Assembly (NCBI RefSeq): GCF_027257155.1
Contig: NZ_JAPWDU010000001.1
Coordinates: forward strand, 496,001 to 560,000
DNA from: Cerasicoccus sp. TK19100
GTDB lineage: Bacteria; Verrucomicrobiota; Verrucomicrobiia; Opitutales; Cerasicoccaceae
Reading direction: 5' to 3'
DNA: 64,000 nucleotides
Positions 1 through 64,000 of this stretch are shown in pieces. Below the pieces are notes generated by a model. The model ran no database searches, was not told where the DNA came from, and saw only the letters and a program-made list of their open reading frames with translations. Positions within the stretch are counted from its first letter, which is position 1; every line of letters begins with the position of its first letter. The position numbers and the translations under genes are program-made.

Positions 1-2
1 TG

Positions 3-632
3 GCCGCTGGTGAAATTGGCCGCTTAGAGGGGATTCTCCTATTGGCTGGCGCGGCGGGCTACTTGTTTTTCATGGTGATGCAGGCCAAGCGCTCGGGCCC
101 CGAAGAGACGACCGAGATTGGCGAGGAACTGGCCGACGAGCTCAAGGACCCCATCGATTCGATGGGCAAGTGCCTGCTGTTTATCATCGTGGGTTCGGTA
201 TTTTTGGCGATTGGCGCAGAAATGCTGGTGGGCAGCTCAGTGCAGATCGCGACCCGACTGGGCGTCAGCGAAGTATTAATCGGCCTGACCCTGGTAGCCC
301 TCGGCACGAGCCTGCCGGAGCTGGCGGCCTCGGCTGCTGCGGCCTTGCGCAAGCAGAGCGATATTATCGCGGGTAACATTGTCGGCTCGAATATCTTTAA
401 CATGCTGCTTATCGGCGGCTCGGTCTCCACGTTCTTTCCGTTGCAGGTGGAGCGCCGGTTGTTCGTGATTGAGTTTCCCTCGATGGTCCTGCTCACACTG
501 CTGCTGTGGTTTGCGTTTTACACCGAGCGCAAGGTGACGCGCCTGGAGGGCGGCTTCCTGGTGACGCTTTATTTCGTGATCATCGGCCTGTCCTCACTCT
601 CGCAGATGGGCAAAATTCTCCCGGGAATCTAA
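3..632 (+). CDS. Calcium/sodium antiporter (YrbG/CaxA-like), 5'-truncated by the window edge
   Basis: This is the C-terminal half of a cation/Ca2+ exchanger, an inner-membrane protein that swaps Ca2+ for Na+ or H+. The frame is open right to the window edge, so the apparent start at base 42 (TTG) is internal. Visible are a short acidic cytoplasmic loop (EETTEIGEELADELKDP) and then the second alpha-repeat of the family, with the motif GTSLPELAAS and the downstream GNIVGSNIFN. These conserved acidic and Asn residues line the ion path in the family. Three or four hydrophobic segments follow to the C terminus. The family call is firm; the ion specificity is inferred from family knowledge. Confidence 0.9.
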   Translation, partial: AAGEIGRLEGILLLAGAAGYLFFMVMQAKRSGPEETTEIGEELADELKDPIDSMGKCLLFIIVGSVFLAIGAEMLVGSSVQIATRLGVSEVLIGLTLVALGTSLPELAASAAAALRKQSDIIAGNIVGSNIFNMLLIGGSVSTFFPLQVERRLFVIEFPSMVLLTLLLWFAFYTERKVTRLEGGFLVTLYFVIIGLSSLSQMGKILPGI

Positions 633-731
633 TCCGTATGGCCAAAGGTGGCGGTATTTCTTTGATTTAGGCTGGCATGAGGCGTAACTTTTGTTACAAC
701 CCCGTTCCTACAATCGCCCCCTTTCATTACT

Positions 732-1985
732 ATGCCTTCCGCTGACACCGCCAAGGATACTGCACCCGCCAAAACCGGGACGACTCCGCCGAATAAACCC
801 GAAGAGACCGCCCCACGCCCGCAGGACCTCGAAATTAAAGACGCCCAGCTGATCTTTAACGCTGTCTGGCAAGAACTGGAAAGTGAGCACGGTCGCGAGA
901 ACCTGATCTTCCCGCGTGAGATCCACTGGCTCAATGGTGCCCCCGGCGCGGGTAAAGGCACCCATACGCGCACGCTGATGGTGTACCGCGATTTTACCGA
1001 GCAACCTATCGTCGTTAGTGAGCTGCTCAAGAGCCCCGAGGCCAAGAAGCGCATCGACGCCGGCATGCTCGTGGGGGACAAAGAGGTGACGTTACTCGTC
1101 TTTCATCGACTGCTTGACCCGCGTTACCAGAGCGGGGTGGTGGTCGACGGCTACCCGCGTTCGAAGGTGCAGGTGGAGTGTTTGAAGCTGCTCTACCGCA
1201 GGCTGAATGAGCTGCGCTCCGAGTATCGTGAGACGATGTTCAGCACGCGTTTTCAAAAGCCGCAGTTTCACATCATTGTGCTCTTCATTGAGGAGGATGA
1301 GAGCATTAAGCGCCAGCTGCTGCGCGGGGTAAAGGCTCGCGAGCACAACCGCGAGGTCGAGGCCTCGGGCATGGGCGAACTCAAGGAAATCCGTAAGACG
1401 GACTTGGATGAGGACGCTGCGCGTCGCCGCTACCGGACGTTCAAGGACGTTACCTATGACGCCCTAAAGTCGCTGCGCGAGGTCTTCCACTACCACTACG
1501 TGAACGCCTTTGGCTCGATCGACGCCGTCCGTGAGCGCGTCATCCGGGAGCTCCAGTATCAGAGCACGCTGGAGCTGGAGCAGGAAACATTCGATACGCT
1601 TTCACACCTGCCACTGTCTAGCCAGATCATCATGCATGCGCGGCAAGAGCTGGTGAAGCGGCTCGATAGCTATCAGCAGCAGGAGGGCGATGTTTTCTGC
1701 GAGGTCGTGAGGCTTGTTGGTGACAAGTTTATGCCGATCATTGAGCGGCACTCGATCTCGGGCTACGCCATCGTCAACAGTGAGCATCAGGTGTTTAACC
1801 ACCCGCTGGCCACTGCCATGTTGCTCGACATATTTTCCGAGCGTGGCTACCACGCCACGGTAGACATCCAGTTCGAGGAAATTCCGCACAAGATCGACCC
1901 CAAGACCTTTAAAATTGAAACCCGCAAGAAGCGTGTCGTGCGCATTCATGTGCGTTTCCCGGGCTCGGAAATTCGTCGCGGATAA
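732..1985 (+). CDS. Adenylate-kinase-like nucleoside monophosphate kinase with an extra C-terminal domain
   Basis: This cytoplasmic P-loop kinase probably transfers phosphate between nucleotides. After a Pro/Thr-rich extension of about 60 residues, the adenylate-kinase P-loop GAPGAGKGT lies at residues 69-77. The NMP-binding signature DGYPR starts at residue 139, where typical adenylate kinases have DGFPR. A helical, Arg-rich lid-like section follows. Adenylate kinases are about 190-220 residues, but this protein has 417. Roughly the last 120 residues (from about 295) form an additional domain that I do not recognise. The ATG at 732 is the first in-frame start. The stop overlaps the next start (TAATG), so the two genes are probably co-transcribed. 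Substrate specificity is not evident. Confidence 0.8.
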   Translation: MPSADTAKDTAPAKTGTTPPNKPEETAPRPQDLEIKDAQLIFNAVWQELESEHGRENLIFPREIHWLNGAPGAGKGTHTRTLMVYRDFTEQPIVVSELLKSPEAKKRIDAGMLVGDKEVTLLVFHRLLDPRYQSGVVVDGYPRSKVQVECLKLLYRRLNELRSEYRETMFSTRFQKPQFHIIVLFIEEDESIKRQLLRGVKAREHNREVEASGMGELKEIRKTDLDEDAARRRYRTFKDVTYDALKSLREVFHYHYVNAFGSIDAVRERVIRELQYQSTLELEQETFDTLSHLPLSSQIIMHARQELVKRLDSYQQQEGDVFCEVVRLVGDKFMPIIERHSISGYAIVNSEHQVFNHPLATAMLLDIFSERGYHATVDIQFEEIPHKIDPKTFKIETRKKRVVRIHVRFPGSEIRRG

Positions 1986-2569
1986 TGAAGCGCTGGTTGG
2001 CATTTCTTTTCTTGTTTAGTGCAGCGTTGGCAATGGCCGACGTGCCGATGAACGACTGCAAACTGACGGCACCGGTATCGGCTCTGTCGTTGACCCCGGC
2101 CCAGCTCAAGCCGTATCAACAGGGCAACCAGGCCGTGCTTAACGTACAGGGGCTGATCTTTCCGGCGGGAACCGACAAGACCATTGATGCCGAGCCGACG
2201 GACGAAACTGACACCGCCTTGCGTGCGGCCATTAATTACCACCGCAGCATCAAAACGCAGGGAGCCGAGCAGATTGCCACTTACTGGCATCCGGCGATGC
2301 AACCCATGAAGCTCCAGCAGTTGAACCAGCCCGGCGTGATGCAGTCGACCAAGGAACTATACGCCAACACCGACTCCGTCGAGCTGCTGGGCATGCTGAA
2401 GCTCAATGGCCGCGAGGTAGTCTTCATCCGCCACGCAGGAAAGACGCAGGCCTATATCACCGTCGAGAGCAATGGCCAATATTACTTGGTCAGTGACCCG
2501 GGTTTGACGCCACAGGTTAGCATCGCGATTGCCGCCTTCGACCGTGGCACGGCGACGATGACGAGGTAG
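1985..2569 (+). CDS. Secreted hypothetical protein
   Basis: This 194-residue protein begins with a clear signal peptide: MKRW, then a run of Leu/Phe/Ala ending near AMA. It is therefore probably periplasmic or outer-membrane facing. I see no catalytic motif. The middle part resembles small secreted proteins that form a compact alpha/beta fold, but I cannot assign a family. Its ATG overlaps the stop of the kinase-like gene by one base, so translational coupling is likely. It has two Cys-poor, Gln- and Thr-rich stretches and no membrane segment beyond the signal. Confidence 0.75.
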   Translation: MKRWLAFLFLFSAALAMADVPMNDCKLTAPVSALSLTPAQLKPYQQGNQAVLNVQGLIFPAGTDKTIDAEPTDETDTALRAAINYHRSIKTQGAEQIATYWHPAMQPMKLQQLNQPGVMQSTKELYANTDSVELLGMLKLNGREVVFIRHAGKTQAYITVESNGQYYLVSDPGLTPQVSIAIAAFDRGTATMTR

Positions 2570-2672
2570 AAGTGCTGATTCATTGGCGAACCTTGCGCTT
2601 TTACCGCTTACATTTGTCGTCATTATAACGATTTTCCTTTTCCCCGCTGGGTGATTGTTGTTCGCTGGCTAG

Positions 2673-3791
2673 ATGGATCCTCGTTACCTTGATCTCGCCA
2701 AAGTCCTGACTTCGTTTTCCACCAAGCTCAAGCGCGGTGAAAAGGTGCTAATCGACGCCTACAACATCCCGGAGCAATTCGTGCTGGCGCTGTGCCGCGA
2801 GGCTCGCCGCCGTAAAGCCCAGCCCTTTGTGGCTCTGCGTGATTCCCGTGTGCTGCGTGAGCTGATCGTTGGCGGAACCGAAGAGGAGTTTACCGCCGTG
2901 GCAGATTTCGAGATGCACCGCATGAAGCAGATGGATGCTTACATCGCGGTGCGCGGCAGTGATAATATTTTTGAAAGCTCCGATGTGCCGCCCGCTCAAA
3001 TGCAGGCCTACATGAAGGCCATGCGCCCGGTGCTCAATTATCGTGTCAACGAAACCAAGTGGGTCGTGCTGCGCTGGCCGACGCCCTCCATGGCGCAGCA
3101 GGCGTTGATGGCCACGGAATCCTTTGAAGACTTCTTTTTCCGCGTATGCACGTTGGACTATGCCCGCATGAAGCCCGGCATGAACGCGCTGAAGCGCCTC
3201 ATGGAACGCACGGATAAAGTGCACCTGAAGGGACCTGGCACCGACCTGCGTTTCTCGATCAAAGGCATCCCGGCAATCACCTGTGGCGGCCAATACAACA
3301 TCCCGGACGGTGAGGTTTTTACGGCTCCGGTCAAGGACTCCGTGGAAGGCGAGATCACCTACAATGCGCCGACGGTTTACCAGGGGGTGTCGTTCGACAA
3401 CGTATATTTCAAGTTCGCGAAGGGACGCATTATCGAGGCCAAGGCCAGTGGCAACGAGGACAAGCTCAACGCGATCCTCGACAGCGACGCCGGCGCGCGT
3501 TTCATCGGTGAGTTTGCCATCGGCTTCAACCCGCACGTGCTTAACCCGATGCGCGACATCCTTTTCGACGAAAAGATTGCCGGTTCATTCCACTTTACGC
3601 CGGGGCAGGCCTACGAACAGGCTGACAACGGTAACCGCTCGCAAGTGCACTGGGACCTCGTTAATATTCAGCGCCCGGAGTGGGGTGGCGGCGAGATTCA
3701 CTTCGACGATAAAGTCATCCGCGAAGACGGCATCTTCATCCCGAAGGCATTGCATAAGCTGAACCCGGATTACTTGCTGGGCAGCGATTAG
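2673..3791 (+). CDS. M29-family metallo-aminopeptidase (AmpS-like)
   Basis: This cytoplasmic dinuclear-metal aminopeptidase removes N-terminal residues from peptides. The 372 residues match the family's usual length of 370-410. The N-terminal domain opens with [20 protein letters not shown], typical of M29. The C-terminal half holds the metal-binding region: [23 protein letters not shown] and the closing HWDLV region, which together supply the Glu, His and Asp ligands expected in the family. The ATG at 2673 is the natural start. It stands alone, between the secreted protein upstream and a candidate terminator downstream. Peptide specificity is not predictable. Confidence 0.88.
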
Positions 3792-3817
3792 TGATAATCT
3801 GCTAGGTGTTTTTACAG

Positions 3818-3845
3818 GCGCTTATGAGTAGAAGCGCTCATTTTT
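3818..3845 (+). terminator. Candidate Rho-independent terminator after the aminopeptidase gene
   Basis: GCGCTT (3818-3823) pairs with AAGCGC (3832-3837) across an 8-base loop. A TCA trinucleotide and five T residues (3841-3845) follow. The stem is short, so termination is plausible rather than certain. Confidence 0.45.
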
Positions 3846-3924
3846 GAGTGGTCATACAGGCTTTCTGTGGTTATCTTCGAGTCAACTCGTAGTTCAACCC
3901 TAGTAATCAATCGAAAGCTCCAAT

Positions 3925-4416
3925 ATGTTCACTAGAATCGCATACATTAGTGAAGCGACTTGTGCCATGGATGATCAAGCACTCAAGGATCTCGCCGAGC
4001 AATCTTCTCAAAAAAACCGCAAAATTGAAATCACCGGTTATCTTTACTTCTGCCGCAATCGGTTTTTTCAGTATATTGAAGGGCCACGCGAAGCATCCTT
4101 ACAGTTGATGGATGTTATCCGGGCGGATGCGAGGCATACGGTGAAGGAAGAGCTGATGATTCATGGTCAGCCTAAGCGGCTATTCCCCGGCTGGAACCTC
4201 CGCTGGCTTCGGCAAATGGAGCTCCATGCGCTGCATTTGGAGCATACTATCTCTGACTTCATGGGCGGTAAACTCGCGTTTCGAGACATTGCATACTGGG
4301 AGCAGCGCATCTGGGAAATGATTTCCCAATTGGCCGAAAACCAACAACAGATTCCCGTAAAGACCGGGCCGATTGGATCCAGCAACATTCGACGAATTCT
4401 GGACTCCGAACTTTGA
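3925..4416 (+). CDS. BLUF-domain blue-light sensor (stand-alone)
   Basis: The N-terminal ~95 residues form a BLUF domain, which binds FAD and senses blue light. The expected photocycle residues are visible. Tyr7 lies in IAYIS, Asn31 in KNRKIEITG, Gln49 in FFQYIEG and Trp90 in FPGWNLRW. The semi-conserved Met two residues after the Trp in AppA-type proteins is Leu92 here. A helical tail of about 65 residues follows, rich in aromatic and charged residues, with no output domain. Such short BLUF proteins usually act by protein-protein contact. It converges on mreD, with six bases between the stop codons. Its partner cannot be deduced. Confidence 0.88.
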   Translation: MFTRIAYISEATCAMDDQALKDLAEQSSQKNRKIEITGYLYFCRNRFFQYIEGPREASLQLMDVIRADARHTVKEELMIHGQPKRLFPGWNLRWLRQMELHALHLEHTISDFMGGKLAFRDIAYWEQRIWEMISQLAENQQQIPVKTGPIGSSNIRRILDSEL

Positions 4417-4422
4417 TTGCGG

Positions 4423-4947
4423 CTACTGAGGCGGCGCATCCGTTCGCGGATCAGAGCCGGAAAAGAGCATCAGTCCGTATTGCAGATCGAGGAACCAACT
4501 GCCTACGGGATAGATCAGCAGTGCGGAGAACAGGGTGTCCATCAGCACGCGCTGAGTGTAATAGCTGCTGTCGGCATCGGGCGCGAGTAGTATACTTTGC
4601 CCAAGCATAAGCAGCGTATTGACGACCATGATGGACGTCAGCAACTGCAGGCGCTGGAATCGGCGAAGCTGGCTGCTGAAATTCCGGAAAATTACGTAGC
4701 CCGTGCCAAAGATGACGAGAAAAGGCGTCATATTGCCGCTGTAGGGCGCGGCGTAGAACAAGGCAGTGGCAAAGCAAAGCAGCAGCCCCCAGCGTGGCGG
4801 CGTGTGCAGCGCGGGCAGTAGCACGAGCAGCGCGGGAAGGCTCAGGTATATCCCAAATTGCGCGGAGGCGTCATTGACGAGGCGGAGCAGGGCGATCAGG
4901 AGCAGATTGCTGATCAGGAAAAGCGGCCAGCGTAAATCAACCTCCAT
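4423..4947 (-). CDS. mreD: Rod shape-determining protein MreD
   Basis: MreD is the small integral-membrane member of the MreBCD elongasome, which guides lateral wall synthesis. This 174-residue protein has about five hydrophobic segments and little else, as in the family. Sequence conservation in MreD is weak, so much of the evidence is position: its ATG lies inside the end of mreC (11-base overlap), downstream of mreB and mreC on the same strand. The C terminus ends in a short charged tail (SGSDPRTDAPPQ). Confidence 0.82.
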   Translation of the reverse strand: MEVDLRWPLFLISNLLLIALLRLVNDASAQFGIYLSLPALLVLLPALHTPPRWGLLLCFATALFYAAPYSGNMTPFLVIFGTGYVIFRNFSSQLRRFQRLQLLTSIMVVNTLLMLGQSILLAPDADSSYYTQRVLMDTLFSALLIYPVGSWFLDLQYGLMLFSGSDPRTDAPPQ

Positions 4948-5803
4948 CGTCGGCCTCCGCGGACTCGTGTTGCGCCGTCAGCTCCTGCTCAAACGGGATG
5001 ACAACCGCCACCTCTCGCAATGCCGAGAGCTGTGGGCTCAGGCGAACAGACCCTTTTTGGAAATAGCCATCCGAGCCGGGCTCTAGCGCGGTGATTTCGC
5101 CAATGGTAAGGCCTGCCGGGAAAATGCCGCCGAGTTCAGAGGAGACCAGCTTACGTGGCTCGGCCGGGGTCACCGTGATGGTAGGGGGCACGTTCAGTGC
5201 CTCGCCACGGGGCGGGCTAAAGGGCGGATTCACCACGCCCAGATAGGTTACCGGTGCAGCCTCGCCCACGACGTTAGCCGCCATGCGAAAGCCCGGGCTG
5301 CTGACCAGCTCTACGGTCGCGGTGTAGGCATGGACCTCTCGTATGCGGCCCACGACGCCCCCGTTGTAAATGACCGCCGCACCTACGGGTATGTCATAAT
5401 TCTTCCCCTTGCGAATGATCATCTGGTGCCACCAGGCTGAGATGTCGCGCTGCGCCACACGGGCGACCTCATAGCGAAACTCCGGCCGTGAGGGCAGGTT
5501 GAGCAGGCTTTCCAGGCGCGCGATCTCAGCTTCCTTGGTTTGGTTTTCCTGTTGGGCGACCTGGTAGCGGGCGTTGAGCCGCGATAGGTCGCGCCCGGCC
5601 TCAATGAGCTCGTTGTCGGAGCGTGTGCGCAGCGCCCAATATGTCTGCAAGTCCTTGGCGTAGCCTTGGGCGGCAATTATCGGTGCCTGAAACTCGTAAA
5701 ACGCATCCTGTCCAAACCGCTTGATCACGACCGGTGTCAGCGCCCAAATCGCCAGAAACAACAACAGCACCAATATGGGCTTTAGCTGGCGAAGGAGTTT
5801 CAT
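4937..5803 (-). CDS. mreC: Rod shape-determining protein MreC
   Basis: MreC is a bitopic inner-membrane protein whose periplasmic part links MreB to the wall-synthesis enzymes. The 288 residues show one N-terminal membrane segment (PILVLLLFLAIWAL), then a coiled-coil stretch (about residues 50-100) rich in Arg, Glu and Gln. The beta-rich MreC core follows, with the family-like IRKGKNYDIPVGAAVIYNG and GVVGRIREV. The acidic C-terminal tail (ESAEADDGG) is typical of poorly conserved ends. It overlaps mreD by 11 bases. A repeat element separates it from mreB. Confidence 0.9.
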   Translation of the reverse strand: MKLLRQLKPILVLLLFLAIWALTPVVIKRFGQDAFYEFQAPIIAAQGYAKDLQTYWALRTRSDNELIEAGRDLSRLNARYQVAQQENQTKEAEIARLESLLNLPSRPEFRYEVARVAQRDISAWWHQMIIRKGKNYDIPVGAAVIYNGGVVGRIREVHAYTATVELVSSPGFRMAANVVGEAAPVTYLGVVNPPFSPPRGEALNVPPTITVTPAEPRKLVSSELGGIFPAGLTIGEITALEPGSDGYFQKGSVRLSPQLSALREVAVVIPFEQELTAQHESAEADDGG

Positions 5804-5811
5804 TGGGGAAG

Positions 5812-5960
5812 ATTAAAGTGAGCAAATGAAAAATTAAAGATGCATGATGCTGGATGGCTGGCCAACATCATTGGGCAATGCTGGCCCATACCGCGCATTC
5901 AGTGAGCGCAAGAAAACCAAGGTCCTCAAGCCCTTTAATTTTTAATTTGCTCACTTTAAT
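5812..5960. repeat. Inverted-repeat element between mreB and mreC
   Basis: A 28-base AT-rich sequence at 5933-5960, ending in TTTGCTCACTTTAAT, occurs in inverted orientation at 5812-5839 with one mismatch. About 93 bases lie between the arms. A third copy, identical over all 28 bases, stands at 13656-13683. The arrangement looks like a small non-autonomous element (MITE-like) or a very long hairpin in the mreB-mreC messenger. The spacer contains no open frame of note. Confidence 0.75.
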
Positions 5961-5972
5961 TTAGTGAATCCG

Positions 5973-6995
5973 CTACGCGGAATCACGCAACCACCAGCTC
6001 AAGTCCTGGAGAACGATGCCGGTGCCGTTGGCAACGGCGGATAGCGGGTCTTCGGCCAAGATCACTGGCAGGCCGGTGGCTTCGCTGATGAGCTTGTCCA
6101 GGTTGCGGATCATGGAGCCGCCGCCCGCAAGCACGATGCCACGGTCGACGAGGTCTGCGGAAAGTTCCGGCGGGCAACGCTCCAGCGCGCTGCGGACCAC
6201 CTCGATAATGGAGTTAAAGACGTCGGCCAGTGCCTCACGGATTTCCTGCGAGGTGATGTGCAATGTTTTCGGCAAACCAGCTACGGAGTCGCGGCCCTTG
6301 ACTTCCATGGTCAGCTCTTCTTCGAGCGGATAGGCCGAGCCAACACGAATCTTGATTTCTTCCGCCGTGCGCTCACCGATCATCAGGTTGTAAGCGCGCT
6401 TCATGTAGGCGATGATTGCGTTATCCATCTCGTCGCCACCGACGCGGAGAGAGCGGGTAAAGACGACACCGGCCAAAGAAATAATTGCCACTTCCGTCGT
6501 GCCACCACCGATGTCTACAATCATGTTGGCGGCGGGTTCTTCGATCGGCAGGCCAACGCCAATGGCGGCGGCCATCGGCTCTTCGAGCAACAGCACTTCA
6601 CGGGCACCGGCATGGATGGCGGACTCTTTCACCGCGCGGCGCTCGACTTCGGTGATCCCACTGGGAACCGCGATGACGACGCGGGGTGGGACAAATTTGG
6701 TGTTGTGCGCAACCTTCGTAATGAAGTGGCGCAGCATGGCCTCGGTGATCTCAAAGTCGGCGATCACACCGTCTTTCATCGGGCGAAGAGCGGTGATGTT
6801 TCCCGGGGTTCGGCCGAGCATTCGCTTCGCTTCGATACCGACGGCGCGGACCTTCTTGGTATTGTTATAAACGGCGACGACGGACGGCTCGCGGAGGACA
6901 ATGCCCTTGTCGCGGACGAATACGAGGGAGTTGGCCGTTCCTAGGTCAATCCCGATATCGTTTGAGAAAAAGTTCAGCACGACCGATCTAGGCAT
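5973..6995 (-). CDS. mreB: Rod shape-determining protein MreB (bacterial actin)
   Basis: MreB forms ATP-dependent membrane-bound filaments that direct wall elongation. The actin-fold phosphate and adenosine motifs are present: [15 protein letters not shown] near the start, [16 protein letters not shown] in the middle and [13 protein letters not shown] towards the end. I place the start at the ATG at 6995 ([15 protein letters not shown]), giving 340 residues, the usual MreB length. The frame also extends to a TTG at 7025. The N terminus is followed directly by [10 protein letters not shown] as in other MreBs. It is the first gene of mreBCD. Confidence 0.95.
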
Positions 6996-7127
6996 ATTGC
7001 GCGCCCGCTTGTCAAAAATAAACAACGGGTAAACAAGGGTTTAGGCAAAATATATACCCTAGTTTTGCGGTTTTAGTTCATTTATCGGAGGGCAATCCCG
7101 CTGAGCAGGATTGTCCTCTGGCAAAAT

Positions 7128-7796
7128 CTAAAAGCCCGATAAGCTGTCTGGTGCTTTTTCGTTTTCGCGCTCTTGCTTGGTCTTGTTGAGGTGGCGGTCG
7201 ATTTCCAGGAGGAAAACCGTCACGGTGTCACCAGCAGAGTCGGCCAGGACTTCGAGGTCGTTGCGATAATAGCCGTGGGGCATGAAGGGCTCGTAGTCAT
7301 CGGGGTATTTCTCCTTGGGCAGCTTGCCTGCGGTCCAACTGGAGTTGCCCTGGTTGCGGGCCAGCAGGCCGTTGACTTCGGCATTGGTCACGTTGCCGGA
7401 CTTTTTGTAGGCTTCCAGGACGGACTTGCCCTTGTGATAAACCACGAAATACAGCCAGCCATCGGGGTTGTCGATAGGCTTACCGTTCTTTTGAACTAGC
7501 TTGCTCTCGTAGGCGCGCTCTCCGCCGATCGTCTTGTAATAGATGCCGATGGAGAGGTCCAAATTGTCATGGACGACCAGCTCGCCGCGTGAATCAATGG
7601 TCAGGACGGCGTCGCGAAACTTGGTCTGATTGATATAATGACGCATCAGCGCTTCGTCGTCGATCACCAGGCCTTGGTTGCGATCGGTCACCCGGCGCTC
7701 GATGGTGGAGCGGCTTTCGCCAATGCGGGCTTCGGCGCAAATTGCGGTAGTGATCAGTGTAAAAACGAGGAATGTGCGGGTGAGGTAACCAAGCAT
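7128..7796 (-). CDS. Secreted hypothetical protein
   Basis: The 222-residue product begins with a signal peptide (MLGYLTRTFLVFTLITTAICAEA) and is otherwise soluble and charged. It ends in a Lys/Glu-rich tail. It repeatedly describes single beta strands with aromatic residues (GWLYFVVYHKGKS), and I recognise no enzyme motif. It lies upstream of mreB on the same strand, about 130 bases away, but nothing ties it to cell shape. No family is assigned. Confidence 0.7.
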   Translation of the reverse strand: MLGYLTRTFLVFTLITTAICAEARIGESRSTIERRVTDRNQGLVIDDEALMRHYINQTKFRDAVLTIDSRGELVVHDNLDLSIGIYYKTIGGERAYESKLVQKNGKPIDNPDGWLYFVVYHKGKSVLEAYKKSGNVTNAEVNGLLARNQGNSSWTAGKLPKEKYPDDYEPFMPHGYYRNDLEVLADSAGDTVTVFLLEIDRHLNKTKQERENEKAPDSLSGF

Positions 7797-7893
7797 AATG
7801 GATTGAATTATGGAGAAAAAAAGACTTTGGCAAGCTTGAGACTTTTGCCGGGATTGCGTTGACGGGGTGGTTGTGGGTGATTAGATTGGTTGT

Positions 7894-8163
7894 ATGATTG
7901 AGAGGCAAGGCAGTTGGCAGCGATCATTGGCAGGATATTGCCTGATCGCCACGTCCACGACGCTTTGGCTTATCGCGCCGCTGCCCTGGTGGATACCGGA
8001 AACGAGCTTTGCAACGAAGTTACTGTCAGGACTGCTCTTGATATCACTTGCGGAGCTAAGCTTCCACGGTGGTCTGCAATGCCTGGCACCTGACGAGGCC
8101 GAGCACTTCCATCGCTGGAATTGCCTCAAGCGCGGCTTTCGTCGGCTGATGGGGACGCATTAG
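7894..8163 (+). CDS. Small hypothetical membrane protein
   Basis: This 89-residue frame has an ATG start and two hydrophobic stretches, around GYCLIATSTTLWLIAPLPWW and KLLSGLLLISLAE. A basic, His/Cys-containing tail follows. It is the only frame on this stretch with membrane-protein character; the overlapping minus-strand frame lacks any recognisable feature. It diverges from the secreted-protein gene at 7128. No family is recognised, and the gene is supported mainly by its composition. Confidence 0.5.
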   Translation: MIERQGSWQRSLAGYCLIATSTTLWLIAPLPWWIPETSFATKLLSGLLLISLAELSFHGGLQCLAPDEAEHFHRWNCLKRGFRRLMGTH

Positions 8164-8246
8164 AGGCCGCCATTAAAGGCTACCCCTGGCCTCCATGGAG
8201 TTTGCCTAAGTGTGTCGTGCCTCGAAACGTATGGTGTAATGTGTCT

Positions 8247-8310
8247 GTTTGCCCCTAGGTTTCGCGTCAGTTTACCTATGAGCCGGCTGTCGCGAAAGGT
8301 AGGGGCAAAC
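8247..8310. repeat. Imperfect inverted repeat, 20-base arms
   Basis: The arm at 8247-8266 begins GTTTGCCCCTA. It pairs with 8291-8310, which ends TAGGGGCAAAC, with two central mismatches and a 24-base loop. It lies next to, but does not share sequence with, the larger repeat that follows. Confidence 0.65.
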
Positions 8311-8320
8311 TCAACACTTG

Positions 8321-8414
8321 AAGGTAGGGCGCAGCTTACAAGCAAGCCATTGTTGTAGAGTGGCAACGAAACCATCTGACAGAAGCGGCTTGCTTGTAAG
8401 CTGCGCCCTACCTT
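8321..8414. repeat. Perfect 28-bp inverted repeat (REP/MITE-like)
   Basis: The arm 8321-8348 starts AAGGTAGGGCGCAGC. Its exact reverse complement is at 8387-8414. The loop is 38 bases. The arms are GC-rich and longer than any ordinary terminator stem. The element lies between convergent 3' ends, the usual home of repetitive extragenic palindromes. Confidence 0.8.
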
Positions 8415-8424
8415 TATACAGAAA

Positions 8425-8450
8425 AGCCCCGGCCATTGCTGACCGGGGCT
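8425..8450 (-). terminator. Rho-independent terminator of the superoxide dismutase gene
   Basis: AGCCCCGG (8425-8432) and CCGGGGCT (8443-8450) form an 8-bp GC stem. In the direction of the dismutase gene the stem is followed by a short T run (TTTTC), some 25 bases past its stop codon. Confidence 0.7.
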
Positions 8451-8475
8451 GAAAATGTATAGTTGGCGCTACAGC

Positions 8476-9105
8476 TTAGGCCGTTGCCTTGGCGTAGTAT
8501 TCGCTAACCTTGTCCCAGTTGACGACGTTCCAGAAGGCGTCGATGTAGTCCGGGCGCTTGTTCTGATACTTCAGGTAGTAAGCGTGCTCCCAAACGTCGA
8601 GGCCGAGGATCGGAGTGCCGCCGCAGCAGCCAAATGCTTCACCCATATCCGGGTTGTCCTGGTTGGGCGTAGAGCATACGCAGAGCTTGCCGTCCTTGAC
8701 GCAGAGCCATGCCCAGCCGGAGCCGAAGCGGGTTGCCGCAGCGTCGGAGAACTTGGACTTGAACTCATCGAAGGAGCCAAAGGTAGCTTTGATCGCATCG
8801 CCAAGGGCACCGGTGGGCTCGCCACCGCCGTTGGGGCTGAGAATGGTCCAGAAAAGAGAGTGGTTGGCGTGGCCGCCACCGTTGTTGCGGACGGCACCGC
8901 GGATGTTTTCCGGCACTTCGGAGAGCTTCATGCAGAGCTCAGCTGGGCACTTCGGGGCGTCAAAGCCACTGCCTTCGAGGGCTGCGTTCAGCTTAGACAC
9001 GTAAGCGTTGTGGTGCTTGGAATAGTGGATCTCCATCGTTTGCGCGTCGATATGCGGCTCGAGCGCGTCGTAAGCGTAGGGAAGAGGTGGCAGTTCGTAA
9101 GCCAT
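8476..9105 (-). CDS. sodA: Superoxide dismutase, Fe/Mn family (Mn-type signature)
   Basis: This enzyme converts superoxide to oxygen and peroxide. The 209 residues match the family. The four metal ligands are in place: His27 in EIHYSKHH, His in [11 protein letters not shown], and Asp and His in [18 protein letters not shown] and the Gln in TPNQDNP are the positions that usually mark the Mn type, where Fe enzymes have AAQ.WNH and no Gln there, so I favour Mn or cambialistic use. There is no signal peptide, so it acts in the cytoplasm. It is a single gene with its own terminator. Confidence 0.93.
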
Positions 9106-9179
9106 TTTATGTCTTTCTATATTTACGTGGTTTTTCTGTGAATAAAGGAACTACAACGTGACGCCATCCGTGCTCTACG

Positions 9180-10172
9180 TCAACGCCAGTGCTCACTTTT
9201 TGCCGATAGTTTTCCGACAATGATGCCGCCAACGCTAAATTGCAGCAGGCAATAAAGCAGCAGCGGCAGGAGCACAACGCCGGTATCCCACTCGTGATAG
9301 GCCATCAGGCTTTGCGCCATGGGGACCCCGGCAGCGACGGTTTTTTGCGTCGAGCAGAAGTAGGCGGCCAGCTTGTCCTGGCGAGAGAAGGGCATGGCCT
9401 TGAGCAGCAGGGCGCACAGTCCCCAGCCCACGACGGCCAACAGCACGACGCCGAGCACCGTGATTGCCAGCGCGAGCGGCGGCTGCTTTTCCCAGAATCG
9501 GTTGAGCACGGCCTTGGCGAATGAGAAGTAGATAATGCCGTAAATGATGAATGGACAGACCTTGCCCGGCACGTGCTTATAGCGGTCGATGAAGGCATGG
9601 GCGAAGGGCCGGATCGCCTGTCCAAGGATCAGCGGCAAAAGCAGTAACAAGAAGATCTTGAACAGCATTTCGCCGAGCGGAACGTCGGCCGAGCCGTTCT
9701 CCGTAGTGCCGGTGTACCACAAAAAAAATGCCGGCACAATGAAGATGCCGATCACGTTGGCCACCGACGTATTAAAGAGCGATACGATTAGCGACCCGCC
9801 GGACTTCGTGGTGTAAACGACCGAGGTTGAAATGGTGCACGGGAGAATGCCCAGGTAAAGCCAGCCAAAGGTTAACACCGGCCCAACGTAGCCTTGCAGC
9901 GGCATCGTGACCAACCACGCGAGCAGCGGCATCACCACGAAAATATAGAGCTGCGTGAAGAGGTGGACCTTCCATTGCTTGAGGCCGCGGCCCAGCTCTT
10001 CGGTTGGCAGGATCATTCCCTGAAGGAGGAAGATAATGAAGACGCCGATTTTGGTCGAGTATTGAGGGAACAGCCAACTGCCCTCGGCCGCGCCCTGTGG
10101 AAACAACGCTGCCAACAGGGCGGCGACAAACACGCCGACAACAAACTGATTGGACAGGACAAAGCGGACCAT
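9180..10172 (-). CDS. SBF-like bile acid:sodium symporter family protein (YfeH type)
   Basis: This is a 330-residue membrane transporter with about ten hydrophobic segments. It belongs to the SBF-like group of the bile acid/sodium symporter superfamily. Recognisable stretches are STKIGVFIIFLLQGMILP near the start, LPCTISTSVVYTTKSGG in the first crossover region, and FCSTQKTVAAGVPMAQ in the second. Bacterial members move organic anions of unknown identity and rarely bile acids. It follows the dismutase gene's promoter side and precedes a long inverted repeat. Substrate is not predictable. Confidence 0.85.
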   Translation of the reverse strand: MVRFVLSNQFVVGVFVAALLAALFPQGAAEGSWLFPQYSTKIGVFIIFLLQGMILPTEELGRGLKQWKVHLFTQLYIFVVMPLLAWLVTMPLQGYVGPVLTFGWLYLGILPCTISTSVVYTTKSGGSLIVSLFNTSVANVIGIFIVPAFFLWYTGTTENGSADVPLGEMLFKIFLLLLLPLILGQAIRPFAHAFIDRYKHVPGKVCPFIIYGIIYFSFAKAVLNRFWEKQPPLALAITVLGVVLLAVVGWGLCALLLKAMPFSRQDKLAAYFCSTQKTVAAGVPMAQSLMAYHEWDTGVVLLPLLLYCLLQFSVGGIIVGKLSAKSEHWR

Positions 10173-10240
10173 GCCGTAAGAATCACGATCCGCGCGGCGG
10201 AGTCACTTGCAAAATATACATCTCGTAGCAGGATGGTTTC

Positions 10241-10358
10241 TTTAAACAGGAAGATCGGGCCTTCGATAAACTCAGGCCAAGAAAGAACGGGAAGCGTTGA
10301 GGCAGAGTTTTTAATTCGTTTCCTAAGCTTCCCGTTCTTCCCGATCTTCCTGTTTAAA
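10241..10358. repeat. Long two-part inverted repeat
   Basis: The outer arms TTTAAACAGGAAGATCGGG (10241-10259) and its exact complement (10340-10358) enclose inner arms AAGAACGGGAAGC (10283-10295) and GCTTCCCGTTCTT (10327-10339). The right half is contiguous. The left half is split by a 23-base insertion (10260-10282). It sits between two minus-strand genes. Confidence 0.8.
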
Positions 10359-10365
10359 AAGACAT

Positions 10366-11034
10366 CTACTCTTCCGTCTTGTCGCGCGTGATCAGGATGA
10401 CGAGCATCACCCAGATGGTCAGGATCAGGTTTTGCAGCGGCACCTGTAGCTCAAGTGGAAAGCTGTAGATGATCGCGGCAGCGGGTATCCAGACGCCCCA
10501 GTTGGAGATCATCAGTGGCACACTGCGCGACCAGTAATTTTGTCGCGCCAGCGCGGCACGGGTTTCGTCGAGCCGGTAGTGGCAAGACTTCCACAGATAG
10601 CCCAGCACCATACTCGGAATCGCAAACACCGGGACGTAAATAAACTGATCCACGAGAACCTTGGGCAAGATACTTTGCCAAGTGGGGCCAACGCCAAAGA
10701 GCGCCGCCTGCATCTTATACAGAAGATAGACCTGCAGACCCATGTTACCCCAGAAGAGAATCTGGAAAACATAATCCCGGCCGCTGCTGCCTTCCTTTAA
10801 AAATAACTTGCGGAATACCAGCGGCAGCACGCCGCCGAAGAAGGCCGTGGACGGAATCGCAAAGCCCATCCCGAGCCGCGCCTGCAGCTCACCAACCCAG
10901 CCAAGCGCGTTGCGCACGGCATCTACCTGATAGTAGCCGACCACCAGCAGCACACCGCAGACGATTAAAATCGCCCCCGGAACCATGTTGGCCTTGGCAG
11001 CCTGGATGCCCTCCTGGATGGGATGAGTCTTCAT
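10366..11034 (-). CDS. Integral membrane protein resembling the Mpv17/PMP22 family
   Basis: The 222-residue protein (ATG at 11034; a TTG lies further upstream at 11067) has about five hydrophobic segments. Its C-terminal half follows the Mpv17/PMP22 pattern: KVLVDQFIYVPVFAIP corresponds to the family's K.L.DQ....P block, and SNWGVWIPAAAIIYSFPLE to its N...WP....NF..VP block. An aromatic/Gln motif and a Trp-containing last helix follow. Eukaryotic members are organelle membrane channels; bacterial roles are not established. The resemblance was judged by eye, so the family call is tentative. It is transcribed away from the ABC ATPase genes. Confidence 0.55.
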   Translation of the reverse strand: MKTHPIQEGIQAAKANMVPGAILIVCGVLLVVGYYQVDAVRNALGWVGELQARLGMGFAIPSTAFFGGVLPLVFRKLFLKEGSSGRDYVFQILFWGNMGLQVYLLYKMQAALFGVGPTWQSILPKVLVDQFIYVPVFAIPSMVLGYLWKSCHYRLDETRAALARQNYWSRSVPLMISNWGVWIPAAAIIYSFPLELQVPLQNLILTIWVMLVILITRDKTEE

Positions 11035-11146
11035 TTTTGCCGCCCACGCTGGACGCACTTTCGCCAATGCGCAATCCCGCTTGCATCATAGTGCGTTTTC
11101 GACCAGCTTGTTCGCACATGACGTCCGCTAACCCAGTTTTTGCCTA

Positions 11147-11980
11147 ATGCCGCTCCTCGACGTTAAAGATTTAAAGATCAGCTTCCACGGCCGCGACCGT
11201 GTTACCGAAGCCGTCAAGGGCATCAACTTTTCCCTCGAAGAAGGGCAGACGCTGGCCGTCGTCGGCGAAAGCGGCAGCGGTAAATCCGTGACCGCTATGT
11301 CACTCACGCGGCTTTTGCCGGACCCGCCCACGTGCCGCATCAGCGGGGAAATTCTTCTGCGCGGCCAGGACGTATTAAAAATGCCCAAACGCGCCTTGCG
11401 TTCGATTCGCGGCAAAGAGATCGCCTACATTTTCCAGGAGCCGTCGACTTCGCTGAATCCGGTGTTCACCGTCGGCTACCAGATTGCCGAGGCGATCAAG
11501 CTCCACGTGCCGGAGGAAAAAGACATCACCGGTCGCGTCATTGACTCGCTGAAAAAAGTCGGCATTCGCGACGCCGAGAAGCGCTACAAGGCCTACCCGC
11601 ACGAGATGTCCGGCGGCATGCAGCAGCGCGTGATGATCGCCATGGCGCTGGCCTGCGAGCCCAAGATTCTCGTCGCTGACGAGCCCACTACCGCGCTCGA
11701 CGTGACCATTCAGGCGCAGATCATCGAGCTGCTCAAGGAGCTGCGCGAAAAGTCGAACATGTCGATCATCCTCATCACGCACAACTTTGGCATCATCAAA
11801 GGATTTGCCGACCAAGTGCAGGTGATGTTCCGCGGCGAAGTTGTCGAACACGGCCCGACTGACAAGGTGCTCAACGACCCGCAGCACGCCTACACCAAGG
11901 CGCTCATTGCGTGCATCCCGCGTCCCGGCGCCAAGCAGCGCCGCCTGACGACCATTGACCACGCAGCCTTGGTTGAATAA
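11147..11980 (+). CDS. Oligopeptide/dipeptide ABC transporter ATP-binding protein (OppD/DppD type)
   Basis: This cytoplasmic ATPase would energise peptide uptake. It has Walker A GESGSGKS, the Q-loop region [11 protein letters not shown], the ABC signature MSGGMQQR, Walker [13 protein letters not shown] and the switch His in ILITHNFG. The C-terminal tail [17 protein letters not shown] is the hallmark of the Opp/Dpp group. At 277 residues it is slightly shorter than usual and lacks the Cys-rich Fe-S end of many OppD proteins. The partner ATPase follows 113 bases downstream. No permease or binding-protein gene lies in the window. Confidence 0.9.
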
Positions 11981-12093
11981 TTCTCAATTGTCATGTTTCG
12001 ATTACCGATTTTCAATGATGACGATTCCGTTTGTAGAGCCTAACTGACCATTGAAAACTGACCTTCGATAATTGATAATTCCTTTTTCCCGCA

Positions 12094-12984
12094 ATGTCCG
12101 AATCCACTGAGTCCAATACCGACGACACGCCACTGCTCGAAGTCCGCAACCTCAAGGTCTATTACCCGATCCATGGCGGGTTAATGCGGCGCGTGGTGGA
12201 CCACGTGAAGGCTGTCGACGACGTGTCGTTTAAGATCAAGCAAGGCACCACCGTCGGGCTGGTGGGGGAGTCCGGTAGCGGTAAGACGACCATTGGCCGC
12301 AGCATCATCAAGCTTGCTCCGGTCACTGGCGGGCAGATTTTCTACAGCGGCGCAAACGTGTCACCAAAGACGACTTACCAGGAATCCGCGATCGGTGCCA
12401 CCGCCCAACCGCTGGGCAACATGGTGGACATCGGGGGCATGACTCGGAGTCAGTTTTTCCCGTTTCGCAAGAAGATACAAATGATCTTCCAGGACCCGTT
12501 TAACTCGCTCAACCCACGCATGACGATTGAGCAGATTATTGCGGAGCCGCTGGACATCCATTTCCCCGAGTGGGACAAGGCCAAGAAAACGGCCCGCGTC
12601 ATCGACCTGCTCGACAAAGTGAACTTGCCCGCCGACAGCCGTAGCCGCTATCCGCACGAGTTCTCCGGTGGCCAGCGTCAGCGTATCGGCATCGCCCGCG
12701 CCCTGGCTGTGGAGCCCGAGCTGATCCTGTGCGACGAACCGGTCAGCGCGCTTGATGTCTCGGTGCAGGCGCAAATCGTAAATCTGCTACAGGACCTCCA
12801 GGAGGAGCTTGGCCTGACGTATCTTTTCATCGCGCACGACTTGGCCGTCGTCGAACACATCAGCGACTACGTCCTCGTCATGAACCACGGCAAACTTGTC
12901 GAGCAGGCCAGTGCAGACGAAATCTACAACAACCCGCAGGACGACTATACTAAGAAACTCCTCGCCGCCGTGCCTACTTTGTAG
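12094..12984 (+). CDS. Oligopeptide/dipeptide ABC transporter ATP-binding protein (OppF/DppF type)
   Basis: This is the second ATPase of the pair. It has Walker A GESGSGKTT, FQDPFNSLNPRMT, the signature FSGGQRQR, Walker B LILCDEPVSALD and the switch His in IAHDLAVV. NPQDDYTKKLLAAVP at the end places it in the OppF/DppF group. Between the first beta sheet and the Q-loop it has an extra stretch of roughly 25 residues (around TYQESAIGATAQPLGN) not usual in the family. The paired ATPases probably serve a permease encoded elsewhere. Confidence 0.9.
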   Translation: MSESTESNTDDTPLLEVRNLKVYYPIHGGLMRRVVDHVKAVDDVSFKIKQGTTVGLVGESGSGKTTIGRSIIKLAPVTGGQIFYSGANVSPKTTYQESAIGATAQPLGNMVDIGGMTRSQFFPFRKKIQMIFQDPFNSLNPRMTIEQIIAEPLDIHFPEWDKAKKTARVIDLLDKVNLPADSRSRYPHEFSGGQRQRIGIARALAVEPELILCDEPVSALDVSVQAQIVNLLQDLQEELGLTYLFIAHDLAVVEHISDYVLVMNHGKLVEQASADEIYNNPQDDYTKKLLAAVPTL

Positions 12985-13015
12985 CGCAGAGCCAACGTAG
13001 TCGTTACATCCTGCA

Positions 13016-13045
13016 CCGGAGGGAAACGCTCCGTCGTTTCCACCC
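13016..13045 (-). repeat. Hairpin repeat, left copy flanking an AT-rich gene
   Basis: GGAAACG (13022-13028) pairs with CGTTTCC (13035-13041). Read on the minus strand the element runs GGGTGGAAACG, six bases, CGTTTCCCTCCGG. A close copy in the opposite orientation is at 13593-13623. Confidence 0.65.
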
Positions 13046-13075
13046 AATGGAACTGAATAGATCGTTGGCAAAAAA

Positions 13076-13516
13076 ATGAAAAAGATGCTCATAAAAACCA
13101 TCGCTTGGATAGCGGTGATTATCTTATTGCCATATGGCTGCTACAAATCGTTTCAAACTGAAATCGGAACCGCGGAAACAGCTGAGGCTGCTATTATTTC
13201 AGGACTCCCCACTAACGCGACAGAAATCCAGTACTATCTCCCTGGAGCTTTTGGACCCAATCGAGTATACGAGTTCAAAACAACGGAAGAGGAATTTATT
13301 AAGTGGGTTGAGCGTGAAAGGAGTAAGGATCCCAACGTAGGGGAAATTGAAGTAAGAGGATTTCGAATGCTTAGGTATTCGCCTTCGAAAGAAAGCTTAG
13401 ATTGGGTTGTGATAGATAATGGCCTCTATTCCAGTTGGCATTACACCGACCAAGGGAAATACTTCGGTTTTGATCGCTCAACATTGAAGGCCTATTTCTG
13501 GTCACACACTCGATGA
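13076..13516 (+). CDS. Hypothetical membrane-anchored or secreted protein, AT-rich
   Basis: The 146-residue product begins with Lys residues and a hydrophobic segment (TIAWIAVIILLPYGCY), so it is exported or anchored. The Cys directly after that segment could be lipidated, though the lipobox is poor. The rest is soluble with many aromatic residues. I recognise no family. The gene is clearly richer in A and T than the ABC ATPase and glnS genes around it. It is bracketed by two inverted copies of a hairpin repeat, which suggests recent arrival. Confidence 0.65.
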   Translation: MKKMLIKTIAWIAVIILLPYGCYKSFQTEIGTAETAEAAIISGLPTNATEIQYYLPGAFGPNRVYEFKTTEEEFIKWVERERSKDPNVGEIEVRGFRMLRYSPSKESLDWVVIDNGLYSSWHYTDQGKYFGFDRSTLKAYFWSHTR

Positions 13517-13592
13517 CCCTAAATTGCGAACTGGTTGATGGTCTCAATCCCTGTGCGCGCACCGCGAACAGATTTGGCGGTTTGTTGGCATG

Positions 13593-13623
13593 GGGTGGAA
13601 ACGATAGAACGGTTTCCCTCCGG
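13593..13623 (+). repeat. Hairpin repeat, right copy flanking an AT-rich gene
   Basis: GGGTGGAAACG, eight bases, then GTTTCCCTCCGG. It shares 11 and 12 consecutive bases with the two arms of the element at 13016-13045, in opposite orientation. Confidence 0.65.
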
Positions 13624-13655
13624 CTTAAGCTGCCAACATAGCTCGTCCAGCAAAT

Positions 13656-13683
13656 CTTTAATTTTTAATTTGCTCACTTTAAT
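13656..13683 (+). repeat. Third copy of the 28-bp mreB-mreC repeat, upstream of glnS
   Basis: All 28 bases are identical to 5933-5960. Here it is solitary, with no inverted partner nearby. It ends 23 bases before the glnS start codon, where it could overlap the promoter or leader. Confidence 0.8.
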
Positions 13684-13706
13684 CTCCCTGGGCGAAGATT
13701 CTCGCA

Positions 13707-15461
13707 ATGTCCGACAACGAATCCCAGACATCCAATTTTATCCGAGACATCGTCATCGCCGACCGCGAGGCGGGCAAGCATGACGGGCGTGTGCAGACGC
13801 GTTTTCCGCCGGAGCCCAATGGCTACCTGCACATCGGCCACAGCAAAAGCATCTGCCTGAACTTCGGCTTGGCGCGGGAGTTTGGCGGTAAGTGCAACTT
13901 GCGCTTCGACGACACCAACCCGGAAAAAGAGGAGACGGAATACGTCGAGTCGATCAAGGCCGACGTTCATTGGCTCGGCTTCCATTGGGCGCGTGAGTGC
14001 TATGCGTCAGACTACTTTCAACAGCTTTACGACTGGGCGGAGAAGCTGATCGGGGAGGGCAAGGCCTACGTCTGCGACCTCAATGCCGAGCAAACCCGCG
14101 AATACCGTGGTACGCTGACCGAGCCCGGTAAGCCTAGTCCGTTCCGTGAACGCTCTGTCGACGAAAACCTGGACCTCTTCCGCCGCATGCGCGCGGGCGA
14201 GTTCGAGGATGGTGCCCGCACTCTGCGCGCCAAGATCGACATGGCCAGCCCGAACCTCAACCTGCGCGACCCGGTGCTCTACCGCATCAAGCGGGCGCAC
14301 CACCACCGGACCGGCGATGAGTGGCCGATCTACCCGAGCTACGACTACACCCACGGCCAAAGCGACTCGCTGGAAAAGGTCACCCACTCGGTTTGCACGT
14401 TGGAGTTCGAGACGCACCGCCCGCTATACGAGTGGTTTATCCAGGCGCTGGAAATTTTCCCGTCGCACCAGTATGAGTTCGCGCGTCTTAACCTGACCTA
14501 CACCGTGATGAGCAAGCGCAAGCTGCTGCAACTCGTCAAGGAGGGCAAGGTGAGCGGTTGGGACGACCCGCGGATGCCGACCATTTCCGGGGCACGTCGC
14601 CGCGGTGTGCCGCCGTTGGCCTTCCGCCGCTTCTGCGAAATCATTGGTGTCACGAAGTTTAACAGCCTCACCGACATCGCCCTGCTGGAGCACACGATGC
14701 GTGACGTGCTCAACTCCCGCACCCCGCGCCGCATGGCCGTGCTCAACCCGCTCAAGGTGACGCTGACCAATTATCCCGAGGGCAAGGTGGAGATGGTCGA
14801 GGCCATTAACAACCCCGAGGACGAGTCCGCCGGCAGCCGCAAGATTCCCTTTGGCCGCACGCTTTACATCGACCACGATGACTTTCTGGAAGAGGCACCC
14901 AAGAAATTCTTCCGCCTCAAGGCGGGTGGGGAAGTGCGCCTGCGCAACAGCTACGTGATCAAGTGCGAAGAGGTCGTCAAGGACGAGTCCGGCGCGCCGA
15001 TCGAGCTTAAGTGCACGGTCGATTTCAAGACGTTGGGCGCGAACCCGGAAGGCCGCAAGGTGAAGGGCGTGATCCACTGGGTCAGCGCCGCACATGCGGT
15101 CAAGGCTGAGGTGCGCCTCTACGACCGCTTGTTCACTGTGGAGCGCCCCGATGCCGACAAGGAGCGCGATTTTCTTGAGTTTCTTAACCCGGATTCCCTG
15201 CAGGTCATCGAGGCCATGGTGGAGCCGGAGTTGGCGATTGATGCCGCCCAGACGCTGGAGAAAATCAAGGCTGGCGCGAAGTTGCCATTACGCGATGAGC
15301 AAAGCCCGGATGAAGGCCCTATGCGCCCATACTACGCGAGTGATTTGCGCGTGCAGTTTGAGCGAGTCGGCTACTTCTGTCTGGATGCGGATTCCACGGC
15401 GCAGAAGCTGGTTTTCAATCGCACGGTGGCCCTGAAAGACTCCTGGGCGAAGCAGAAATAG
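13707..15461 (+). CDS. glnS: Glutaminyl-tRNA synthetase
   Basis: This enzyme charges tRNA-Gln with glutamine directly. It is a class I synthetase with the HIGH-type motif [15 protein letters not shown] near residue 32, the tRNA-acceptor domain [16 protein letters not shown] and the KMSKS-type loop VMSKRKL. The C-terminal part carries the two beta-barrel anticodon-binding domains of GlnRS. The length of 584 residues is close to the bacterial norm of about 550. Its presence implies that glutaminylation does not depend solely on the GatCAB route in this organism. The start ATG at 13707 follows the AT-rich repeat. Confidence 0.95.
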
Positions 15462-15676
15462 CTGACCTGCATAGGCTTAGCGGGTGGGGGCGCATGGCCC
15501 TGTCATAATCTCCGGATTACTCACGAGTCACCGGCAGGTGAAGTCCCTGTTTTACATTTAATTGACGGTATTCGCGATTGCCGATTTTCGGTATTTGACC
15601 TATGTTTTACGGGTTATTTCGAGTTCGTAAACACCCCGTGTGTGCCGGGCTACAGGTAACTTTGTTCTAATACATT

Positions 15677-15919
15677 GAATATCATAGATTAATGGAAGCC
15701 ACTTCGCTCACGCCCGCCATCGCACAGGCGCGAGTCCATCCTCGCCGTCGCCGTCCCCCTGGGACAAGTGCGCCGTTTGAGGTGGTCGAGAAGCCGGTGA
15801 GCAACACGTTTGGGGCACCTTTAGAGAAATCCGAGGTGCGCCGTCGATTCGTCGACATTTATCAGCAAGCGTCGCGCATCTCCAGTCGCGGTGAATAGGC
15901 GATGAATATCATACATTAA
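15677..15919 (+). repeat. Near-identical 16-base direct repeats bracketing a small gene
   Basis: GAATATCATAGATTAA (15677-15692) and GAATATCATACATTAA (15904-15919) differ at one base. The first overlaps the start codon of the 68-residue frame. The second lies just after its stop and before the terminator. Confidence 0.6.
15692..15898 (+). CDS. Small hypothetical basic protein
   Basis: This is a 68-residue frame with an ATG start, an Arg-rich centre (HPRRRRPP) and a C-terminal part (EVRRRFVDIYQQASRISSRGE) that looks like an amphipathic helix. It has no signal peptide or membrane segment. It is supported by isolation on its strand, a strong terminator 27 bases downstream and an AT-rich upstream region. 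I do not recognise the family. A structured RNA in the same interval is the main alternative. Confidence 0.55.
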   Translation: MEATSLTPAIAQARVHPRRRRPPGTSAPFEVVEKPVSNTFGAPLEKSEVRRRFVDIYQQASRISSRGE

Positions 15920-15924
15920 AACGA

Positions 15925-15954
15925 GGGGTCCGGCGGTTGCGTCGGGCCCCTTTT
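15925..15954 (+). terminator. Strong Rho-independent terminator
   Basis: GGGGTCCGGCG (15925-15935) pairs with CGTCGGGCCCC (15940-15950). This makes an 11-bp stem with two wobble pairs, a four-base loop and TTTT immediately after. Confidence 0.85.
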
Positions 15955-15992
15955 GTGTGTAAGGTATTGTGAAATTAACAGACAGAGAGAGC

Positions 15993-16583
15993 ATGAAACC
16001 GAACTTAACCTACCTCGCGCCCATCGTTCTGGGCGGCGCGCTCCTTCTCTGGAGCATTTCCACCGCCGACACGAAAACCTCCGAAACCACCAAGACCGAC
16101 TCCGCTGACATGAGTACACCCAACACCGAATACCAGCGCCCCAGCGATGAAGAGCTGCGCGAACGCCTTACGCCGATTCAGTTTCAAGTCGCCTGTAACG
16201 AAGGCACCGAGCCCGCTTTTCGCAACGCGTATTGGAATAACAAAAAGCCCGGCATCTATGTAGACATCATTTCCGGCAAGCCGCTCTTTTCTTCGACGGA
16301 CAAGTTTGACTCCGGCACGGGTTGGCCCAGCTTCACCCAGCCGATCAACGAAGAGGAAATCGTCGAAAAGGTGGACAAATCGCACTTCATGACGCGCACG
16401 GAAGTCCGCTCCAAAACCGGTGACGCACACTTGGGCCACGTCTTTCCCGATGGCCCGGGGCCCGGCGGGCTGCGTTATTGCATTAACTCCGCCTCGCTGA
16501 AATTCATCCCGGTGGAAGACCTGGAAAAGGAAGGCTACGGGCAATACCTCGCACTGTTCGAGGACAAGCCCGCGAAGGAGTAA
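15993..16583 (+). CDS. msrB: Peptide methionine-R-sulfoxide reductase, exported
   Basis: It repairs R-methionine sulfoxide in proteins. The catalytic Cys163 is in [15 protein letters not shown], and the family core [11 protein letters not shown] and LGHVFPDGP is intact. Where zinc-binding MsrBs have two CxxC pairs, this protein has [11 protein letters not shown] and DAHLGH, so it belongs to the zinc-free type. The N terminus ([14 protein letters not shown]) is a signal or anchor, which places repair in the periplasm. I chose the ATG at 15993 because it follows GAGAGAG; a GTG at 15969 is also in frame. Confidence 0.9.
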
Positions 16584-16588
16584 CGTAA

Positions 16589-16641
16589 GTCGGTCACTTT
16601 AGTGGCCGACATATATCCTTTGGGTGCATGGTGCGCCATGC
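16589..16641. terminator. Hairpins between convergent msrB and lpxI
   Basis: GTCGGTCAC (16589-16597) and GTGGCCGAC (16602-16610) form a 9-bp stem with one wobble. GCATGG and CCATGC (16626-16641) form a second. Neither has a clear T run, so their role in termination is uncertain. Confidence 0.4.
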
Positions 16642-16669
16642 ATGCGAATGGCTAAAGCCAACCGCCCGC

Positions 16670-17512
16670 TCAAAATCCAATCAGCGTCACGCCCTTTTGT
16701 TTGGCGCTGGCGAGTACATTTGCCTTGTCGAGCATGATGACGTTGTTCGCCTCCAAGGCGGCGGCTTTGATGCCGTGTTCGGCCATGGTTTCGAGCGTCT
16801 TCTCGCCAAAGACGGGGACGTCGAAACGATAGTCTTGCTTGGGCTTCACGGTCTTGATGAACAGGGTTTCCTTGGCACCGAAACTGCCGGCGCGCTGGAG
16901 CATGTCGTCAGTGCCTTCGAAGGCTTCGACGGCGACCACTGTGCCCCGGCTGACGACCACTCCCTGGCCCACGTCGAGGCGCGCCATCTCACGGCAAATG
17001 TGCACGCCGTGCTGGAGTGAGTCGGCGTCGGGCTGAAACTTGCCCGCGGTCATGACGCCGGTATCGGCCATTTGGTCGTCGAGGAAGGCGCGGGCATCGA
17101 GGAGCTGGCAGCCGATTTTGGCCATCTCTTCGGCCAGCGCACCAAAAATCGTCTCGGCGTTGCGCCGCTTGAGCTTTGCCAGCAACGTGACGGCCTTTAA
17201 GTCGGGGTGCAGGCCATCGAATAAACGCCTTGGCGTGATCTGCCCGACCATCATCGATGAGCGTGCGCCAAAGCGCTTGAGCGCCTTGAGCATGTGGCCG
17301 ACTTGGCCGACTTTGATCATCGCGCGCTCGCTCTCGGCAAAGCTTTCGAAGAGGTCCAGCCGCGTCTCACCCTCGAAGGCAATGAGCCGCACGGGTACGC
17401 CGGCTTGGCGAAGCCGCTCGACCGTGAGCACCGGGTAAAGGCGCTGGCCAGCGATGACCGCCACCGGTTGGGCAGGGTCAAAATCGGCGGGCAGGAAACG
17501 GGAGAGCGACAC
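16670..17512 (-). CDS. lpxI: UDP-2,3-diacylglucosamine diphosphatase LpxI
   Basis: LpxI hydrolyses UDP-2,3-diacylglucosamine to lipid X in lipid A synthesis, in place of LpxH. The C-terminal catalytic domain is clear: GQGVVVSRGTVVAVEAFEGT, then KPKQDYRFDVPVFG, both diagnostic of this family (formerly DUF1009). The 280 residues match the family length. The start is GTG, overlapping the TAG stop of the upstream FecR-like gene by one base, so the genes are translationally linked. It implies a lipopolysaccharide-bearing outer membrane. Confidence 0.92.
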   Translation of the reverse strand: MSLSRFLPADFDPAQPVAVIAGQRLYPVLTVERLRQAGVPVRLIAFEGETRLDLFESFAESERAMIKVGQVGHMLKALKRFGARSSMMVGQITPRRLFDGLHPDLKAVTLLAKLKRRNAETIFGALAEEMAKIGCQLLDARAFLDDQMADTGVMTAGKFQPDADSLQHGVHICREMARLDVGQGVVVSRGTVVAVEAFEGTDDMLQRAGSFGAKETLFIKTVKPKQDYRFDVPVFGEKTLETMAEHGIKAAALEANNVIMLDKANVLASAKQKGVTLIGF

Positions 17513-18252
17513 TAGAGCTTCGTCGAGTTAAACGGTTTGCTGCTTTGAACCGAGGTCGGCAGCAGGCGGACGGGCAGGATCGCGCCGTCTTTCGTCTGGA
17601 AATACCAGCGGCGGCGCGCGGTGATGGCGTGGTCGCTCAGCGGCTGCCATTCCTGGATCAGCGCGTCGGTGATTGGGCGAATGCGGTTGCCGGGCTCCAG
17701 CACGTGCGCTTGCAGGCGGTAGCTTTGGTTGAGCAACTGATTCTCGCCGTGAATCGATACGCTGCCTCGTCCGTCGAGGATGGCAACTTCCTGCTCCACC
17801 GATTGCGAAATGACGACGGCTGCGCGGGCGTTGATCGAGGTGCTGATGCCGTCCTTGAGCTTAATCGTCAGCTCAGAGATCGGGTTCGGATCACGCTGGC
17901 TGACGGCGATTAGCCCTTCAAGCAGGGAGATTTTCAGCACCGAGCGGCTCGGCTCGAAGTCGAAGTCGTCCGGTCGTGAGTCGAACGGCGTTTGCTGGAA
18001 TTCGTCGACAACCAGGCGCGTTCTTGGCGAAAGGTAAAGGCTCACGCCGTTGGAAAAAACAATTGCCGCAAAGCCGTTGGCCTCGGTGTTTATCTCCAAG
18101 CCCGTCGGCTCGAAAGCCTGCCCCATGGCGAGTGATTCGCCGCCTTTCGTCGCTTGGGCGTTGGCCAGGCTGTCGAGCACAGCCACCCCGTCCGCCGCGT
18201 GCAGGGACGCCGCGAAGAGCAGGGTGGCGAGAATGGCTTGGAATAGGCGCAT
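17512..18252 (-). CDS. Secreted FecR-like domain protein
   Basis: The 246-residue product starts with a signal peptide (MRLFQAILATLLFAASLHA). The body reads like a FecR-type beta domain: AFEPTGLEINTEANGFAAIV and FSNGVSLYLSPRTRLVVDEF, that is, a threshold for artificial features of the form G..i.t...g.a.i.f..G....l.p.t.l. This suggests a periplasmic structural or sensory role. It lies between leuS (three bases upstream) and lpxI on the same strand. No sigma factor is nearby. Confidence 0.65.
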   Translation of the reverse strand: MRLFQAILATLLFAASLHAADGVAVLDSLANAQATKGGESLAMGQAFEPTGLEINTEANGFAAIVFSNGVSLYLSPRTRLVVDEFQQTPFDSRPDDFDFEPSRSVLKISLLEGLIAVSQRDPNPISELTIKLKDGISTSINARAAVVISQSVEQEVAILDGRGSVSIHGENQLLNQSYRLQAHVLEPGNRIRPITDALIQEWQPLSDHAITARRRWYFQTKDGAILPVRLLPTSVQSSKPFNSTKL

Positions 18253-18255
18253 GGC

Positions 18256-20880
18256 TTATTTAACGACCAGGTTGACGATGCGGCCCGGCACGTAAATTTC
18301 CTTCACGATGTTTTTGCCGTCGGTGTGCGACTTGACGGAGTCCAGCGCTTTGGCGGCAGCAATGGCGTCATCCTTGGCAATGTCCTTGGCTACTTCCAGG
18401 TTGCCGCGCAGCTTGCCGTTGACTTGGACCATCAGCTTCATCGTGTCCGAGACCAGCTTGGATTCGTCGTGCTTGGGCCAGGGCGCGTTGGCGATCGCGG
18501 GCTGCTCGCCGAGGCGTTCCCAGAGCTCTTCCGCGATGTGCGGTGCCAGCGGTGCCAGCAGTTGCAGGAAGGTCTTGGCCGAGGTAATGTTGAGCTTCTC
18601 GGCTTTGGCAAACTGGTTGATGCAGGTCATCATCTGCGAGATCGCGGTGTTGAAGCCAAGACTCTCGTAGTCACTGGTGACCTTTTTAATCGTGGCATGG
18701 AGCGCGCGCGCGGTATCGGCGTCGTCCTCGTCGTTGCCCAGCTTGGGCGCGGGTTCGCCGTCGTCGCCGATGAACGTGCGCCAGACCTTTTTCAAGAAAC
18801 GGTCGATGCCCATGATGCCGTCGGTGTTCCAAGGCTTCATGGCTTCCAGCGGCCCGAGGAACATCAAATACAGGCGCATCGCGTCGGCACCGTGGTCGGC
18901 AATGACGACGTCCGGGTTGACCACGTTACCGCGGCTCTTGGACATTTTTTCGCCGTCTTCGCCCAGGATAATCCCTTGGTGGAACAGCTTCTTGAACGGC
19001 TCCTTCGTCTTGAGCACGCCGATGTCGTGCAGGAACAGGTGCCAGAAGCGTGCGTAAAGCAGGTGCAGCACGGCGTGTTCGGCGCCGCCCACGTAGAGGT
19101 CGGGCGTTTGCCAGTATTCCTCGACTTGCGGGTCGATGATGAAGTCCGGGTTCTGCGGGTCCATGTAGCGCAGGTAATACCAGCACGAGCCGGCCCATTG
19201 CGGCATGGTGTTGGTCTCGCGCTGAGCGGCTACCCAATCCTCACCGGGGCACTCGGTCAACTGCTCGATGCCGTCGACGATCTTTACGTGTGGTTCGGTT
19301 GCGCCAGTCTTCAAATTCAGCCACACGTTGACCCACTCACTGGACTTGGCCAGCGGGCTCTCGCCGGTGCCAGTGGGCTGGTAAGACTCCACCTCGGGCA
19401 GCGTCAACGGCAGGTAATGCGTGGGCACGGCTACGGCGTAAAGCGTCTCGCCTTCGATGACGCAGGTCACGGGGTCGAGAGGCAAGTCCGTCGTCAGTTC
19501 GCTCTTTTCGACGGACTTCAGCTTGGCGTAGTCCTGCTCAGTGAGCCACAGGATCGGGAAGGGCTCACCCCAATAACGCTGACGTGAGAACAACCAGTCG
19601 CGCAGCTTGTAGTTAACGGCTTCCTTGCCGGCTTGTTTGGCTTCCAGCTCGCCAATGATCTTGGCTTTGGCGTCGGCCACGTTGAGGCCGTTCAGGATCT
19701 CGGAATTAATGAGCTTGCCGTCGCCGGTATAGGCCTCGGTCAAGGAACCATCGCCATCCTTATTTTCGATGACCTGCACGATCTCCAGTCCGAACTCCTT
19801 CGCAAATTCGAAGTCGCGCTCGTCGTGCGCGGGGACGGCCATGATTGCGCCCGTGCCGTAGGTGATCAGCACGTAGTCGGCTACCCACACGGGGATTTTG
19901 TTGCCGTTCACTGGGTTGATCGCAAAGCCGCCCGTAAAGACGCCGGTCTTCTCCTTGGACAGCTCGGCGCGCTCCAGGTCGCTCTTGCTCTTGGCCTTTT
20001 CGACGTAGGCTTCGACGGCGTCGCGCTGTGCGTCGGTGGTGATTTTCGCCAGCAGCGGGTGCTCGGGCGCAACGACCATGTAGGTCGCGCCGAATAGGGT
20101 GTCCGGGCGGGTGGTGAAAACGCGCAGCTTCGCGTCGACGCCGTCCAGAGCAAAGTCGACCTCAGCGCCGGTGCTGCGGCCAATCCAGTTGGTCTGCAGG
20201 CGCTTGGTTGAGTCGGGCCAGTCAACGTCCTTCAAGCCGGCGAGCAGCTTGTCCGCATACTTGGTGATGCGCAGGACCCATTGGCGCAGCGGACGGCGCT
20301 CCACGGGGAAGCTGCCACGCTCGGAGCGCGGACCTTCGGGTGTGTTGAGGACTTCTTCGTTGGCCAGCACGGTGCCCAGCTCCGGGCAATACCACACGGG
20401 CTTTTCGTCGACGTAGGCCAGGCCATGCTTAAACAGCTGGGCGAAGATCCACTGCGTCCATTTGAAGTAAGTCGGGTCGGTGGTGTTTACTTCGCGGTCC
20501 CAATCGTAGGTCAGGCCGATCTGCTTCAGCTGACGCTTAAAGTTCTCAATGTTCTCCGCAGTGACCTCGGCGGGGGGGCGGCCGGTCTTGATCGCAAACT
20601 GCTCAGTGGGTAGGCCAAAGGCGTCCCAGCCCATCGGGTGCAGGACGTTGAAGCCCTGCGACTTTTTCAGCCGCTTGAGCGCGTCGGTGGCGGTGTAACC
20701 CTCGGGGTGGCCGATATGCAGGCCCGCGCCGGACGGGTAGGGAAACATGTCCAGTAGGTAATACTTGGGCGCGGCTTGGTCGCCAGCGGCCGGAGTCGGC
20801 GCGGCGAAGGTCTTGTTGTCGGCCCAGTAGTTTTGCCACTTGGGTTCGATTTCTGCTGGTTGGTAATCGGCGGTTTTCAT
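18256..20880 (-). CDS. leuS: Leucyl-tRNA synthetase
   Basis: This is a class I synthetase of 874 residues, full length for bacteria. It has the HIGH region [16 protein letters not shown], the CP1 editing domain with its Thr-rich site ([16 protein letters not shown]) and [15 protein letters not shown]. The KMSKS loop is [15 protein letters not shown]. The C terminus holds the anticodon-binding helices and the small mobile domain. It heads a same-strand run with the FecR-like gene and lpxI. The large antisense frames across it are shadows of GC-rich coding sequence. Confidence 0.96.
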
Positions 20881-20953
20881 CGAGTTGATGGGAAACCGAC
20901 CGAGTTTGCCCCTTCCGGCGACGGCGTCAAGGGGGAGTTCGCTGGCAATGCTG

Positions 20954-23248
20954 CTAATTCTGACTCACTGCAAGTCTCGCAAAGAATGCTTCATCACTTT
21001 GGGCTATACTCTCAGCAATGTGGAATATGCCTCCTCCCAGAGCCTCAAGATGTACAGAAGAGGCGTCGGGACCGCTGACTCTCACAATCCCCATGTCAGG
21101 CCCTTGAGGTATGAAAGCGCTGACGGTCTCCCAAGGGCCTCTAAGTGAGTTGCTGACCTGAAGTTCGAAGTCATACGCGGTAGTGGCCTCGCTTAGGTTG
21201 AAATCAACAATCAATTTCCCAGCGCCAATGGTTGACGTTGGTTGAATGGTAAATCCGCTTGTGGAATCTGGCTCAAACAGGTTGGTCTCGAAGACATATT
21301 CTGAAAAATTGTTGCTTAGATCATGATCAACATTAGCCGAGGGTAGCAATTCGCTAGTCGGGTAGGCGTCACTTTCCTCCTGTAAGAACGCCCATTCCTC
21401 GTAGGGAGTCATCGGTCGCATAGTGGATTCCCAAGTTGTTTTTGCAAATGCACTAACCGGGAAATTTGGAATGGAGGCGGGATAGAGTATTAGTAGGTTT
21501 CCAGAGTTGTTTGCAAAAACTAACGATCCATTATGGTAGTTTATAAGTTTGGCAAAAATGACCCGTTCCAATTTGCTGCATCGATAAAATGCAGTCGAAT
21601 TTACCTTCTCGACAGACTCTCCTATCGTGATCGTCATTAGGTTCTTGGCATAAGAGAATGCATAATCATCGATAGTGATTGTGCTGCTTGGTATTTTATA
21701 TACTCCGCTTTTACCAGGTGGATACCTATGTAATGTTTCCAAGGATTTATCAAATAATACGCCATCCAAGCTCGCGTAATATGGATTTTCCGGGTCAACA
21801 GTAATACTAATTAACGAACTGCATGCATCGACAACATTTTCCTCAATTACCGTCAATTTAGGGATCTCGAGTCTTTGTAGGCTACTGCAACCGAAAAACG
21901 CACTGTTCTCAACCAGTTCTAAATTTTCGGGAAGCGAAATGTGGATGATGTCTTTGCAGCCGTAAAAAGCGTAATTACGAATCGTTTTTACCGACTCAGG
22001 AATGATGTATTCGCCAGACTTTGTAACCGGACAGGCTAACAATTCGGTTTGATCGGTATTAAAGAGAACATTATCGATGGCGGTGTAAAATGTATTGTCT
22101 GGATCAACCGTGATCTCCATCAAGTCATAATTGTGGCCAAATACCACTGTGTCTATGAAAGACACATTTTTTGGAATATGGATGCTCTTTAATTTTTCAC
22201 ATCCTACAAAAGCAACACCCCTGATTTGGGTGAGCGAATTGGGTAATGTGATGCTTTCTAGATTCGTGCATTCTATGAAAGTGTATGATCCAATTGTTGT
22301 CACCCCTTCGGGGATATCAATTGAAGACAAAAGCTTGCAGGAAGCAAATCCGCTGATTTCAGTGATGCCTTCAGGCAGGGTTATGCTGGTCAACTTTGCA
22401 CAAGAACTGAATGCTGACCTTAAATCTGTGACGCCATGAGGAACATTATAATGCCCCTGACGATTTAGTGGATAACGAATGAGTTTGCTCAAAGATTTAT
22501 TGAATAACACGCCATCGATACTGGCATAATTCGGGTTGTCAGGATGGACCGTTATTTGGTTTAGGCTATGACAGTTATTAAAAGGTGAGTCCGGTATGTT
22601 TGTTAGGTTTGGGCCAATGACTACCTCAGAGACTAAAGCGCAATCTGAAAAGGAATTATAATCAAAATTGGTGACTGATTCAGGTATCTCAAATGAACCC
22701 GATCTTGCATGCGGCAGCTTTATTAATTTTGTTTCATCTTTAGAATATACGACGCCGTTCACACTGCGCATTGAAGCGTTTGATGCACTAATATATATGT
22801 TTGCTATTTTGGGGCACTGAAAAAATGCTCGACTGCCGAGGCCAGAAAGCTTTTCACCAATGTAGACGTCTTCTAAATTCTCACAATAACTAGCAGCTGA
22901 GAATACTGATCCTGTGACATTATCTGGTATTACGAGTTCTGTAATTCCATTGCAGCCGTAGAATGCATTGCTCCCTATGTAAGTTATACTATCCGGGAGT
23001 ATGAAATTTGATATCTGTGTGCATTTATAAAATGCATACAAGTCGATACTTTTGACCGGAAACCCTTCAATCATTTCTGGTATAATCACCTCTCCGGTAG
23101 CATCACGATTACAATGAGTGATGGTAACGCGGGAGTTCCTTATTTCATAATCTAGTACGATATTGGAATCGGGCACGGCATATTGCCCAGCGTGTGATAA
23201 AGCAGACCAGCCGATCGTGATTATAGCGAATAAGAGCAATAGCCTCAT
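20954..23248 (-). CDS. Secreted BspA-type leucine-rich-repeat protein, AT-rich
   Basis: This is a large surface or secreted protein made of about 15 LRR_5 (BspA-type) repeats with the core ITLPEG..I....F..C..L. Typical repeats read [13 protein letters not shown] and [12 protein letters not shown]. Interleaved segments of the form [16 protein letters not shown] mark a known spacer in this family. I start at the ATG at 23248, preceded by AAGG and followed by a signal peptide ([15 protein letters not shown]). The end has a beta domain ([11 protein letters not shown]) often seen at C termini of verrucomicrobial exported proteins. BspA proteins bind host or matrix ligands. The gene is much richer in A and T than leuS next to it. 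Confidence 0.85.
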
Positions 23249-23333
23249 ACAAACCTTATGATCGGACAATAATCAAAATCTCAAGCAAATTTATACGATG
23301 AGACATGAATATAACATAGTTTATGTGTGACTA

Positions 23334-23684
23334 CTAATCGACAATCTCGGTTTCCAACGCCTTTAGTTCCCGCTTGAGTCGGCTGACTTTTTTGGAGCGA
23401 TCGATGAAGATTAATACGCCCAGCGCCAAGAGAATGGTCCCCATGATGGTGCAGCCCCAGAGTGCGGCGGGGTTGACTGCCACCAATGCGAAAAACTGCG
23501 TGATCGCGCCCGCCGCCAAGAGCGGCAAAGAATAGAGGGTGATGCCGTCGCGCTCTTCCTTGAGCTGCTGTTCGATGAGGTTTTTTGCTGGCACGTCGTG
23601 CAGAGGGACCTCGTCCCGGCGGTGCGCCTTCTCCCGGGCGAGGAGGCGGCGTTGCTTCTCCAGCAAATGAAAATCTTCGGCCAT
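23334..23684 (-). CDS. Small hypothetical membrane protein
   Basis: From the ATG at 23684 (MAEDFHLLEKQ) the product has 116 residues. A charged helical N terminus of about 50 residues comes first. Two membrane segments follow (LPLLAAGAITQFFALVAV and CTIMGTILLALGVLIFI), then a basic coiled tail. Upstream in-frame starts reach 23774 but add a non-hydrophobic, Cys-containing stretch. No family is recognised. Confidence 0.6.
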   Translation of the reverse strand: MAEDFHLLEKQRRLLAREKAHRRDEVPLHDVPAKNLIEQQLKEERDGITLYSLPLLAAGAITQFFALVAVNPAALWGCTIMGTILLALGVLIFIDRSKKVSRLKRELKALETEIVD

Positions 23685-23873
23685 GGTTGAAGCATAGCCA
23701 TACATCGGGCTCGGGCAAATTAATTTATCAAGCGGTGTCGCCTGCTCAGACCGTGGTGCACAATGCAAAATCATGCTGGTAATACCAACGCATGTTGCAT
23801 GGTCATGGGACGATTTTGTTGGTTAGCAAGGGTTTGGGGCACATGGCATGTGATTTGCGCCTAAGTATTCATT

Positions 23874-24062
23874 ATGTATGGATACCTGTTTACACTTCTT
23901 GCGCTCGTGGTTGCTTTCGGTGCCATCGCGATGTTATTCGCGATGCGGAGAAAGGGAGCCAGACATGAGCGAAAACCCCGGCTGGATGAGCGTAAGGGCA
24001 CTAGTCTGCGAGAACCAATTGCCGAGCAGCCGAATCTGAGCCAACACGGTCAAAGCCGCTAA
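23874..24062 (+). CDS. Very small membrane protein
   Basis: The 62-residue frame starts with ATG and one membrane segment (YLFTLLALVVAFGAIAMLF). A basic cytoplasmic tail follows. It ends 18 bases before the next small membrane protein, so the two could be an operon. No family is recognised. Confidence 0.45.
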   Translation: MYGYLFTLLALVVAFGAIAMLFAMRRKGARHERKPRLDERKGTSLREPIAEQPNLSQHGQSR

Positions 24063-24080
24063 CCCCCAAAGGAATTGATT

Positions 24081-24341
24081 ATGCCCAAACGCAAAACTAT
24101 TGATTTTCGTAAAGTTGAACGCTGGTTGATGATATTTGCAGTCGTGATGATTGTGCCATTCATTGTGTTGGCGTTGTTCTATCCGGTAAAAGCCATTCCC
24201 CTGTATGGTAAGCAGGTCGGGATGGGGCTTTTTGCGCTGATGTTTTACTTCAGTCTGCGTTATGAACGCCGAAGGGAAAAAGAGCGGAGAGAGCGCCGTG
24301 AGCATACGCCGATTGCCAACAAGGACGGGGCGCGATCTTAG
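24081..24341 (+). CDS. Small hypothetical membrane protein
   Basis: The ATG at 24081 is preceded by AAAGGAA at good spacing, which decides the start over the in-frame TTG at 24075. The 86 residues have two membrane segments (MIFAVVMIVPFIVLALFY and GMGLFALMFYFSL) and a strongly basic Arg/Glu tail. It follows another tiny membrane protein closely. No function can be assigned. Confidence 0.55.
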   Translation: MPKRKTIDFRKVERWLMIFAVVMIVPFIVLALFYPVKAIPLYGKQVGMGLFALMFYFSLRYERRREKERRERREHTPIANKDGARS

Positions 24342-24462
24342 GATCAGCAGAGACACAAAAGGAACCTGTTACGCTCCGCCACTCGATATTGTAGCGGGCA
24401 TGACATTTTCCTGACAAAGTCCTTACCGGGGGCTGACGACTTCCGACTGCGTTTACGCTAGA

Positions 24463-25887
24463 ATGGGCGGCATGAACCCATTCCATAAACAACTTCTCGT
24501 GTCGGCAGCGCTGGTTGCCGGTATTTTTGTGGCACCGCTTTCGGGCAAAAGTCCGGTGGCCAAGCCCCAGACCTTGCCTGCGGACATCATCACCGTGGAC
24601 GCCGCCCTGGACCGGCCCGTCGTTAATGCCAACCGCGATGAATCCGTCGTCGTGCAGATAAAAATCCGCCCGGACGAGATTATCAGCGACCGTGCGCGGC
24701 CCCCGGTCAACCTTTGCCTGGTGCTCGATAACTCGGGCTCGATGAACGGCGCGAAAATCCGCCAGGCGATCGCGGCGGCGCAGGAGGCGGTCAACCGGCT
24801 TGGCCCGCGCGACATGGTCTCCGTCATCACCTACAATAATTCGGCAAGCACGCTGGCTGAGGCCCAGTTTGCCGCCGCGAGCAACCGCGAGCGCATTCGC
24901 TCGGCACTCGCTGAAGTGCAGGCAGGCGGCGGCACGGCCATGTATGCGGGGCTCAACCGCGGGGCCTCCGAGCTGCGGCGTAAGCAGGACGAGGGCTACA
25001 TCAACCGCATTGTGCTGCTCTCCGATGGTCAGGCCAACGAAGGCCCGAGCACGGTGGAGGACTTCCGCGCACTGGCCAGCGTGTTCGCACGGGAAGACAT
25101 CGTGGTGAGCACGGTGGGCCTGGGCAACGGCTTCAATGAAGACGTCATGACTACGCTCGCGGACGCCGGGCAGGGGAACACCTATTTCGTGGAGAATGCC
25201 AAGGACCTGCCGCGTATCTTTGGCGCGGAGCTTGGGGAAACGCTGCGTGTTGCCGCGACGGATATCGAGATCATCATTAAGCCCAAGGACGGCGTGCGTA
25301 TTAAAAAGAGCCTCGGCCGCGAAGCCGAAATCGGCGAAGACTTTGCGCGCTTCCGCCTGCCGCAGGTGTATGGCGGCCACGATAAGTTTGCGCTACTGGA
25401 GCTGGATGCGCCAGTTGGTGCCGACGGCGAGACCCGCGATCTGGTCGACGTGCAGGTGCGCTATGTCCCGGTGAACAGTGGAACCGTCCGCGAGCAGGCG
25501 CTGTCCGTGCCGATTCGCTACGCAGCCGCCGAAGAAGAGGTGCACACCGCAGCCAACAAGGACGTTAGCATGGATGTCATCGAAAACAAAATTGTCGAGG
25601 CAACCATTGCGGGCATTGAATACTCTGATGCCAACCAAAACCAGGTCGGTGCGGCGAATTATCGCCAGGTCCGCGAGGAGATCAACCTAACCTACGGCTA
25701 CCTGGGTGACGACGCATTGGCTTCGGCCAACGCCAAGTTGGAGCAGGAGGCAAGCGTGCTGGATCGCGATGTCTATTCGTCCCGTGAGCGCCTGGCGAAC
25801 CGCCGGTTTGAATACCAGAGCAAGTATCAGCAGCCGACCGTGGTCGACGAGAATGGCCAACCCCTCAGCTCCGGCAGCACGAATTAA
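24463..25887 (+). CDS. Secreted von Willebrand factor A domain protein
   Basis: The 474-residue protein has a signal peptide and a vWFA domain. The MIDAS metal site is visible as LVLDNSGSMNG (DxSxS), with GGGTAMYAGL supplying the Thr and LSDGQANEG the Asp. VWA proteins bind partners through the metal. The C-terminal half is beta-rich, followed by a helical tail with repeated Ala/Glu stretches. A second ATG at 24472 (MNPFHKQ) would also leave the signal intact. It is flanked by non-coding DNA on the right and is probably a single unit. Confidence 0.85.
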   Translation: MGGMNPFHKQLLVSAALVAGIFVAPLSGKSPVAKPQTLPADIITVDAALDRPVVNANRDESVVVQIKIRPDEIISDRARPPVNLCLVLDNSGSMNGAKIRQAIAAAQEAVNRLGPRDMVSVITYNNSASTLAEAQFAAASNRERIRSALAEVQAGGGTAMYAGLNRGASELRRKQDEGYINRIVLLSDGQANEGPSTVEDFRALASVFAREDIVVSTVGLGNGFNEDVMTTLADAGQGNTYFVENAKDLPRIFGAELGETLRVAATDIEIIIKPKDGVRIKKSLGREAEIGEDFARFRLPQVYGGHDKFALLELDAPVGADGETRDLVDVQVRYVPVNSGTVREQALSVPIRYAAAEEEVHTAANKDVSMDVIENKIVEATIAGIEYSDANQNQVGAANYRQVREEINLTYGYLGDDALASANAKLEQEASVLDRDVYSSRERLANRRFEYQSKYQQPTVVDENGQPLSSGSTN

Positions 25888-25935
25888 TTCAAGCAGCCCA
25901 TGTTCTTTGGAGTAGCAAGGTAGAATTAACCAAGT

Positions 25936-25966
25936 GGCACGGTCATTTACTTAAAGTGACCGTGTC
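25936..25966. terminator. Hairpin after the vWA gene
   Basis: GGCACGGTCA (25936-25945) pairs with TGACCGTGTC (25957-25966, one wobble), then ATTTATT. The same right-arm word TGACCGTGCC recurs at 26043-26052, shortly before the histidine kinase gene, so an alternative longer fold is possible. Confidence 0.5.
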
Positions 25967-26121
25967 ATTTATTGAGTAGAGCCTGGTCATTGAGTGATGA
26001 TAACTGAAGGCATTCGCGTTCATGAGGTGGAGACACCCAGAAGTGACCGTGCCACGGGGCAGATGGCTGTTCAAATAGACGTTGCCGTGGGCGCATCCGG
26101 CCAGTTGATTAATTTAGTAGC

Positions 26122-28305
26122 ATGAAATTTCGCCCCATACTGCTGGCATGGTTCCTTTTGCTGGGCGCAACGCTCAGCATGGGCGGCGGCGCGTGGTGGC
26201 TGCTCAATCGCGAGGCCGACCGTGTCGACGCGCTGGCCAATGTCTCGTTGGCCAACAGCGCAGCGTCCGTCGCCGAGAGCGTGGACTTGCTGATGGAGGA
26301 AATTCGCGGCGGCGTGATGGACGGCCTGCTGGCGGCGCGTCAATCTCCCCAGCCAAGGAATGGCCTTGCCGAGCTTGTCGCGAATAATCCCTACGTCCAG
26401 GTGGGTTTTTACTTTCGCGGCGAGGACGGCGTGACCACCTGGTATGGCGAGCGCGGTGATGCTCCCAGCCCGGCGGAAATCCAGGGCGGAAGCGGCTACC
26501 CCTGGAGTATGGATGAGTCCGAGAAAGGGGCCTACCAAGCGCGCGCCCAAGAGTTTAGCCAAATGCTGCGGGATTCCTTTGACGACGGTGCCAACGTAAG
26601 CCCCACGCGGCGCCAGGTCATCCCCCAGGCGCCGACCGACGTGATCGAGTCCAACGTCCGGCAGCTCAAGGAGGAGTCTGCTCAGGTGGAGGAGCCCGAG
26701 GCGCAGCAGGCGGACTATGCCGGCTACAACAGCAAGTCCGCCGCTCTGAGGCGCCAACGCGAATCCGTTCGTTTTCTTAACGATGAGAACGTTAACGCCG
26801 TGCTTTTTCAAAAGCCGGTGGTGATCCCCGCCGTGCCGGAGCGGGGCTTTTCGGGCACGCCAGAGGCCACGGATCAGGCGGAGGAATCGGGCGGCAGGAG
26901 CTCGCAAGCCCAGCAATTTGCCGCGCTGCCGGCCGTGGCTGATCGGTCAGCCAATGTAGCCCAAGGCGAATATGGGGATGCAGTCGATGCCGATACCGAG
27001 GCGCAGACTCTCGCTATCATGGATAGCTTCCGCTATCAAAAGGATGAGCTGACTCCGGCCGACATTTTTGTGGGGTCCGATCAGGATGCCGCTTACGCGA
27101 AGTTGCTCCAAGGCAATGATCAGTCTCAACTGATTGAGCTAGCCCGCCGCCTGCAGTTTTTCACGCCGCAGGCCGCGCGCAGTGGTTGGCTCAGCCGCGA
27201 TATTGCCGGAGAAAAACAATGGCTGGCCTGGGTCGATTTACCGGGGCAGGAAAACATCCTTGGAGCTTGGTTGAACCGGGAAACGCTGATCGCCGAAATG
27301 GCGAAGACGATCAGCATCAGCCAGCAGAGCGATGTGCAGTTTGCCCTCATCGATGACGCCGGTCAGCGCGTGGCGGGCGATAATGGCGAACGCTACATGA
27401 GCTCACGCAAGGTCACGCCCGCGCTCACGCTGGATGTCGGAGCCGCGCTCCCGGGCTGGCGGATTGAGGCCTACCCGGCGACCAATGCCAATCCGTTTGG
27501 CCGCGGCTTCCGCTTGCTGGGGGGGATGGCGGTGGTTGGGCTGAGTCTGGCGATCCTGCTGGGGGGCAGCCTGCTCATGTGGCAATCCCAGCGCGACGCC
27601 CTGGAGGCCCAACGCAAGACGACTTTCGTGGCCAACGTCTCGCACGAACTGAAGACGCCGCTGACGAGCATCCGCCTGTTTGCTGAGATGCTTTATGATG
27701 GCCGCGCGGGAGACGAGGCCAAGCGCCTGCGCTACCTGCAAACAATGCTCAACGAAACGCAGCGCCTCACACGGCTCGTCAACAACGTGCTCGACTTCAG
27801 CCGACTTGAGCGCGGGCGTCGGGATTTTCAACATGAGTCGGTGGACGTCGGTCGCGCCGTGGAGGACATGCTTGAGATGCAGCGCGACCGTTTGAGCGGG
27901 GAGGGGCTCGCGCTGGAGTTTAAGCCGCCGTCGGAGCCAATTCAGGCCGAGGTGGACCGTGACGCGCTGGAGCAGATATTGCTCAACCTGCTGGACAACG
28001 CCGCGAAATACGCCAACTCCGGCGAGCGCGCGGTGGTCTCCCTGGCCCGCGAAAATAATGGGTGGCACCTGAGCGTATGTGACTTCGGGCCGGGGATTCC
28101 CGCCCGGGAGCGGCAGCAGGTCTTTGAAGCCTTTCACCGCATCGACGACCGGCTGACTGCGGACCGTCCCGGCTGTGGCCTTGGCCTGAGCATTGCCGCG
28201 CGCCTCGCCGAGGGGATGGGAGGCCGCCTGCACCTGGCTGAAAACGATCCGCAAGGCTGCTGTTTTTCTTTAATCGTATCTGCGAAAGATTCCGCCCATG
28301 TCTGA
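26122..28305 (+). CDS. Membrane sensor histidine kinase with a large periplasmic domain
   Basis: This is the sensor of a two-component pair. A membrane segment lies at residues 5-28. A second lies near 455-480 (GMAVVGLSLAILLGGSLLMW). Between them is an unusually long periplasmic part of about 420 residues with an acidic, Gln/Glu-rich low-complexity stretch. His508 is in the HisKA box FVANVSHELKTPLTSIRLF. The HATPase domain has NLLDNAAKYANSG, CDFGPGIPARE and GCGLGLSI, the N, G1 and G2 boxes. The gene overlaps its response regulator by eight bases. The signal is unknown. Confidence 0.92.
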   Translation: MKFRPILLAWFLLLGATLSMGGGAWWLLNREADRVDALANVSLANSAASVAESVDLLMEEIRGGVMDGLLAARQSPQPRNGLAELVANNPYVQVGFYFRGEDGVTTWYGERGDAPSPAEIQGGSGYPWSMDESEKGAYQARAQEFSQMLRDSFDDGANVSPTRRQVIPQAPTDVIESNVRQLKEESAQVEEPEAQQADYAGYNSKSAALRRQRESVRFLNDENVNAVLFQKPVVIPAVPERGFSGTPEATDQAEESGGRSSQAQQFAALPAVADRSANVAQGEYGDAVDADTEAQTLAIMDSFRYQKDELTPADIFVGSDQDAAYAKLLQGNDQSQLIELARRLQFFTPQAARSGWLSRDIAGEKQWLAWVDLPGQENILGAWLNRETLIAEMAKTISISQQSDVQFALIDDAGQRVAGDNGERYMSSRKVTPALTLDVGAALPGWRIEAYPATNANPFGRGFRLLGGMAVVGLSLAILLGGSLLMWQSQRDALEAQRKTTFVANVSHELKTPLTSIRLFAEMLYDGRAGDEAKRLRYLQTMLNETQRLTRLVNNVLDFSRLERGRRDFQHESVDVGRAVEDMLEMQRDRLSGEGLALEFKPPSEPIQAEVDRDALEQILLNLLDNAAKYANSGERAVVSLARENNGWHLSVCDFGPGIPARERQQVFEAFHRIDDRLTADRPGCGLGLSIAARLAEGMGGRLHLAENDPQGCCFSLIVSAKDSAHV

Positions 28306-29011
28306 CGAAAAAACCATCCTTGTGGCCGAAGACGACGCCAGCATCCGCCTGGGCTTGGTCGATACGCTGGAGAGCGAGGGCTACGACATTCTGGAGGCCG
28401 CCAATGGCGAGGAAGCCGTCGCGCTGTTTCAAGACCACTCGCCGGATCTCGTGCTGCTCGACATCATGATGCCGCGTCTCAGCGGCTACGATGTCTGCCG
28501 GGAAATCCGCAAGACCAACGCCGCCGTGCCGGTGCTCATGCTTAGCGCCAAGAGCGAGGAGATCGACAAAGTGCTTGGCCTGGAGCTTGGCGCGGATGAC
28601 TACATTACCAAGCCTTTCGGCATGCGTGAGCTGTTGGCCCGTGTGGCGGCTGCGATCCGGCGCAGTCGGGTGGTGCCCAAGGTGGAGGAGGCCGAGGCCC
28701 CTGCGCGGATTCGTTTTGGCCTGGCCGAACTGGATACTGGCTTGCGTCAGCTTTGGCGGGATGGTGCGGAGACGCCGTTGACCCAGCTGGAGTACAAGCT
28801 GCTGATCGCTTTTTACGAGCACCCCGACCGCGCGCTGAGCCGGGATTTCCTGCTTAATGCGGCCTGGGGAATTGATTATCTGGGGACCACGCGCACGCTC
28901 GATCAGCACGTTTCCCAACTGCGCCGCAAGATCGAGGCAGACTCGGCCAAGCCGCAGTTTTTACTCACGGTGCATGGCTACGGCTACCGTTATAAACCAC
29001 AGTCTGAGTAA
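28298..29011 (+). CDS. OmpR/PhoB-family response regulator
   Basis: The receiver domain carries the acidic pair Glu11-Asp12 and Asp13, phospho-acceptor Asp55 in LVLLDIMMPR, a Ser/Thr-type switch (LMLSAKSE) and the conserved Lys in GADDYITKPFGMRELLARV. The C-terminal winged helix is of OmpR type: TQLEYKLLIAFYEHPDRALS, then RTLDQHVSQLRRKIE and LTVHGYGYRYK. It is the cognate regulator of the overlapping kinase. No target can be named. Confidence 0.94.
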   Translation: MSDEKTILVAEDDASIRLGLVDTLESEGYDILEAANGEEAVALFQDHSPDLVLLDIMMPRLSGYDVCREIRKTNAAVPVLMLSAKSEEIDKVLGLELGADDYITKPFGMRELLARVAAAIRRSRVVPKVEEAEAPARIRFGLAELDTGLRQLWRDGAETPLTQLEYKLLIAFYEHPDRALSRDFLLNAAWGIDYLGTTRTLDQHVSQLRRKIEADSAKPQFLLTVHGYGYRYKPQSE

Positions 29012-29022
29012 AATGGTTCTTC

Positions 29023-29718
29023 GTGCTTGGATTTTATTCCTGCACGGGTAATGTGGCCCCTAAATTGCCTACCAACGACCACCTTGTGAACGCCGCAACC
29101 ACAGATCGTACCAAGCCTTGCGCCCAGTTTGACCATCTGGTGCTGGCCTCGGCGTCGCCGCGCCGCAGCTTCCTGCTGGAGCAGTTGGGTGTGCGCTTTA
29201 CGGTCTGCCCGGCCAACGTTGAGGAGCACGAAGAGCCCGACAGCTGCCCGCGCGAAACCGTGCTGCACAATGCGCGGATCAAGGCCGAGCACGTGGCCCG
29301 CCAGCACCCGGATCAGCTCGTGCTCGGCAGTGACACCACGGTGGCCCTGGATGACGAAGTCCTCCACAAGCCGGCTACCATGGAAGCCGCTTTCGACATG
29401 CTGGCTAAGCTCTCCGGGCGCACGCACACCGTTTACACCGGCGTGTGCCTGCGCGCGATCGATGGTGGCGTCGATGAAGCGCATTTTGTGACTAGCGAGG
29501 TGACCTTTCACTCGCTGAACCGCGATGACATTGCCGCGTATTTTCAGGTCGTGAACCCGCTCGACAAAGCCGGTGCCTACGGCATCCAGGAAGGCCGGGA
29601 AATGATCATTGCGAACCTCAAGGGATCACTGAACAACGTGATGGGCCTGCCGACTGAATTTTTACGCGAACGACTCGAAGCGCTCCAGCTTTGGTCGCAA
29701 CTGGAGGCCGTCCGATGA
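29023..29718 (+). CDS. maf: Maf-like nucleoside triphosphate pyrophosphatase
   Basis: Maf proteins hydrolyse non-canonical or modified nucleotides. The signature LVLASASPRRSFLLEQLG is intact, with the P-loop-like SPRR; VLGSDTTVALDDEVLHKP and DKAGAYGIQE complete the active site. The likely start is a GTG at 29023 or a downstream alternative, because about 37 residues precede the conserved core. It follows the response regulator by 11 bases and overlaps the next gene (ATGA). Confidence 0.9.
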   Translation: MLGFYSCTGNVAPKLPTNDHLVNAATTDRTKPCAQFDHLVLASASPRRSFLLEQLGVRFTVCPANVEEHEEPDSCPRETVLHNARIKAEHVARQHPDQLVLGSDTTVALDDEVLHKPATMEAAFDMLAKLSGRTHTVYTGVCLRAIDGGVDEAHFVTSEVTFHSLNRDDIAAYFQVVNPLDKAGAYGIQEGREMIIANLKGSLNNVMGLPTEFLRERLEALQLWSQLEAVR

Positions 29719-30986
29719 GCGCGCTTCAAGAGCCGCCCAGGAAGCCGCAGCGCAGCGAATGGCCGCGTTGGACCGAGGACAAAGCCGGCGACAAGCAGCG
29801 CAAGGTAACGGTGCCCGTCGGCCTGGCCGTGACGGTGCTGATTCACCTGCTGGCCATTGGTCTGTTTCCTTGGAACGAGATCGGCATTATCGAGAAGGAG
29901 CGCCCACAGAATCCGCCGCTGGAGGTGGAGTTCCTCCCGCCACCGCCGCAGATGCCGGAGTTTGTCGAGGCCAACCCGATGGCCCCGGAGGAAAAGTCCG
30001 ACACGGACAAGATTTCGTTCCAGGATCAAGTAGCCGCGCAGGAAGTGCCTGACCCAACGCAGGACAACGACACGCCCGCCGTCGATGGCGAGGAACTGGA
30101 GTCGGAAAAAATCGTGAGTGGTGACCTAACCGCCCAGCCCGGCCCATCCGCGCCGGAAATGATGTCGGAACCCGCGCCTGATATGCCCGCTACCCAGCAG
30201 CCCGAGGAACAGCAGCAGGAGATGGCGGAGCAACAGGAACCGCAGGAAGAGCAGCCTACCGAGCAGCAGGAGCAGCCGGAAGAGCCAGCGGAGAAAACCG
30301 TCGAGGCCGAGGAGCCGCAGTATTTAGACCAGGAAATTGCTGAGACCGAACCGGGAATGGATAAGGCCGAGGCACTCGAAGTCGAGGAGGAACCCACGGC
30401 AGAGGAGGGCATTCTCGCCGCGACCGAAACCGGAGAGGCGGAAGTGCAAGTAGAAGAGACGGTCGAGGAAACCGCCCAGCCTGAAAAGGCCGACAACAGC
30501 CGCGTGCAAGTTTACATGGAAGAGGTCATGGTCACCGACGCGGCCCAGCAGGCAGCGCCTTCCAGTGAGCCGCGTCCGCAGGCCCGTCCGCGTTTGAACT
30601 TTGTGCAGACGACCTCGGGGCCGCTCAAGCGCGAGCAGCGCGCCAGCAACCGTGTCGGCGCTATCGCGGTCGATGCGAAGTTTGATAAGTTTGGTGCTTA
30701 TTTGCAGCGCATGATTGAGGCCATCGATTTGCAGTGGCAGATTCTGGTGCGCTCGCAGTCGACGATCATGGCTGATCTGGGCTCGCGCGTGGTGGTCCGC
30801 TACACGATCAACCAGCAGGGTGAGATCACCAACATGGAGGTGCTCTTTTCCAGCGCCAGCCGATCTGCGACCGCGATTTGCGTGGAGGCCATTCAGTCGC
30901 GCGCGCCCTTTGGGATTTGGACCCAGGAGATGGTCCGCACGCTGGGCGAAAGCCAGAACATCACCATCACCTATTACTTCCGATGA
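29715..30986 (+). CDS. TonB/TolA-like energy-transducing protein
   Basis: It has the TonB layout. A short cytoplasmic N terminus precedes one membrane anchor at about residues 33-51 (PVGLAVTVLIHLLAIGLFPW). A 250-residue periplasmic linker rich in Pro, Glu and Gln follows. The C-terminal alpha/beta domain (about 320-423) carries GSRVVVRYTINQQGEITNME. Such proteins link the proton-motive force to outer-membrane receptors. No ExbB or ExbD is present in the window. The start overlaps the maf stop and the stop overlaps the next start, both as ATGA. Confidence 0.75.
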   Translation: MSALQEPPRKPQRSEWPRWTEDKAGDKQRKVTVPVGLAVTVLIHLLAIGLFPWNEIGIIEKERPQNPPLEVEFLPPPPQMPEFVEANPMAPEEKSDTDKISFQDQVAAQEVPDPTQDNDTPAVDGEELESEKIVSGDLTAQPGPSAPEMMSEPAPDMPATQQPEEQQQEMAEQQEPQEEQPTEQQEQPEEPAEKTVEAEEPQYLDQEIAETEPGMDKAEALEVEEEPTAEEGILAATETGEAEVQVEETVEETAQPEKADNSRVQVYMEEVMVTDAAQQAAPSSEPRPQARPRLNFVQTTSGPLKREQRASNRVGAIAVDAKFDKFGAYLQRMIEAIDLQWQILVRSQSTIMADLGSRVVVRYTINQQGEITNMEVLFSSASRSATAICVEAIQSRAPFGIWTQEMVRTLGESQNITITYYFR

Positions 30987-31888
30987 GCGACGCAAACGCC
31001 ACAGATTGGCTGCCCTGGGGGAAGGGGGTGCGGCTTGTTGGTAGCCACCCATGCGGGCTGCTTGCCGTGGAAAAGCCGATTGGCGCGCTGTCGCACCCCA
31101 ATGAGGATGCACCGGAGGACCGCGAGCGCTCCTTGCTGATCGCCGACTACGACCACGAGCGCGAGTGCTATCATGGCTTTCCCAATGAAAGCGCGCCAAG
31201 AGAAGTTTACCTGCTGCACCGACTGGACTCGGCGACATCTGGCGTGATCCTGCTCGCGATCAACCGTGAAGTCGCCGAGGCGATTAAGCTGCGTTTTCAA
31301 TCCCACGATGTGGAGAAAACTTATCTGGCCGTGGTGAAGGGGCAGGGGCGTCCGGGCATGCACGGCCTGTGGGTTGATTTGCTGGAGAAAGGTCACCGCG
31401 GTGGGCGTCGTGGCCCGGTATATGCGGCGGCAGGCAAGGCCTCCCAGGCGCGGACCGCTTATAAGTGGGAGCGTAATGATTCTTACCATTTTGGCATGGC
31501 GCTGATGCGGCTGAACCCACAGACGGGGCGTACGCATCAACTGCGCTACCAGTGCATGAAGAACGGCATGCCGATCGTGGGTGACCGTAACTACGGCGAC
31601 TTTAACTTTAACCGAAAGGTCAAAGCCGCCACGGGCCAGCGTCGGCTCTTTCTGCATGCGTCTAAGATCGAGATTCGTTTCCCCTTTGGTGGCGATGTGG
31701 TGCGCTTTACCGCGGAGGCCCCGCTGCCCGAGGAATTTGCCGGACTGCTCGGGGGCAACGAAGAATGGGTCAAGCACCTGACGCGCAAACCAACCCCCGG
31801 CGAGATGGCGGAAATGCGCCGCTCAAAGATACGGGATTCGATTCGCGGCGTTCATGCCAAGAAGATGAGCCGCCGCCGCCGTCATTAA
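30983..31888 (+). CDS. RluA-family pseudouridine synthase
   Basis: It isomerises uridine to pseudouridine in RNA. The catalytic Asp lies in the family motif LLHRLDSATSGV. TGRTHQLRYQC and PIVGDRNYGD are the other RluA blocks. It lacks an S4 domain, starting directly with the catalytic core. The C terminus is a basic, RNA-binding-like tail (RGVHAKKMSRRRRH). The target base is unknown. It is translationally coupled to the TonB-like gene and sits four bases before ribE. Confidence 0.9.
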   Translation: MSDANATDWLPWGKGVRLVGSHPCGLLAVEKPIGALSHPNEDAPEDRERSLLIADYDHERECYHGFPNESAPREVYLLHRLDSATSGVILLAINREVAEAIKLRFQSHDVEKTYLAVVKGQGRPGMHGLWVDLLEKGHRGGRRGPVYAAAGKASQARTAYKWERNDSYHFGMALMRLNPQTGRTHQLRYQCMKNGMPIVGDRNYGDFNFNRKVKAATGQRRLFLHASKIEIRFPFGGDVVRFTAEAPLPEEFAGLLGGNEEWVKHLTRKPTPGEMAEMRRSKIRDSIRGVHAKKMSRRRRH

Positions 31889-31892
31889 TTTT

Positions 31893-32495
31893 ATGTTTAC
31901 TGGAATAGTAGAGGAAACGGGAGTCGTAGTCTCCTTCACCGAAGGCGCTGAGAGCTGGCGCTTGGTCATTCGCGCCGATTTGGTCGTCGACGATTTGGGC
32001 ATTGGCGACAGCCTGGCTTGCAACGGCTGCTGCCTGACGCTTATTGAGAAAAATGGCCAGGAGCTCACGTTCGACCTGCTCGATGAAACCGTGCGCCTGA
32101 CTTCGCTGGCGGGACTCAAGCCCGGCTCGCTGATCAACTTGGAGCGTAGCTTGGCGGCCAACGGGCGTTTCGGCGGGCATGTCGTCTCAGGCCATGTCGA
32201 CGCGACCGGTGAGATCCTCGATTTCGAGCCGCGTGGCAAAAACCACTACCTGCGCGTCTCCGCACCCGAAGCGTTCCGCCAATACCTGGTTTACAAGGGC
32301 AGCATCGCCATCGACGGCATGTCGCTCACGGTGGCGGAGGTGCACGACGACAGCTTGGCCGTATGGCTGATCCCGCACACCCTCGAAGTGACGAACTTAA
32401 AGGAGCGTGTCGCTGGTGATCGCGTGAATTTGGAGTTCGACCTGCTGGCCAAATACGTGGAGCGCCAGATGGTTTTCCGCCAAGAGGCCCAGTAG
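31893..32495 (+). CDS. ribE: Riboflavin synthase (alpha subunit)
   Basis: It dismutates two 6,7-dimethyl-8-ribityllumazines into riboflavin. The N terminus MFTGIVEETGVV is diagnostic. The two tandem lumazine-binding barrels are visible: the first with CNGCCLTL and HVVSGHVDATG, the second with YLVYKGSIAIDGMSLTV. The 200 residues match the family. Only four bases separate it from the pseudouridine synthase, leaving no room for an FMN riboswitch. It is the last protein gene before tRNA-Ser. Confidence 0.95.
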   Translation: MFTGIVEETGVVVSFTEGAESWRLVIRADLVVDDLGIGDSLACNGCCLTLIEKNGQELTFDLLDETVRLTSLAGLKPGSLINLERSLAANGRFGGHVVSGHVDATGEILDFEPRGKNHYLRVSAPEAFRQYLVYKGSIAIDGMSLTVAEVHDDSLAVWLIPHTLEVTNLKERVAGDRVNLEFDLLAKYVERQMVFRQEAQ

Positions 32496-32570
32496 CGACT
32501 CGGCAAAACAACAGAATTTCGCTATTGCAATTTTTGCCACTAACCATGTGTTAAGATGTTTTTCTCGGAT

Positions 32571-32660
32571 GGAGAAGTGCCAGAGTGGCCGAATGGGACT
32601 GACTCGAAATCAGTTGACGCGGCAACGTGTCCGGGGGTTCGAATCCCTCCTTCTCCGCCA
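32571..32660 (+). tRNA. tRNA-Ser (anticodon CGA)
   Basis: A 90-base class II tRNA. The acceptor stem pairs GGAGAAG with CTTCTCC. The anticodon stem GACTGA/TCAGTT encloses loop CTCGAAA with anticodon CGA at 32605-32607, which reads UCG. It has a long variable arm, a T arm with GGTTCGAATCC, discriminator G and an encoded CCA end. Confidence 0.95.
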
Positions 32661-33001
32661 ATACCAATGATTTATGGATTTTGTTGGTAGTTGAATGTTG
32701 GCTTAGTGACAACCTTAGTGCTAGATAGAAGGCATTGCGCGCGACGAATGCCTTGAGCCTGTTGAAGGGCTTGTGCGGGCTTCCATTTGGCTAATGCACT
32801 ATTGCATGCCCGATGATTGGGAGAGCTTTGATACTGCGATACTCAAGCGTGTGTCGCTACGTTTTTTTGCGCTAGTTTCGCGGGGTAGTAACCATCTGTC
32901 AGGGAGCGGTCGTTGAAGGTCCCAATCGCACGCCGAATTACCTAATGGGCATCTTAGGTAGGTGTTAGCACCAACCGCTTATCGGATGGCTCAATGATTG
33001 A
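32661..33001. other. Non-coding interval after tRNA-Ser
   Basis: About 340 bases of mixed composition separate the tRNA from the first carbohydrate gene. I see no open frame of credible length, no integrase remnant and no copy of the tRNA 3' end. It marks the change from core genes to the carbohydrate region. Confidence 0.6.
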
Positions 33002-34801
33002 TTAGGCTGGTTGAGTCGCTACTGCAAATCCAGCGCTAGGGATCTCGATCATCTGTATCGCAGCACTATTGTCGAGCGTTGCATGCCCCACGATATCCCC
33101 CTTGCAATCGTGGACTTGCAAGGTCTGCGTCGTGTTGCAGCCGTTGTATTCAATGTAGAGAGCGGGCTGACTGGTTGCGTTTACGAGGGTCAGATTGCGG
33201 CTCGCGGTGGACGCCGATATCTCAGCAATGTGTTTGTCCTGATAGATTGCGACCAGGTGCTCTTGCTCGTTCTCGATGTGGACTGAAGGATAGAGGTTGA
33301 GCGGCTGTGTGGGATTTAAATTTCCATGCATGAGCAGCTCTTTACGCTGTCGCCAAAATTGTAAGAAAGTCGCGAGCATTTGCTCGTGATCTGCGGGAAT
33401 CGCGCCTTTTTTGACCGAGATTTGCGGGACAGAAAATAGCGTTGCCCAGAGCTGCATCGCGGCGCGCTCGACGGACTCATTTGGGTTCCACATGACCATG
33501 TCTGAATGGACTGCAGTATTGCCGGAGAGCAGGCGGAGATCGATGGTGCGCGTGAGGTTACTCAGGGCATCATTCGGGCAGTCATGGGCGCGGAAGATGT
33601 TGCCATACTTGCGCATGGCCGGGCCGATGTATGCTTGGCGAAATTCAATCAGGATCTCTGGCTTGAGTTCGCGTAGTTGACTCATGATCGCGGTGAACAA
33701 CCGGTCGGCGGCGGCGGGCACGGAGACCATGTCGGCTGTTTCGTCGTCGGCTGTCACTGGTTTTTCCGCGGTAAAGCGGTCGACGAAATCAAGCTTTAGT
33801 CCATCGATGTTCCAGTCTTCCACGGCACTGCGATAGCAGTCGATAATCATTTGGCGAACCGATGCGAAGCGGGGGTCCAGGCAGGCTGCGGAGCCGACCG
33901 GTTCCTTGAGGAGCGTCTTGTTTTGGTAGGATGCCCAAACCTGACTCTTCGGGCCGATGAATGGAACCGAGAACCAGACGAGATACTGCATGCCTAGTTC
34001 GCGAACGTTAGCGACGTGACCGCGGAAGTCCGGAAACTTACTTTGGGCAATTTCCCAATCGCCACAAAATGCATAGCCCTTGTTGTTGTCTTCGGTTTGC
34101 CAGCCATCGTCGAGGATGACTGTTTTACAGCCCAGTTCGTTGGACCATTGGCAATTCGCTTCGACTTCCGCCGCACTTAGTTTTTGATGGAAGCTATACC
34201 ACGTGGAGTAAACGGGCTCGTAGGCTGACTCCGGAACGGGGGCCGGCTTATAGGGCGGCATGGCGCTCCACCATTGGCCTATGGCGGCGATGGCTTGATG
34301 GTAGGGGGTTGGTCGTTCGTCGACCCGAATGGTGATCTCGTAAGAATCAATTTCCGGCCATTCGGAATCGAAGAGAACGATACGACAGTTGATCGATGAG
34401 TCTTCCTCTTCAACCTGGGTGCGAATGCCAATCGGGTTGATCGCATCGGAGAGTGCGAAGGTGTGACGATTGTCACCTTGTGCAGAGAAAAATGCGACTA
34501 CGGGTGCGCCAAGGGTTGCATACGTTTTGATGGTGGTGACCCAGTTGGCGGTGAGAGATCGGTCGGCACCAATCGTCGGGTGCCACTTGCCGGCGACGTC
34601 AAGGATCGGCACGAACCAGTCGATTTGAATTGGCGGAGGTTTGATTGTTTGCCCGAAATCGATCCGGATGTGGTAGTCGAAAAGATTGGGCTCGATCTCT
34701 TCCGCAGTGACAGTAGCCGTGAAAGCGGATTGGTTATCGACGGCGCGAATGGAGTCTTGCTTGATTCGATCAGGCGAGGTTGCGACGAGAGTTTGGCTCA
34801 T
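33002..34801 (-). CDS. GH36-type alpha-galactosidase-like glycoside hydrolase
   Basis: This 599-residue retaining glycosidase of clan GH-D has no signal peptide, so it is probably cytoplasmic. An N-terminal beta domain of about 200 residues precedes the TIM barrel. The barrel shows YSTWYSFHQ, CKTVILDDGWQ, then DGLKLDFVD with Asp338 as nucleophile by family analogy, and the acid/base region RAHDCPNDAL. Family members hydrolyse alpha-galactosides and related bonds. It is the last gene of a three-gene minus-strand operon, 41 bases after the DUF1961-like gene. Confidence 0.82.
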   Translation of the reverse strand: MSQTLVATSPDRIKQDSIRAVDNQSAFTATVTAEEIEPNLFDYHIRIDFGQTIKPPPIQIDWFVPILDVAGKWHPTIGADRSLTANWVTTIKTYATLGAPVVAFFSAQGDNRHTFALSDAINPIGIRTQVEEEDSSINCRIVLFDSEWPEIDSYEITIRVDERPTPYHQAIAAIGQWWSAMPPYKPAPVPESAYEPVYSTWYSFHQKLSAAEVEANCQWSNELGCKTVILDDGWQTEDNNKGYAFCGDWEIAQSKFPDFRGHVANVRELGMQYLVWFSVPFIGPKSQVWASYQNKTLLKEPVGSAACLDPRFASVRQMIIDCYRSAVEDWNIDGLKLDFVDRFTAEKPVTADDETADMVSVPAAADRLFTAIMSQLRELKPEILIEFRQAYIGPAMRKYGNIFRAHDCPNDALSNLTRTIDLRLLSGNTAVHSDMVMWNPNESVERAAMQLWATLFSVPQISVKKGAIPADHEQMLATFLQFWRQRKELLMHGNLNPTQPLNLYPSVHIENEQEHLVAIYQDKHIAEISASTASRNLTLVNATSQPALYIEYNGCNTTQTLQVHDCKGDIVGHATLDNSAAIQMIEIPSAGFAVATQPA

Positions 34802-34842
34802 GGATGAGAAAATGAGTGTAAATGAAGTCGGGCTTTCAGTAT

Positions 34843-35613
34843 TTACTCGGGGGCACTTTCATTGAGCGGATAGACGGACAGCCTTTCGTATTGGGCCCAG
34901 TGTGTGTGGTCCATTTGGCGGAGCCCAATCCAGCCTTCGTGATTCCAAATTGGGCCGTTGCTAGTGCCGTCGTCGATGTGTTCAAGCGCGGGTTGGCCAT
35001 CGACATAATAGCGGATGATGCCGCTCTTTTTGTAAATGCCCACGCGGTGAAAGTTGTCGGTTTGATCGTTGGAAATTGGATCGCTGCCGCTACCGAGTAA
35101 TGCGAAGCCTTTGTTCTTTCTGAGGTTCGATGCATGGCGATCTCCGCTCCAGTAGGACAGGTGGTAGCCGTTTAAGTCTCCGCTGTGATATTGTTTAAAG
35201 GTTCCATCGCGTGTGGCGAGTTGTGGGTCGTCAATCGCTTCACCGTGGATACCTCTTGTGCTGAAAAACACAATCGCGAGCCCCTGCTGTTTGTTCTTCG
35301 GTTTAAAGTCAAACTCCAGATAGAAATCCTCGGGGATTGGTTTCTTTAACCAAGCGACCAAGTGATTGCCTTTCGCGGGTTTCGTATTTTTGCCAACGCT
35401 TTTTAAGACTAATTTGCCCTCCTCGATGAGCATGGACTGGCCACCCTCAAGTGACCAATCCTGTAACGTATTACTGGAGTCGAACTCCGTGGCATAAACT
35501 GGGTTTTCCCAGTCGATGCCTTCGAGGTGGTTGGACGGGCTGGTCGCCTGACCATGAGCGGCGGTCCCTGCCATGATGATCGCGGCGGCAATGAGAATCT
35601 TCAGCATGCCCAT
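34843..35613 (-). CDS. Secreted DUF1961-like (YesU-type) jelly-roll protein
   Basis: The 256-residue product has a signal peptide (MLKILIAAAIIMAGTAAHGQ) and a concanavalin-like beta sandwich with YLEFDFKPKNKQQGLAIVFF and GYHLSYWSGDRHASNLRKNK. The layout resembles the DUF1961/YesU family, whose Bacillus member sits in a rhamnogalacturonan cluster. Enzyme activity is unproven in the family. It lies five bases after the PEP-CTERM gene and 41 before the GH36 gene, all on one strand. The family call rests on visual resemblance. Confidence 0.65.
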   Translation of the reverse strand: MGMLKILIAAAIIMAGTAAHGQATSPSNHLEGIDWENPVYATEFDSSNTLQDWSLEGGQSMLIEEGKLVLKSVGKNTKPAKGNHLVAWLKKPIPEDFYLEFDFKPKNKQQGLAIVFFSTRGIHGEAIDDPQLATRDGTFKQYHSGDLNGYHLSYWSGDRHASNLRKNKGFALLGSGSDPISNDQTDNFHRVGIYKKSGIIRYYVDGQPALEHIDDGTSNGPIWNHEGWIGLRQMDHTHWAQYERLSVYPLNESAPE

Positions 35614-35618
35614 TGTGG

Positions 35619-36638
35619 CTACTTATGGCGATTGCGGCGACGCAGCATCGCCAGGCCGAGCATCAGGCTGCCTGCGGTCATCGCATAGTGCGAGGGCTCG
35701 GGGACGACGGAAATGACGTCACCCAGCGTAGTGCCAAAACGAATTTCATCGTAGGCGGTGCTGATCTCGCCAGTGTTGTCGTAGTTGTTGGCACCGGAAT
35801 TAAAGTCGACTGAGAATTCAGCCGTTGCAATGCGCAGGGACTGGCTAGTGCTTAGGGTGATAGTGCTGCCGTTGCTGTTGGCTGTGGAGATGAGGGCATA
35901 GGTGTCGAGGTCAGCCTCTAGGCCACCGTTAGCCTGCCAGCTGTCGTATGATGTTTCGTCAAACACCCACATGTTGGCGTCGCCGCCATCAACCATGCCG
36001 ACGTTGGTGTAACGACTGATAAAGAGGTAAGTCTGGCCGATGTTGATGGAGCTGCTGCCGCTAATAAATCCGCCGGTTGCGGAGTACGCCGCGCCGACTC
36101 TCTGGTCGTTCTGATTAGCACGCTTCAGTTGGGCCGACATGTAGCCGGAACCGTTGCCGGTGATGCTGCTGGTGTCCTGAACACGCAGATCAGAGAGGCC
36201 CGAGTTGGATGGGTCGTTGCCTAGTGTGGCGTTGGCGAGGGCGTTGGCATCGACCCGCGCGAGCATCGACTGATACACTGTGCCAGTTGCCGTGGTGTCG
36301 AACGGTGCATGAGAGTAAACATACTCTTTCGTCTGCAGAATCGTCGGTGACACGCTTTGATATAACGATCCTCCGTTGGTGAGGATGTTACTGAAGTTTA
36401 GGCTCGTTGTTTTGTAAGTGGAGGCTTGCACATTGCCGTTGCCGGATGTTCCGGTGGAGGTCGAGTAGGAGCCACTCAGGCCAACTGCTCCGCCACCTAC
36501 GGAGACGCCATCGATATCCATGCTGGTGCCCCCATAGTTAAAGCCCTCGTAGACTAGTAGGTCAGCGTTGGCGGAAGTAAGGCCCAGTAGGGCAGACGTG
36601 AGTAAGGCTGTGGAGTATTTTTGAAGGGTAGTGTTCAT
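35619..36638 (-). CDS. PEP-CTERM-anchored secreted protein
   Basis: A 339-residue exported protein. It has an N-terminal signal (LLTSALLGLTSANA), a Ser/Gly/Asn-rich beta domain beginning LLVYEGFNYGG, and a C-terminal PEP-CTERM sorting tail: VPEPSHYAMTAGS, a short hydrophobic helix and RRRNRHK. The tail is recognised by exosortase in family members, giving cell-surface or matrix location. No exosortase is in the window. It is the first gene of the operon with the DUF1961-like and GH36 genes, downstream of two candidate operator sites. Confidence 0.85.
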   Translation of the reverse strand: MNTTLQKYSTALLTSALLGLTSANADLLVYEGFNYGGTSMDIDGVSVGGGAVGLSGSYSTSTGTSGNGNVQASTYKTTSLNFSNILTNGGSLYQSVSPTILQTKEYVYSHAPFDTTATGTVYQSMLARVDANALANATLGNDPSNSGLSDLRVQDTSSITGNGSGYMSAQLKRANQNDQRVGAAYSATGGFISGSSSINIGQTYLFISRYTNVGMVDGGDANMWVFDETSYDSWQANGGLEADLDTYALISTANSNGSTITLSTSQSLRIATAEFSVDFNSGANNYDNTGEISTAYDEIRFGTTLGDVISVVPEPSHYAMTAGSLMLGLAMLRRRNRHK

Positions 36639-36749
36639 GGTTGTGTGGGTTTGGGATAGGCAGCTAAGCCCATGACGATTTGAGGTTGTTTGCAGATACC
36701 AGTCTGCTGTGTCTGCGGTATTTAGTAAGTTTTTTATGAATACTCAAAT

Positions 36750-36760
36750 TGGCTAAGTCA
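36750..36760. promoter_or_regulatory. Candidate GntR-SBP operator, variant
   Basis: TGGCTAAGTCA, one base off the perfect TGACTnAGTCA palindrome. It lies about 112 bases upstream of the PEP-CTERM operon start. Confidence 0.5.
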
Positions 36761-36937
36761 ATAAGTTTTTAAACGTTCTTTCTGACGATGAAATGGAATT
36801 GCGTTTTATGGTTTGAGGCTCCCTTGCTATGCAAATAAGAAGCGCAAATGCCCCTTACTTAGCTTTTTGAGAAAGGGAAATTGTTTCTCTTACATGCCAG
36901 TCTAGTTGCAAAGATTAAGATTTATGATCGAAAATTC

Positions 36938-36954
36938 GATTGACATAGTCAATC
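36938..36954. promoter_or_regulatory. Candidate GntR-SBP operator, 7-bp arms
   Basis: GATTGAC, three bases, GTCAATC: a perfect palindrome centred on TGACATAGTCA. It is the longest arm match of the set, in the divergent interval before the beta-helix gene. Confidence 0.6.
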
Positions 36955-37298
36955 TGGTTGTTCTTAGTTTTCTCATGCTCGACTGCGCTTACCCCGAAGA
37001 TGGCAGTGCTTTTTCATTAATGGGTCTGCCAATGAAATCATACCCTCAAATTTTCATTAGTAGCTTGGAGTCAAGGACTGCAAGATGAGCTCAGTGGAAC
37101 AGAGGCCAGACGTTCTTTTTAGCTTTGCTGATGGTGATGGTGCCTGTCCGCAAAGGGTAGTGATTACACTTTGCAGCGCAAAGCTAACATCCGGTAACCC
37201 CATTGTATTGATGTTTCGTTTCCTCATCTCTTCTCGTTGTTGAGATACTAATAAACGGTGCAGGCGTAGTCTGTGCTAAACTCCCACCCCTAATCCCC

Positions 37299-40200
37299 AT
37301 GGAAAAATACCCACTCCGTCATCTGATGGCGGTGATATGCACTCTATCTTCTCCGCTGGTTTGTCCGGCGTTAAATATGTTGGACAACCCCGGCTTTGAG
37401 TCCGGGTTGTCGTCTTGGTCAGGCATTAGCTCTGAATCTACAGACGCTTACGAAGGCAGTTTGGCCGGTTGCATCAACCAGAATACCTGGTGGCGTCTCG
37501 CGAGCCAGGCTGTTGAATGTGATCCTGGACAAATTGTTAATTTCGGTGGCTACCTGAAGACTGAAAGCATCGTGTCAGGATCAGCCGGCATACGCTTGAA
37601 GTTTCTGGATGCCAGTGATCAGACAATCGAAACTTGGCATGCCGGCTCTTTGTCCGGCGATACGGGCTACAGTCTTTTGCAGGAGAATGTCGTCGCTCCG
37701 GCGGGAACGGATACTGCCAAGCTCGAACTCTATGTCGGTAAGAGCACCTCAACATTGGGCTACGCGTACTACGATAGTTTGTTCGTGGACGTGTTCTCGC
37801 ACAAAGATATTTTGTTAAACACAAATGGCGGATTTGAAGAGGGCTATGATGATTGGACAAAGGGTCATGCAAACCTGGTGACCGGCAGTGATGCCTATAG
37901 CGGAGTTAATGCTTCCAGCCTTCTACATGGAACCTTCTGGAAGCAGTCCTGGTATGAATTTTCCTGCGATCCGGGTAAGGAGTATGCAATTTCCTTTGCT
38001 GCGGCGACTGTGGACGTGACATCCACAGCGAGCTATCAGATGCGCTACTACGATAACAATGGTGACTGGATTGCGACGGATGGTTTGCTGAGCCTTGATG
38101 GCACGAATGACTACGCGCTTTACTATGCTGATGGGGTTGTCCCACCCGCTGGTGCCGTGACGGCTCGTTTCTTGTTTGCCGCGTCGAAACCCGGAAGTGG
38201 GATGTCTTACTTGGATGATTTGGTGATCAGTACTGACGCGGATGGCCTCAGTGCTTCGCCTGGTTTTATCGACCAAGATTTGGTGAACGTGATACCCGAT
38301 CCCGGGATGGAAGGAACGCTGTCGGAGTGGCCGGGCAATGTAACTGCTGATACAACAGAAATCGTTGCGGGAACGCAGTCGGCTCGCTTTACCGGGCATT
38401 CATTCTTTAAGGCTTACGCGCATGACTTGATCCCGGCTACGGAAGGCAAATATTACTCGATGTCGGCTAATGTGAAAATTGAAAATGTGGCCATTGCTCC
38501 ATCGTTGATCTTTCGCTTCGTCGCTGCCGACGGCACGACGGTTCTCGATAAGTCGCCCAGCATTATTGGCATTGAGGGCACGGCACCGTTTCGCGAATAT
38601 AACGGCAGCTATGTTCTTGCACCAGCGGGTACTGCTTACATTGAGCCAGTACTGTCTTTCCCGAAGCTCAATCCAGGTGCCTTGCTTTGGCTCGACGAGG
38701 TCTACATCAACGAGTCGCAAAATTTGCCGGTGCGGCTGGTGCCTACCTATGAGTCGCTTAGCGTTTATGTTAGCCGTGACGCTCAGTTGAGTGGTGAAGT
38801 TGCTCACATCTTTTATCGTGAGTCCGGTGAGAGCATCTGGAACGAGGCCTACGAGCCGATTTATGACCCGGAGCGTGGAGAATATCGTGGCAGCATTGTA
38901 GGGCTATATGAAGACACGGACTACGAAGTGCAAGTTGTGCTCGAGTCTGGTGGCACCGCTATTGAAGAGGCAGGCGCAGCTATTAGCACCTGGTCTTCGA
39001 CGCCGGTCATTGCGCAGACGCTCTCGGTTGCGAGTTTGTATTCCGGTGGTCAGCTGTTGATTGAGGATATGCATGGTGCCCCGGATGGCTGGATAAAAAT
39101 CACCGGTACTGGCGCGAATGATATTGATGGCGGTTATGCGAATGACGTGGCCTTGTTGGTATTAAACAGCAGCTACCTGCTATTTGAAAATATCGAGATC
39201 GAAGGCGGCAGGTTGCATGCCGTGCAGGTAAATATGTCTGACCAGATTCGCCTCGTGAACTGCGAGATGTCCGGCTGGGCGCGCTCTCCCAATTATACGG
39301 ATGGCAAATACTCCTACGAGACGCAGGCCGATCTGAATGCTGACAAGCCGATTAACAAAGATGCCGCGGTACATCTCTACGGAAGCCAGCGCGTTACCAT
39401 CGACCGGTGCTACATGCACGATCCGCGGCTGGGTGCTAACAATTGGGAGGGGAGTAATCACCCAGCCGGGCCAACGGCACTTTATGTTCAGAATTCAACG
39501 CCTGGTAACGGCGATCATTTACGTGGCAATTTTGTTGTTCGTTACAATGACATGGTCGGTAGCGATGAGCTGCGCTGGAATGACGCGATCGAAGGCGAGA
39601 ACAATAACAGTAAGTTCGGCTCAGTGGCCCGCGATTCCGATATCTATGGTAACATGCTGGCGTTCGGAAATGACGACGGAATCGAACTCGACGGCGGGCA
39701 AATGAATGTTCGCTTCTTCGGTAACCGCATCGAGAGCTGTTTCGTCGGCCTGAGCTTGGCACCTTGCGTGGTGGGGCCGTCCTATGTGTATCGGAACCTA
39801 CTTTTCAACTCGGGGGATGATCGCGGCGCTCGTTTTGCGGTAGTTAAGCTTGGTGGTGGCAGCACCTATTCAACTGGCAAAAGCTTCTTCTTTCACAACA
39901 CGATTTACTCTTATGGTAACGGCATTACCGGGGTCGGTTTTGGTAATGACGCCAACCGAAGCATGTTTCTCGGGCGCACGCGCAACAACCTGATTCACTC
40001 GCTTTCAGACACGACTCATTGGGGGCGCACGATTGCGGATTCAGAGCAGAACCCGTGGAACGATTTTGACTACGACAATCTTTCCAACGCCGGCTTAAGC
40101 AGTGCGATCGTGGAGTATGCGTCTGGGCAGGAAGCCAATGGCATACTCGACGACAGTCCGGTATTTATAAATGCCGCCGTGGGTGATTTTCGCCTGGATG

Positions 40201-40637
40201 CCAGCTCTTCGGGCGTAGATGACGGCGTTGCCTTGTTCAACTTTGCAGATCAATATCAGGCTGGCGCTCCCGACCAGGGTGCCTACGAGCAGGGGCAAAG
40301 TTCGCTGTTTCCCATGCGTCCTATGGATGTCTCGGCGGACAAATACTCCCTTGAGCTTACGGCTGTAGCTGGTGGTAGTTCCACGCCGGTTAACGTTACA
40401 TTAACGACGGGTGCCATTGGCTCGTCGATTGGCTACACGGTGCGCATGAATGATACGGTTGATTGGCTCAACGTTAGTCCAAGTAGCGGCGTGCTAAATT
40501 CTTCCAGCACGCAGGTCCTGGCATTTTCAGTAGATGCCTCTGGTCTCAGCACTGGTGATGTAATGAAGGCTGCCGCATTGATTAAGTTCGACAACGGCTT
40601 GTCGGTTCCGGTCACCGTGAAAGCGACCATACAGTAG
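37299..40637 (+). CDS. Secreted multi-domain parallel beta-helix protein, paralog 1
   Basis: The 1112-residue exported protein has a signal peptide (YPLRHLMAVICTLSSPLVCPA). Three carbohydrate-binding-like beta domains follow (each opening like NMLDNPGFESGLSSW, to about residue 470). A fibronectin-III-like segment comes next, then a right-handed beta-helix (about 600-980). The end is a BACON-like domain (VDWLNVSPSSGVLNSSS). The helix contains the acidic cluster NDDGIELDGGQMNVR at residues 791-805, which is repeated in the paralog at 47505. Beta-helix proteins of this size are often polysaccharide lyases or hydrolases, but no known catalytic signature is evident. It has its own terminator. Confidence 0.82.
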   Translation: MEKYPLRHLMAVICTLSSPLVCPALNMLDNPGFESGLSSWSGISSESTDAYEGSLAGCINQNTWWRLASQAVECDPGQIVNFGGYLKTESIVSGSAGIRLKFLDASDQTIETWHAGSLSGDTGYSLLQENVVAPAGTDTAKLELYVGKSTSTLGYAYYDSLFVDVFSHKDILLNTNGGFEEGYDDWTKGHANLVTGSDAYSGVNASSLLHGTFWKQSWYEFSCDPGKEYAISFAAATVDVTSTASYQMRYYDNNGDWIATDGLLSLDGTNDYALYYADGVVPPAGAVTARFLFAASKPGSGMSYLDDLVISTDADGLSASPGFIDQDLVNVIPDPGMEGTLSEWPGNVTADTTEIVAGTQSARFTGHSFFKAYAHDLIPATEGKYYSMSANVKIENVAIAPSLIFRFVAADGTTVLDKSPSIIGIEGTAPFREYNGSYVLAPAGTAYIEPVLSFPKLNPGALLWLDEVYINESQNLPVRLVPTYESLSVYVSRDAQLSGEVAHIFYRESGESIWNEAYEPIYDPERGEYRGSIVGLYEDTDYEVQVVLESGGTAIEEAGAAISTWSSTPVIAQTLSVASLYSGGQLLIEDMHGAPDGWIKITGTGANDIDGGYANDVALLVLNSSYLLFENIEIEGGRLHAVQVNMSDQIRLVNCEMSGWARSPNYTDGKYSYETQADLNADKPINKDAAVHLYGSQRVTIDRCYMHDPRLGANNWEGSNHPAGPTALYVQNSTPGNGDHLRGNFVVRYNDMVGSDELRWNDAIEGENNNSKFGSVARDSDIYGNMLAFGNDDGIELDGGQMNVRFFGNRIESCFVGLSLAPCVVGPSYVYRNLLFNSGDDRGARFAVVKLGGGSTYSTGKSFFFHNTIYSYGNGITGVGFGNDANRSMFLGRTRNNLIHSLSDTTHWGRTIADSEQNPWNDFDYDNLSNAGLSSAIVEYASGQEANGILDDSPVFINAAVGDFRLDASSSGVDDGVALFNFADQYQAGAPDQGAYEQGQSSLFPMRPMDVSADKYSLELTAVAGGSSTPVNVTLTTGAIGSSIGYTVRMNDTVDWLNVSPSSGVLNSSSTQVLAFSVDASGLSTGDVMKAAALIKFDNGLSVPVTVKATIQ

Positions 40638-40657
40638 GTCTTTTTAAGCCATGATCG

Positions 40658-40691
40658 GGGTTGCGGCCGTCTCTGGTCGCAGCCCTTTTTT
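40658..40691 (+). terminator. Terminator of the first beta-helix gene
   Basis: GGGTTGCGGCC (40658-40668) pairs with GGTCGCAGCCC (40675-40685), giving an 11-bp stem with two wobbles, then six T residues. It lies between convergent genes. Confidence 0.85.
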
Positions 40692-40729
40692 ATTTGGTAA
40701 AGAGTGCAGGCGGGGGCGACTAAACTGGC

Positions 40730-42067
40730 TTAGTTCGGGCTGTACTCGCCATTGACCTTTATGATCGTTCTCGCGGCCGACGCTAGTTCGTCCAAGCCGC
40801 TTTTTATATCAAGGTCTTCCTCGATTATTCGCTGTAGGCCTTTCAAAACGAAAGCGCCGGGAAATGGTGGCTGGAGATTGAAGTCCGTGGAAATCTTACT
40901 GATCTCGGCAGCGAACAGGGAATCCCGTGGGTCGTCCAAGTTTAAAGATTTGAACGCGGAACTCCTTCGGATTGGAATGTTGTGCTTTTGTTGGCCGATG
41001 AAATCCTGAACCTCTTCGGACAGCATTGCCTTAACGTATTGTTTCGCCAAGTCGGGTGATGCGCAGGATTTACGCACGCAAATCAAATCCGTCGCTTGTG
41101 CAGTTGAGTCCACCCCTCCATCAAATAGCGGTAGCGGTGCGGTATCCCAGTCGTCATGTCCAGCCCGAAGGATGAAGTCCATAAAGTGCCTGCCGCCGAG
41201 ATACATGGCTGCGCCGCCATTCATGAATGCCATGTGGTAGGTGGCGTCTGGGGAGTGGACTCTTTCTACTCGAGCGCCCAGATCACGAAACAGTTCCAAA
41301 CCGCGCAAGACTTCAGGGCTATCCAGGGTAACGGGGTCTTCCTCGCCTGGTGCAAAGAGCCGGCCCCCCGCGCGCAGTATGAAAACCATAAGTAAATACT
41401 GGGCGGCGCTCCAGTTGATGAGTCCGCTTTTGGGCAGCACTTTCTTTAGTGCCTCAACGCTATTGATGAAGTCGTCCCATTTCCAGCCTGCGCTTGGCAA
41501 AGGGATACCGGCCTTTTTGAACATGGAAGGCCGGTAGAAAATGACGCGTGGAGAAAAGGCGAATGGAATGCCGACCATCCGTTGGTTGACTTCAAAGGGG
41601 CGAAAGGGCTTCTCGAAAAACACACTGCGATCAGGGTAGCATTCTTCAAAGATTGGAGAGAGGTCCATGTAGCTGTCAAACTCGGTTAGCACATGGCTGG
41701 TGGTCCGCAGCTCAAGCATTCCCCGCCGAAACGCAAAGGTGCTTCTCAACCCGGGGATGTAGCCCTCGATCATTGAAAGCAGGTCTGGGATCCATGGAAA
41801 AAACTCTACGGGATTATAAACGCAGATGTTTTCCGCGAGTACCCTCATATGCCAATTTTCTTGCACAAAGGTGCCCTTGCGCGAGTGGGAATAGAGCACG
41901 CCATCCTGGCACAGGGATTCGACGGCTTGCTGCACTTTCAGGAAGGAAACTCCAAGTTGCTCAGCGATTTCTCGAGCGGCAGCAATCCGTTCGCCGGAAT
42001 GAATTTCTCGGTTCTCGAGCATATTTAAGATATGATCGCGGACAACCTGCACCTTATTTTTAGCCAT
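40730..42067 (-). CDS. GntR-type DNA-binding domain fused to a sugar-ABC-type solute-binding domain
   Basis: From the ATG at 42067 the protein has 445 residues and no signal peptide or membrane segment. Residues 1-75 form a GntR winged helix (SGERIAAAREIAEQLGVSFL, then VQQAVESLCQDGVLYSHSRK and GTFV). The remaining ~365 residues read as a type 1 extracellular sugar-binding protein: PRVIFYRPSMFKKAGIPLP, WKWDDFINSVEALKKV, VTLDSPEVLRGLELFRDL and MNGGAAMYLGGRHFMDF. Such domains normally sit in the periplasm; here one appears to serve as cytoplasmic effector sensor. It is transcribed away from the pilin-leader gene, with candidate operators between them, suggesting autoregulation. Repressor or activator is not known. 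Confidence 0.88.
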   Translation of the reverse strand: MAKNKVQVVRDHILNMLENREIHSGERIAAAREIAEQLGVSFLKVQQAVESLCQDGVLYSHSRKGTFVQENWHMRVLAENICVYNPVEFFPWIPDLLSMIEGYIPGLRSTFAFRRGMLELRTTSHVLTEFDSYMDLSPIFEECYPDRSVFFEKPFRPFEVNQRMVGIPFAFSPRVIFYRPSMFKKAGIPLPSAGWKWDDFINSVEALKKVLPKSGLINWSAAQYLLMVFILRAGGRLFAPGEEDPVTLDSPEVLRGLELFRDLGARVERVHSPDATYHMAFMNGGAAMYLGGRHFMDFILRAGHDDWDTAPLPLFDGGVDSTAQATDLICVRKSCASPDLAKQYVKAMLSEEVQDFIGQQKHNIPIRRSSAFKSLNLDDPRDSLFAAEISKISTDFNLQPPFPGAFVLKGLQRIIEEDLDIKSGLDELASAARTIIKVNGEYSPN

Positions 42068-42111
42068 GGAAAATACCTCTACATCAAAGACATAGGGCAT
42101 GACAAGGATTT

Positions 42112-42122
42112 TGGCTGAGTCA
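42112..42122. promoter_or_regulatory. Candidate GntR-SBP operator, variant, upstream of its own gene
   Basis: TGGCTGAGTCA, 45 bases upstream of the regulator's start codon, in the divergent interval shared with the pilin-leader gene. Confidence 0.5.
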
Positions 42123-42190
42123 AATGCATCAGCAACTGAGGAAGCGTAAAGCCAGGTGGCAATAGTCTCTAGATTATCGAAATGATTTAT

Positions 42191-42201
42191 TGACTAAGTC
42201 A
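42191..42201. promoter_or_regulatory. Candidate GntR-SBP operator, perfect palindrome
   Basis: TGACTAAGTCA, perfect 5-bp arms around one base. It lies 67 bases upstream of the ATG at 42269, and about 125 bases from the regulator gene on the other side. Confidence 0.65.
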
Positions 42202-42268
42202 GAGCGATGCCGATAATGATTTGCATAATAGCAGTCAGCTTCATACTGAAAACCCCTCGCTGTTGACC

Positions 42269-45200
42269 ATGCCCCGGACCCCAAAAGTAAGTAAAAGTAA
42301 ATCTGGTTTCGCACTGGTGATCGCATTATCGCTCATGGCGTTCATGTTTATGCTCGCTTTGGCCATTGCGACGATGGCGCGAATTGAGCTGACTACAACC
42401 ACGCTGGACAATGCCCAAACTGAAGCTCGTGCAAATGCCCGGCTCGCGCTACAAGTGGCCATAGGTGAGTTGCAGAAAGCCGCTGGTCCGGATCAACGAA
42501 TCACTGCCACTGCAGATATCTTTTCGGATCAGGCAACCGGCATCCAATCGCCTTACTGGCTTGGTGTGTGGGATAGTGATATTGAGGACTGGGAAACTTT
42601 GGATGCGGACCAACGCCTTGCTCAAGCAACGTGGCTGGTGAGCGGCCAGAATAATCCTCGGGTCAACAATCAGTTGGATCCGAAGTTTAATTTGGACGCG
42701 GTCCCGGCGAAAGAAAAAGTAACTTTAGTGCATCACTCAGGCAGTCCTACTCCGGATGAAGTCGTTGTCTTGAAGGATGAAATAGATGGTGGGGCAGGGC
42801 GCTACGGGTACTGGGTTGCTGATGAAAGCCAGAAGGCGCGAGTTGATATGGTGGATGAATATCACGATGCGAGTGATCATTTTGAAAAGACGATGTCATC
42901 GCAAGGTGTCAATCGATCGGGTATAGAATACCTTGAGTTCTTGGAGAATTACCCGGCCAACCAAGAGCGGGCTAAAAACTTCGCTGATCTTTCATTGGCA
43001 GTGGTCACTTCGCAAAGTGACGAGCAGCAGATGAGTCAGCGTTTAATTGACGAGCATTTTCATGCGCTTACCCCTTGGTCGACTGGGCTGCTTGTGGACG
43101 TCAAACATGGCGGACTCAAGCGCGACTTGACGCAAGCCTTTGAGTATCGGCATATTTTCGATGAGCACTTTGTTCCCTTTGATGAAACGGACACAAGAAA
43201 TGAAGATGCTGATGGCGAGCCGGTAAGTCCGGTCGAATATGTAGAGAACCTTTACTTCATCGAGGACTCGGCTCTCACAGCCAATGGCTTGAATAATCCA
43301 AGTATCACGACCAGCGGCCCCAACTGGAGTATCTTGCGCTCATACTATCGCCAGTATATTCCTGGTTCGAGAAGCCCTAAGTTTCATTACAACAAGGAGG
43401 AGCGGACGGGGATTGAGTCTAACCTCCTATACTCGATGGACATCGCCGAATACAATGAGCTGCAGGCCGACGTTCCGCCCTACTTGCAGGGGCTCTTTGA
43501 TCTGGAGAATTCAAACTCGAACACTAACACCACCAACTATCGCAAATACACCGGCTGGTATCATTACCATCCCGACTATTCTTCTCGTCCGGGGCCTGCT
43601 GGTAAGCCCTATCAGACGGTTCCCAGTGATTTAGGCACCGAAGGCAATGGCGCGACCAAGCTCATCAGTCCCGTGTCGGACAACTATCAGTTGCAAAGCT
43701 GGCTCGGCCCGATCATTTCCCGTTTGCAGCTTAGCTTTGGACTGCAGGAAGGCAAATATGGCCTGGAGTTAGTTGTTAAGCCGGTGATGGCGCTTTATAA
43801 TCCATACAATACGGACATCACCATTGAGGGTAACCTTTCTGCGATAGGTTGGAATTTGAACCCGATCATCACTATTGATGTGGATGGTCGCGAGTTAACT
43901 GAGCCGGTTTCTTTTGGGCTGCGCGAAGTCATGCCAACCAACAACCAAGGGCGTCTATCCTACCGAATATATAGTGAAGATGATGCCGAAGGTAAATATG
44001 TGACGATCAAGGCGGGAGAGACGCGCTACTTTGGGCCGAACGTAATGCATCCCGATTACGATGATCGTCGCTCGGGTGCTGGCCCGGACTCTGGAGTCTA
44101 TCTAATGTGGGCCGACCTGGATGCGGATGGTAACATCGTCGTGGACCAGAATGGCCAAGTTGATGTTTCGCAAAACCAGGACCAAGTCCGCATGACCAAC
44201 TATGAGCCGGGCGGTGGCGGATTCATTGCTCCGCTTGAGTTGTCTTACTACAGAAATCAAAATAAGAGTGCGAGTCACCGGCCAAGGATCAATGGCGTTA
44301 CGCAGCTCGAGCGATACTTTGACGGCAACTATGGTGTCAAGCCCACGCAGAAAAGGGACTGGAACTTTACCCCGGAAGAGTGGAATGATTTAAAAAAGCT
44401 CACTGAATCAGTGACCGAAACTGACGCGGAAGGCAACGTAACGACCACTCCCAGAGGCTTTAATTTTGAAATAGCATTAGAGACAGATTTCGGTTCCGGT
44501 TACAGTCTGAGTTATGCCGGTTCGGTGGACCTGATGGCGATCAACAAGATGTTCGCTGATGTTGATTCCGCGCAAACACTAGTCGGAGTGAATCGGTATT
44601 TTTCATCGCTTGCGGATGCCACTAACCAAGACCAAATCCTGTCGGTAGGATTTTGGCTGAAGACGACAACGGAGAATAAGGAGCCTTGGCGAAATTTAAT
44701 CGATTCTAACATTCGGGCCATTGCCGCCAATAGCGAGTGGGATGGCTTCGATCTGGATAATGGCTACAAGATACTGAGCACTTATGCGACCGAGGATGCT
44801 CAAGGCGGTCACGGCGTTTTGAGTAATTCTGCTGCGGAAATACAACTCAATGACTTGGATCGCGCCGACGGTTTTTGGGGCAATAGCATTGGGGCTCAGG
44901 GGCAGACTCGTGTCATCCTTTTTGACCGACCTCGCACACCACTGCTTTCCCTTGGAAATCTGCAACACGCGAATCTTGGGCGGTATAACTTTGACCCAAC
45001 CTACATGGCGGGAAACTCTTACGCGAATGTCCGCATCCCGTTGGATCAAACCTCGACAGAAGAGCATCAGGCCTGGGTTTATTACAATGATGAGAATCAG
45101 TTGAAGGACTATGAGTCATTCAAAATTTTCGACACTTCTTATCTGATTAATGAAAAGCTATGGGATCGATATTTTTTCTCGGGCTTAACGGCTGACGTGG

Positions 45201-46123
45201 ATGAAGACGATTTGGAAGCATTTAAGCGCGGTCAGCCGATGGCGGCAAATCAGCGTTATCGCTACATTGAAAGCAATCGTGAATTAACGGCAGCGGTCAT
45301 GGATGAACGAGCTACGGATGACACGTTGTTCCAGAGTTTGGCTGCAAACTTGGAAGTCATTGGAGCCTTTAATGTAAACTCAACCTCCGTCAAAGCGTGG
45401 AAAGCCGTGTTGGCCGGAATGTCTCAAAGCGAGCTCCCTTATTTCGATGGCGATCTCGGAAACTTGGGGGAGGCGATTAGCATTTCCCGGTTCACCTGGC
45501 CTTACCGTGGCTATGTAAATTTGGCCGATGGAAGTGGAGCGGAAAACTTCTGGAATGGCGTTCGGGAAATTGACGAAGTGGAGTTGGACAACCTGGCTCA
45601 AGCGATCGTAAATCAAGTGAAGTTGCGTGGCCCGTTTTTATCCCTCAGTGATTTTGTGAACCGCTCGCTTGCCAATGACGAAACGGGAAAGTCGGGTCCT
45701 TTACAGGCTGCTTTGGATGATGCGATTCTTGGGTTGAACACGCAGGCGAAGCTTAACCCTTTTTCAGATGAGGCGGCCGATAGCATTTCTGGCGACGGTT
45801 TTTACGACGTCTTTCCGGAAACGAATATGCAGGCTGCAGGTTTCCCTGGTTATGTGCTGCAAGGGGACCTTCTGCAAAGGCTCGGCCCCACGATCACGGT
45901 TCGTGGTGACACTTTTCTCGTCCGTACTTACGGCGAATGTGTCGACCCAATCACCGGCGAAACGCAGGCTGAAGCCTGGTGTGAGGCCGTCGTGCAGCGA
46001 ACCGTTACTCCGGTTGACCCCGATCCCAATAATGTGGAGTCGGAAACTATTTACCCAAGCAGCCCCTTCGGCCGCCAATTCGAATTGGTCAGTTTCCGCT
46101 GGCTAAAGGAAAATGAAATTTAA
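42269..46123 (+). CDS. Giant pilin-leader (PilX/Verru_Chthon-A-like) exported protein
   Basis: The 1284-residue protein opens with a type IV prepilin-like leader: SKSKSGFALVIALSLMAFMF, then a hydrophobic helix, ARIELTTTTLDNAQTEAR and a helix with LALQVAIGELQKAAGPDQ. The small residue before Phe and the Glu in the following helix fit prepilin processing. The very long C-terminal part is a beta-rich body of unknown fold. Proteins of this shape with GPDQRITA are frequent in Verrucomicrobiota and resemble the A protein of the Verru_Chthon cassette. B, C and D partners are absent here. The ATG at 42269 is preferred over an upstream TTG. Confidence 0.7.
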   Translation: MPRTPKVSKSKSGFALVIALSLMAFMFMLALAIATMARIELTTTTLDNAQTEARANARLALQVAIGELQKAAGPDQRITATADIFSDQATGIQSPYWLGVWDSDIEDWETLDADQRLAQATWLVSGQNNPRVNNQLDPKFNLDAVPAKEKVTLVHHSGSPTPDEVVVLKDEIDGGAGRYGYWVADESQKARVDMVDEYHDASDHFEKTMSSQGVNRSGIEYLEFLENYPANQERAKNFADLSLAVVTSQSDEQQMSQRLIDEHFHALTPWSTGLLVDVKHGGLKRDLTQAFEYRHIFDEHFVPFDETDTRNEDADGEPVSPVEYVENLYFIEDSALTANGLNNPSITTSGPNWSILRSYYRQYIPGSRSPKFHYNKEERTGIESNLLYSMDIAEYNELQADVPPYLQGLFDLENSNSNTNTTNYRKYTGWYHYHPDYSSRPGPAGKPYQTVPSDLGTEGNGATKLISPVSDNYQLQSWLGPIISRLQLSFGLQEGKYGLELVVKPVMALYNPYNTDITIEGNLSAIGWNLNPIITIDVDGRELTEPVSFGLREVMPTNNQGRLSYRIYSEDDAEGKYVTIKAGETRYFGPNVMHPDYDDRRSGAGPDSGVYLMWADLDADGNIVVDQNGQVDVSQNQDQVRMTNYEPGGGGFIAPLELSYYRNQNKSASHRPRINGVTQLERYFDGNYGVKPTQKRDWNFTPEEWNDLKKLTESVTETDAEGNVTTTPRGFNFEIALETDFGSGYSLSYAGSVDLMAINKMFADVDSAQTLVGVNRYFSSLADATNQDQILSVGFWLKTTTENKEPWRNLIDSNIRAIAANSEWDGFDLDNGYKILSTYATEDAQGGHGVLSNSAAEIQLNDLDRADGFWGNSIGAQGQTRVILFDRPRTPLLSLGNLQHANLGRYNFDPTYMAGNSYANVRIPLDQTSTEEHQAWVYYNDENQLKDYESFKIFDTSYLINEKLWDRYFFSGLTADVDEDDLEAFKRGQPMAANQRYRYIESNRELTAAVMDERATDDTLFQSLAANLEVIGAFNVNSTSVKAWKAVLAGMSQSELPYFDGDLGNLGEAISISRFTWPYRGYVNLADGSGAENFWNGVREIDEVELDNLAQAIVNQVKLRGPFLSLSDFVNRSLANDETGKSGPLQAALDDAILGLNTQAKLNPFSDEAADSISGDGFYDVFPETNMQAAGFPGYVLQGDLLQRLGPTITVRGDTFLVRTYGECVDPITGETQAEAWCEAVVQRTVTPVDPDPNNVESETIYPSSPFGRQFELVSFRWLKENEI

Positions 46124-46843
46124 ATGACGTCCAAACCCGACATCTTTTTCCGACTCAGCCTTTGGCTGGCGATCCTTTGCGGTTTCGTGCGTGTGGACGC
46201 ACAGCAAAACGGTGAGCCCACCAAAGTTACCTTTAATACGCTTGCCTGGGATAGTGCCATTAAGGGCTTGTACTTTTTGGATGGTGAGAAGCGCGTAAAT
46301 GTCAATATACCGAATGGTGCGCCTTCAAGCACCTACGAAGCTCCTTCGGACACGCCGCTGATCTTTTATCGAGACACAGGCCAAGTTGACAAAGATGGTA
46401 ATCCGATTGGGGCGGCGCTTGGCTCTGTGGATCTTTCGAGTGCGACTAAGCCGCTATTGCTGATCTTTTTCGAGCAACCCAAGGCGGGGTCTACTTTTCG
46501 TATTGTGCCAATCGTCAATGAAGCACGAGAGAATACGAGCGAGATCTACCAGCTTCATAATATCTCAAGTCACGATATCATTGCTAAGTTTAATGATCAG
46601 AACATAACGCTGAAAACGAATAAGCCACTGACTATTCCTGCGCCGACTGTTGATAAGCCCAGCTTTGGTGTCATGATGGCAATTCAAATGGACGCGAAGA
46701 ATTCGGGTGATTGGCAAATGGTTTACAAGGCTTTCTGGCCATATCGAAAGGGGCGTAGCAGTCTGGTCTTTATTTCTGACCAAGAGGGACAGAAAGATCA
46801 GATTAATGTAAGGCGGTTTTACGTGCCGACACAGGAGATTTAA
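46124..46843 (+). CDS. Secreted partner of the pilin-leader protein
   Basis: The ATG directly abuts the preceding TAA stop, with AAAGGA as ribosome-binding site inside the end of that gene. So it is co-translated with the pilin-leader protein. The 239 residues begin with a signal peptide (FFRLSLWLAILCGFVRVDA). The body is beta-rich, with YFLDGEKRVNVNIPNGAPSS near the front. I recognise no family. Its constant position suggests a dedicated secreted or surface partner. Confidence 0.7.
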   Translation: MTSKPDIFFRLSLWLAILCGFVRVDAQQNGEPTKVTFNTLAWDSAIKGLYFLDGEKRVNVNIPNGAPSSTYEAPSDTPLIFYRDTGQVDKDGNPIGAALGSVDLSSATKPLLLIFFEQPKAGSTFRIVPIVNEARENTSEIYQLHNISSHDIIAKFNDQNITLKTNKPLTIPAPTVDKPSFGVMMAIQMDAKNSGDWQMVYKAFWPYRKGRSSLVFISDQEGQKDQINVRRFYVPTQEI

Positions 46844-46879
46844 TCACGCTTTTGTTTGTGGTTTTCTGTAGATTAATGC

Positions 46880-46890
46880 TGACTAAGTCA
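46880..46890. promoter_or_regulatory. Candidate GntR-SBP operator, perfect palindrome
   Basis: TGACTAAGTCA, identical to the site at 42191. It ends 18 bases before the ATG at 46909, close enough to overlap promoter or leader. Confidence 0.6.
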
Positions 46891-46908
46891 AATCGGAGAT
46901 TTTAAAAC

Positions 46909-47481
46909 ATGACATGGAACTTCATATCAATGCGCGCGGCTAAGGTTCGCGCGATCATCGTATTCGCAATGGCCATACTTTGCGGAGGTGCTGTTTGTGG
47001 GGATAATCTAATCATCAATGGTGATTTTAACGAATCCTCAGATGGGAATGTCGCGAACTGGAGATGCCCCGCCGGCAGCAGCTATACGCTAGTCATTGAT
47101 CGCGAGGAAAAACCCAATGGCGTCGAACGTAGCTTAAGGGTGGCTATTAATAATTCCGGAAAAGGCCTTGGCCAGATCACCCAGAAGTTTCCAGTCGAGC
47201 CAGATGCCAATTACCTGCTTGAGGGTTGGGTTATGTCGAATGGCTCCGAGCAAGGCTCGATCCAAATCAAACTTTACTCTGGCAAAGAGGAAATCGAGCG
47301 GATTCGAGTTTTATCCAGTGGTGCTGGCTGGGAGCGACTAACCAAACAATTTACGGCCACCAATGCTGACTGGGCTGAAGTTTTACTTCGCTTTAAGCAA
47401 ACGAGCAAAGAGATCGGGAATGAATTAAATTTTGCCGATATCCGGGTGACTCTAGTGCCCACAGAACCTGATAACTCCTAA
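46909..47481 (+). CDS. Secreted carbohydrate-binding-like protein, N-terminal domain only
   Basis: The 190-residue product has a signal peptide (VRAIIVFAMAILCGGAVCG) and a single jelly-roll domain beginning DNLIINGDFNESSDG. The domain closely follows the N-terminal domain of the next protein (NLVSNGDFESFKDG), with shared motifs such as GSIQIKLYSGKEEIERI against GFLQIKLYEGGKEFKRI. It therefore looks like a partial duplication, or a free binding domain. It precedes paralog 2 of the beta-helix family by 23 bases, and the two are probably one transcript. Confidence 0.75.
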   Translation: MTWNFISMRAAKVRAIIVFAMAILCGGAVCGDNLIINGDFNESSDGNVANWRCPAGSSYTLVIDREEKPNGVERSLRVAINNSGKGLGQITQKFPVEPDANYLLEGWVMSNGSEQGSIQIKLYSGKEEIERIRVLSSGAGWERLTKQFTATNADWAEVLLRFKQTSKEIGNELNFADIRVTLVPTEPDNS

Positions 47482-47504
47482 CTTTGACCTGCATTATATC
47501 GACC

Positions 47505-50387
47505 ATGAAACTCCCAAAATTTATCTACCGCAGAGGCAGTCTGCTGGCCATCATCACGCTACTGAGTGCAACCGCCCTGAGTGCGGCAAATCTCGTGTCC
47601 AATGGAGATTTCGAAAGCTTCAAGGATGGTCAGCCAGCGCAGTGGACGACATCGGCAAACACTGCGTCATTTGAGTATGATACTGCGAATAAACCAGAGG
47701 GTACTAAGGGCAGCCTGAAGGTCACCTGCACTGCTGCCGGTAGGGGACAGGGCCAGATTATTCAGAAAGTAAATGTGCCTCAGCCGGGCCTGTATTATGT
47801 GCAGGGATGGATTAATTCACCCGGGGCGACTCAAGGCTTTTTGCAAATTAAGCTCTATGAAGGAGGTAAAGAATTTAAGCGGATCGGCATCCGCGAGCCC
47901 GGCAAAGGCTGGGTGAAAATTGGTATGGAAATCGACACCCTCGGCGCTACTCAAATCGCCCTGTTGTTACGCTACAATCAAGCTGAAAGGAATGTCGGTG
48001 AGTCGCTGTGGTTTGCTGATGTTTCTCTGATTCCCGCGAGCGAGCGCGTTCGTGAAACGCCGACGATTGCCAACTTGGAAGCCGTGCCGACTTTTAACTC
48101 GATTGGCGTGTATGCAGATATTTCTGGAGACATGAGCGTGTCGACTCAGGGTCACATGGAATACCGGAAGAAAGGGGAGTCTGACTGGCGTTCGACACTT
48201 GGCGTTGTCTGGCATGGCGAAACCAAGCAAATGCGAGGCAGTTTGCTAAACTTGGCTGAGGATACGGAGTATGAAGCGAAGGTATGGCTGACGGATGACA
48301 CTATCGGTCTGATCTCGGAGCCGCAGATCGTATCCTGTCAAACCTGGAGCAGCAATACGCCTATTGGCAAAACGATTTATTTGGATCCAGGTGTATCCTC
48401 AGCGCCGCTTATTCTAAGCGAGAAAGGAACGCCAGATGCATGGGTACTCATCACGCGATCCTCCGAATCATCGTCGACGCTGGATGTAAAGAACGAAGCC
48501 GATTACGCGATCCATATTAAGGATTCCGCCTACGTCGTTGTTGAGAACTTAAGCATCAAAGGGAGCATTAAGGACGCAGTGCTGATTGAAGAGTCGAGCG
48601 ATGTGCGAATCCGCCGTTGCGATATTTCGGAGTGGGGGCAACCGGGCACTCTGACCGAGGTTTCGAATCCCAAGTGGGGCAGGGGGCCCCTCTATTTGGA
48701 CGACGATGGTAACCGGATTAACTTACAAGCCGGTGTCCGTATCCAGCGCGGAGCGCGCCGGGTCGTTGTGGAGGATTGCTTCATCCATGCGCCTCGTGGC
48801 CGCGCGAACAACTGGAGTGCTGGCCACCCGCTCGGGCCGACATCTATCATCATGTCGATGTCCGATGGTAATCATGTTATCCGAAACAATGACTTGGTCG
48901 GATCTGAAAACCATCGCTTTAATGACACCATTGAGGGCGCATATAACAATAAGGTTAATGGTGGTCCCTATCGCGACACCGATATTCAGGGCAACATAAT
49001 GTTCTTTAGTAATGACGATGGTATCGAGCTCGATGGCGGCCAAATGAACGTTCGGATGTTTAACAATTGGATTCAAAGCAGCCTGTGCGGCATTAGCACT
49101 GCACCCACGATCTACGGGCCTTCCTATCTTTTTCGTAACTTGATTGTGCTGGAAGGTGAAGAGCGCGGACATACGAATTTTGCCTTTAAGGTCGGTGGTA
49201 ATCGGACGCAGGAGCCGGGCATCAATTACATTTTCCACAACACCGTTTATAGCCACAGCAAAGCTCTTCGTGGAGGAAACTGGGGCAAGGGCCCGACTCC
49301 GATTCAGACGCGCAACAATCTCATTGCTCTGGGCGACATCCTATATCCGCAAATTGCTCAAGGCGACTTCGACTACGACATGTTGCGTCCTGGGGCGATG
49401 GATCCTGCTCGCGATGAGTGGCAGCAAAATGGTGTGGAAGGTGTCGAAGAGTTCCGTAATCGTACAGCCGGCGATTATCGTCTCTCGCAGGGTTCGCCGG
49501 CTTTCAATCGCGGCGTGCATCTGCCAATGGTCAATGATGGCTTTTCTGGTAGCGCGCCAGACCTCGGCGCATTCCCCGGCAATAGTGATGCGTTATTTCC
49601 TGTTCGAAATTCCGGACTGTCCGTGCTCCCGATGGTTGCGGCCATCGAGATGCTCGAGGGCGAAGGACCGACAAAGCATTCAGTTGTTGAGGTATCCGCG
49701 CCAACGGATCTAGGCAAGTCGTGGCGAGCGATTCCTAACTCTCCTTGGATTAGCGTTTCCCCTGCCAGTGGAGTTTGTGATGGGAGGCCACATCAACTCA
49801 CCATTAGCTTCAATGAGTCCAACAAGCAGATAGGCCCGATGGAGGGCGCAGTTACTATTCGCACAGACTCTGGTTATAATCGGACTGTATTCGTGAAAGG
49901 CAATGCTCACCCGGAATCAGCGCAAGAGTTTGCTGTTGTCGCGGCGGACCTGGAGCATTCTGGTTTTCAGATCGTTGAGAAGGCTGGTGCTCCAACCGCA
50001 TCGATTTTAAAAGCGCCCAGCGCCCGGGTTGAGGCGAATGCATCTTACATTAAGCTGCCTGTAGATATCGCTGAACCCGGTGTCTATTATTTGCACGCGC
50101 TGACCTATGTGCCTGGTCCCGGAGCGGCTGGTCACGATAGTCTGCGCCTGCAGATTGATGATGGAGAAATAACCTATTGGCCTTTCCGGAAAGCCTCGTC
50201 GGGAAAGTGGCAATGGCAGATCGCAGATATTTTTAAGGAAGAGTACCCGCAGAAAATTGAACTATCGAAAGGCAAGCACATGATTACGATTTGGGGACGG
50301 GAGAGCGAAACTGAGATTGCAAAATTCGTTCTGAGCCAGAGTCCGATTTCGCCAGAAGATGTTAGTGTGCCCATTGCCCGGAAGTAA
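47505..50387 (+). CDS. Secreted multi-domain parallel beta-helix protein, paralog 2
   Basis: The 960-residue exported protein (ATG at 47505) has one binding-like jelly roll, a fibronectin-III-like segment (AEDTEYEAKVW), a right-handed beta-helix and a BACON-like domain (SPWISVSPASGVCDG). A final galactose-binding-like domain follows (LHALTYVPGPGAAGHDSLRL). The cluster NDDGIELDGGQMNVR is at residues 503-517, identical to that in paralog 1; the surrounding helix is similar throughout (NNDLVGSENHRFNDTIEGAY against YNDMVGSDELRWNDAIEGEN). The exact activity is unknown, but the invariant acidic patch is the best active-site candidate. Confidence 0.82.
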   Translation: MKLPKFIYRRGSLLAIITLLSATALSAANLVSNGDFESFKDGQPAQWTTSANTASFEYDTANKPEGTKGSLKVTCTAAGRGQGQIIQKVNVPQPGLYYVQGWINSPGATQGFLQIKLYEGGKEFKRIGIREPGKGWVKIGMEIDTLGATQIALLLRYNQAERNVGESLWFADVSLIPASERVRETPTIANLEAVPTFNSIGVYADISGDMSVSTQGHMEYRKKGESDWRSTLGVVWHGETKQMRGSLLNLAEDTEYEAKVWLTDDTIGLISEPQIVSCQTWSSNTPIGKTIYLDPGVSSAPLILSEKGTPDAWVLITRSSESSSTLDVKNEADYAIHIKDSAYVVVENLSIKGSIKDAVLIEESSDVRIRRCDISEWGQPGTLTEVSNPKWGRGPLYLDDDGNRINLQAGVRIQRGARRVVVEDCFIHAPRGRANNWSAGHPLGPTSIIMSMSDGNHVIRNNDLVGSENHRFNDTIEGAYNNKVNGGPYRDTDIQGNIMFFSNDDGIELDGGQMNVRMFNNWIQSSLCGISTAPTIYGPSYLFRNLIVLEGEERGHTNFAFKVGGNRTQEPGINYIFHNTVYSHSKALRGGNWGKGPTPIQTRNNLIALGDILYPQIAQGDFDYDMLRPGAMDPARDEWQQNGVEGVEEFRNRTAGDYRLSQGSPAFNRGVHLPMVNDGFSGSAPDLGAFPGNSDALFPVRNSGLSVLPMVAAIEMLEGEGPTKHSVVEVSAPTDLGKSWRAIPNSPWISVSPASGVCDGRPHQLTISFNESNKQIGPMEGAVTIRTDSGYNRTVFVKGNAHPESAQEFAVVAADLEHSGFQIVEKAGAPTASILKAPSARVEANASYIKLPVDIAEPGVYYLHALTYVPGPGAAGHDSLRLQIDDGEITYWPFRKASSGKWQWQIADIFKEEYPQKIELSKGKHMITIWGRESETEIAKFVLSQSPISPEDVSVPIARK

Positions 50388-50496
50388 TCCGCTAATCGAC
50401 AAAACACTAAGCGAACTTTTTAGACCCAGTTCGATGGAGCCGGAAGATAATTTATAACTTTGAATCAAATCACTTACTTTTCGAAAATGAGTCAGC

Positions 50497-50507
50497 TGAC
50501 TGAGTCA
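50497..50507. promoter_or_regulatory. Candidate GntR-SBP operator, perfect palindrome
   Basis: TGACTGAGTCA, directly preceded by an inverted half site (TGAGTCAGC, 50488-50496). It lies 34 bases upstream of the oxidoreductase start at 50542. Confidence 0.6.
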
Positions 50508-50541
50508 GTATGTCTTGTTGGATGAATTACGAAGATTGGAC

Positions 50542-51843
50542 ATGCCATTAGCCAGACCCAGTTCCGCTGTAGAGGACGCCAGTTCGAATGCTTCTGCACC
50601 TTTGCTAGGAGGCGCGAAACGCCGACCACTCCGTGTCGCCTTGGTCGGCGCTTCGGGCTATGCGAAGGCTCACCTGAGACTGATAACGATGGGTTCTTCG
50701 GAAGGGCTTTTCCAACTGGTGGGTGCTGCCGTCATTAATCAAGGCGATGAGCCGGAGCGTTGTCGGGAAATTGGGAAGTTGGGTGGTGAGCTTTTTCCGG
50801 ACTTTGATTCGATGATTGCTGAGCTCGCGGGAGAGCTGGATTTGTGCTTCATCCCAACCGGCATTCACCACCATGCGTCGATGACCATAGCTGCACTCAA
50901 GGCAGGTGCCAATGTTCTGGTAGAGAAGCCGATTGCTGCCACGATTCAGGAAGTAGAGGCTATTCGCCAATGTGTTGCGGAAACGGGGCGATTCGTTGCC
51001 GTTGGATTTCAAAGCGTTTATGATCCGGCTACCCGCTGGCTGAAAGAAGCAATCCTTTCTGGAGTGATCGGAAAGGTCCAGACAATCCGCTCGCGGGCTA
51101 TGTGGCCTCGCTCCAGTGTTTACTACGCGCGAAACAACTGGGCTGGAAAGCTGAAGGTAGAAAATGCATGGGTGCTCGATTCACCCTTTAATAACGCGCT
51201 GGCCCATCAGCTAAACTTGATGTGCTTTCTTGCGGGGCATGATATGAAAGCCTCGGCTCGACCGTTATCAGTTCAGTCGGAGCTATATCGCACAAGAGAC
51301 ATTGAAAGTGCGGACACTGCTTGCCTTCGTATCAGGACAAACACCGACATATCGCTCTATAATTACGTTAGCCACAGTTGCGTAGATACATTGAATCCGT
51401 GGGTGGAAGTTCTTGGCGATGCTGGAACCGCCAGTTGGAGTCTGGATCAGGTGACGATACAGCCCCACGGTGCTTCGGTGCAGGTAAAAGCCTGCTTGGA
51501 TTTCAACCGTTTGCTCAAATGCGTTGGCAGCCAAGTTTTTGCACGGGTGACAGACACAGAAGCTCCTGTTTGCAGTCTGGATAATGCCGAGGCGCATACT
51601 CTTTGTGTCAATGGGGCGCACGAATCTGCGGCTATCAGGGACATTCCGCAGCAATACCTGACCACGCATCAGCAAGCTGGCGGAGAATCTCAAATCGCGA
51701 TTAACGATTTGAGCGTATACATGTCAGAGGCCTTTGATCAGGGAAAACTCTTCAGCGAAATTGGCGTTCCTTGGGCGAGTTCGGGGAAGGAGATATGCAT
51801 GCTGGAGTATCGACAGTTTCCATCTCGTCGGTTGCCTCAGTGA
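50542..51843 (+). CDS. Gfo/Idh/MocA-family oxidoreductase
   Basis: An NAD(P)-dependent sugar or inositol-type dehydrogenase of about 433 residues. The Rossmann motif reads RVALVGASGYAKAHL. The family signature EKPIAAT is present, as are GIHHHASMTIAALKAGANV before it and GFQSVYDPATRWLKEAI after. There is no signal peptide. The start is the ATG at 50542, since upstream in-frame starts lack ribosome-binding sites. The operator site upstream suggests it belongs to the first regulon. The reaction is probably oxidation of a sugar released by the beta-helix or GH36 proteins. Confidence 0.88.
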   Translation: MPLARPSSAVEDASSNASAPLLGGAKRRPLRVALVGASGYAKAHLRLITMGSSEGLFQLVGAAVINQGDEPERCREIGKLGGELFPDFDSMIAELAGELDLCFIPTGIHHHASMTIAALKAGANVLVEKPIAATIQEVEAIRQCVAETGRFVAVGFQSVYDPATRWLKEAILSGVIGKVQTIRSRAMWPRSSVYYARNNWAGKLKVENAWVLDSPFNNALAHQLNLMCFLAGHDMKASARPLSVQSELYRTRDIESADTACLRIRTNTDISLYNYVSHSCVDTLNPWVEVLGDAGTASWSLDQVTIQPHGASVQVKACLDFNRLLKCVGSQVFARVTDTEAPVCSLDNAEAHTLCVNGAHESAAIRDIPQQYLTTHQQAGGESQIAINDLSVYMSEAFDQGKLFSEIGVPWASSGKEICMLEYRQFPSRRLPQ

Positions 51844-52329
51844 GATCGGGCAGGTTGCGCTAAGTGTTTTCTAGGGTCGGAACTCAGTCTATCCAACTTG
51901 CGGATTGATTGGCCCGTTGTGCTGTGCGGGATAGCTTACTGCTGCTTTTGGGGAAATCGACGCAACGGTGGTGATTTGAGTAATAGGGACGCCCGAGCTC
52001 GTAGTGATCACAGCGGTACTCGATGCGATGTGACAAGGTATTCTTAGCCCGATTAGACGTCGGATTTGAGCCAACGGGTGTTTTTCGAAGATTTTGATTG
52101 CTCGTTATTAAGTAAAACGTTATAGCATTGACTGACTCTATAATTTTGCTGTCATTAACTTCAATCCCTCTCCCCTGACTTTAGTCTCGGTTCTTTGCGA
52201 TCAGCTTTTCAGCCCTTGATATAGATGGTCTTCGCAGGCCAGTTCTGAATCTGTCGGTATGTAGAAGTTCTCGGTGATAGTGACTGGACTAGTCATGTAT
52301 GTCTTTGAATTCATTTGAAACCTCAAATT
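51844..52329. other. Regulatory interval before the second carbohydrate cluster
   Basis: About 490 bases with no accepted gene. A minus-strand frame (51889-52074) is unsupported. The interval contains an AACGTT-centred site at 52114 and a degenerate TGACTGACTC word near 52129. It divides the two regulons. Confidence 0.55.
52114..52123. promoter_or_regulatory. Candidate LacI-family operator
   Basis: AAAACGTTAT. The enclosing 13-mer TAAAACGTTATAG (52113-52125) recurs exactly, in reverse orientation, at 62356-62368. It lies 206 bases upstream of the GH36-like gene. Confidence 0.55.
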
Positions 52330-54489
52330 ATGTATAACGATTTACTTAAATTAAGCTGGAGCCACAACGGCTTTGAGCTGTGCTGGAATTTGCATCACGA
52401 CAAAGCTAGTCTCACGCCGGTTGGTGCGACCAAGCCGCTCTGGGCGGGTTCGCTGTTGCCGGGGTTGTGGCTGGTTGATCCAAGTGCTCAGAAGCGCTTT
52501 GTCAAAGCGCGCGCGGTGTCACTTGAGGCGGGCGAGAACCATGATGCTGGTGAGATTGAGCTGGATTTCGATGGGCTGGCCAGTGGTTCTTTGTCGTATG
52601 AATTTACGGGTGATCGCGTTAAGTTGAGCGATCTAAAATTGCGGTGGAAGTCAGCTCCCTGTGCCATTATTTCGATGTATATTGGGGCTAGTGAAATGGG
52701 ACCCGATGAACGCCGTATGGTGCCGAATTTGGAGAAGCCATTCTGGCCGGATTGGCAAGCGACAGGAATTTGTATTCCCTGCGCGAAGACAGGACCCATT
52801 CACAGCTTTGTGCGGCTGTGGGACCTGGGGCACAGTCGCATTGCCTTGGGGAATTACGGGCCGTCGATGGGGACACCTTACGGTGCGGCTTTCCCACGGC
52901 CCATTTTGGCCTGCGGAATGGGTGACGATAATGGTTGGCTGGTCATGGGCAATCTAACGCCGCCCGACGGCGCGATGTGCTTTAAGTCTGCGTCATTTTG
53001 TGGCTGCCTGGAGTATCACTATCGTGAGGATTTGTGGGGTGCCATCGATGAGCCGGTGCGGACTTGGTCAGACTATTTGCAGCTCACTTGGTCGCAGCAT
53101 GCAATCGACGCCTATCATCATTTTTACTATCCGGAGGCGGCTTTAACGCGGCACTCGGAGCACCAGATTTCGATGTGGAACACCTGGGGCGATTTCAAGG
53201 AGGGCATCTTCGATCTGAAGAACACGCCCAGTCGCATCAAGCAATCCTTTGGCGTCGACGTACTCGTCTATGATGACCCGTGGGAAACGATGAGTTCCAG
53301 CGGCGACACGGACTATGAGAAATTCCCTGACTTCGATGAAGCCATCGATAAAACGCAGCAGTTGGGCATGAAGGTTGGTCTGTGGCAATCGGTCGGTTGG
53401 CTCGACCGGCCGGAGGAGTTTGGCCTCGGCAAAGAGGACTTGCTTTGCGGAGTCGATGGCGAGCCGCGCCAGTGCTCTTGGTCGTTCAATCCATACAGTG
53501 ATGCGCCTCGGCATTATGCCCTCGACCCGAGCTCGGAGAACACCCGCCGTTTCCTCATTGAGCGCACGCGCAAGGTGCTGGGCAATTATCCGGCGTCGCT
53601 GTTGAAGTTGGATTTTTACTATGGTTTGCCTGGGCCGGATGTCGCCGTTCCGCGTGATCCCAAATACCGCGGCGAGCAGCTTGGCATTGAGCTTGTGCGG
53701 ATCATTGCCGAAGAGGCGCGCCGGATTCGCCCTGATATTAACATTCTCTGCTACGGTCTGCATCCGCGGATGGGCGAGCTGTCGCAAATGATCGCCTTGG
53801 ACGATCTCGGGGATTCCGCTGGTCGTGAGTCGCATGGGCATGGTCAATGGTGTGTCTGGACGAGTATTATCGGTCGCGGCGGCATCGCGCTAAACGGCTC
53901 CAGTGGCTATCACTGGGCGGCGGAGCGAGATGTCGTCATGAACTCCGCGATCATGGGTGCTCCTGGCGGTATTCTGCCGTACTTCCATGACAATGGTGCC
54001 GAGGTTCCGCATTCGTATTTTCGACCACGTCGCGCTCTGGCCTATTGGTTCCGAAGAACGGTGGGCTGGAAGCCGCTTTGGCTGGACACGCATTTGGGCG
54101 ACTTGGTTCAGGACCCGACGCCCCGCTGCTGGGGGCGGCTGGAAAACTTTGGCGATGGCGATCGTTTAACAGCGCTGGCTCTGCGCAAGGAATCTGAAGG
54201 CTATACCGATGAAGCGATCGCAGGTATCAAGTGGACCGGCAACTGGATCCTCGTTTCTCAGGATGATTTACCGATTCGCGAATCGCGCAAGCTGGCGTGT
54301 ATTCCAATTGGCGATGGTTGCTTGGCCATCACATCCGTAGCACCGACAAAGCTCATCGGCAAATTCGAGCGCGATGGCGTTGATATCGACGAGGCGCTCA
54401 GCCCACAAATGGAGCATGAGTCACTGGTCTTGAAATCGGATGATTCTACTTTCGAAGGTGGCCTGCTGGGCTACCTAATCGAGCGCTGA
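52330..54489 (+). CDS. Divergent GH36-like glycoside hydrolase
   Basis: The 719-residue protein (ATG at 52330) has an N-terminal beta domain of about 270 residues and a TIM-barrel core. The core starts HQISMWNTWGDFKEGIFDLK and includes VDVLVYDDPWE and LLKLDFYYGLPGPD. Asp428 in KLDF is where the GH36/GH31-type nucleophile would be. The region LDDLGDSAGRESHGHG is a candidate acid/base segment. It has no signal peptide. It is far more divergent than the GH36 gene at 33002, and its specificity is open. It is the first gene of a likely operon with the secreted hydrolase downstream. Confidence 0.7.
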   Translation: MYNDLLKLSWSHNGFELCWNLHHDKASLTPVGATKPLWAGSLLPGLWLVDPSAQKRFVKARAVSLEAGENHDAGEIELDFDGLASGSLSYEFTGDRVKLSDLKLRWKSAPCAIISMYIGASEMGPDERRMVPNLEKPFWPDWQATGICIPCAKTGPIHSFVRLWDLGHSRIALGNYGPSMGTPYGAAFPRPILACGMGDDNGWLVMGNLTPPDGAMCFKSASFCGCLEYHYREDLWGAIDEPVRTWSDYLQLTWSQHAIDAYHHFYYPEAALTRHSEHQISMWNTWGDFKEGIFDLKNTPSRIKQSFGVDVLVYDDPWETMSSSGDTDYEKFPDFDEAIDKTQQLGMKVGLWQSVGWLDRPEEFGLGKEDLLCGVDGEPRQCSWSFNPYSDAPRHYALDPSSENTRRFLIERTRKVLGNYPASLLKLDFYYGLPGPDVAVPRDPKYRGEQLGIELVRIIAEEARRIRPDINILCYGLHPRMGELSQMIALDDLGDSAGRESHGHGQWCVWTSIIGRGGIALNGSSGYHWAAERDVVMNSAIMGAPGGILPYFHDNGAEVPHSYFRPRRALAYWFRRTVGWKPLWLDTHLGDLVQDPTPRCWGRLENFGDGDRLTALALRKESEGYTDEAIAGIKWTGNWILVSQDDLPIRESRKLACIPIGDGCLAITSVAPTKLIGKFERDGVDIDEALSPQMEHESLVLKSDDSTFEGGLLGYLIER

Positions 54490-54652
54490 TTTTATGAATG
54501 TTCCCGAACTGGCTCTGTTGGGGCTTTGGTTCTGGCTACGGCCCGAGGTTTGGTCCGGGAGCATTCAGGCGGAGCGTCTGGAGTGATTGAGGCCCTGTGC
54601 CCTAAGGTATCACGCCGCGTTTTCTGCTTATCTCAAACAACCCTACGACACC

Positions 54653-57600
54653 ATGAAAGAATACTGTGATATAACCCCCAAAAGCTGTCTGCGTCTCCTG
54701 GCGGTCAGCGCGTTGGCGGCGACTCCGCTGGCTGCGCAAACCAAAATAGATATCGATCTAAACCGCATCTATTGCGAACAATCTCTTGGCGAGCCATGGC
54801 GGCTTTTCGATGAACAAGACTCCGTTGGCGATCCAATCAATGGAACCGGTACTCAGCCGGTGAGTGAGTGGACCACGAGCTTTTCCAACAAGACTTGGTT
54901 TTATCCGATCTCGGCGATTGTAGACCTCGGCAGTTTGTGCCAGATCGATGCGATTGCCAGTTGGGATGGCGGTGGCCAAACCTTGATTGAAGTTGAGTAC
55001 GGCGAGCCTGGTAATTGGACGATGCTGTGGTCATACACGCAGCCCGTTTACATGGACTGGGTCATTGAAAACGTGGATGTGCAATCACGCTACCTGCGTA
55101 TCACGAACCACGAGGTCAATTATGCTCCAGAAGAGATGGTGGTCTATGGTTCACGCCTGGAGCCATATCAGCCCGAGCCGGCCGAGATTGGCCACATCCC
55201 GCCGACGATGGATCGTCTGATTGCGGTGAATGGTTTTCACAACGATCCACTGGGTCGCTTGCAGGCCGTGGGCTCGCTGCGTGAATATCATAACTGGTAT
55301 TGGAATGACAGCAATACGCTCGATCCGGTCTACGATGGCGACGAACTAAAGTTCAACAAATCTTACACGGGCAATTGGAATTTCGACCGTTTTTATCGCA
55401 ACATCCGCTTATCGGGCATCAGCACGGTAGCTGATATTAAGGGTAGCGTGCCTTGGATTGTCGAAGGTGGCGATTCGGACCACAAGCCGATGCCGCCGAG
55501 TGAGAATCGCGATGCGCTGGACCCGGCTTCTTATGTCGAGCACGCGCGGTTCCTGTATCAGTTTGCTGCGCGCTATGGTAGTGTTGCGGTGGACCCGGCA
55601 ACGCTGACTTTGCATTCGTCGGAGCCCGCGATTACTGGCGCTGGGACGGTTCGCTGGATGGAAAGCTGGAACGAGCAAGACAAGTGGTGGCGCGGCCGCG
55701 AAGGCTATTTTTCCGCCAAGGAATATGCGGCCATGGCTAGCGCGGACATCGATGGACACCTGGGCACTCTTGGTGCTGGGGTGGGCATTCATACTGCCGA
55801 TCCCAACATGAAATTCGCCATGAGCGGAACCGCTCTGTTGGACTTGGATTACCTGAAAACCATCAAGCAGTGGTGCGACGTGAACCGCAATGGAGACTTC
55901 CCGTTCGATGCGATTAACTTCCACCATTATTGCAACGACAATGGTGGACAGGGTGAGTCGACTATCGGCGTCAGCCCCGAGGCCGATGGCCTGCGCGAGC
56001 GCTTGGAAGTATTTGCCGAATACCGGAATCGCTATCTGCCGGGTGTCGAAATCTGGCTCAGCGAGTTTGGCTACGATACTTACCAGCAGTCGGTTCAGCG
56101 TGCGCCGGCGATTGGCTCGATGGACGGCTATGAAGTGCAGGCAGCGTGGATTCTCCGTTCCTTCCTGGCCTTGTCGGCGGCTGGCATTGACCGCGCACAT
56201 CTTTACATGACGCGTGACGCCACGAGCCTTCCGTTGGCCAGTAAATATGCGACGTCCGGCTTGCTTGAAAGGGATGCGAACAACCAGTTCGTGCCCAAGC
56301 TTTCCTGGTTCTACACCTATACGCTGAAGCGCCGTCTGACGAATCTCTACTTCGAAAGTGAGCAGGACTCCGGTCAGTCTGATGTGATGATCTACCGCTT
56401 CGCCGATGCAATGGGCGATGTGCGTGCGATTGCCGTTTGGTGCCCGACGAGCGAGGATAAAACGGTCAGCAACTACTCGCTGGATTTGGATGGCTTGGCC
56501 ACGACGGCAACGCTGGTTGAGTTTGCGGATAACTCGACCTCCGGCATCGAGACCGCGCTGATCATTAGCAATGACGCCGTGACGATCGATGTATCCGAAA
56601 CGCCGGTGCTGGTCATGCTGGATGATCCCGAGATGGGACTCGGTCCGGATCAGTTGATTCCACTCACCACCGCTAACGTTGTCAATGAAGATGGCTTCGG
56701 TGACGCCACGCTTATCGCCGACGAGCAGGCAACTGCGGTTGGCGCAGAAATGGGAACCGGCGGTTCACCAACGACGAGTTGGAATCCCGGCTGGGGTTCA
56801 TCGGTCACTTGGCCCAATAGCGTTTATATCGACCTCGGTGAGGTGACGCCCGTGACCTATGTCTACTTGTATGATTCCAGTAGCTCCGGCACGGTGGAAA
56901 TCTCTGTGGGCGAGCCGGGTAACTGGGAACCGCTCACCACGGATGGACTGACGGAATACAACGTCTGGATACCCATCGCGATCATGCGGGAGACGCGCTA
57001 TGTGCGCATTACCAAGCACTCGCAATCAGCAAATTTCAACGAGATCGCCTTGTTTACCAATGACTCGTTGCCGCCGCTGGATGGCCCGGAGTTCGACACT
57101 CAACTGGAACCGCAATTCACCAATGTCGAAGTCGGCGCAAGTGGAAGCCCGGCTGGCAGCTTTGCCGAGAATGAGGGGCAATTCGTTGTTGAAGGCAGTG
57201 GCGTGATTGCGACTTGGCGCGCTTGGGATACCTTCCACTACGGCTACATGTCGGCGACCGGAGACTTTGATTTCTCCACTCGCGTTGATAGTTTGACGCC
57301 GGCGACTTCCGGCTCGACGGCCTTCCTGATGGCACGTGAATCTCTGGATGACGACGTGCCGTTTGTGTCGACTTCGGTCGGTGGAACCTTGGCCGCGGTG
57401 TCGCAGTTTAACCGTTCGACTACCGGCCAAAAGCCGACCGAAGTGCGCAGCCCCTGGGCGGCGACGAAGAACTGGCTGCGGCTTGAGCGTGTGGGTAACG
57501 TGTTTAACAGCTACTACTCCACTGACGGTGTCAGCTGGACATTGGTCAACTCGACCACCGAAGCGCTGCCGAGCACGGTTTACTTGGGTTTTGGCGCTGC

Positions 57601-57670
57601 GAGTGGTAACACGACCTCACTGGCGACCGCGGTATTCGAAGACACGGAGCTGGTCGGAACCGTCGAGTGA
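54653..57670 (+). CDS. Secreted clan-GH-A-like hydrolase with discoidin and lectin-like domains
   Basis: The 1005-residue product has a signal peptide (LRLLAVSALAATPLAA). It begins with an F5/8 type C-like domain (about 30-170) and then a TIM-barrel core. Glu341 in WNEQDKWW and Glu471 in IWLSEFGYDT are spaced like the acid/base and nucleophile of clan GH-A. A second discoidin-like domain (about 690-800) and a DUF1349-like lectin domain (LRLERVGNVFNSYYSTDG) close the protein. The start at 54653 is chosen for the signal peptide. The exact GH family is not clear to me. It converges on the GH78 gene. Confidence 0.7.
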   Translation: MKEYCDITPKSCLRLLAVSALAATPLAAQTKIDIDLNRIYCEQSLGEPWRLFDEQDSVGDPINGTGTQPVSEWTTSFSNKTWFYPISAIVDLGSLCQIDAIASWDGGGQTLIEVEYGEPGNWTMLWSYTQPVYMDWVIENVDVQSRYLRITNHEVNYAPEEMVVYGSRLEPYQPEPAEIGHIPPTMDRLIAVNGFHNDPLGRLQAVGSLREYHNWYWNDSNTLDPVYDGDELKFNKSYTGNWNFDRFYRNIRLSGISTVADIKGSVPWIVEGGDSDHKPMPPSENRDALDPASYVEHARFLYQFAARYGSVAVDPATLTLHSSEPAITGAGTVRWMESWNEQDKWWRGREGYFSAKEYAAMASADIDGHLGTLGAGVGIHTADPNMKFAMSGTALLDLDYLKTIKQWCDVNRNGDFPFDAINFHHYCNDNGGQGESTIGVSPEADGLRERLEVFAEYRNRYLPGVEIWLSEFGYDTYQQSVQRAPAIGSMDGYEVQAAWILRSFLALSAAGIDRAHLYMTRDATSLPLASKYATSGLLERDANNQFVPKLSWFYTYTLKRRLTNLYFESEQDSGQSDVMIYRFADAMGDVRAIAVWCPTSEDKTVSNYSLDLDGLATTATLVEFADNSTSGIETALIISNDAVTIDVSETPVLVMLDDPEMGLGPDQLIPLTTANVVNEDGFGDATLIADEQATAVGAEMGTGGSPTTSWNPGWGSSVTWPNSVYIDLGEVTPVTYVYLYDSSSSGTVEISVGEPGNWEPLTTDGLTEYNVWIPIAIMRETRYVRITKHSQSANFNEIALFTNDSLPPLDGPEFDTQLEPQFTNVEVGASGSPAGSFAENEGQFVVEGSGVIATWRAWDTFHYGYMSATGDFDFSTRVDSLTPATSGSTAFLMARESLDDDVPFVSTSVGGTLAAVSQFNRSTTGQKPTEVRSPWAATKNWLRLERVGNVFNSYYSTDGVSWTLVNSTTEALPSTVYLGFGAASGNTTSLATAVFEDTELVGTVE

Positions 57671-57705
57671 CGTGCGCTGGATTTAAGTGTTAGTATTGAA
57701 AAAGC

Positions 57706-57744
57706 AGAGGCTCAGTCGATTCGACTGAGCCTCTTTTATTTTTT
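57706..57744. terminator. Bidirectional Rho-independent terminator
   Basis: AGAGGCTCAGTCG (57706-57718) and its perfect complement (57722-57734) form a 13-bp stem with a three-base loop. T-rich tracts lie on both outward sides (TTTTATTTTTT to the right; A run to the left). It serves the convergent clan-GH-A-like and GH78 genes. Confidence 0.95.
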
Positions 57745-57760
57745 GGATATGTTGCTGGAA

Positions 57761-59962
57761 TTAATTCTGGGCGGGCTGGCTTTCGCCGCATAGTCGGAAG
57801 TTGTAGCCCTCGGGCGTGAGGAACCACGCGGGTAGAGCGGCCCAAGGGTGGCAGCGAGTATCTTGAGGGCTGCCTTCAAAGGTTTCCCACCAGGTGGTAG
57901 TGGCCGGGTCGTCGCTCATGCCGGACCAAGCGTCCTGAATGAGCGGCATGACCTGATCTTCGAAGCCAGTGATCATGAGGGCCTCCGCGAAGTAAACCCA
58001 GAAATACGGCGTGCACTGGCAAATACCGGGGTCTTTGCGATCACGGATGAGGCGCTGCATCAATCCGCGTGCATCATCACCGCTAACGATGCCAGACAGG
58101 ATCGCGAGGATTTGCGACTGTGCGCTCCAGCCAACGAGCGTCCGTTTCTCGTCGTGGAGGCAGTCGGCAAAATACTCAGTTTCCGGATTGTAAAACAGCT
58201 CGTGGCAACGACTGCGCAGGCGATCGCTATCGAGGATATTGGTGTCCAGGTTGTGCTTGTAGTCGACCGCTGCGGCCGACGCGTAGAATGCGTCCAGCGC
58301 AATCGCCAGAAACGCATTCAGGCCCAGTTGACTCCGCGACCGCTCAAAGCCCGGATGCGAGAATGGGTGCCACAGGCCAGGGTGGTCGATGAAGGTGATT
58401 TGAAAACGACCGCCGTCGTAATTTTCGATAGCGACTGGGTCGGCTTCGACAATGCCGGACTCTGCCATCTCGTTTTGATACCACATTAGCGTCTTCTCAA
58501 AGATTGGCAGCGCCTTGCGGACGACATCCAGGCGGTCCGGCTGCGCGCGGCGAAATACGTCCACCGACCAGACGTAGATCAGGCAGAAATCGAGCAGAAA
58601 GTGTGGTGGGTTGAGGCTTGAGAAAACCGCGGACGGCATGAGCCCGTTGTCGCACTGTGTTTTGCCAGCGACGTCGAGGAGGTGCTCGAAAAAGCTCGGC
58701 TCATTGTAGAGCTTGGTCAGCCAGAGTGCATTCCACAAGCCGTCGGCAATGAACAGGGCTTGCTCGCGCGTCGGGCAGTCCACGGATGTGTCCTGCGTCG
58801 AAACTTGGATCGTGCGCAGGCTGACATCCCACAGGCGTTGCAGCTTGGGATCGTCAGACTGAAAATTGACGGCTGGTTGAATGTCTGACTCACGTCGCCA
58901 AACGCCGAATGTTTTCAGATGTATCGGCTGCTTGTCGGGACGCAATACAATCAACAAATAGCGAAAGCCATTGTAGTTGAGCGTGCGAAACTCACTGCAG
59001 TTCTGCGATGCGAAAAACCGTGTCGCATACTCGGCATTGCTGCGGAAGCACCAGGGGCGGCCATCGCGAAGCAGCTCTGCGCCATAGTGGTCGACGATGC
59101 CGCTGGCGGCTTCGATGGTGAACTCCGTTTGGCCGACCATTTCCTCGCCCAAATCGAAGAGCAGGGCCAGCCCTCCTTGCTCCGGGCTCGCGGTTATGCC
59201 TGTGCCTTCACTCCACTGAGCCTGTAGGTCTGCATGTGGAATTAACTCCCATGGCTCTTCGTCAAGCAGCTTGGAAAGTTGACCTTCGCCTTCTTCAGCG
59301 ATTGGCGCATCGACGGATACTTTTGCGGCAGCAATCAGCTTTTGTGCTGGTGCCGAGTGCTCACGCAGTGCGGGCGTCATGCGCGGTGTGAGGGTGGTGC
59401 CGGGACGCTCGACGGGGATGGCGTTCTGCCAGGCGGTATCGTCAAAGCCAGGCTGTTCCCAGCCGGTTGGGTGCTGCGAAGCGTCAAACTGCTCCATCCA
59501 TGACGTAGCCCAAGTGCGTCGCAGTTTGGTGTGCTGCCAGCCGCCTTGCGCGAGGTAGCGCCATTGATTCGGTGCGATGTCGATGGCCTGCCACTGGCCC
59601 GCGCGTTCTCCGATCAGGCGAGTCCACAAGGCGGGCGGAGCAAAGGGATGGCTCTGCGTGGGCACGCCGTAATGATAAACGATGACTGCGAGCGTTAGTC
59701 GGCCTTCGCTGTCAGCTTGGATTGCGTGACCATCGACGGTGTTGTCTGGCCAAGGAGTTGGGCAAGGGCCTTGGCCGATGTATTTTCCATTAGCCCAAAG
59801 GTAGTAGCGCGTCTGCGCCGCGATGTGTAGCGCTAGTGATTCGAACTCGCTGAGATTTTTAATCTCCGTGCGAAAGAGAATGGTTTGGTTTGGGTGTTCT
59901 TTTTCGGCCCAGCACCAATTGGCAGTTGCGGGCAGAGGAAGATGATGAAGCGCGTGTTTCAT
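57761..59962 (-). CDS. GH78-type alpha-L-rhamnosidase-like protein
   Basis: The 734-residue protein (ATG at 59962) has an N-terminal beta region with a jelly roll and an (alpha/alpha)6 barrel. DTSVDCPTREQALF matches the GH78 signature DCP.R, with Glu400 in the general-acid position. TTTWWETFEGSPQDTRCHPW matches the second catalytic region before HaWs..P. No signal peptide is seen, so action is cytoplasmic, on imported oligosaccharides. It follows the GH94 gene by 49 bases on the same strand, presumably in one operon. Substrate is assumed rhamnose-linked by family only. Confidence 0.85.
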   Translation of the reverse strand: MKHALHHLPLPATANWCWAEKEHPNQTILFRTEIKNLSEFESLALHIAAQTRYYLWANGKYIGQGPCPTPWPDNTVDGHAIQADSEGRLTLAVIVYHYGVPTQSHPFAPPALWTRLIGERAGQWQAIDIAPNQWRYLAQGGWQHTKLRRTWATSWMEQFDASQHPTGWEQPGFDDTAWQNAIPVERPGTTLTPRMTPALREHSAPAQKLIAAAKVSVDAPIAEEGEGQLSKLLDEEPWELIPHADLQAQWSEGTGITASPEQGGLALLFDLGEEMVGQTEFTIEAASGIVDHYGAELLRDGRPWCFRSNAEYATRFFASQNCSEFRTLNYNGFRYLLIVLRPDKQPIHLKTFGVWRRESDIQPAVNFQSDDPKLQRLWDVSLRTIQVSTQDTSVDCPTREQALFIADGLWNALWLTKLYNEPSFFEHLLDVAGKTQCDNGLMPSAVFSSLNPPHFLLDFCLIYVWSVDVFRRAQPDRLDVVRKALPIFEKTLMWYQNEMAESGIVEADPVAIENYDGGRFQITFIDHPGLWHPFSHPGFERSRSQLGLNAFLAIALDAFYASAAAVDYKHNLDTNILDSDRLRSRCHELFYNPETEYFADCLHDEKRTLVGWSAQSQILAILSGIVSGDDARGLMQRLIRDRKDPGICQCTPYFWVYFAEALMITGFEDQVMPLIQDAWSGMSDDPATTTWWETFEGSPQDTRCHPWAALPAWFLTPEGYNFRLCGESQPAQN

Positions 59963-60011
59963 TGGCTTATTGAAAAGGGGAGCGTTGCTTTCTGCGATGA
60001 ATGCGGTTGGT

Positions 60012-62336
60012 TTAGAACGTGATGTGCAGCGTGTTTTCTGTCTCGGTCCAATCGTCCGGTTGTAGCGGTTCGGATGTAATGGGTTTTCCATTGAGCGTGC
60101 GCGAGGGCGTACCGGTGCGTTGCCATTCGATATGTAAAGTCTTACCGCGAATCGTCCGCTTCAGACTGGCATGATCCCAAGTGTCCACCGGTAGATCACT
60201 CGCCACTTCGAGGCCGTTCATGGTGGCGACGACGCCCATTATGCCCTCAATCGCGGAGCGGAAAGCCCAGCCTGCCGTGCCCGAACGCCATGAGAAATGC
60301 GAACGGCCTGAAATGCCTCCGGACTCCGGTGCACAGTAGGAGTTCGTTAATGAATATGGCTCCTGGCGGGAGATCGCGGGTGGGTTGAGCGGGTTGATTG
60401 GGAAGATGCTTTCGAGTGCCTCAAGGGCGCGCGCACGCTGACCGGCCAGACAGAGCGCATACGTCATGAACATGGTGCCATGGCAGTAGTTGCCACCGTT
60501 CTCAAGGCGCCCGGGTTGCGTGGCGCTGAGGAGACCAATGCTGGGGTTGAACTTTTGGTAGGGCGGCGTTAGCAGCCGGAATCCGTGAACGGTTTTCAGG
60601 TGTTTTTCTACGGCTTCAATGAGCTCGCTTTGCTGCTCGTCCGTGGCGATACCGGAGATGATGCTCCATGCTTGCGGGAGCAGGTAGATGCTACCTTCCT
60701 GGCATTCGGGTGAGCCGACGAAATCGCCATCGTCGGTGATCGCGCGGGAAAACCATTGCCCGTTCCAAGCGGTTTTGCGAACAATGGATACCAGCTCATC
60801 AATGCGGTCGGTGAAGGTTTGGACGTCTCCGGGTTGGTTATAGTGGTTGGCGATTTCGACCATCTTGCGCAGTGCGCCAATCAGCGCCATCGTGGTCCAT
60901 ACGCTTTGGCCTTTGCCGCCCTTGCCAATGCCAGTCAGGCGGTCATTCCAGTCGCCATAGGGCATGAGACAAAGGCCATGCTCGCCACGAGATTTCCAAA
61001 GGTAATTGACGCCGCGGCAAAGGTGCTCATACAGCGTCCCGCTCTCTTCTGATTCGAAAAACGGGGCGACGTAATCGAGGGTGGGGAGATCGCCGGTTTC
61101 GGCCAGGTAGGCGTAGGTTGAGAAGATCAGCCACACGCCGCCATCGTTGTAGGCGTCGCGGTCCACGGGGCCCCAACTGCGTACGGTGCGGCCGTCGCTG
61201 AATTGATGGGGCAGGCAGTCGAGGATCATTTGGCGCGAGCGCTGAGCGTCGAGCAGTGTGAAGGCCCAGGCATCCTGGTTGCTGTCGCGGAAGCCCTTGC
61301 CCCAGCCGCGGTTCCACTGGGCGCAGTAGTTGAGCTGGTGCTTGATCCAGGTGTTGATGTATAGGTCGAAACTCGCGTCGGGCGTTTTGACTTCGACTTG
61401 GCTATAGAGCTTTTTCAGTGCCTTTTGTTGGCTCTGCTCGTTGCGATGAATATATTGCGTTGTGGACTCCGGATGCGTCGTGAGATCGACACCGGGGAAG
61501 TGCGGCAAACCAAGCGTGATGAGGAGGTATTGTTTGCCCTTGGCGTCCAAATTGCAGTCGACATAGCCTGACAGGATTGGCTGCTCGACGGGAGTCAGGG
61601 TCTCCGGCCAGTCTTCAAGTAGTGCTTCCGGTCGGGCGAGAGAGCCGTAGATGCCCGTAAAGTCCGTGGCATTGAAGGCATGGCCATCGAAGGGCTGGTC
61701 GCACTCAAGAAACGCAGCGTGAGAGCGATCATCCGCGCTGATGTTTTCCATGATCAGTCGGCGATCATTGAGGCAGGTCTGGTGGACATAGCGGTCTGTC
61801 GAGCTAAACTTACTACCGCCGGGTTTCAGATTTAGTTCGGTTACAAAGACGATACGCCAAGGGCTTGCCTGGTCGGTCAGGTTTTCGATCTCGAGCTCGA
61901 AGTAAGTCTGAGGCAGTGTTTCGTCGACCGTCTGCTTGATGCGAATACAGAGGCCATGCTGCTGCAGGGAGGTGGTGTTATAGTTGAGGCCAACGCGGTA
62001 TTGGTAGCTCTCGATCGTCTTGTCACCAACGGGTGCGAAGGTGGGAGAGAAGAGGGCACCGGTGCGCAGGTTTTTCAGGTAAATGTATTGCGCGCCAGTC
62101 CAATTTAAGAGCACGATCCGTCCATCGTTATAGCGCTTGTAGCTGATGCCCCCACTGGCTTGCGTTGGCTGTGTATTGAAGGTCTTATTCCAGAGGATGT
62201 TTTTCCAGGGACGGGGCGCAAACGGCGTCTGCAGAATGAATTCATTCGATTCCAGGTCGAATTCTCCCCATGGTGGTGTGGGGATTGTCGAATGGGGCTG
62301 CGCGCTTACTGGCTCGGGAGCGGTTAAATGACTCAT
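60012..62336 (-). CDS. GH94-type glycoside phosphorylase
   Basis: Members split beta-glycosides using phosphate, releasing a sugar 1-phosphate. The 775-residue protein (ATG at 62336, 12 codons inside the open frame) has GFRDSNQDAWAF, typical of GH94, and the catalytic-Asp motif GDWNDRLTG (last Asp at 465), followed by GKGGKGQSVW. No signal peptide is present. It is first in an operon with the GH78 gene. A LacI-type site lies 22-31 bases upstream of the start. Known specificities in the family (cellobiose, chitobiose, laminaribiose) differ by small changes, so the donor is not assignable. Confidence 0.88.
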   Translation of the reverse strand: MSHLTAPEPVSAQPHSTIPTPPWGEFDLESNEFILQTPFAPRPWKNILWNKTFNTQPTQASGGISYKRYNDGRIVLLNWTGAQYIYLKNLRTGALFSPTFAPVGDKTIESYQYRVGLNYNTTSLQQHGLCIRIKQTVDETLPQTYFELEIENLTDQASPWRIVFVTELNLKPGGSKFSSTDRYVHQTCLNDRRLIMENISADDRSHAAFLECDQPFDGHAFNATDFTGIYGSLARPEALLEDWPETLTPVEQPILSGYVDCNLDAKGKQYLLITLGLPHFPGVDLTTHPESTTQYIHRNEQSQQKALKKLYSQVEVKTPDASFDLYINTWIKHQLNYCAQWNRGWGKGFRDSNQDAWAFTLLDAQRSRQMILDCLPHQFSDGRTVRSWGPVDRDAYNDGGVWLIFSTYAYLAETGDLPTLDYVAPFFESEESGTLYEHLCRGVNYLWKSRGEHGLCLMPYGDWNDRLTGIGKGGKGQSVWTTMALIGALRKMVEIANHYNQPGDVQTFTDRIDELVSIVRKTAWNGQWFSRAITDDGDFVGSPECQEGSIYLLPQAWSIISGIATDEQQSELIEAVEKHLKTVHGFRLLTPPYQKFNPSIGLLSATQPGRLENGGNYCHGTMFMTYALCLAGQRARALEALESIFPINPLNPPAISRQEPYSLTNSYCAPESGGISGRSHFSWRSGTAGWAFRSAIEGIMGVVATMNGLEVASDLPVDTWDHASLKRTIRGKTLHIEWQRTGTPSRTLNGKPITSEPLQPDDWTETENTLHITF

Positions 62337-62357
62337 GGTGTAAAACTTTATAAAACT

Positions 62358-62367
62358 ATAACGTTTT
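62358..62367. promoter_or_regulatory. Candidate LacI-family operator, GH94 promoter
   Basis: ATAACGTTTT; the surrounding 13-mer is identical to that at 52113-52125. It lies 22 bases from the GH94 start codon on the opposite side of the divergent interval to the LacI gene. Confidence 0.65.
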
Positions 62368-62524
62368 AACAATGAAAAAACATCTTTTCACGTGATTATT
62401 GCTCAGCGCATCCCGAGCGAAGGGGAGTCTTTATTGCGCAAGGGTATTGGTAAGCTGCGGAATATGTCTTGCTGAACTTACCAGCAGCGCATTTTCGTTG
62501 TTGGCTTGTTGTATAAAAAACCGG

Positions 62525-62534
62525 TAACGTTTTA
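62525..62534. promoter_or_regulatory. Candidate LacI-family operator, own promoter
   Basis: TAACGTTTTA, ending three bases before the LacI-family gene's ATG at 62538. A repressor here would block its own expression. Confidence 0.6.
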
Positions 62535-62537
62535 TGC

Positions 62538-63578
62538 ATGCCCAAGAAAAAAACAGCCAAATCCAAGTCTGGACGCCCGACGATCCTGCAAGTTGCCAAG
62601 CTGACTGGATTTTCTCAGGGCGCGATCTCGAGAGCCTTTAATGGGCAGGGCGGCATCAGTGATGCGACTCGGGAAAAAATCATGAAGGCGGCGAAGGAGA
62701 TTGGCTACCACCCGAACCCATCGGCCCGAAATTTTAAGCGTGGCTACACGAAGCGGTTGGGGATGATTTTGCCGAACCTGGCGAATGCAAACTATTCTGA
62801 GCTCTATGAACAATTGGATTTGGTGACCGCTGAGGAAGGTTATTCGTCGATCTTAGCGTTGACGCATCATTCTCCCGAGCGGGAGCGAAATCTCATGCTC
62901 CAGCTTTCGGCGGGGGAGGCGGATGCATTAGTAGTTAACCCGGTATCGAATCTGGAGAATCTTGATGTTTACCGGAAATTGAAATCCTGGCGTTATCCGG
63001 TGCTATTCATTTACAAGAGTTATGATGAGGAGTTCGACAGCCTGGGTGTCAATTATTACGCCAGCCTGCAGAAGGCTCTTGGGTATTTACGGGATGTTGG
63101 GCACAAGCGTGTTGCTTATGTGGGAATGGCACCGATGGGCGCTGAGCCGGTGGGTAAGCATGCGGAAGTGATTCGAGTTTTGAGTGAGCTAGGTATGGGC
63201 TATGATCTCGAAGGTTCAGTGCTGGGAGTGGCTGCTGATGTCGCTGGCGAGCAGGCGTTTCGCCAGTGGCGGGAGTCTCGTAAGCAGCCTACGGCAGTAG
63301 TTGCTTACAATGACCAAACGGCCATATCGTTAATGACGGAGGCAAAGCGTATGGGGGTCAATGTGCCACAGGATCTGTCAATTCTGGGCAGTGATGACAT
63401 TCAGGCGGCTGAGCCGTCCGAGCTTTCCACGGTTCGTGTTGATCGGGCGCAGATGGCGCAGAAAATTTTTGAAATCCTGGAAGATCGCATTCGTGACTTT
63501 GATGCGCCAGTGCGCCTACAATCGATTCGGTCTGAATTTATTCTGCGCAACTCGATGGGGCCTCCGAAGTCCCATTAG
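62538..63578 (+). CDS. LacI-family transcriptional regulator
   Basis: The 346-residue protein has an N-terminal LacI helix-turn-helix (TILQVAKLTGFSQGAISRAF) with an unusual Gln-Gly where most have S..TVS. A hinge (NPSARNFKRGYTKRLGMILP) follows, then the periplasmic-binding-type effector domain (PTAVVAYNDQTAISLMTEAK). The hinge helix fits binding to AACGTT-centred palindromes, four of which lie in front of neighbouring genes and itself. It probably responds to a sugar. It sits between the GH94 operon, on the opposite strand, and the DUF2961 gene. Confidence 0.92.
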   Translation: MPKKKTAKSKSGRPTILQVAKLTGFSQGAISRAFNGQGGISDATREKIMKAAKEIGYHPNPSARNFKRGYTKRLGMILPNLANANYSELYEQLDLVTAEEGYSSILALTHHSPERERNLMLQLSAGEADALVVNPVSNLENLDVYRKLKSWRYPVLFIYKSYDEEFDSLGVNYYASLQKALGYLRDVGHKRVAYVGMAPMGAEPVGKHAEVIRVLSELGMGYDLEGSVLGVAADVAGEQAFRQWRESRKQPTAVVAYNDQTAISLMTEAKRMGVNVPQDLSILGSDDIQAAEPSELSTVRVDRAQMAQKIFEILEDRIRDFDAPVRLQSIRSEFILRNSMGPPKSH

Positions 63579-63651
63579 AGCACACTTGCTTCAAAATTGG
63601 TCGTGATTTGATCTTTTTGCTTGTCGCATGGTGAACGCTGAATTTATTGCT

Positions 63652-63661
63652 ATAACGTTAT
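63652..63661. promoter_or_regulatory. Candidate LacI-family operator, DUF2961 gene
   Basis: ATAACGTTAT, a perfect 10-base palindrome 30 bases upstream of the ATG at 63692. CTATAACGTT is shared with the GH94 promoter site. Confidence 0.65.
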
Positions 63662-63691
63662 CCTAATTGAAATTTCTCGTATATTTGGCTC

Positions 63692-64000
63692 ATGGATCAC
63701 GGTTTGTATAACTCTTTGGAAAATTTAGCGATGCTCTCCAATGCCGAGAGCCGAACCATCACCTCAGAGAATCCGGATGGCTCGCGTCGCGGTGGCGGGC
63801 GTGCGGAATTGCCAAAAAGTGGCGATCCTGCGTTGGATACACACTGCTCGCGTGAGTTGGGGCGGGGGTGGAAGGTGCGTCCTAACCAGCAGGTGGGATC
63901 CGGGGAGACGTTTACCGTTGCTGACATCGAGGGGCCGGGGTGCGTCCAATCAATATGGATGACGACCGCACATGTGCGCTATCGTGACTTGATTTTGCGC
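63692..64000 (+). CDS. DUF2961/GH172-like protein, 3'-truncated by the window edge
   Basis: The open frame runs from ATG at 63692 to the last base, 103 codons, without a stop. NPDGSRRGGGRAELPKSGD, then VADIEGPGCVQSIWMTT, matches the N-terminal pattern of DUF2961 proteins, some of which are GH172 enzymes acting on fructose- or furanoside-containing sugars. No signal peptide is evident in this part. The frame continues past the window, so the catalytic residues cannot be checked. The upstream AACGTT site ties it to the LacI regulon. Confidence 0.75.
   Translation, partial: MDHGLYNSLENLAMLSNAESRTITSENPDGSRRGGGRAELPKSGDPALDTHCSRELGRGWKVRPNQQVGSGETFTVADIEGPGCVQSIWMTTAHVRYRDLILR

Follow-up and report, generated by a model that had tools for sequence, protein, structure and literature searches.

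What does a giant prepilin-like protein do in a cluster of carbohydrate genes? The question is raised by a 64,000-nucleotide stretch of the genome of Cerasicoccus sp. TK19100 (Verrucomicrobiota; 13 contigs, ~97% complete, 5.07 Mb), which we refer to as the window. An open reading frame at 42221..46123 (+) encodes 1284 residues from the ATG at 42269 to the TAA stop at 46121-46123. The product begins with a class III prepilin leader, MPRTPKVSKSKSG (42269..42307, +; predicted cleavage before Phe14), which is short and basic, has Gly at position -1 and Phe at +1 and is followed by a hydrophobic helix (FALVIALSLMAF). The initial annotation had described such a leader on a protein of this length, and both are present. 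It had also remarked that neither assembly ATPases nor minor pilins lie nearby; we found no other prepilin (PF07963) in the 64-kb window, so the statement is true locally.

Profile searches give little guidance to the identity of the giant. Pfam returned no match in either the giant or the secreted protein encoded behind it, and a search of PDB sequences with profiles of the two gave nothing useful. Among NCBIfam families, GspK (NF037980) reached 19 bits at the N-terminus only, against a cut-off of 130 bits, and Verru_Chthon_A (TIGR02600) scored weakly over the N-terminal part (16.9 bits; cut-off 332.3). The family profile matches the giant with 1097.8 bits, and 454 confirmed related stretches rule out an ordinary pilin or a chance open reading frame. 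The fold was obtained from a homologue of 1094 residues (L087) that is 35% identical to the window giant. Its AlphaFold model (mean pLDDT 85.5, pTM 0.88) aligns with GspK (3ci0 chain K) in VIA-align with Z 13.4, at 2.9 A over 238/280 residues, the next row reaching 4.7; Foldseek alone, applied to the giant, gave no confident match. The GspK match is spread over residues 47-1094 of the model, indicating a GspK core split by a large insert. As judged from this homologue's model, the giant is a GspK-fold protein whose pilin core is interrupted by a large beta-rich insert. Since the curated GspK score is not reached, we call it GspK-fold, or K-type, and do not file it as the GspK of a type II secretion system (T2SS). 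Gly(-1) and Phe(+1) are found in 21/21 copies from the same genome, and position +5 is Ile, Val or Leu in all of them, without Glu5. K subunits are known to lack Glu5 and to cap H-I-J-K filaments (PMC10628169). We therefore annotate the gene (42269..46123, +) as a putative giant modular K-type minor pseudopilin. The leader, for which a plain membrane anchor had been considered, thus belongs by this model to a GspK-fold protein. The proposal of a pseudopilus-like structure in a carbohydrate regulon stands in so far as the protein is pseudopilin-like; its membership of a GspK-fold family makes it a candidate for the tip subunit, rather than for an entire filament.

The modular build of the giant is apparent when the copies within the genome are compared (mean pairwise identities over 21 copies, with boundaries drawn from conservation and not from structural alignment). 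An N-terminal GspK core, residues 14-365 (42308..43363, +; boundary approximate), has 32% identity and opens with a long pilin helix, seen at residues 20-77 in the L087 model. A C-terminal core, residues 881-1284 (44909..46120, +), has 37% identity, with conserved columns that include the motifs GAFNVNSTS, RGPFLSLSDFVNR and FRWL. Between them lies a variable insert, residues 366-880 (43364..44908, +), of only 17% identity, which forms strands in the L087 model and ranges from 326 to 546 residues among the copies.

The secreted protein of 239 residues is encoded at 46124..46843 (+), its ATG starting on the base directly after the TAA of the giant. The model of this partner (pLDDT 90.1) predicts beta-sandwich domains behind a signal-peptide-like N-terminal helix at residues 7-21. 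The pairing suggested by the initial annotation proved to be general: a partner homologue directly follows the giant in 21/21 loci examined in the genome, that of the window included, starting close to the giant's end and often overlapping it, and one lies beside the giant in 67/77 loci from named Verrucomicrobiota. Moreover, giant and partner diverge together, since their distances within the genome are correlated (r 0.71, permutation p ~2e-4). The correlation with the partner is highest for the insert, although its alignment is uncertain (0.72 versus 0.56 and 0.59 for the other parts). By fold, the partner comes closest to the PepT2 ectodomain (Z 12.9) and to AlgF domains (8.6 and 7.8), matches that we do not take as indicating function; no sequence or fold match of insert or partner supports sugar binding.

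Gene order in other genomes points to the place of the giant in a filament. In seven Opitutaceae genomes with a single giant, it closes a pseudopilin operon, typically in the order G, G, H, I, J, giant, some ORFs being unresolved. The partner follows in five of these operons (L221, L222, L224, L225, L227), whereas none was called at L223 and L226 is poorly resolved; our ORF calling was simple, and negative calls at single loci are therefore soft. The orthologous operon of TK19100 (L191), a single G-G-H-I-J set in which G1, G2, H, I and J each find their best match in their Opitutaceae operon counterparts, has J as its last gene (I at L191:10612-11283, J at 11289-12308); a gene for a MenA-like prenyltransferase comes next. 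The gene following G-H-I-J is thus the giant in single-copy Opitutaceae, but not in TK19100. The K-less operon is also present in ten giant-bearing genomes (G229, G128, G164, G039, G048, G173, G149, G176, G102 and G001), whose giants, 1 to ~25 each by approximate count, are located elsewhere. In a further genome (G045) no giant lies in the operon region, though the operon was incompletely called, and two others (G131, G211) kept only G1-G2 there. We found no motor or secretin within the core G-H-I-J operon; weak B/C/D-like hits occur in it, separate from the giants.

These observations bear on the possibility that the giants no longer enter any filament, being periplasmic or surface proteins whose prepilin leader serves purely for anchoring and whose partner is a binding protein. 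The distance of the giants from the core operon, the lack of assembly genes near them and an insert far larger than anything in GspK would all fit such proteins. However, it is the N-terminal pilin helix (50% identical among the giants of the genome) and then the two cores (32-37%) that are best conserved, not the insert (17%), and in intact operons the giant occupies the position of GspK. We therefore consider a role outside filaments improbable.

The genome does have machinery to process and assemble pseudopilins. A complete T2SS operon is found elsewhere (G-H-I-J-K-L-M-D-E-F, with its own ordinary GspK of 397 aa), together with 11 T2SSE-type ATPase matches and one prepilin peptidase. The search for secretion genes and a prepilin peptidase that the initial annotation had proposed is thus answered in its favor, and an absence of pilus or secretion machinery is ruled out. 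The T2SS also opens a second reading, in which the giant would be a locus-specific secretion receptor: as a K tip, it would recruit the enzymes of its cluster in the periplasm and export them by way of a T2SS-type channel, the partner acting as cargo adaptor. The GspK fold and the complete T2SS are compatible with this role, the genes of the cluster encode large secreted enzymes, and T2SS minor pilins have been described as cargo loaders (PMC12075869). Against it, the T2SS already has an ordinary GspK, and the gene-order partners of the giants belong to a different pseudopilin set, one without secretin. We regard the secretion receptor as rather unlikely, though as the most serious competitor of a filament tip. 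For the same two reasons, we favor on balance glycan capture over enzyme export.

The window giant appears to be controlled with its carbohydrate cluster. An operator-like palindrome, TGACTAAGTCA (42191..42201), lies upstream of both the giant and a divergent gene (40730..42100, -) for the presumed regulator (GntR-SBP), in which a GntR winged helix and a solute-binding-protein domain are fused (PF00392 + PF01547). This protein looks like a cytoplasmic regulator with a transporter-derived (ABC-type), presumably sugar-sensing domain. A second copy (46880..46890) precedes the gene of a CBM_4_9 protein (46909..47481, +; PF02018), which is followed by a gene for a secreted beta-helix protein (47484..50387, +; PF13229). 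A third, TGACTGAGTCA (50497..50507), precedes an oxidoreductase gene. Besides 42191, perfect or one-mismatch sites are thus found at 46880 and 50497, and also at 36750 and 36941, the last two being one-mismatch sites near a beta-helix/BACON gene (37299..40637, +; PF19190, weak PF13229). This amounts to 8 strand matches versus 0.45 expected. Of the four sites of the palindrome TGACTNAGTCA in the 5.07-Mb genome, three lie in the window cluster, so that membership of the giant in this regulon, as first suggested, is well founded. The oxidoreductase is of the GFO/IDH/MocA type; a melibiase-like protein is also encoded in the cluster, and a rhamnosidase-like protein, GH94 and a LacI regulator follow farther along. 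An adjacent cluster has its own giant cassette, that is, giant and partner (C1:561180), and a different palindrome, TATAACGTTATA, with eight genome sites (<=1 mismatch), seven within 26 kb at that cluster. The TATAACGTTATA sites at window positions 52113, 62357 and 63651 mark the start of this separate LacI-type regulon, which extends beyond the window end and includes the adjacent cassette. Because the palindrome scan covered many words, we used only its two strongest results, each confirmed genome-wide; their distribution identifies two neighboring clusters with separate palindromes and separate cassettes. From their positions, we infer the respective palindromes to be binding sites of GntR-SBP and of the LacI protein.

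The initial annotation had pictured a single pseudopilus in one regulon, and this part must be abandoned. A profile search found 24 giant loci in the TK19100 genome, most of them intact, one short (967 aa, C3:216366). Of 289 genomes of the phylum, 74 have a match; the window protein is one of 24 copies that belong to a family of giant GspK-fold subunits widespread in Verrucomicrobiota. Its nearest relatives are in Cerasicoccus arenae (56%, best segment) and in two further genomes, G048 (52%) and G131 (47%); an orthologue is kept at ~50% identity in other genera. One copy has decayed, with two stops yet an intact partner behind it (C2:350584; L196:7809-12085), and another is a remnant of 523 aa (C1:216390; L195:10483-12054). 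The same genome has ~27 scattered PulG/GspG-like profile matches (e.g., C5:416499, C6:464951, C2:736053), and 46 small prepilin sites do not cluster near the giants (7 within 15 kb versus 6.5 expected).

The surroundings of the cassettes suggest a link to polysaccharides. For 15 cassettes of the genome, carbohydrate-enzyme domains (glycoside hydrolase, polysaccharide lyase, phosphorylase or carbohydrate esterase) occur in 12/30 immediately adjacent genes versus 2/30 random genes (Fisher p 0.005), both random positives being CBM domains; by locus, the numbers are 9/15 cassettes versus 2/15 random regions (p 0.02). Neighbor classes were assigned unblinded, with Pfam names in view, and one random region, which overlapped a giant locus, was exchanged for another. 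The other 6/15 cassettes have no counted enzyme domain in the immediately adjacent genes, and some cassettes (L059, L069) do not resemble carbohydrate loci. Sulfatases show no clear enrichment as a neighborhood marker of the giants. One may ask, then, whether selfish spread or passive duplication largely accounts for the cassettes, their place in variable carbohydrate regions being accidental, as their high copy number, the two degenerate copies and the cassettes away from carbohydrate genes could suggest. Such an origin would leave unaccounted for the locus-specific palindromes upstream at two loci, the co-divergence of giant and partner and the orthologue kept in other genera, and we consider it very improbable.

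The giants resemble several described systems without coinciding with any. The K subunit of H-I-J-K tips is the closest, sharing the fold, the missing Glu5, the prepilin leader and the place after J in intact operons. The giants differ from it in being ~3-4 times larger with a variable insert, in their many copies away from assembly genes, in their secreted partner and in a score far below the curated one. Like the Verru_Chthon cassette protein A, they are Verrucomicrobiota prepilin-like proteins of great size (~1300 aa) and multiple copies, with a similar N-terminal helix. The Verru_Chthon_A cassette has adjacent genes B, C and D; none of these lies beside the window giant. There is no full-length profile match, no copy in the genome exceeds 28.5 bits, and the C-terminus is different: in hhalign with true members (L157, L158), only 72 N-terminal columns align. 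We therefore reject this identity. True Verru_Chthon_A above the cut-off occurs in only 2/145 sampled genomes (G066 and G078, with L157 and L158), each with 22 first-look candidates, which may reflect a second giant prepilin family that expanded in parallel. In working principle, the giants can be compared with PilB/PilC of Streptococcus sanguinis, among the modular tip pilins known to bind glycans (PMC10628169), and with the Kil tips of Myxococcus, where four interchangeable tip complexes serve one pilus (PMC12075869). In these, pilins with grafted modules sit at the filament tip, and Kil has several alternative tips on one core, as we propose for the giants; but they involve other pilin classes, few tips and no tie to nutrient regulons. 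Finally, Verruconatronum alginivorum, of a related order, has 67 PulG-like homologues and an alginate-induced pseudopilin, so that there, too, pseudopilin genes come in many copies and have a link to alginate degradation or are induced along with it (PMC13274419); the available part of that description calls them PulG-like and does not include giants, partner cassettes or a K-less operon. In the open literature, to which our search was confined, we found no description of a giant K and partner cassette or of the K-less core operon.

We therefore suggest, as the somewhat probable explanation, that many modular K tips, each regulated at its own locus, can be exchanged on a common filament core. 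The giant would be a K-type minor pseudopilin at the end of a type IV pilin-superfamily filament, in the capping role that GspK has within H-I-J-K tip complexes, with a variable beta-rich module grafted into its pilin fold and a dedicated secreted partner, made together with it, that probably binds the module. A local regulator, presumably GntR-SBP, would turn on giant and partner with the polysaccharide-degradation genes. The prepilin peptidase would process the giant, which would then be mounted on a core built from the single K-less G-G-H-I-J set, with the T2SS ATPase or a T4P ATPase as candidate motor. A carbohydrate locus that carries a cassette would thus supply the shared filament with a tip of its own; the tips are probably ligand-binding, and most likely capture polysaccharide at the cell surface. 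In favor of a tip are the GspK fold, the 21/21 copies without Glu5, the giant after J, the K-less orthologous operons, the conservation of the partner and its co-divergence, the conserved core versus the variable insert, the carbohydrate neighbors, the separate palindromes and the presence of machinery; precedents exist for a K cap and modular tips (PMC10628169), for exchangeable tips (Kil; PMC12075869) and for an alginate-induced pseudopilin in a relative (PMC13274419). Against it are the core operon without motor or secretin, the 6/15 cassettes without adjacent counted enzymes and the unlinked giant of two single-copy genomes (G149, G176), which implies that unlinking does not need many tips.

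The recognition and uptake of large polysaccharides in Verrucomicrobiota are poorly understood. Twenty-four cassettes with a giant cap-type protein, often near polysaccharide genes, together with a single K-less core operon, suggest interchangeable, food-specific tips. A K-less core with scattered, separately regulated K cassettes also leads to a prediction: the tip produced should track the sugar offered. If this explanation is true, the giant prepilin-like proteins, a large family missed by Pfam, would acquire a role. More tentatively, some two dozen giant K tips, interchangeable on one shared pseudopilus core and each induced by its substrate under a separate carbohydrate regulon together with a partner, may constitute a polysaccharide-specific filament system that could parallel the recognition role of SusC/D in Bacteroidota.
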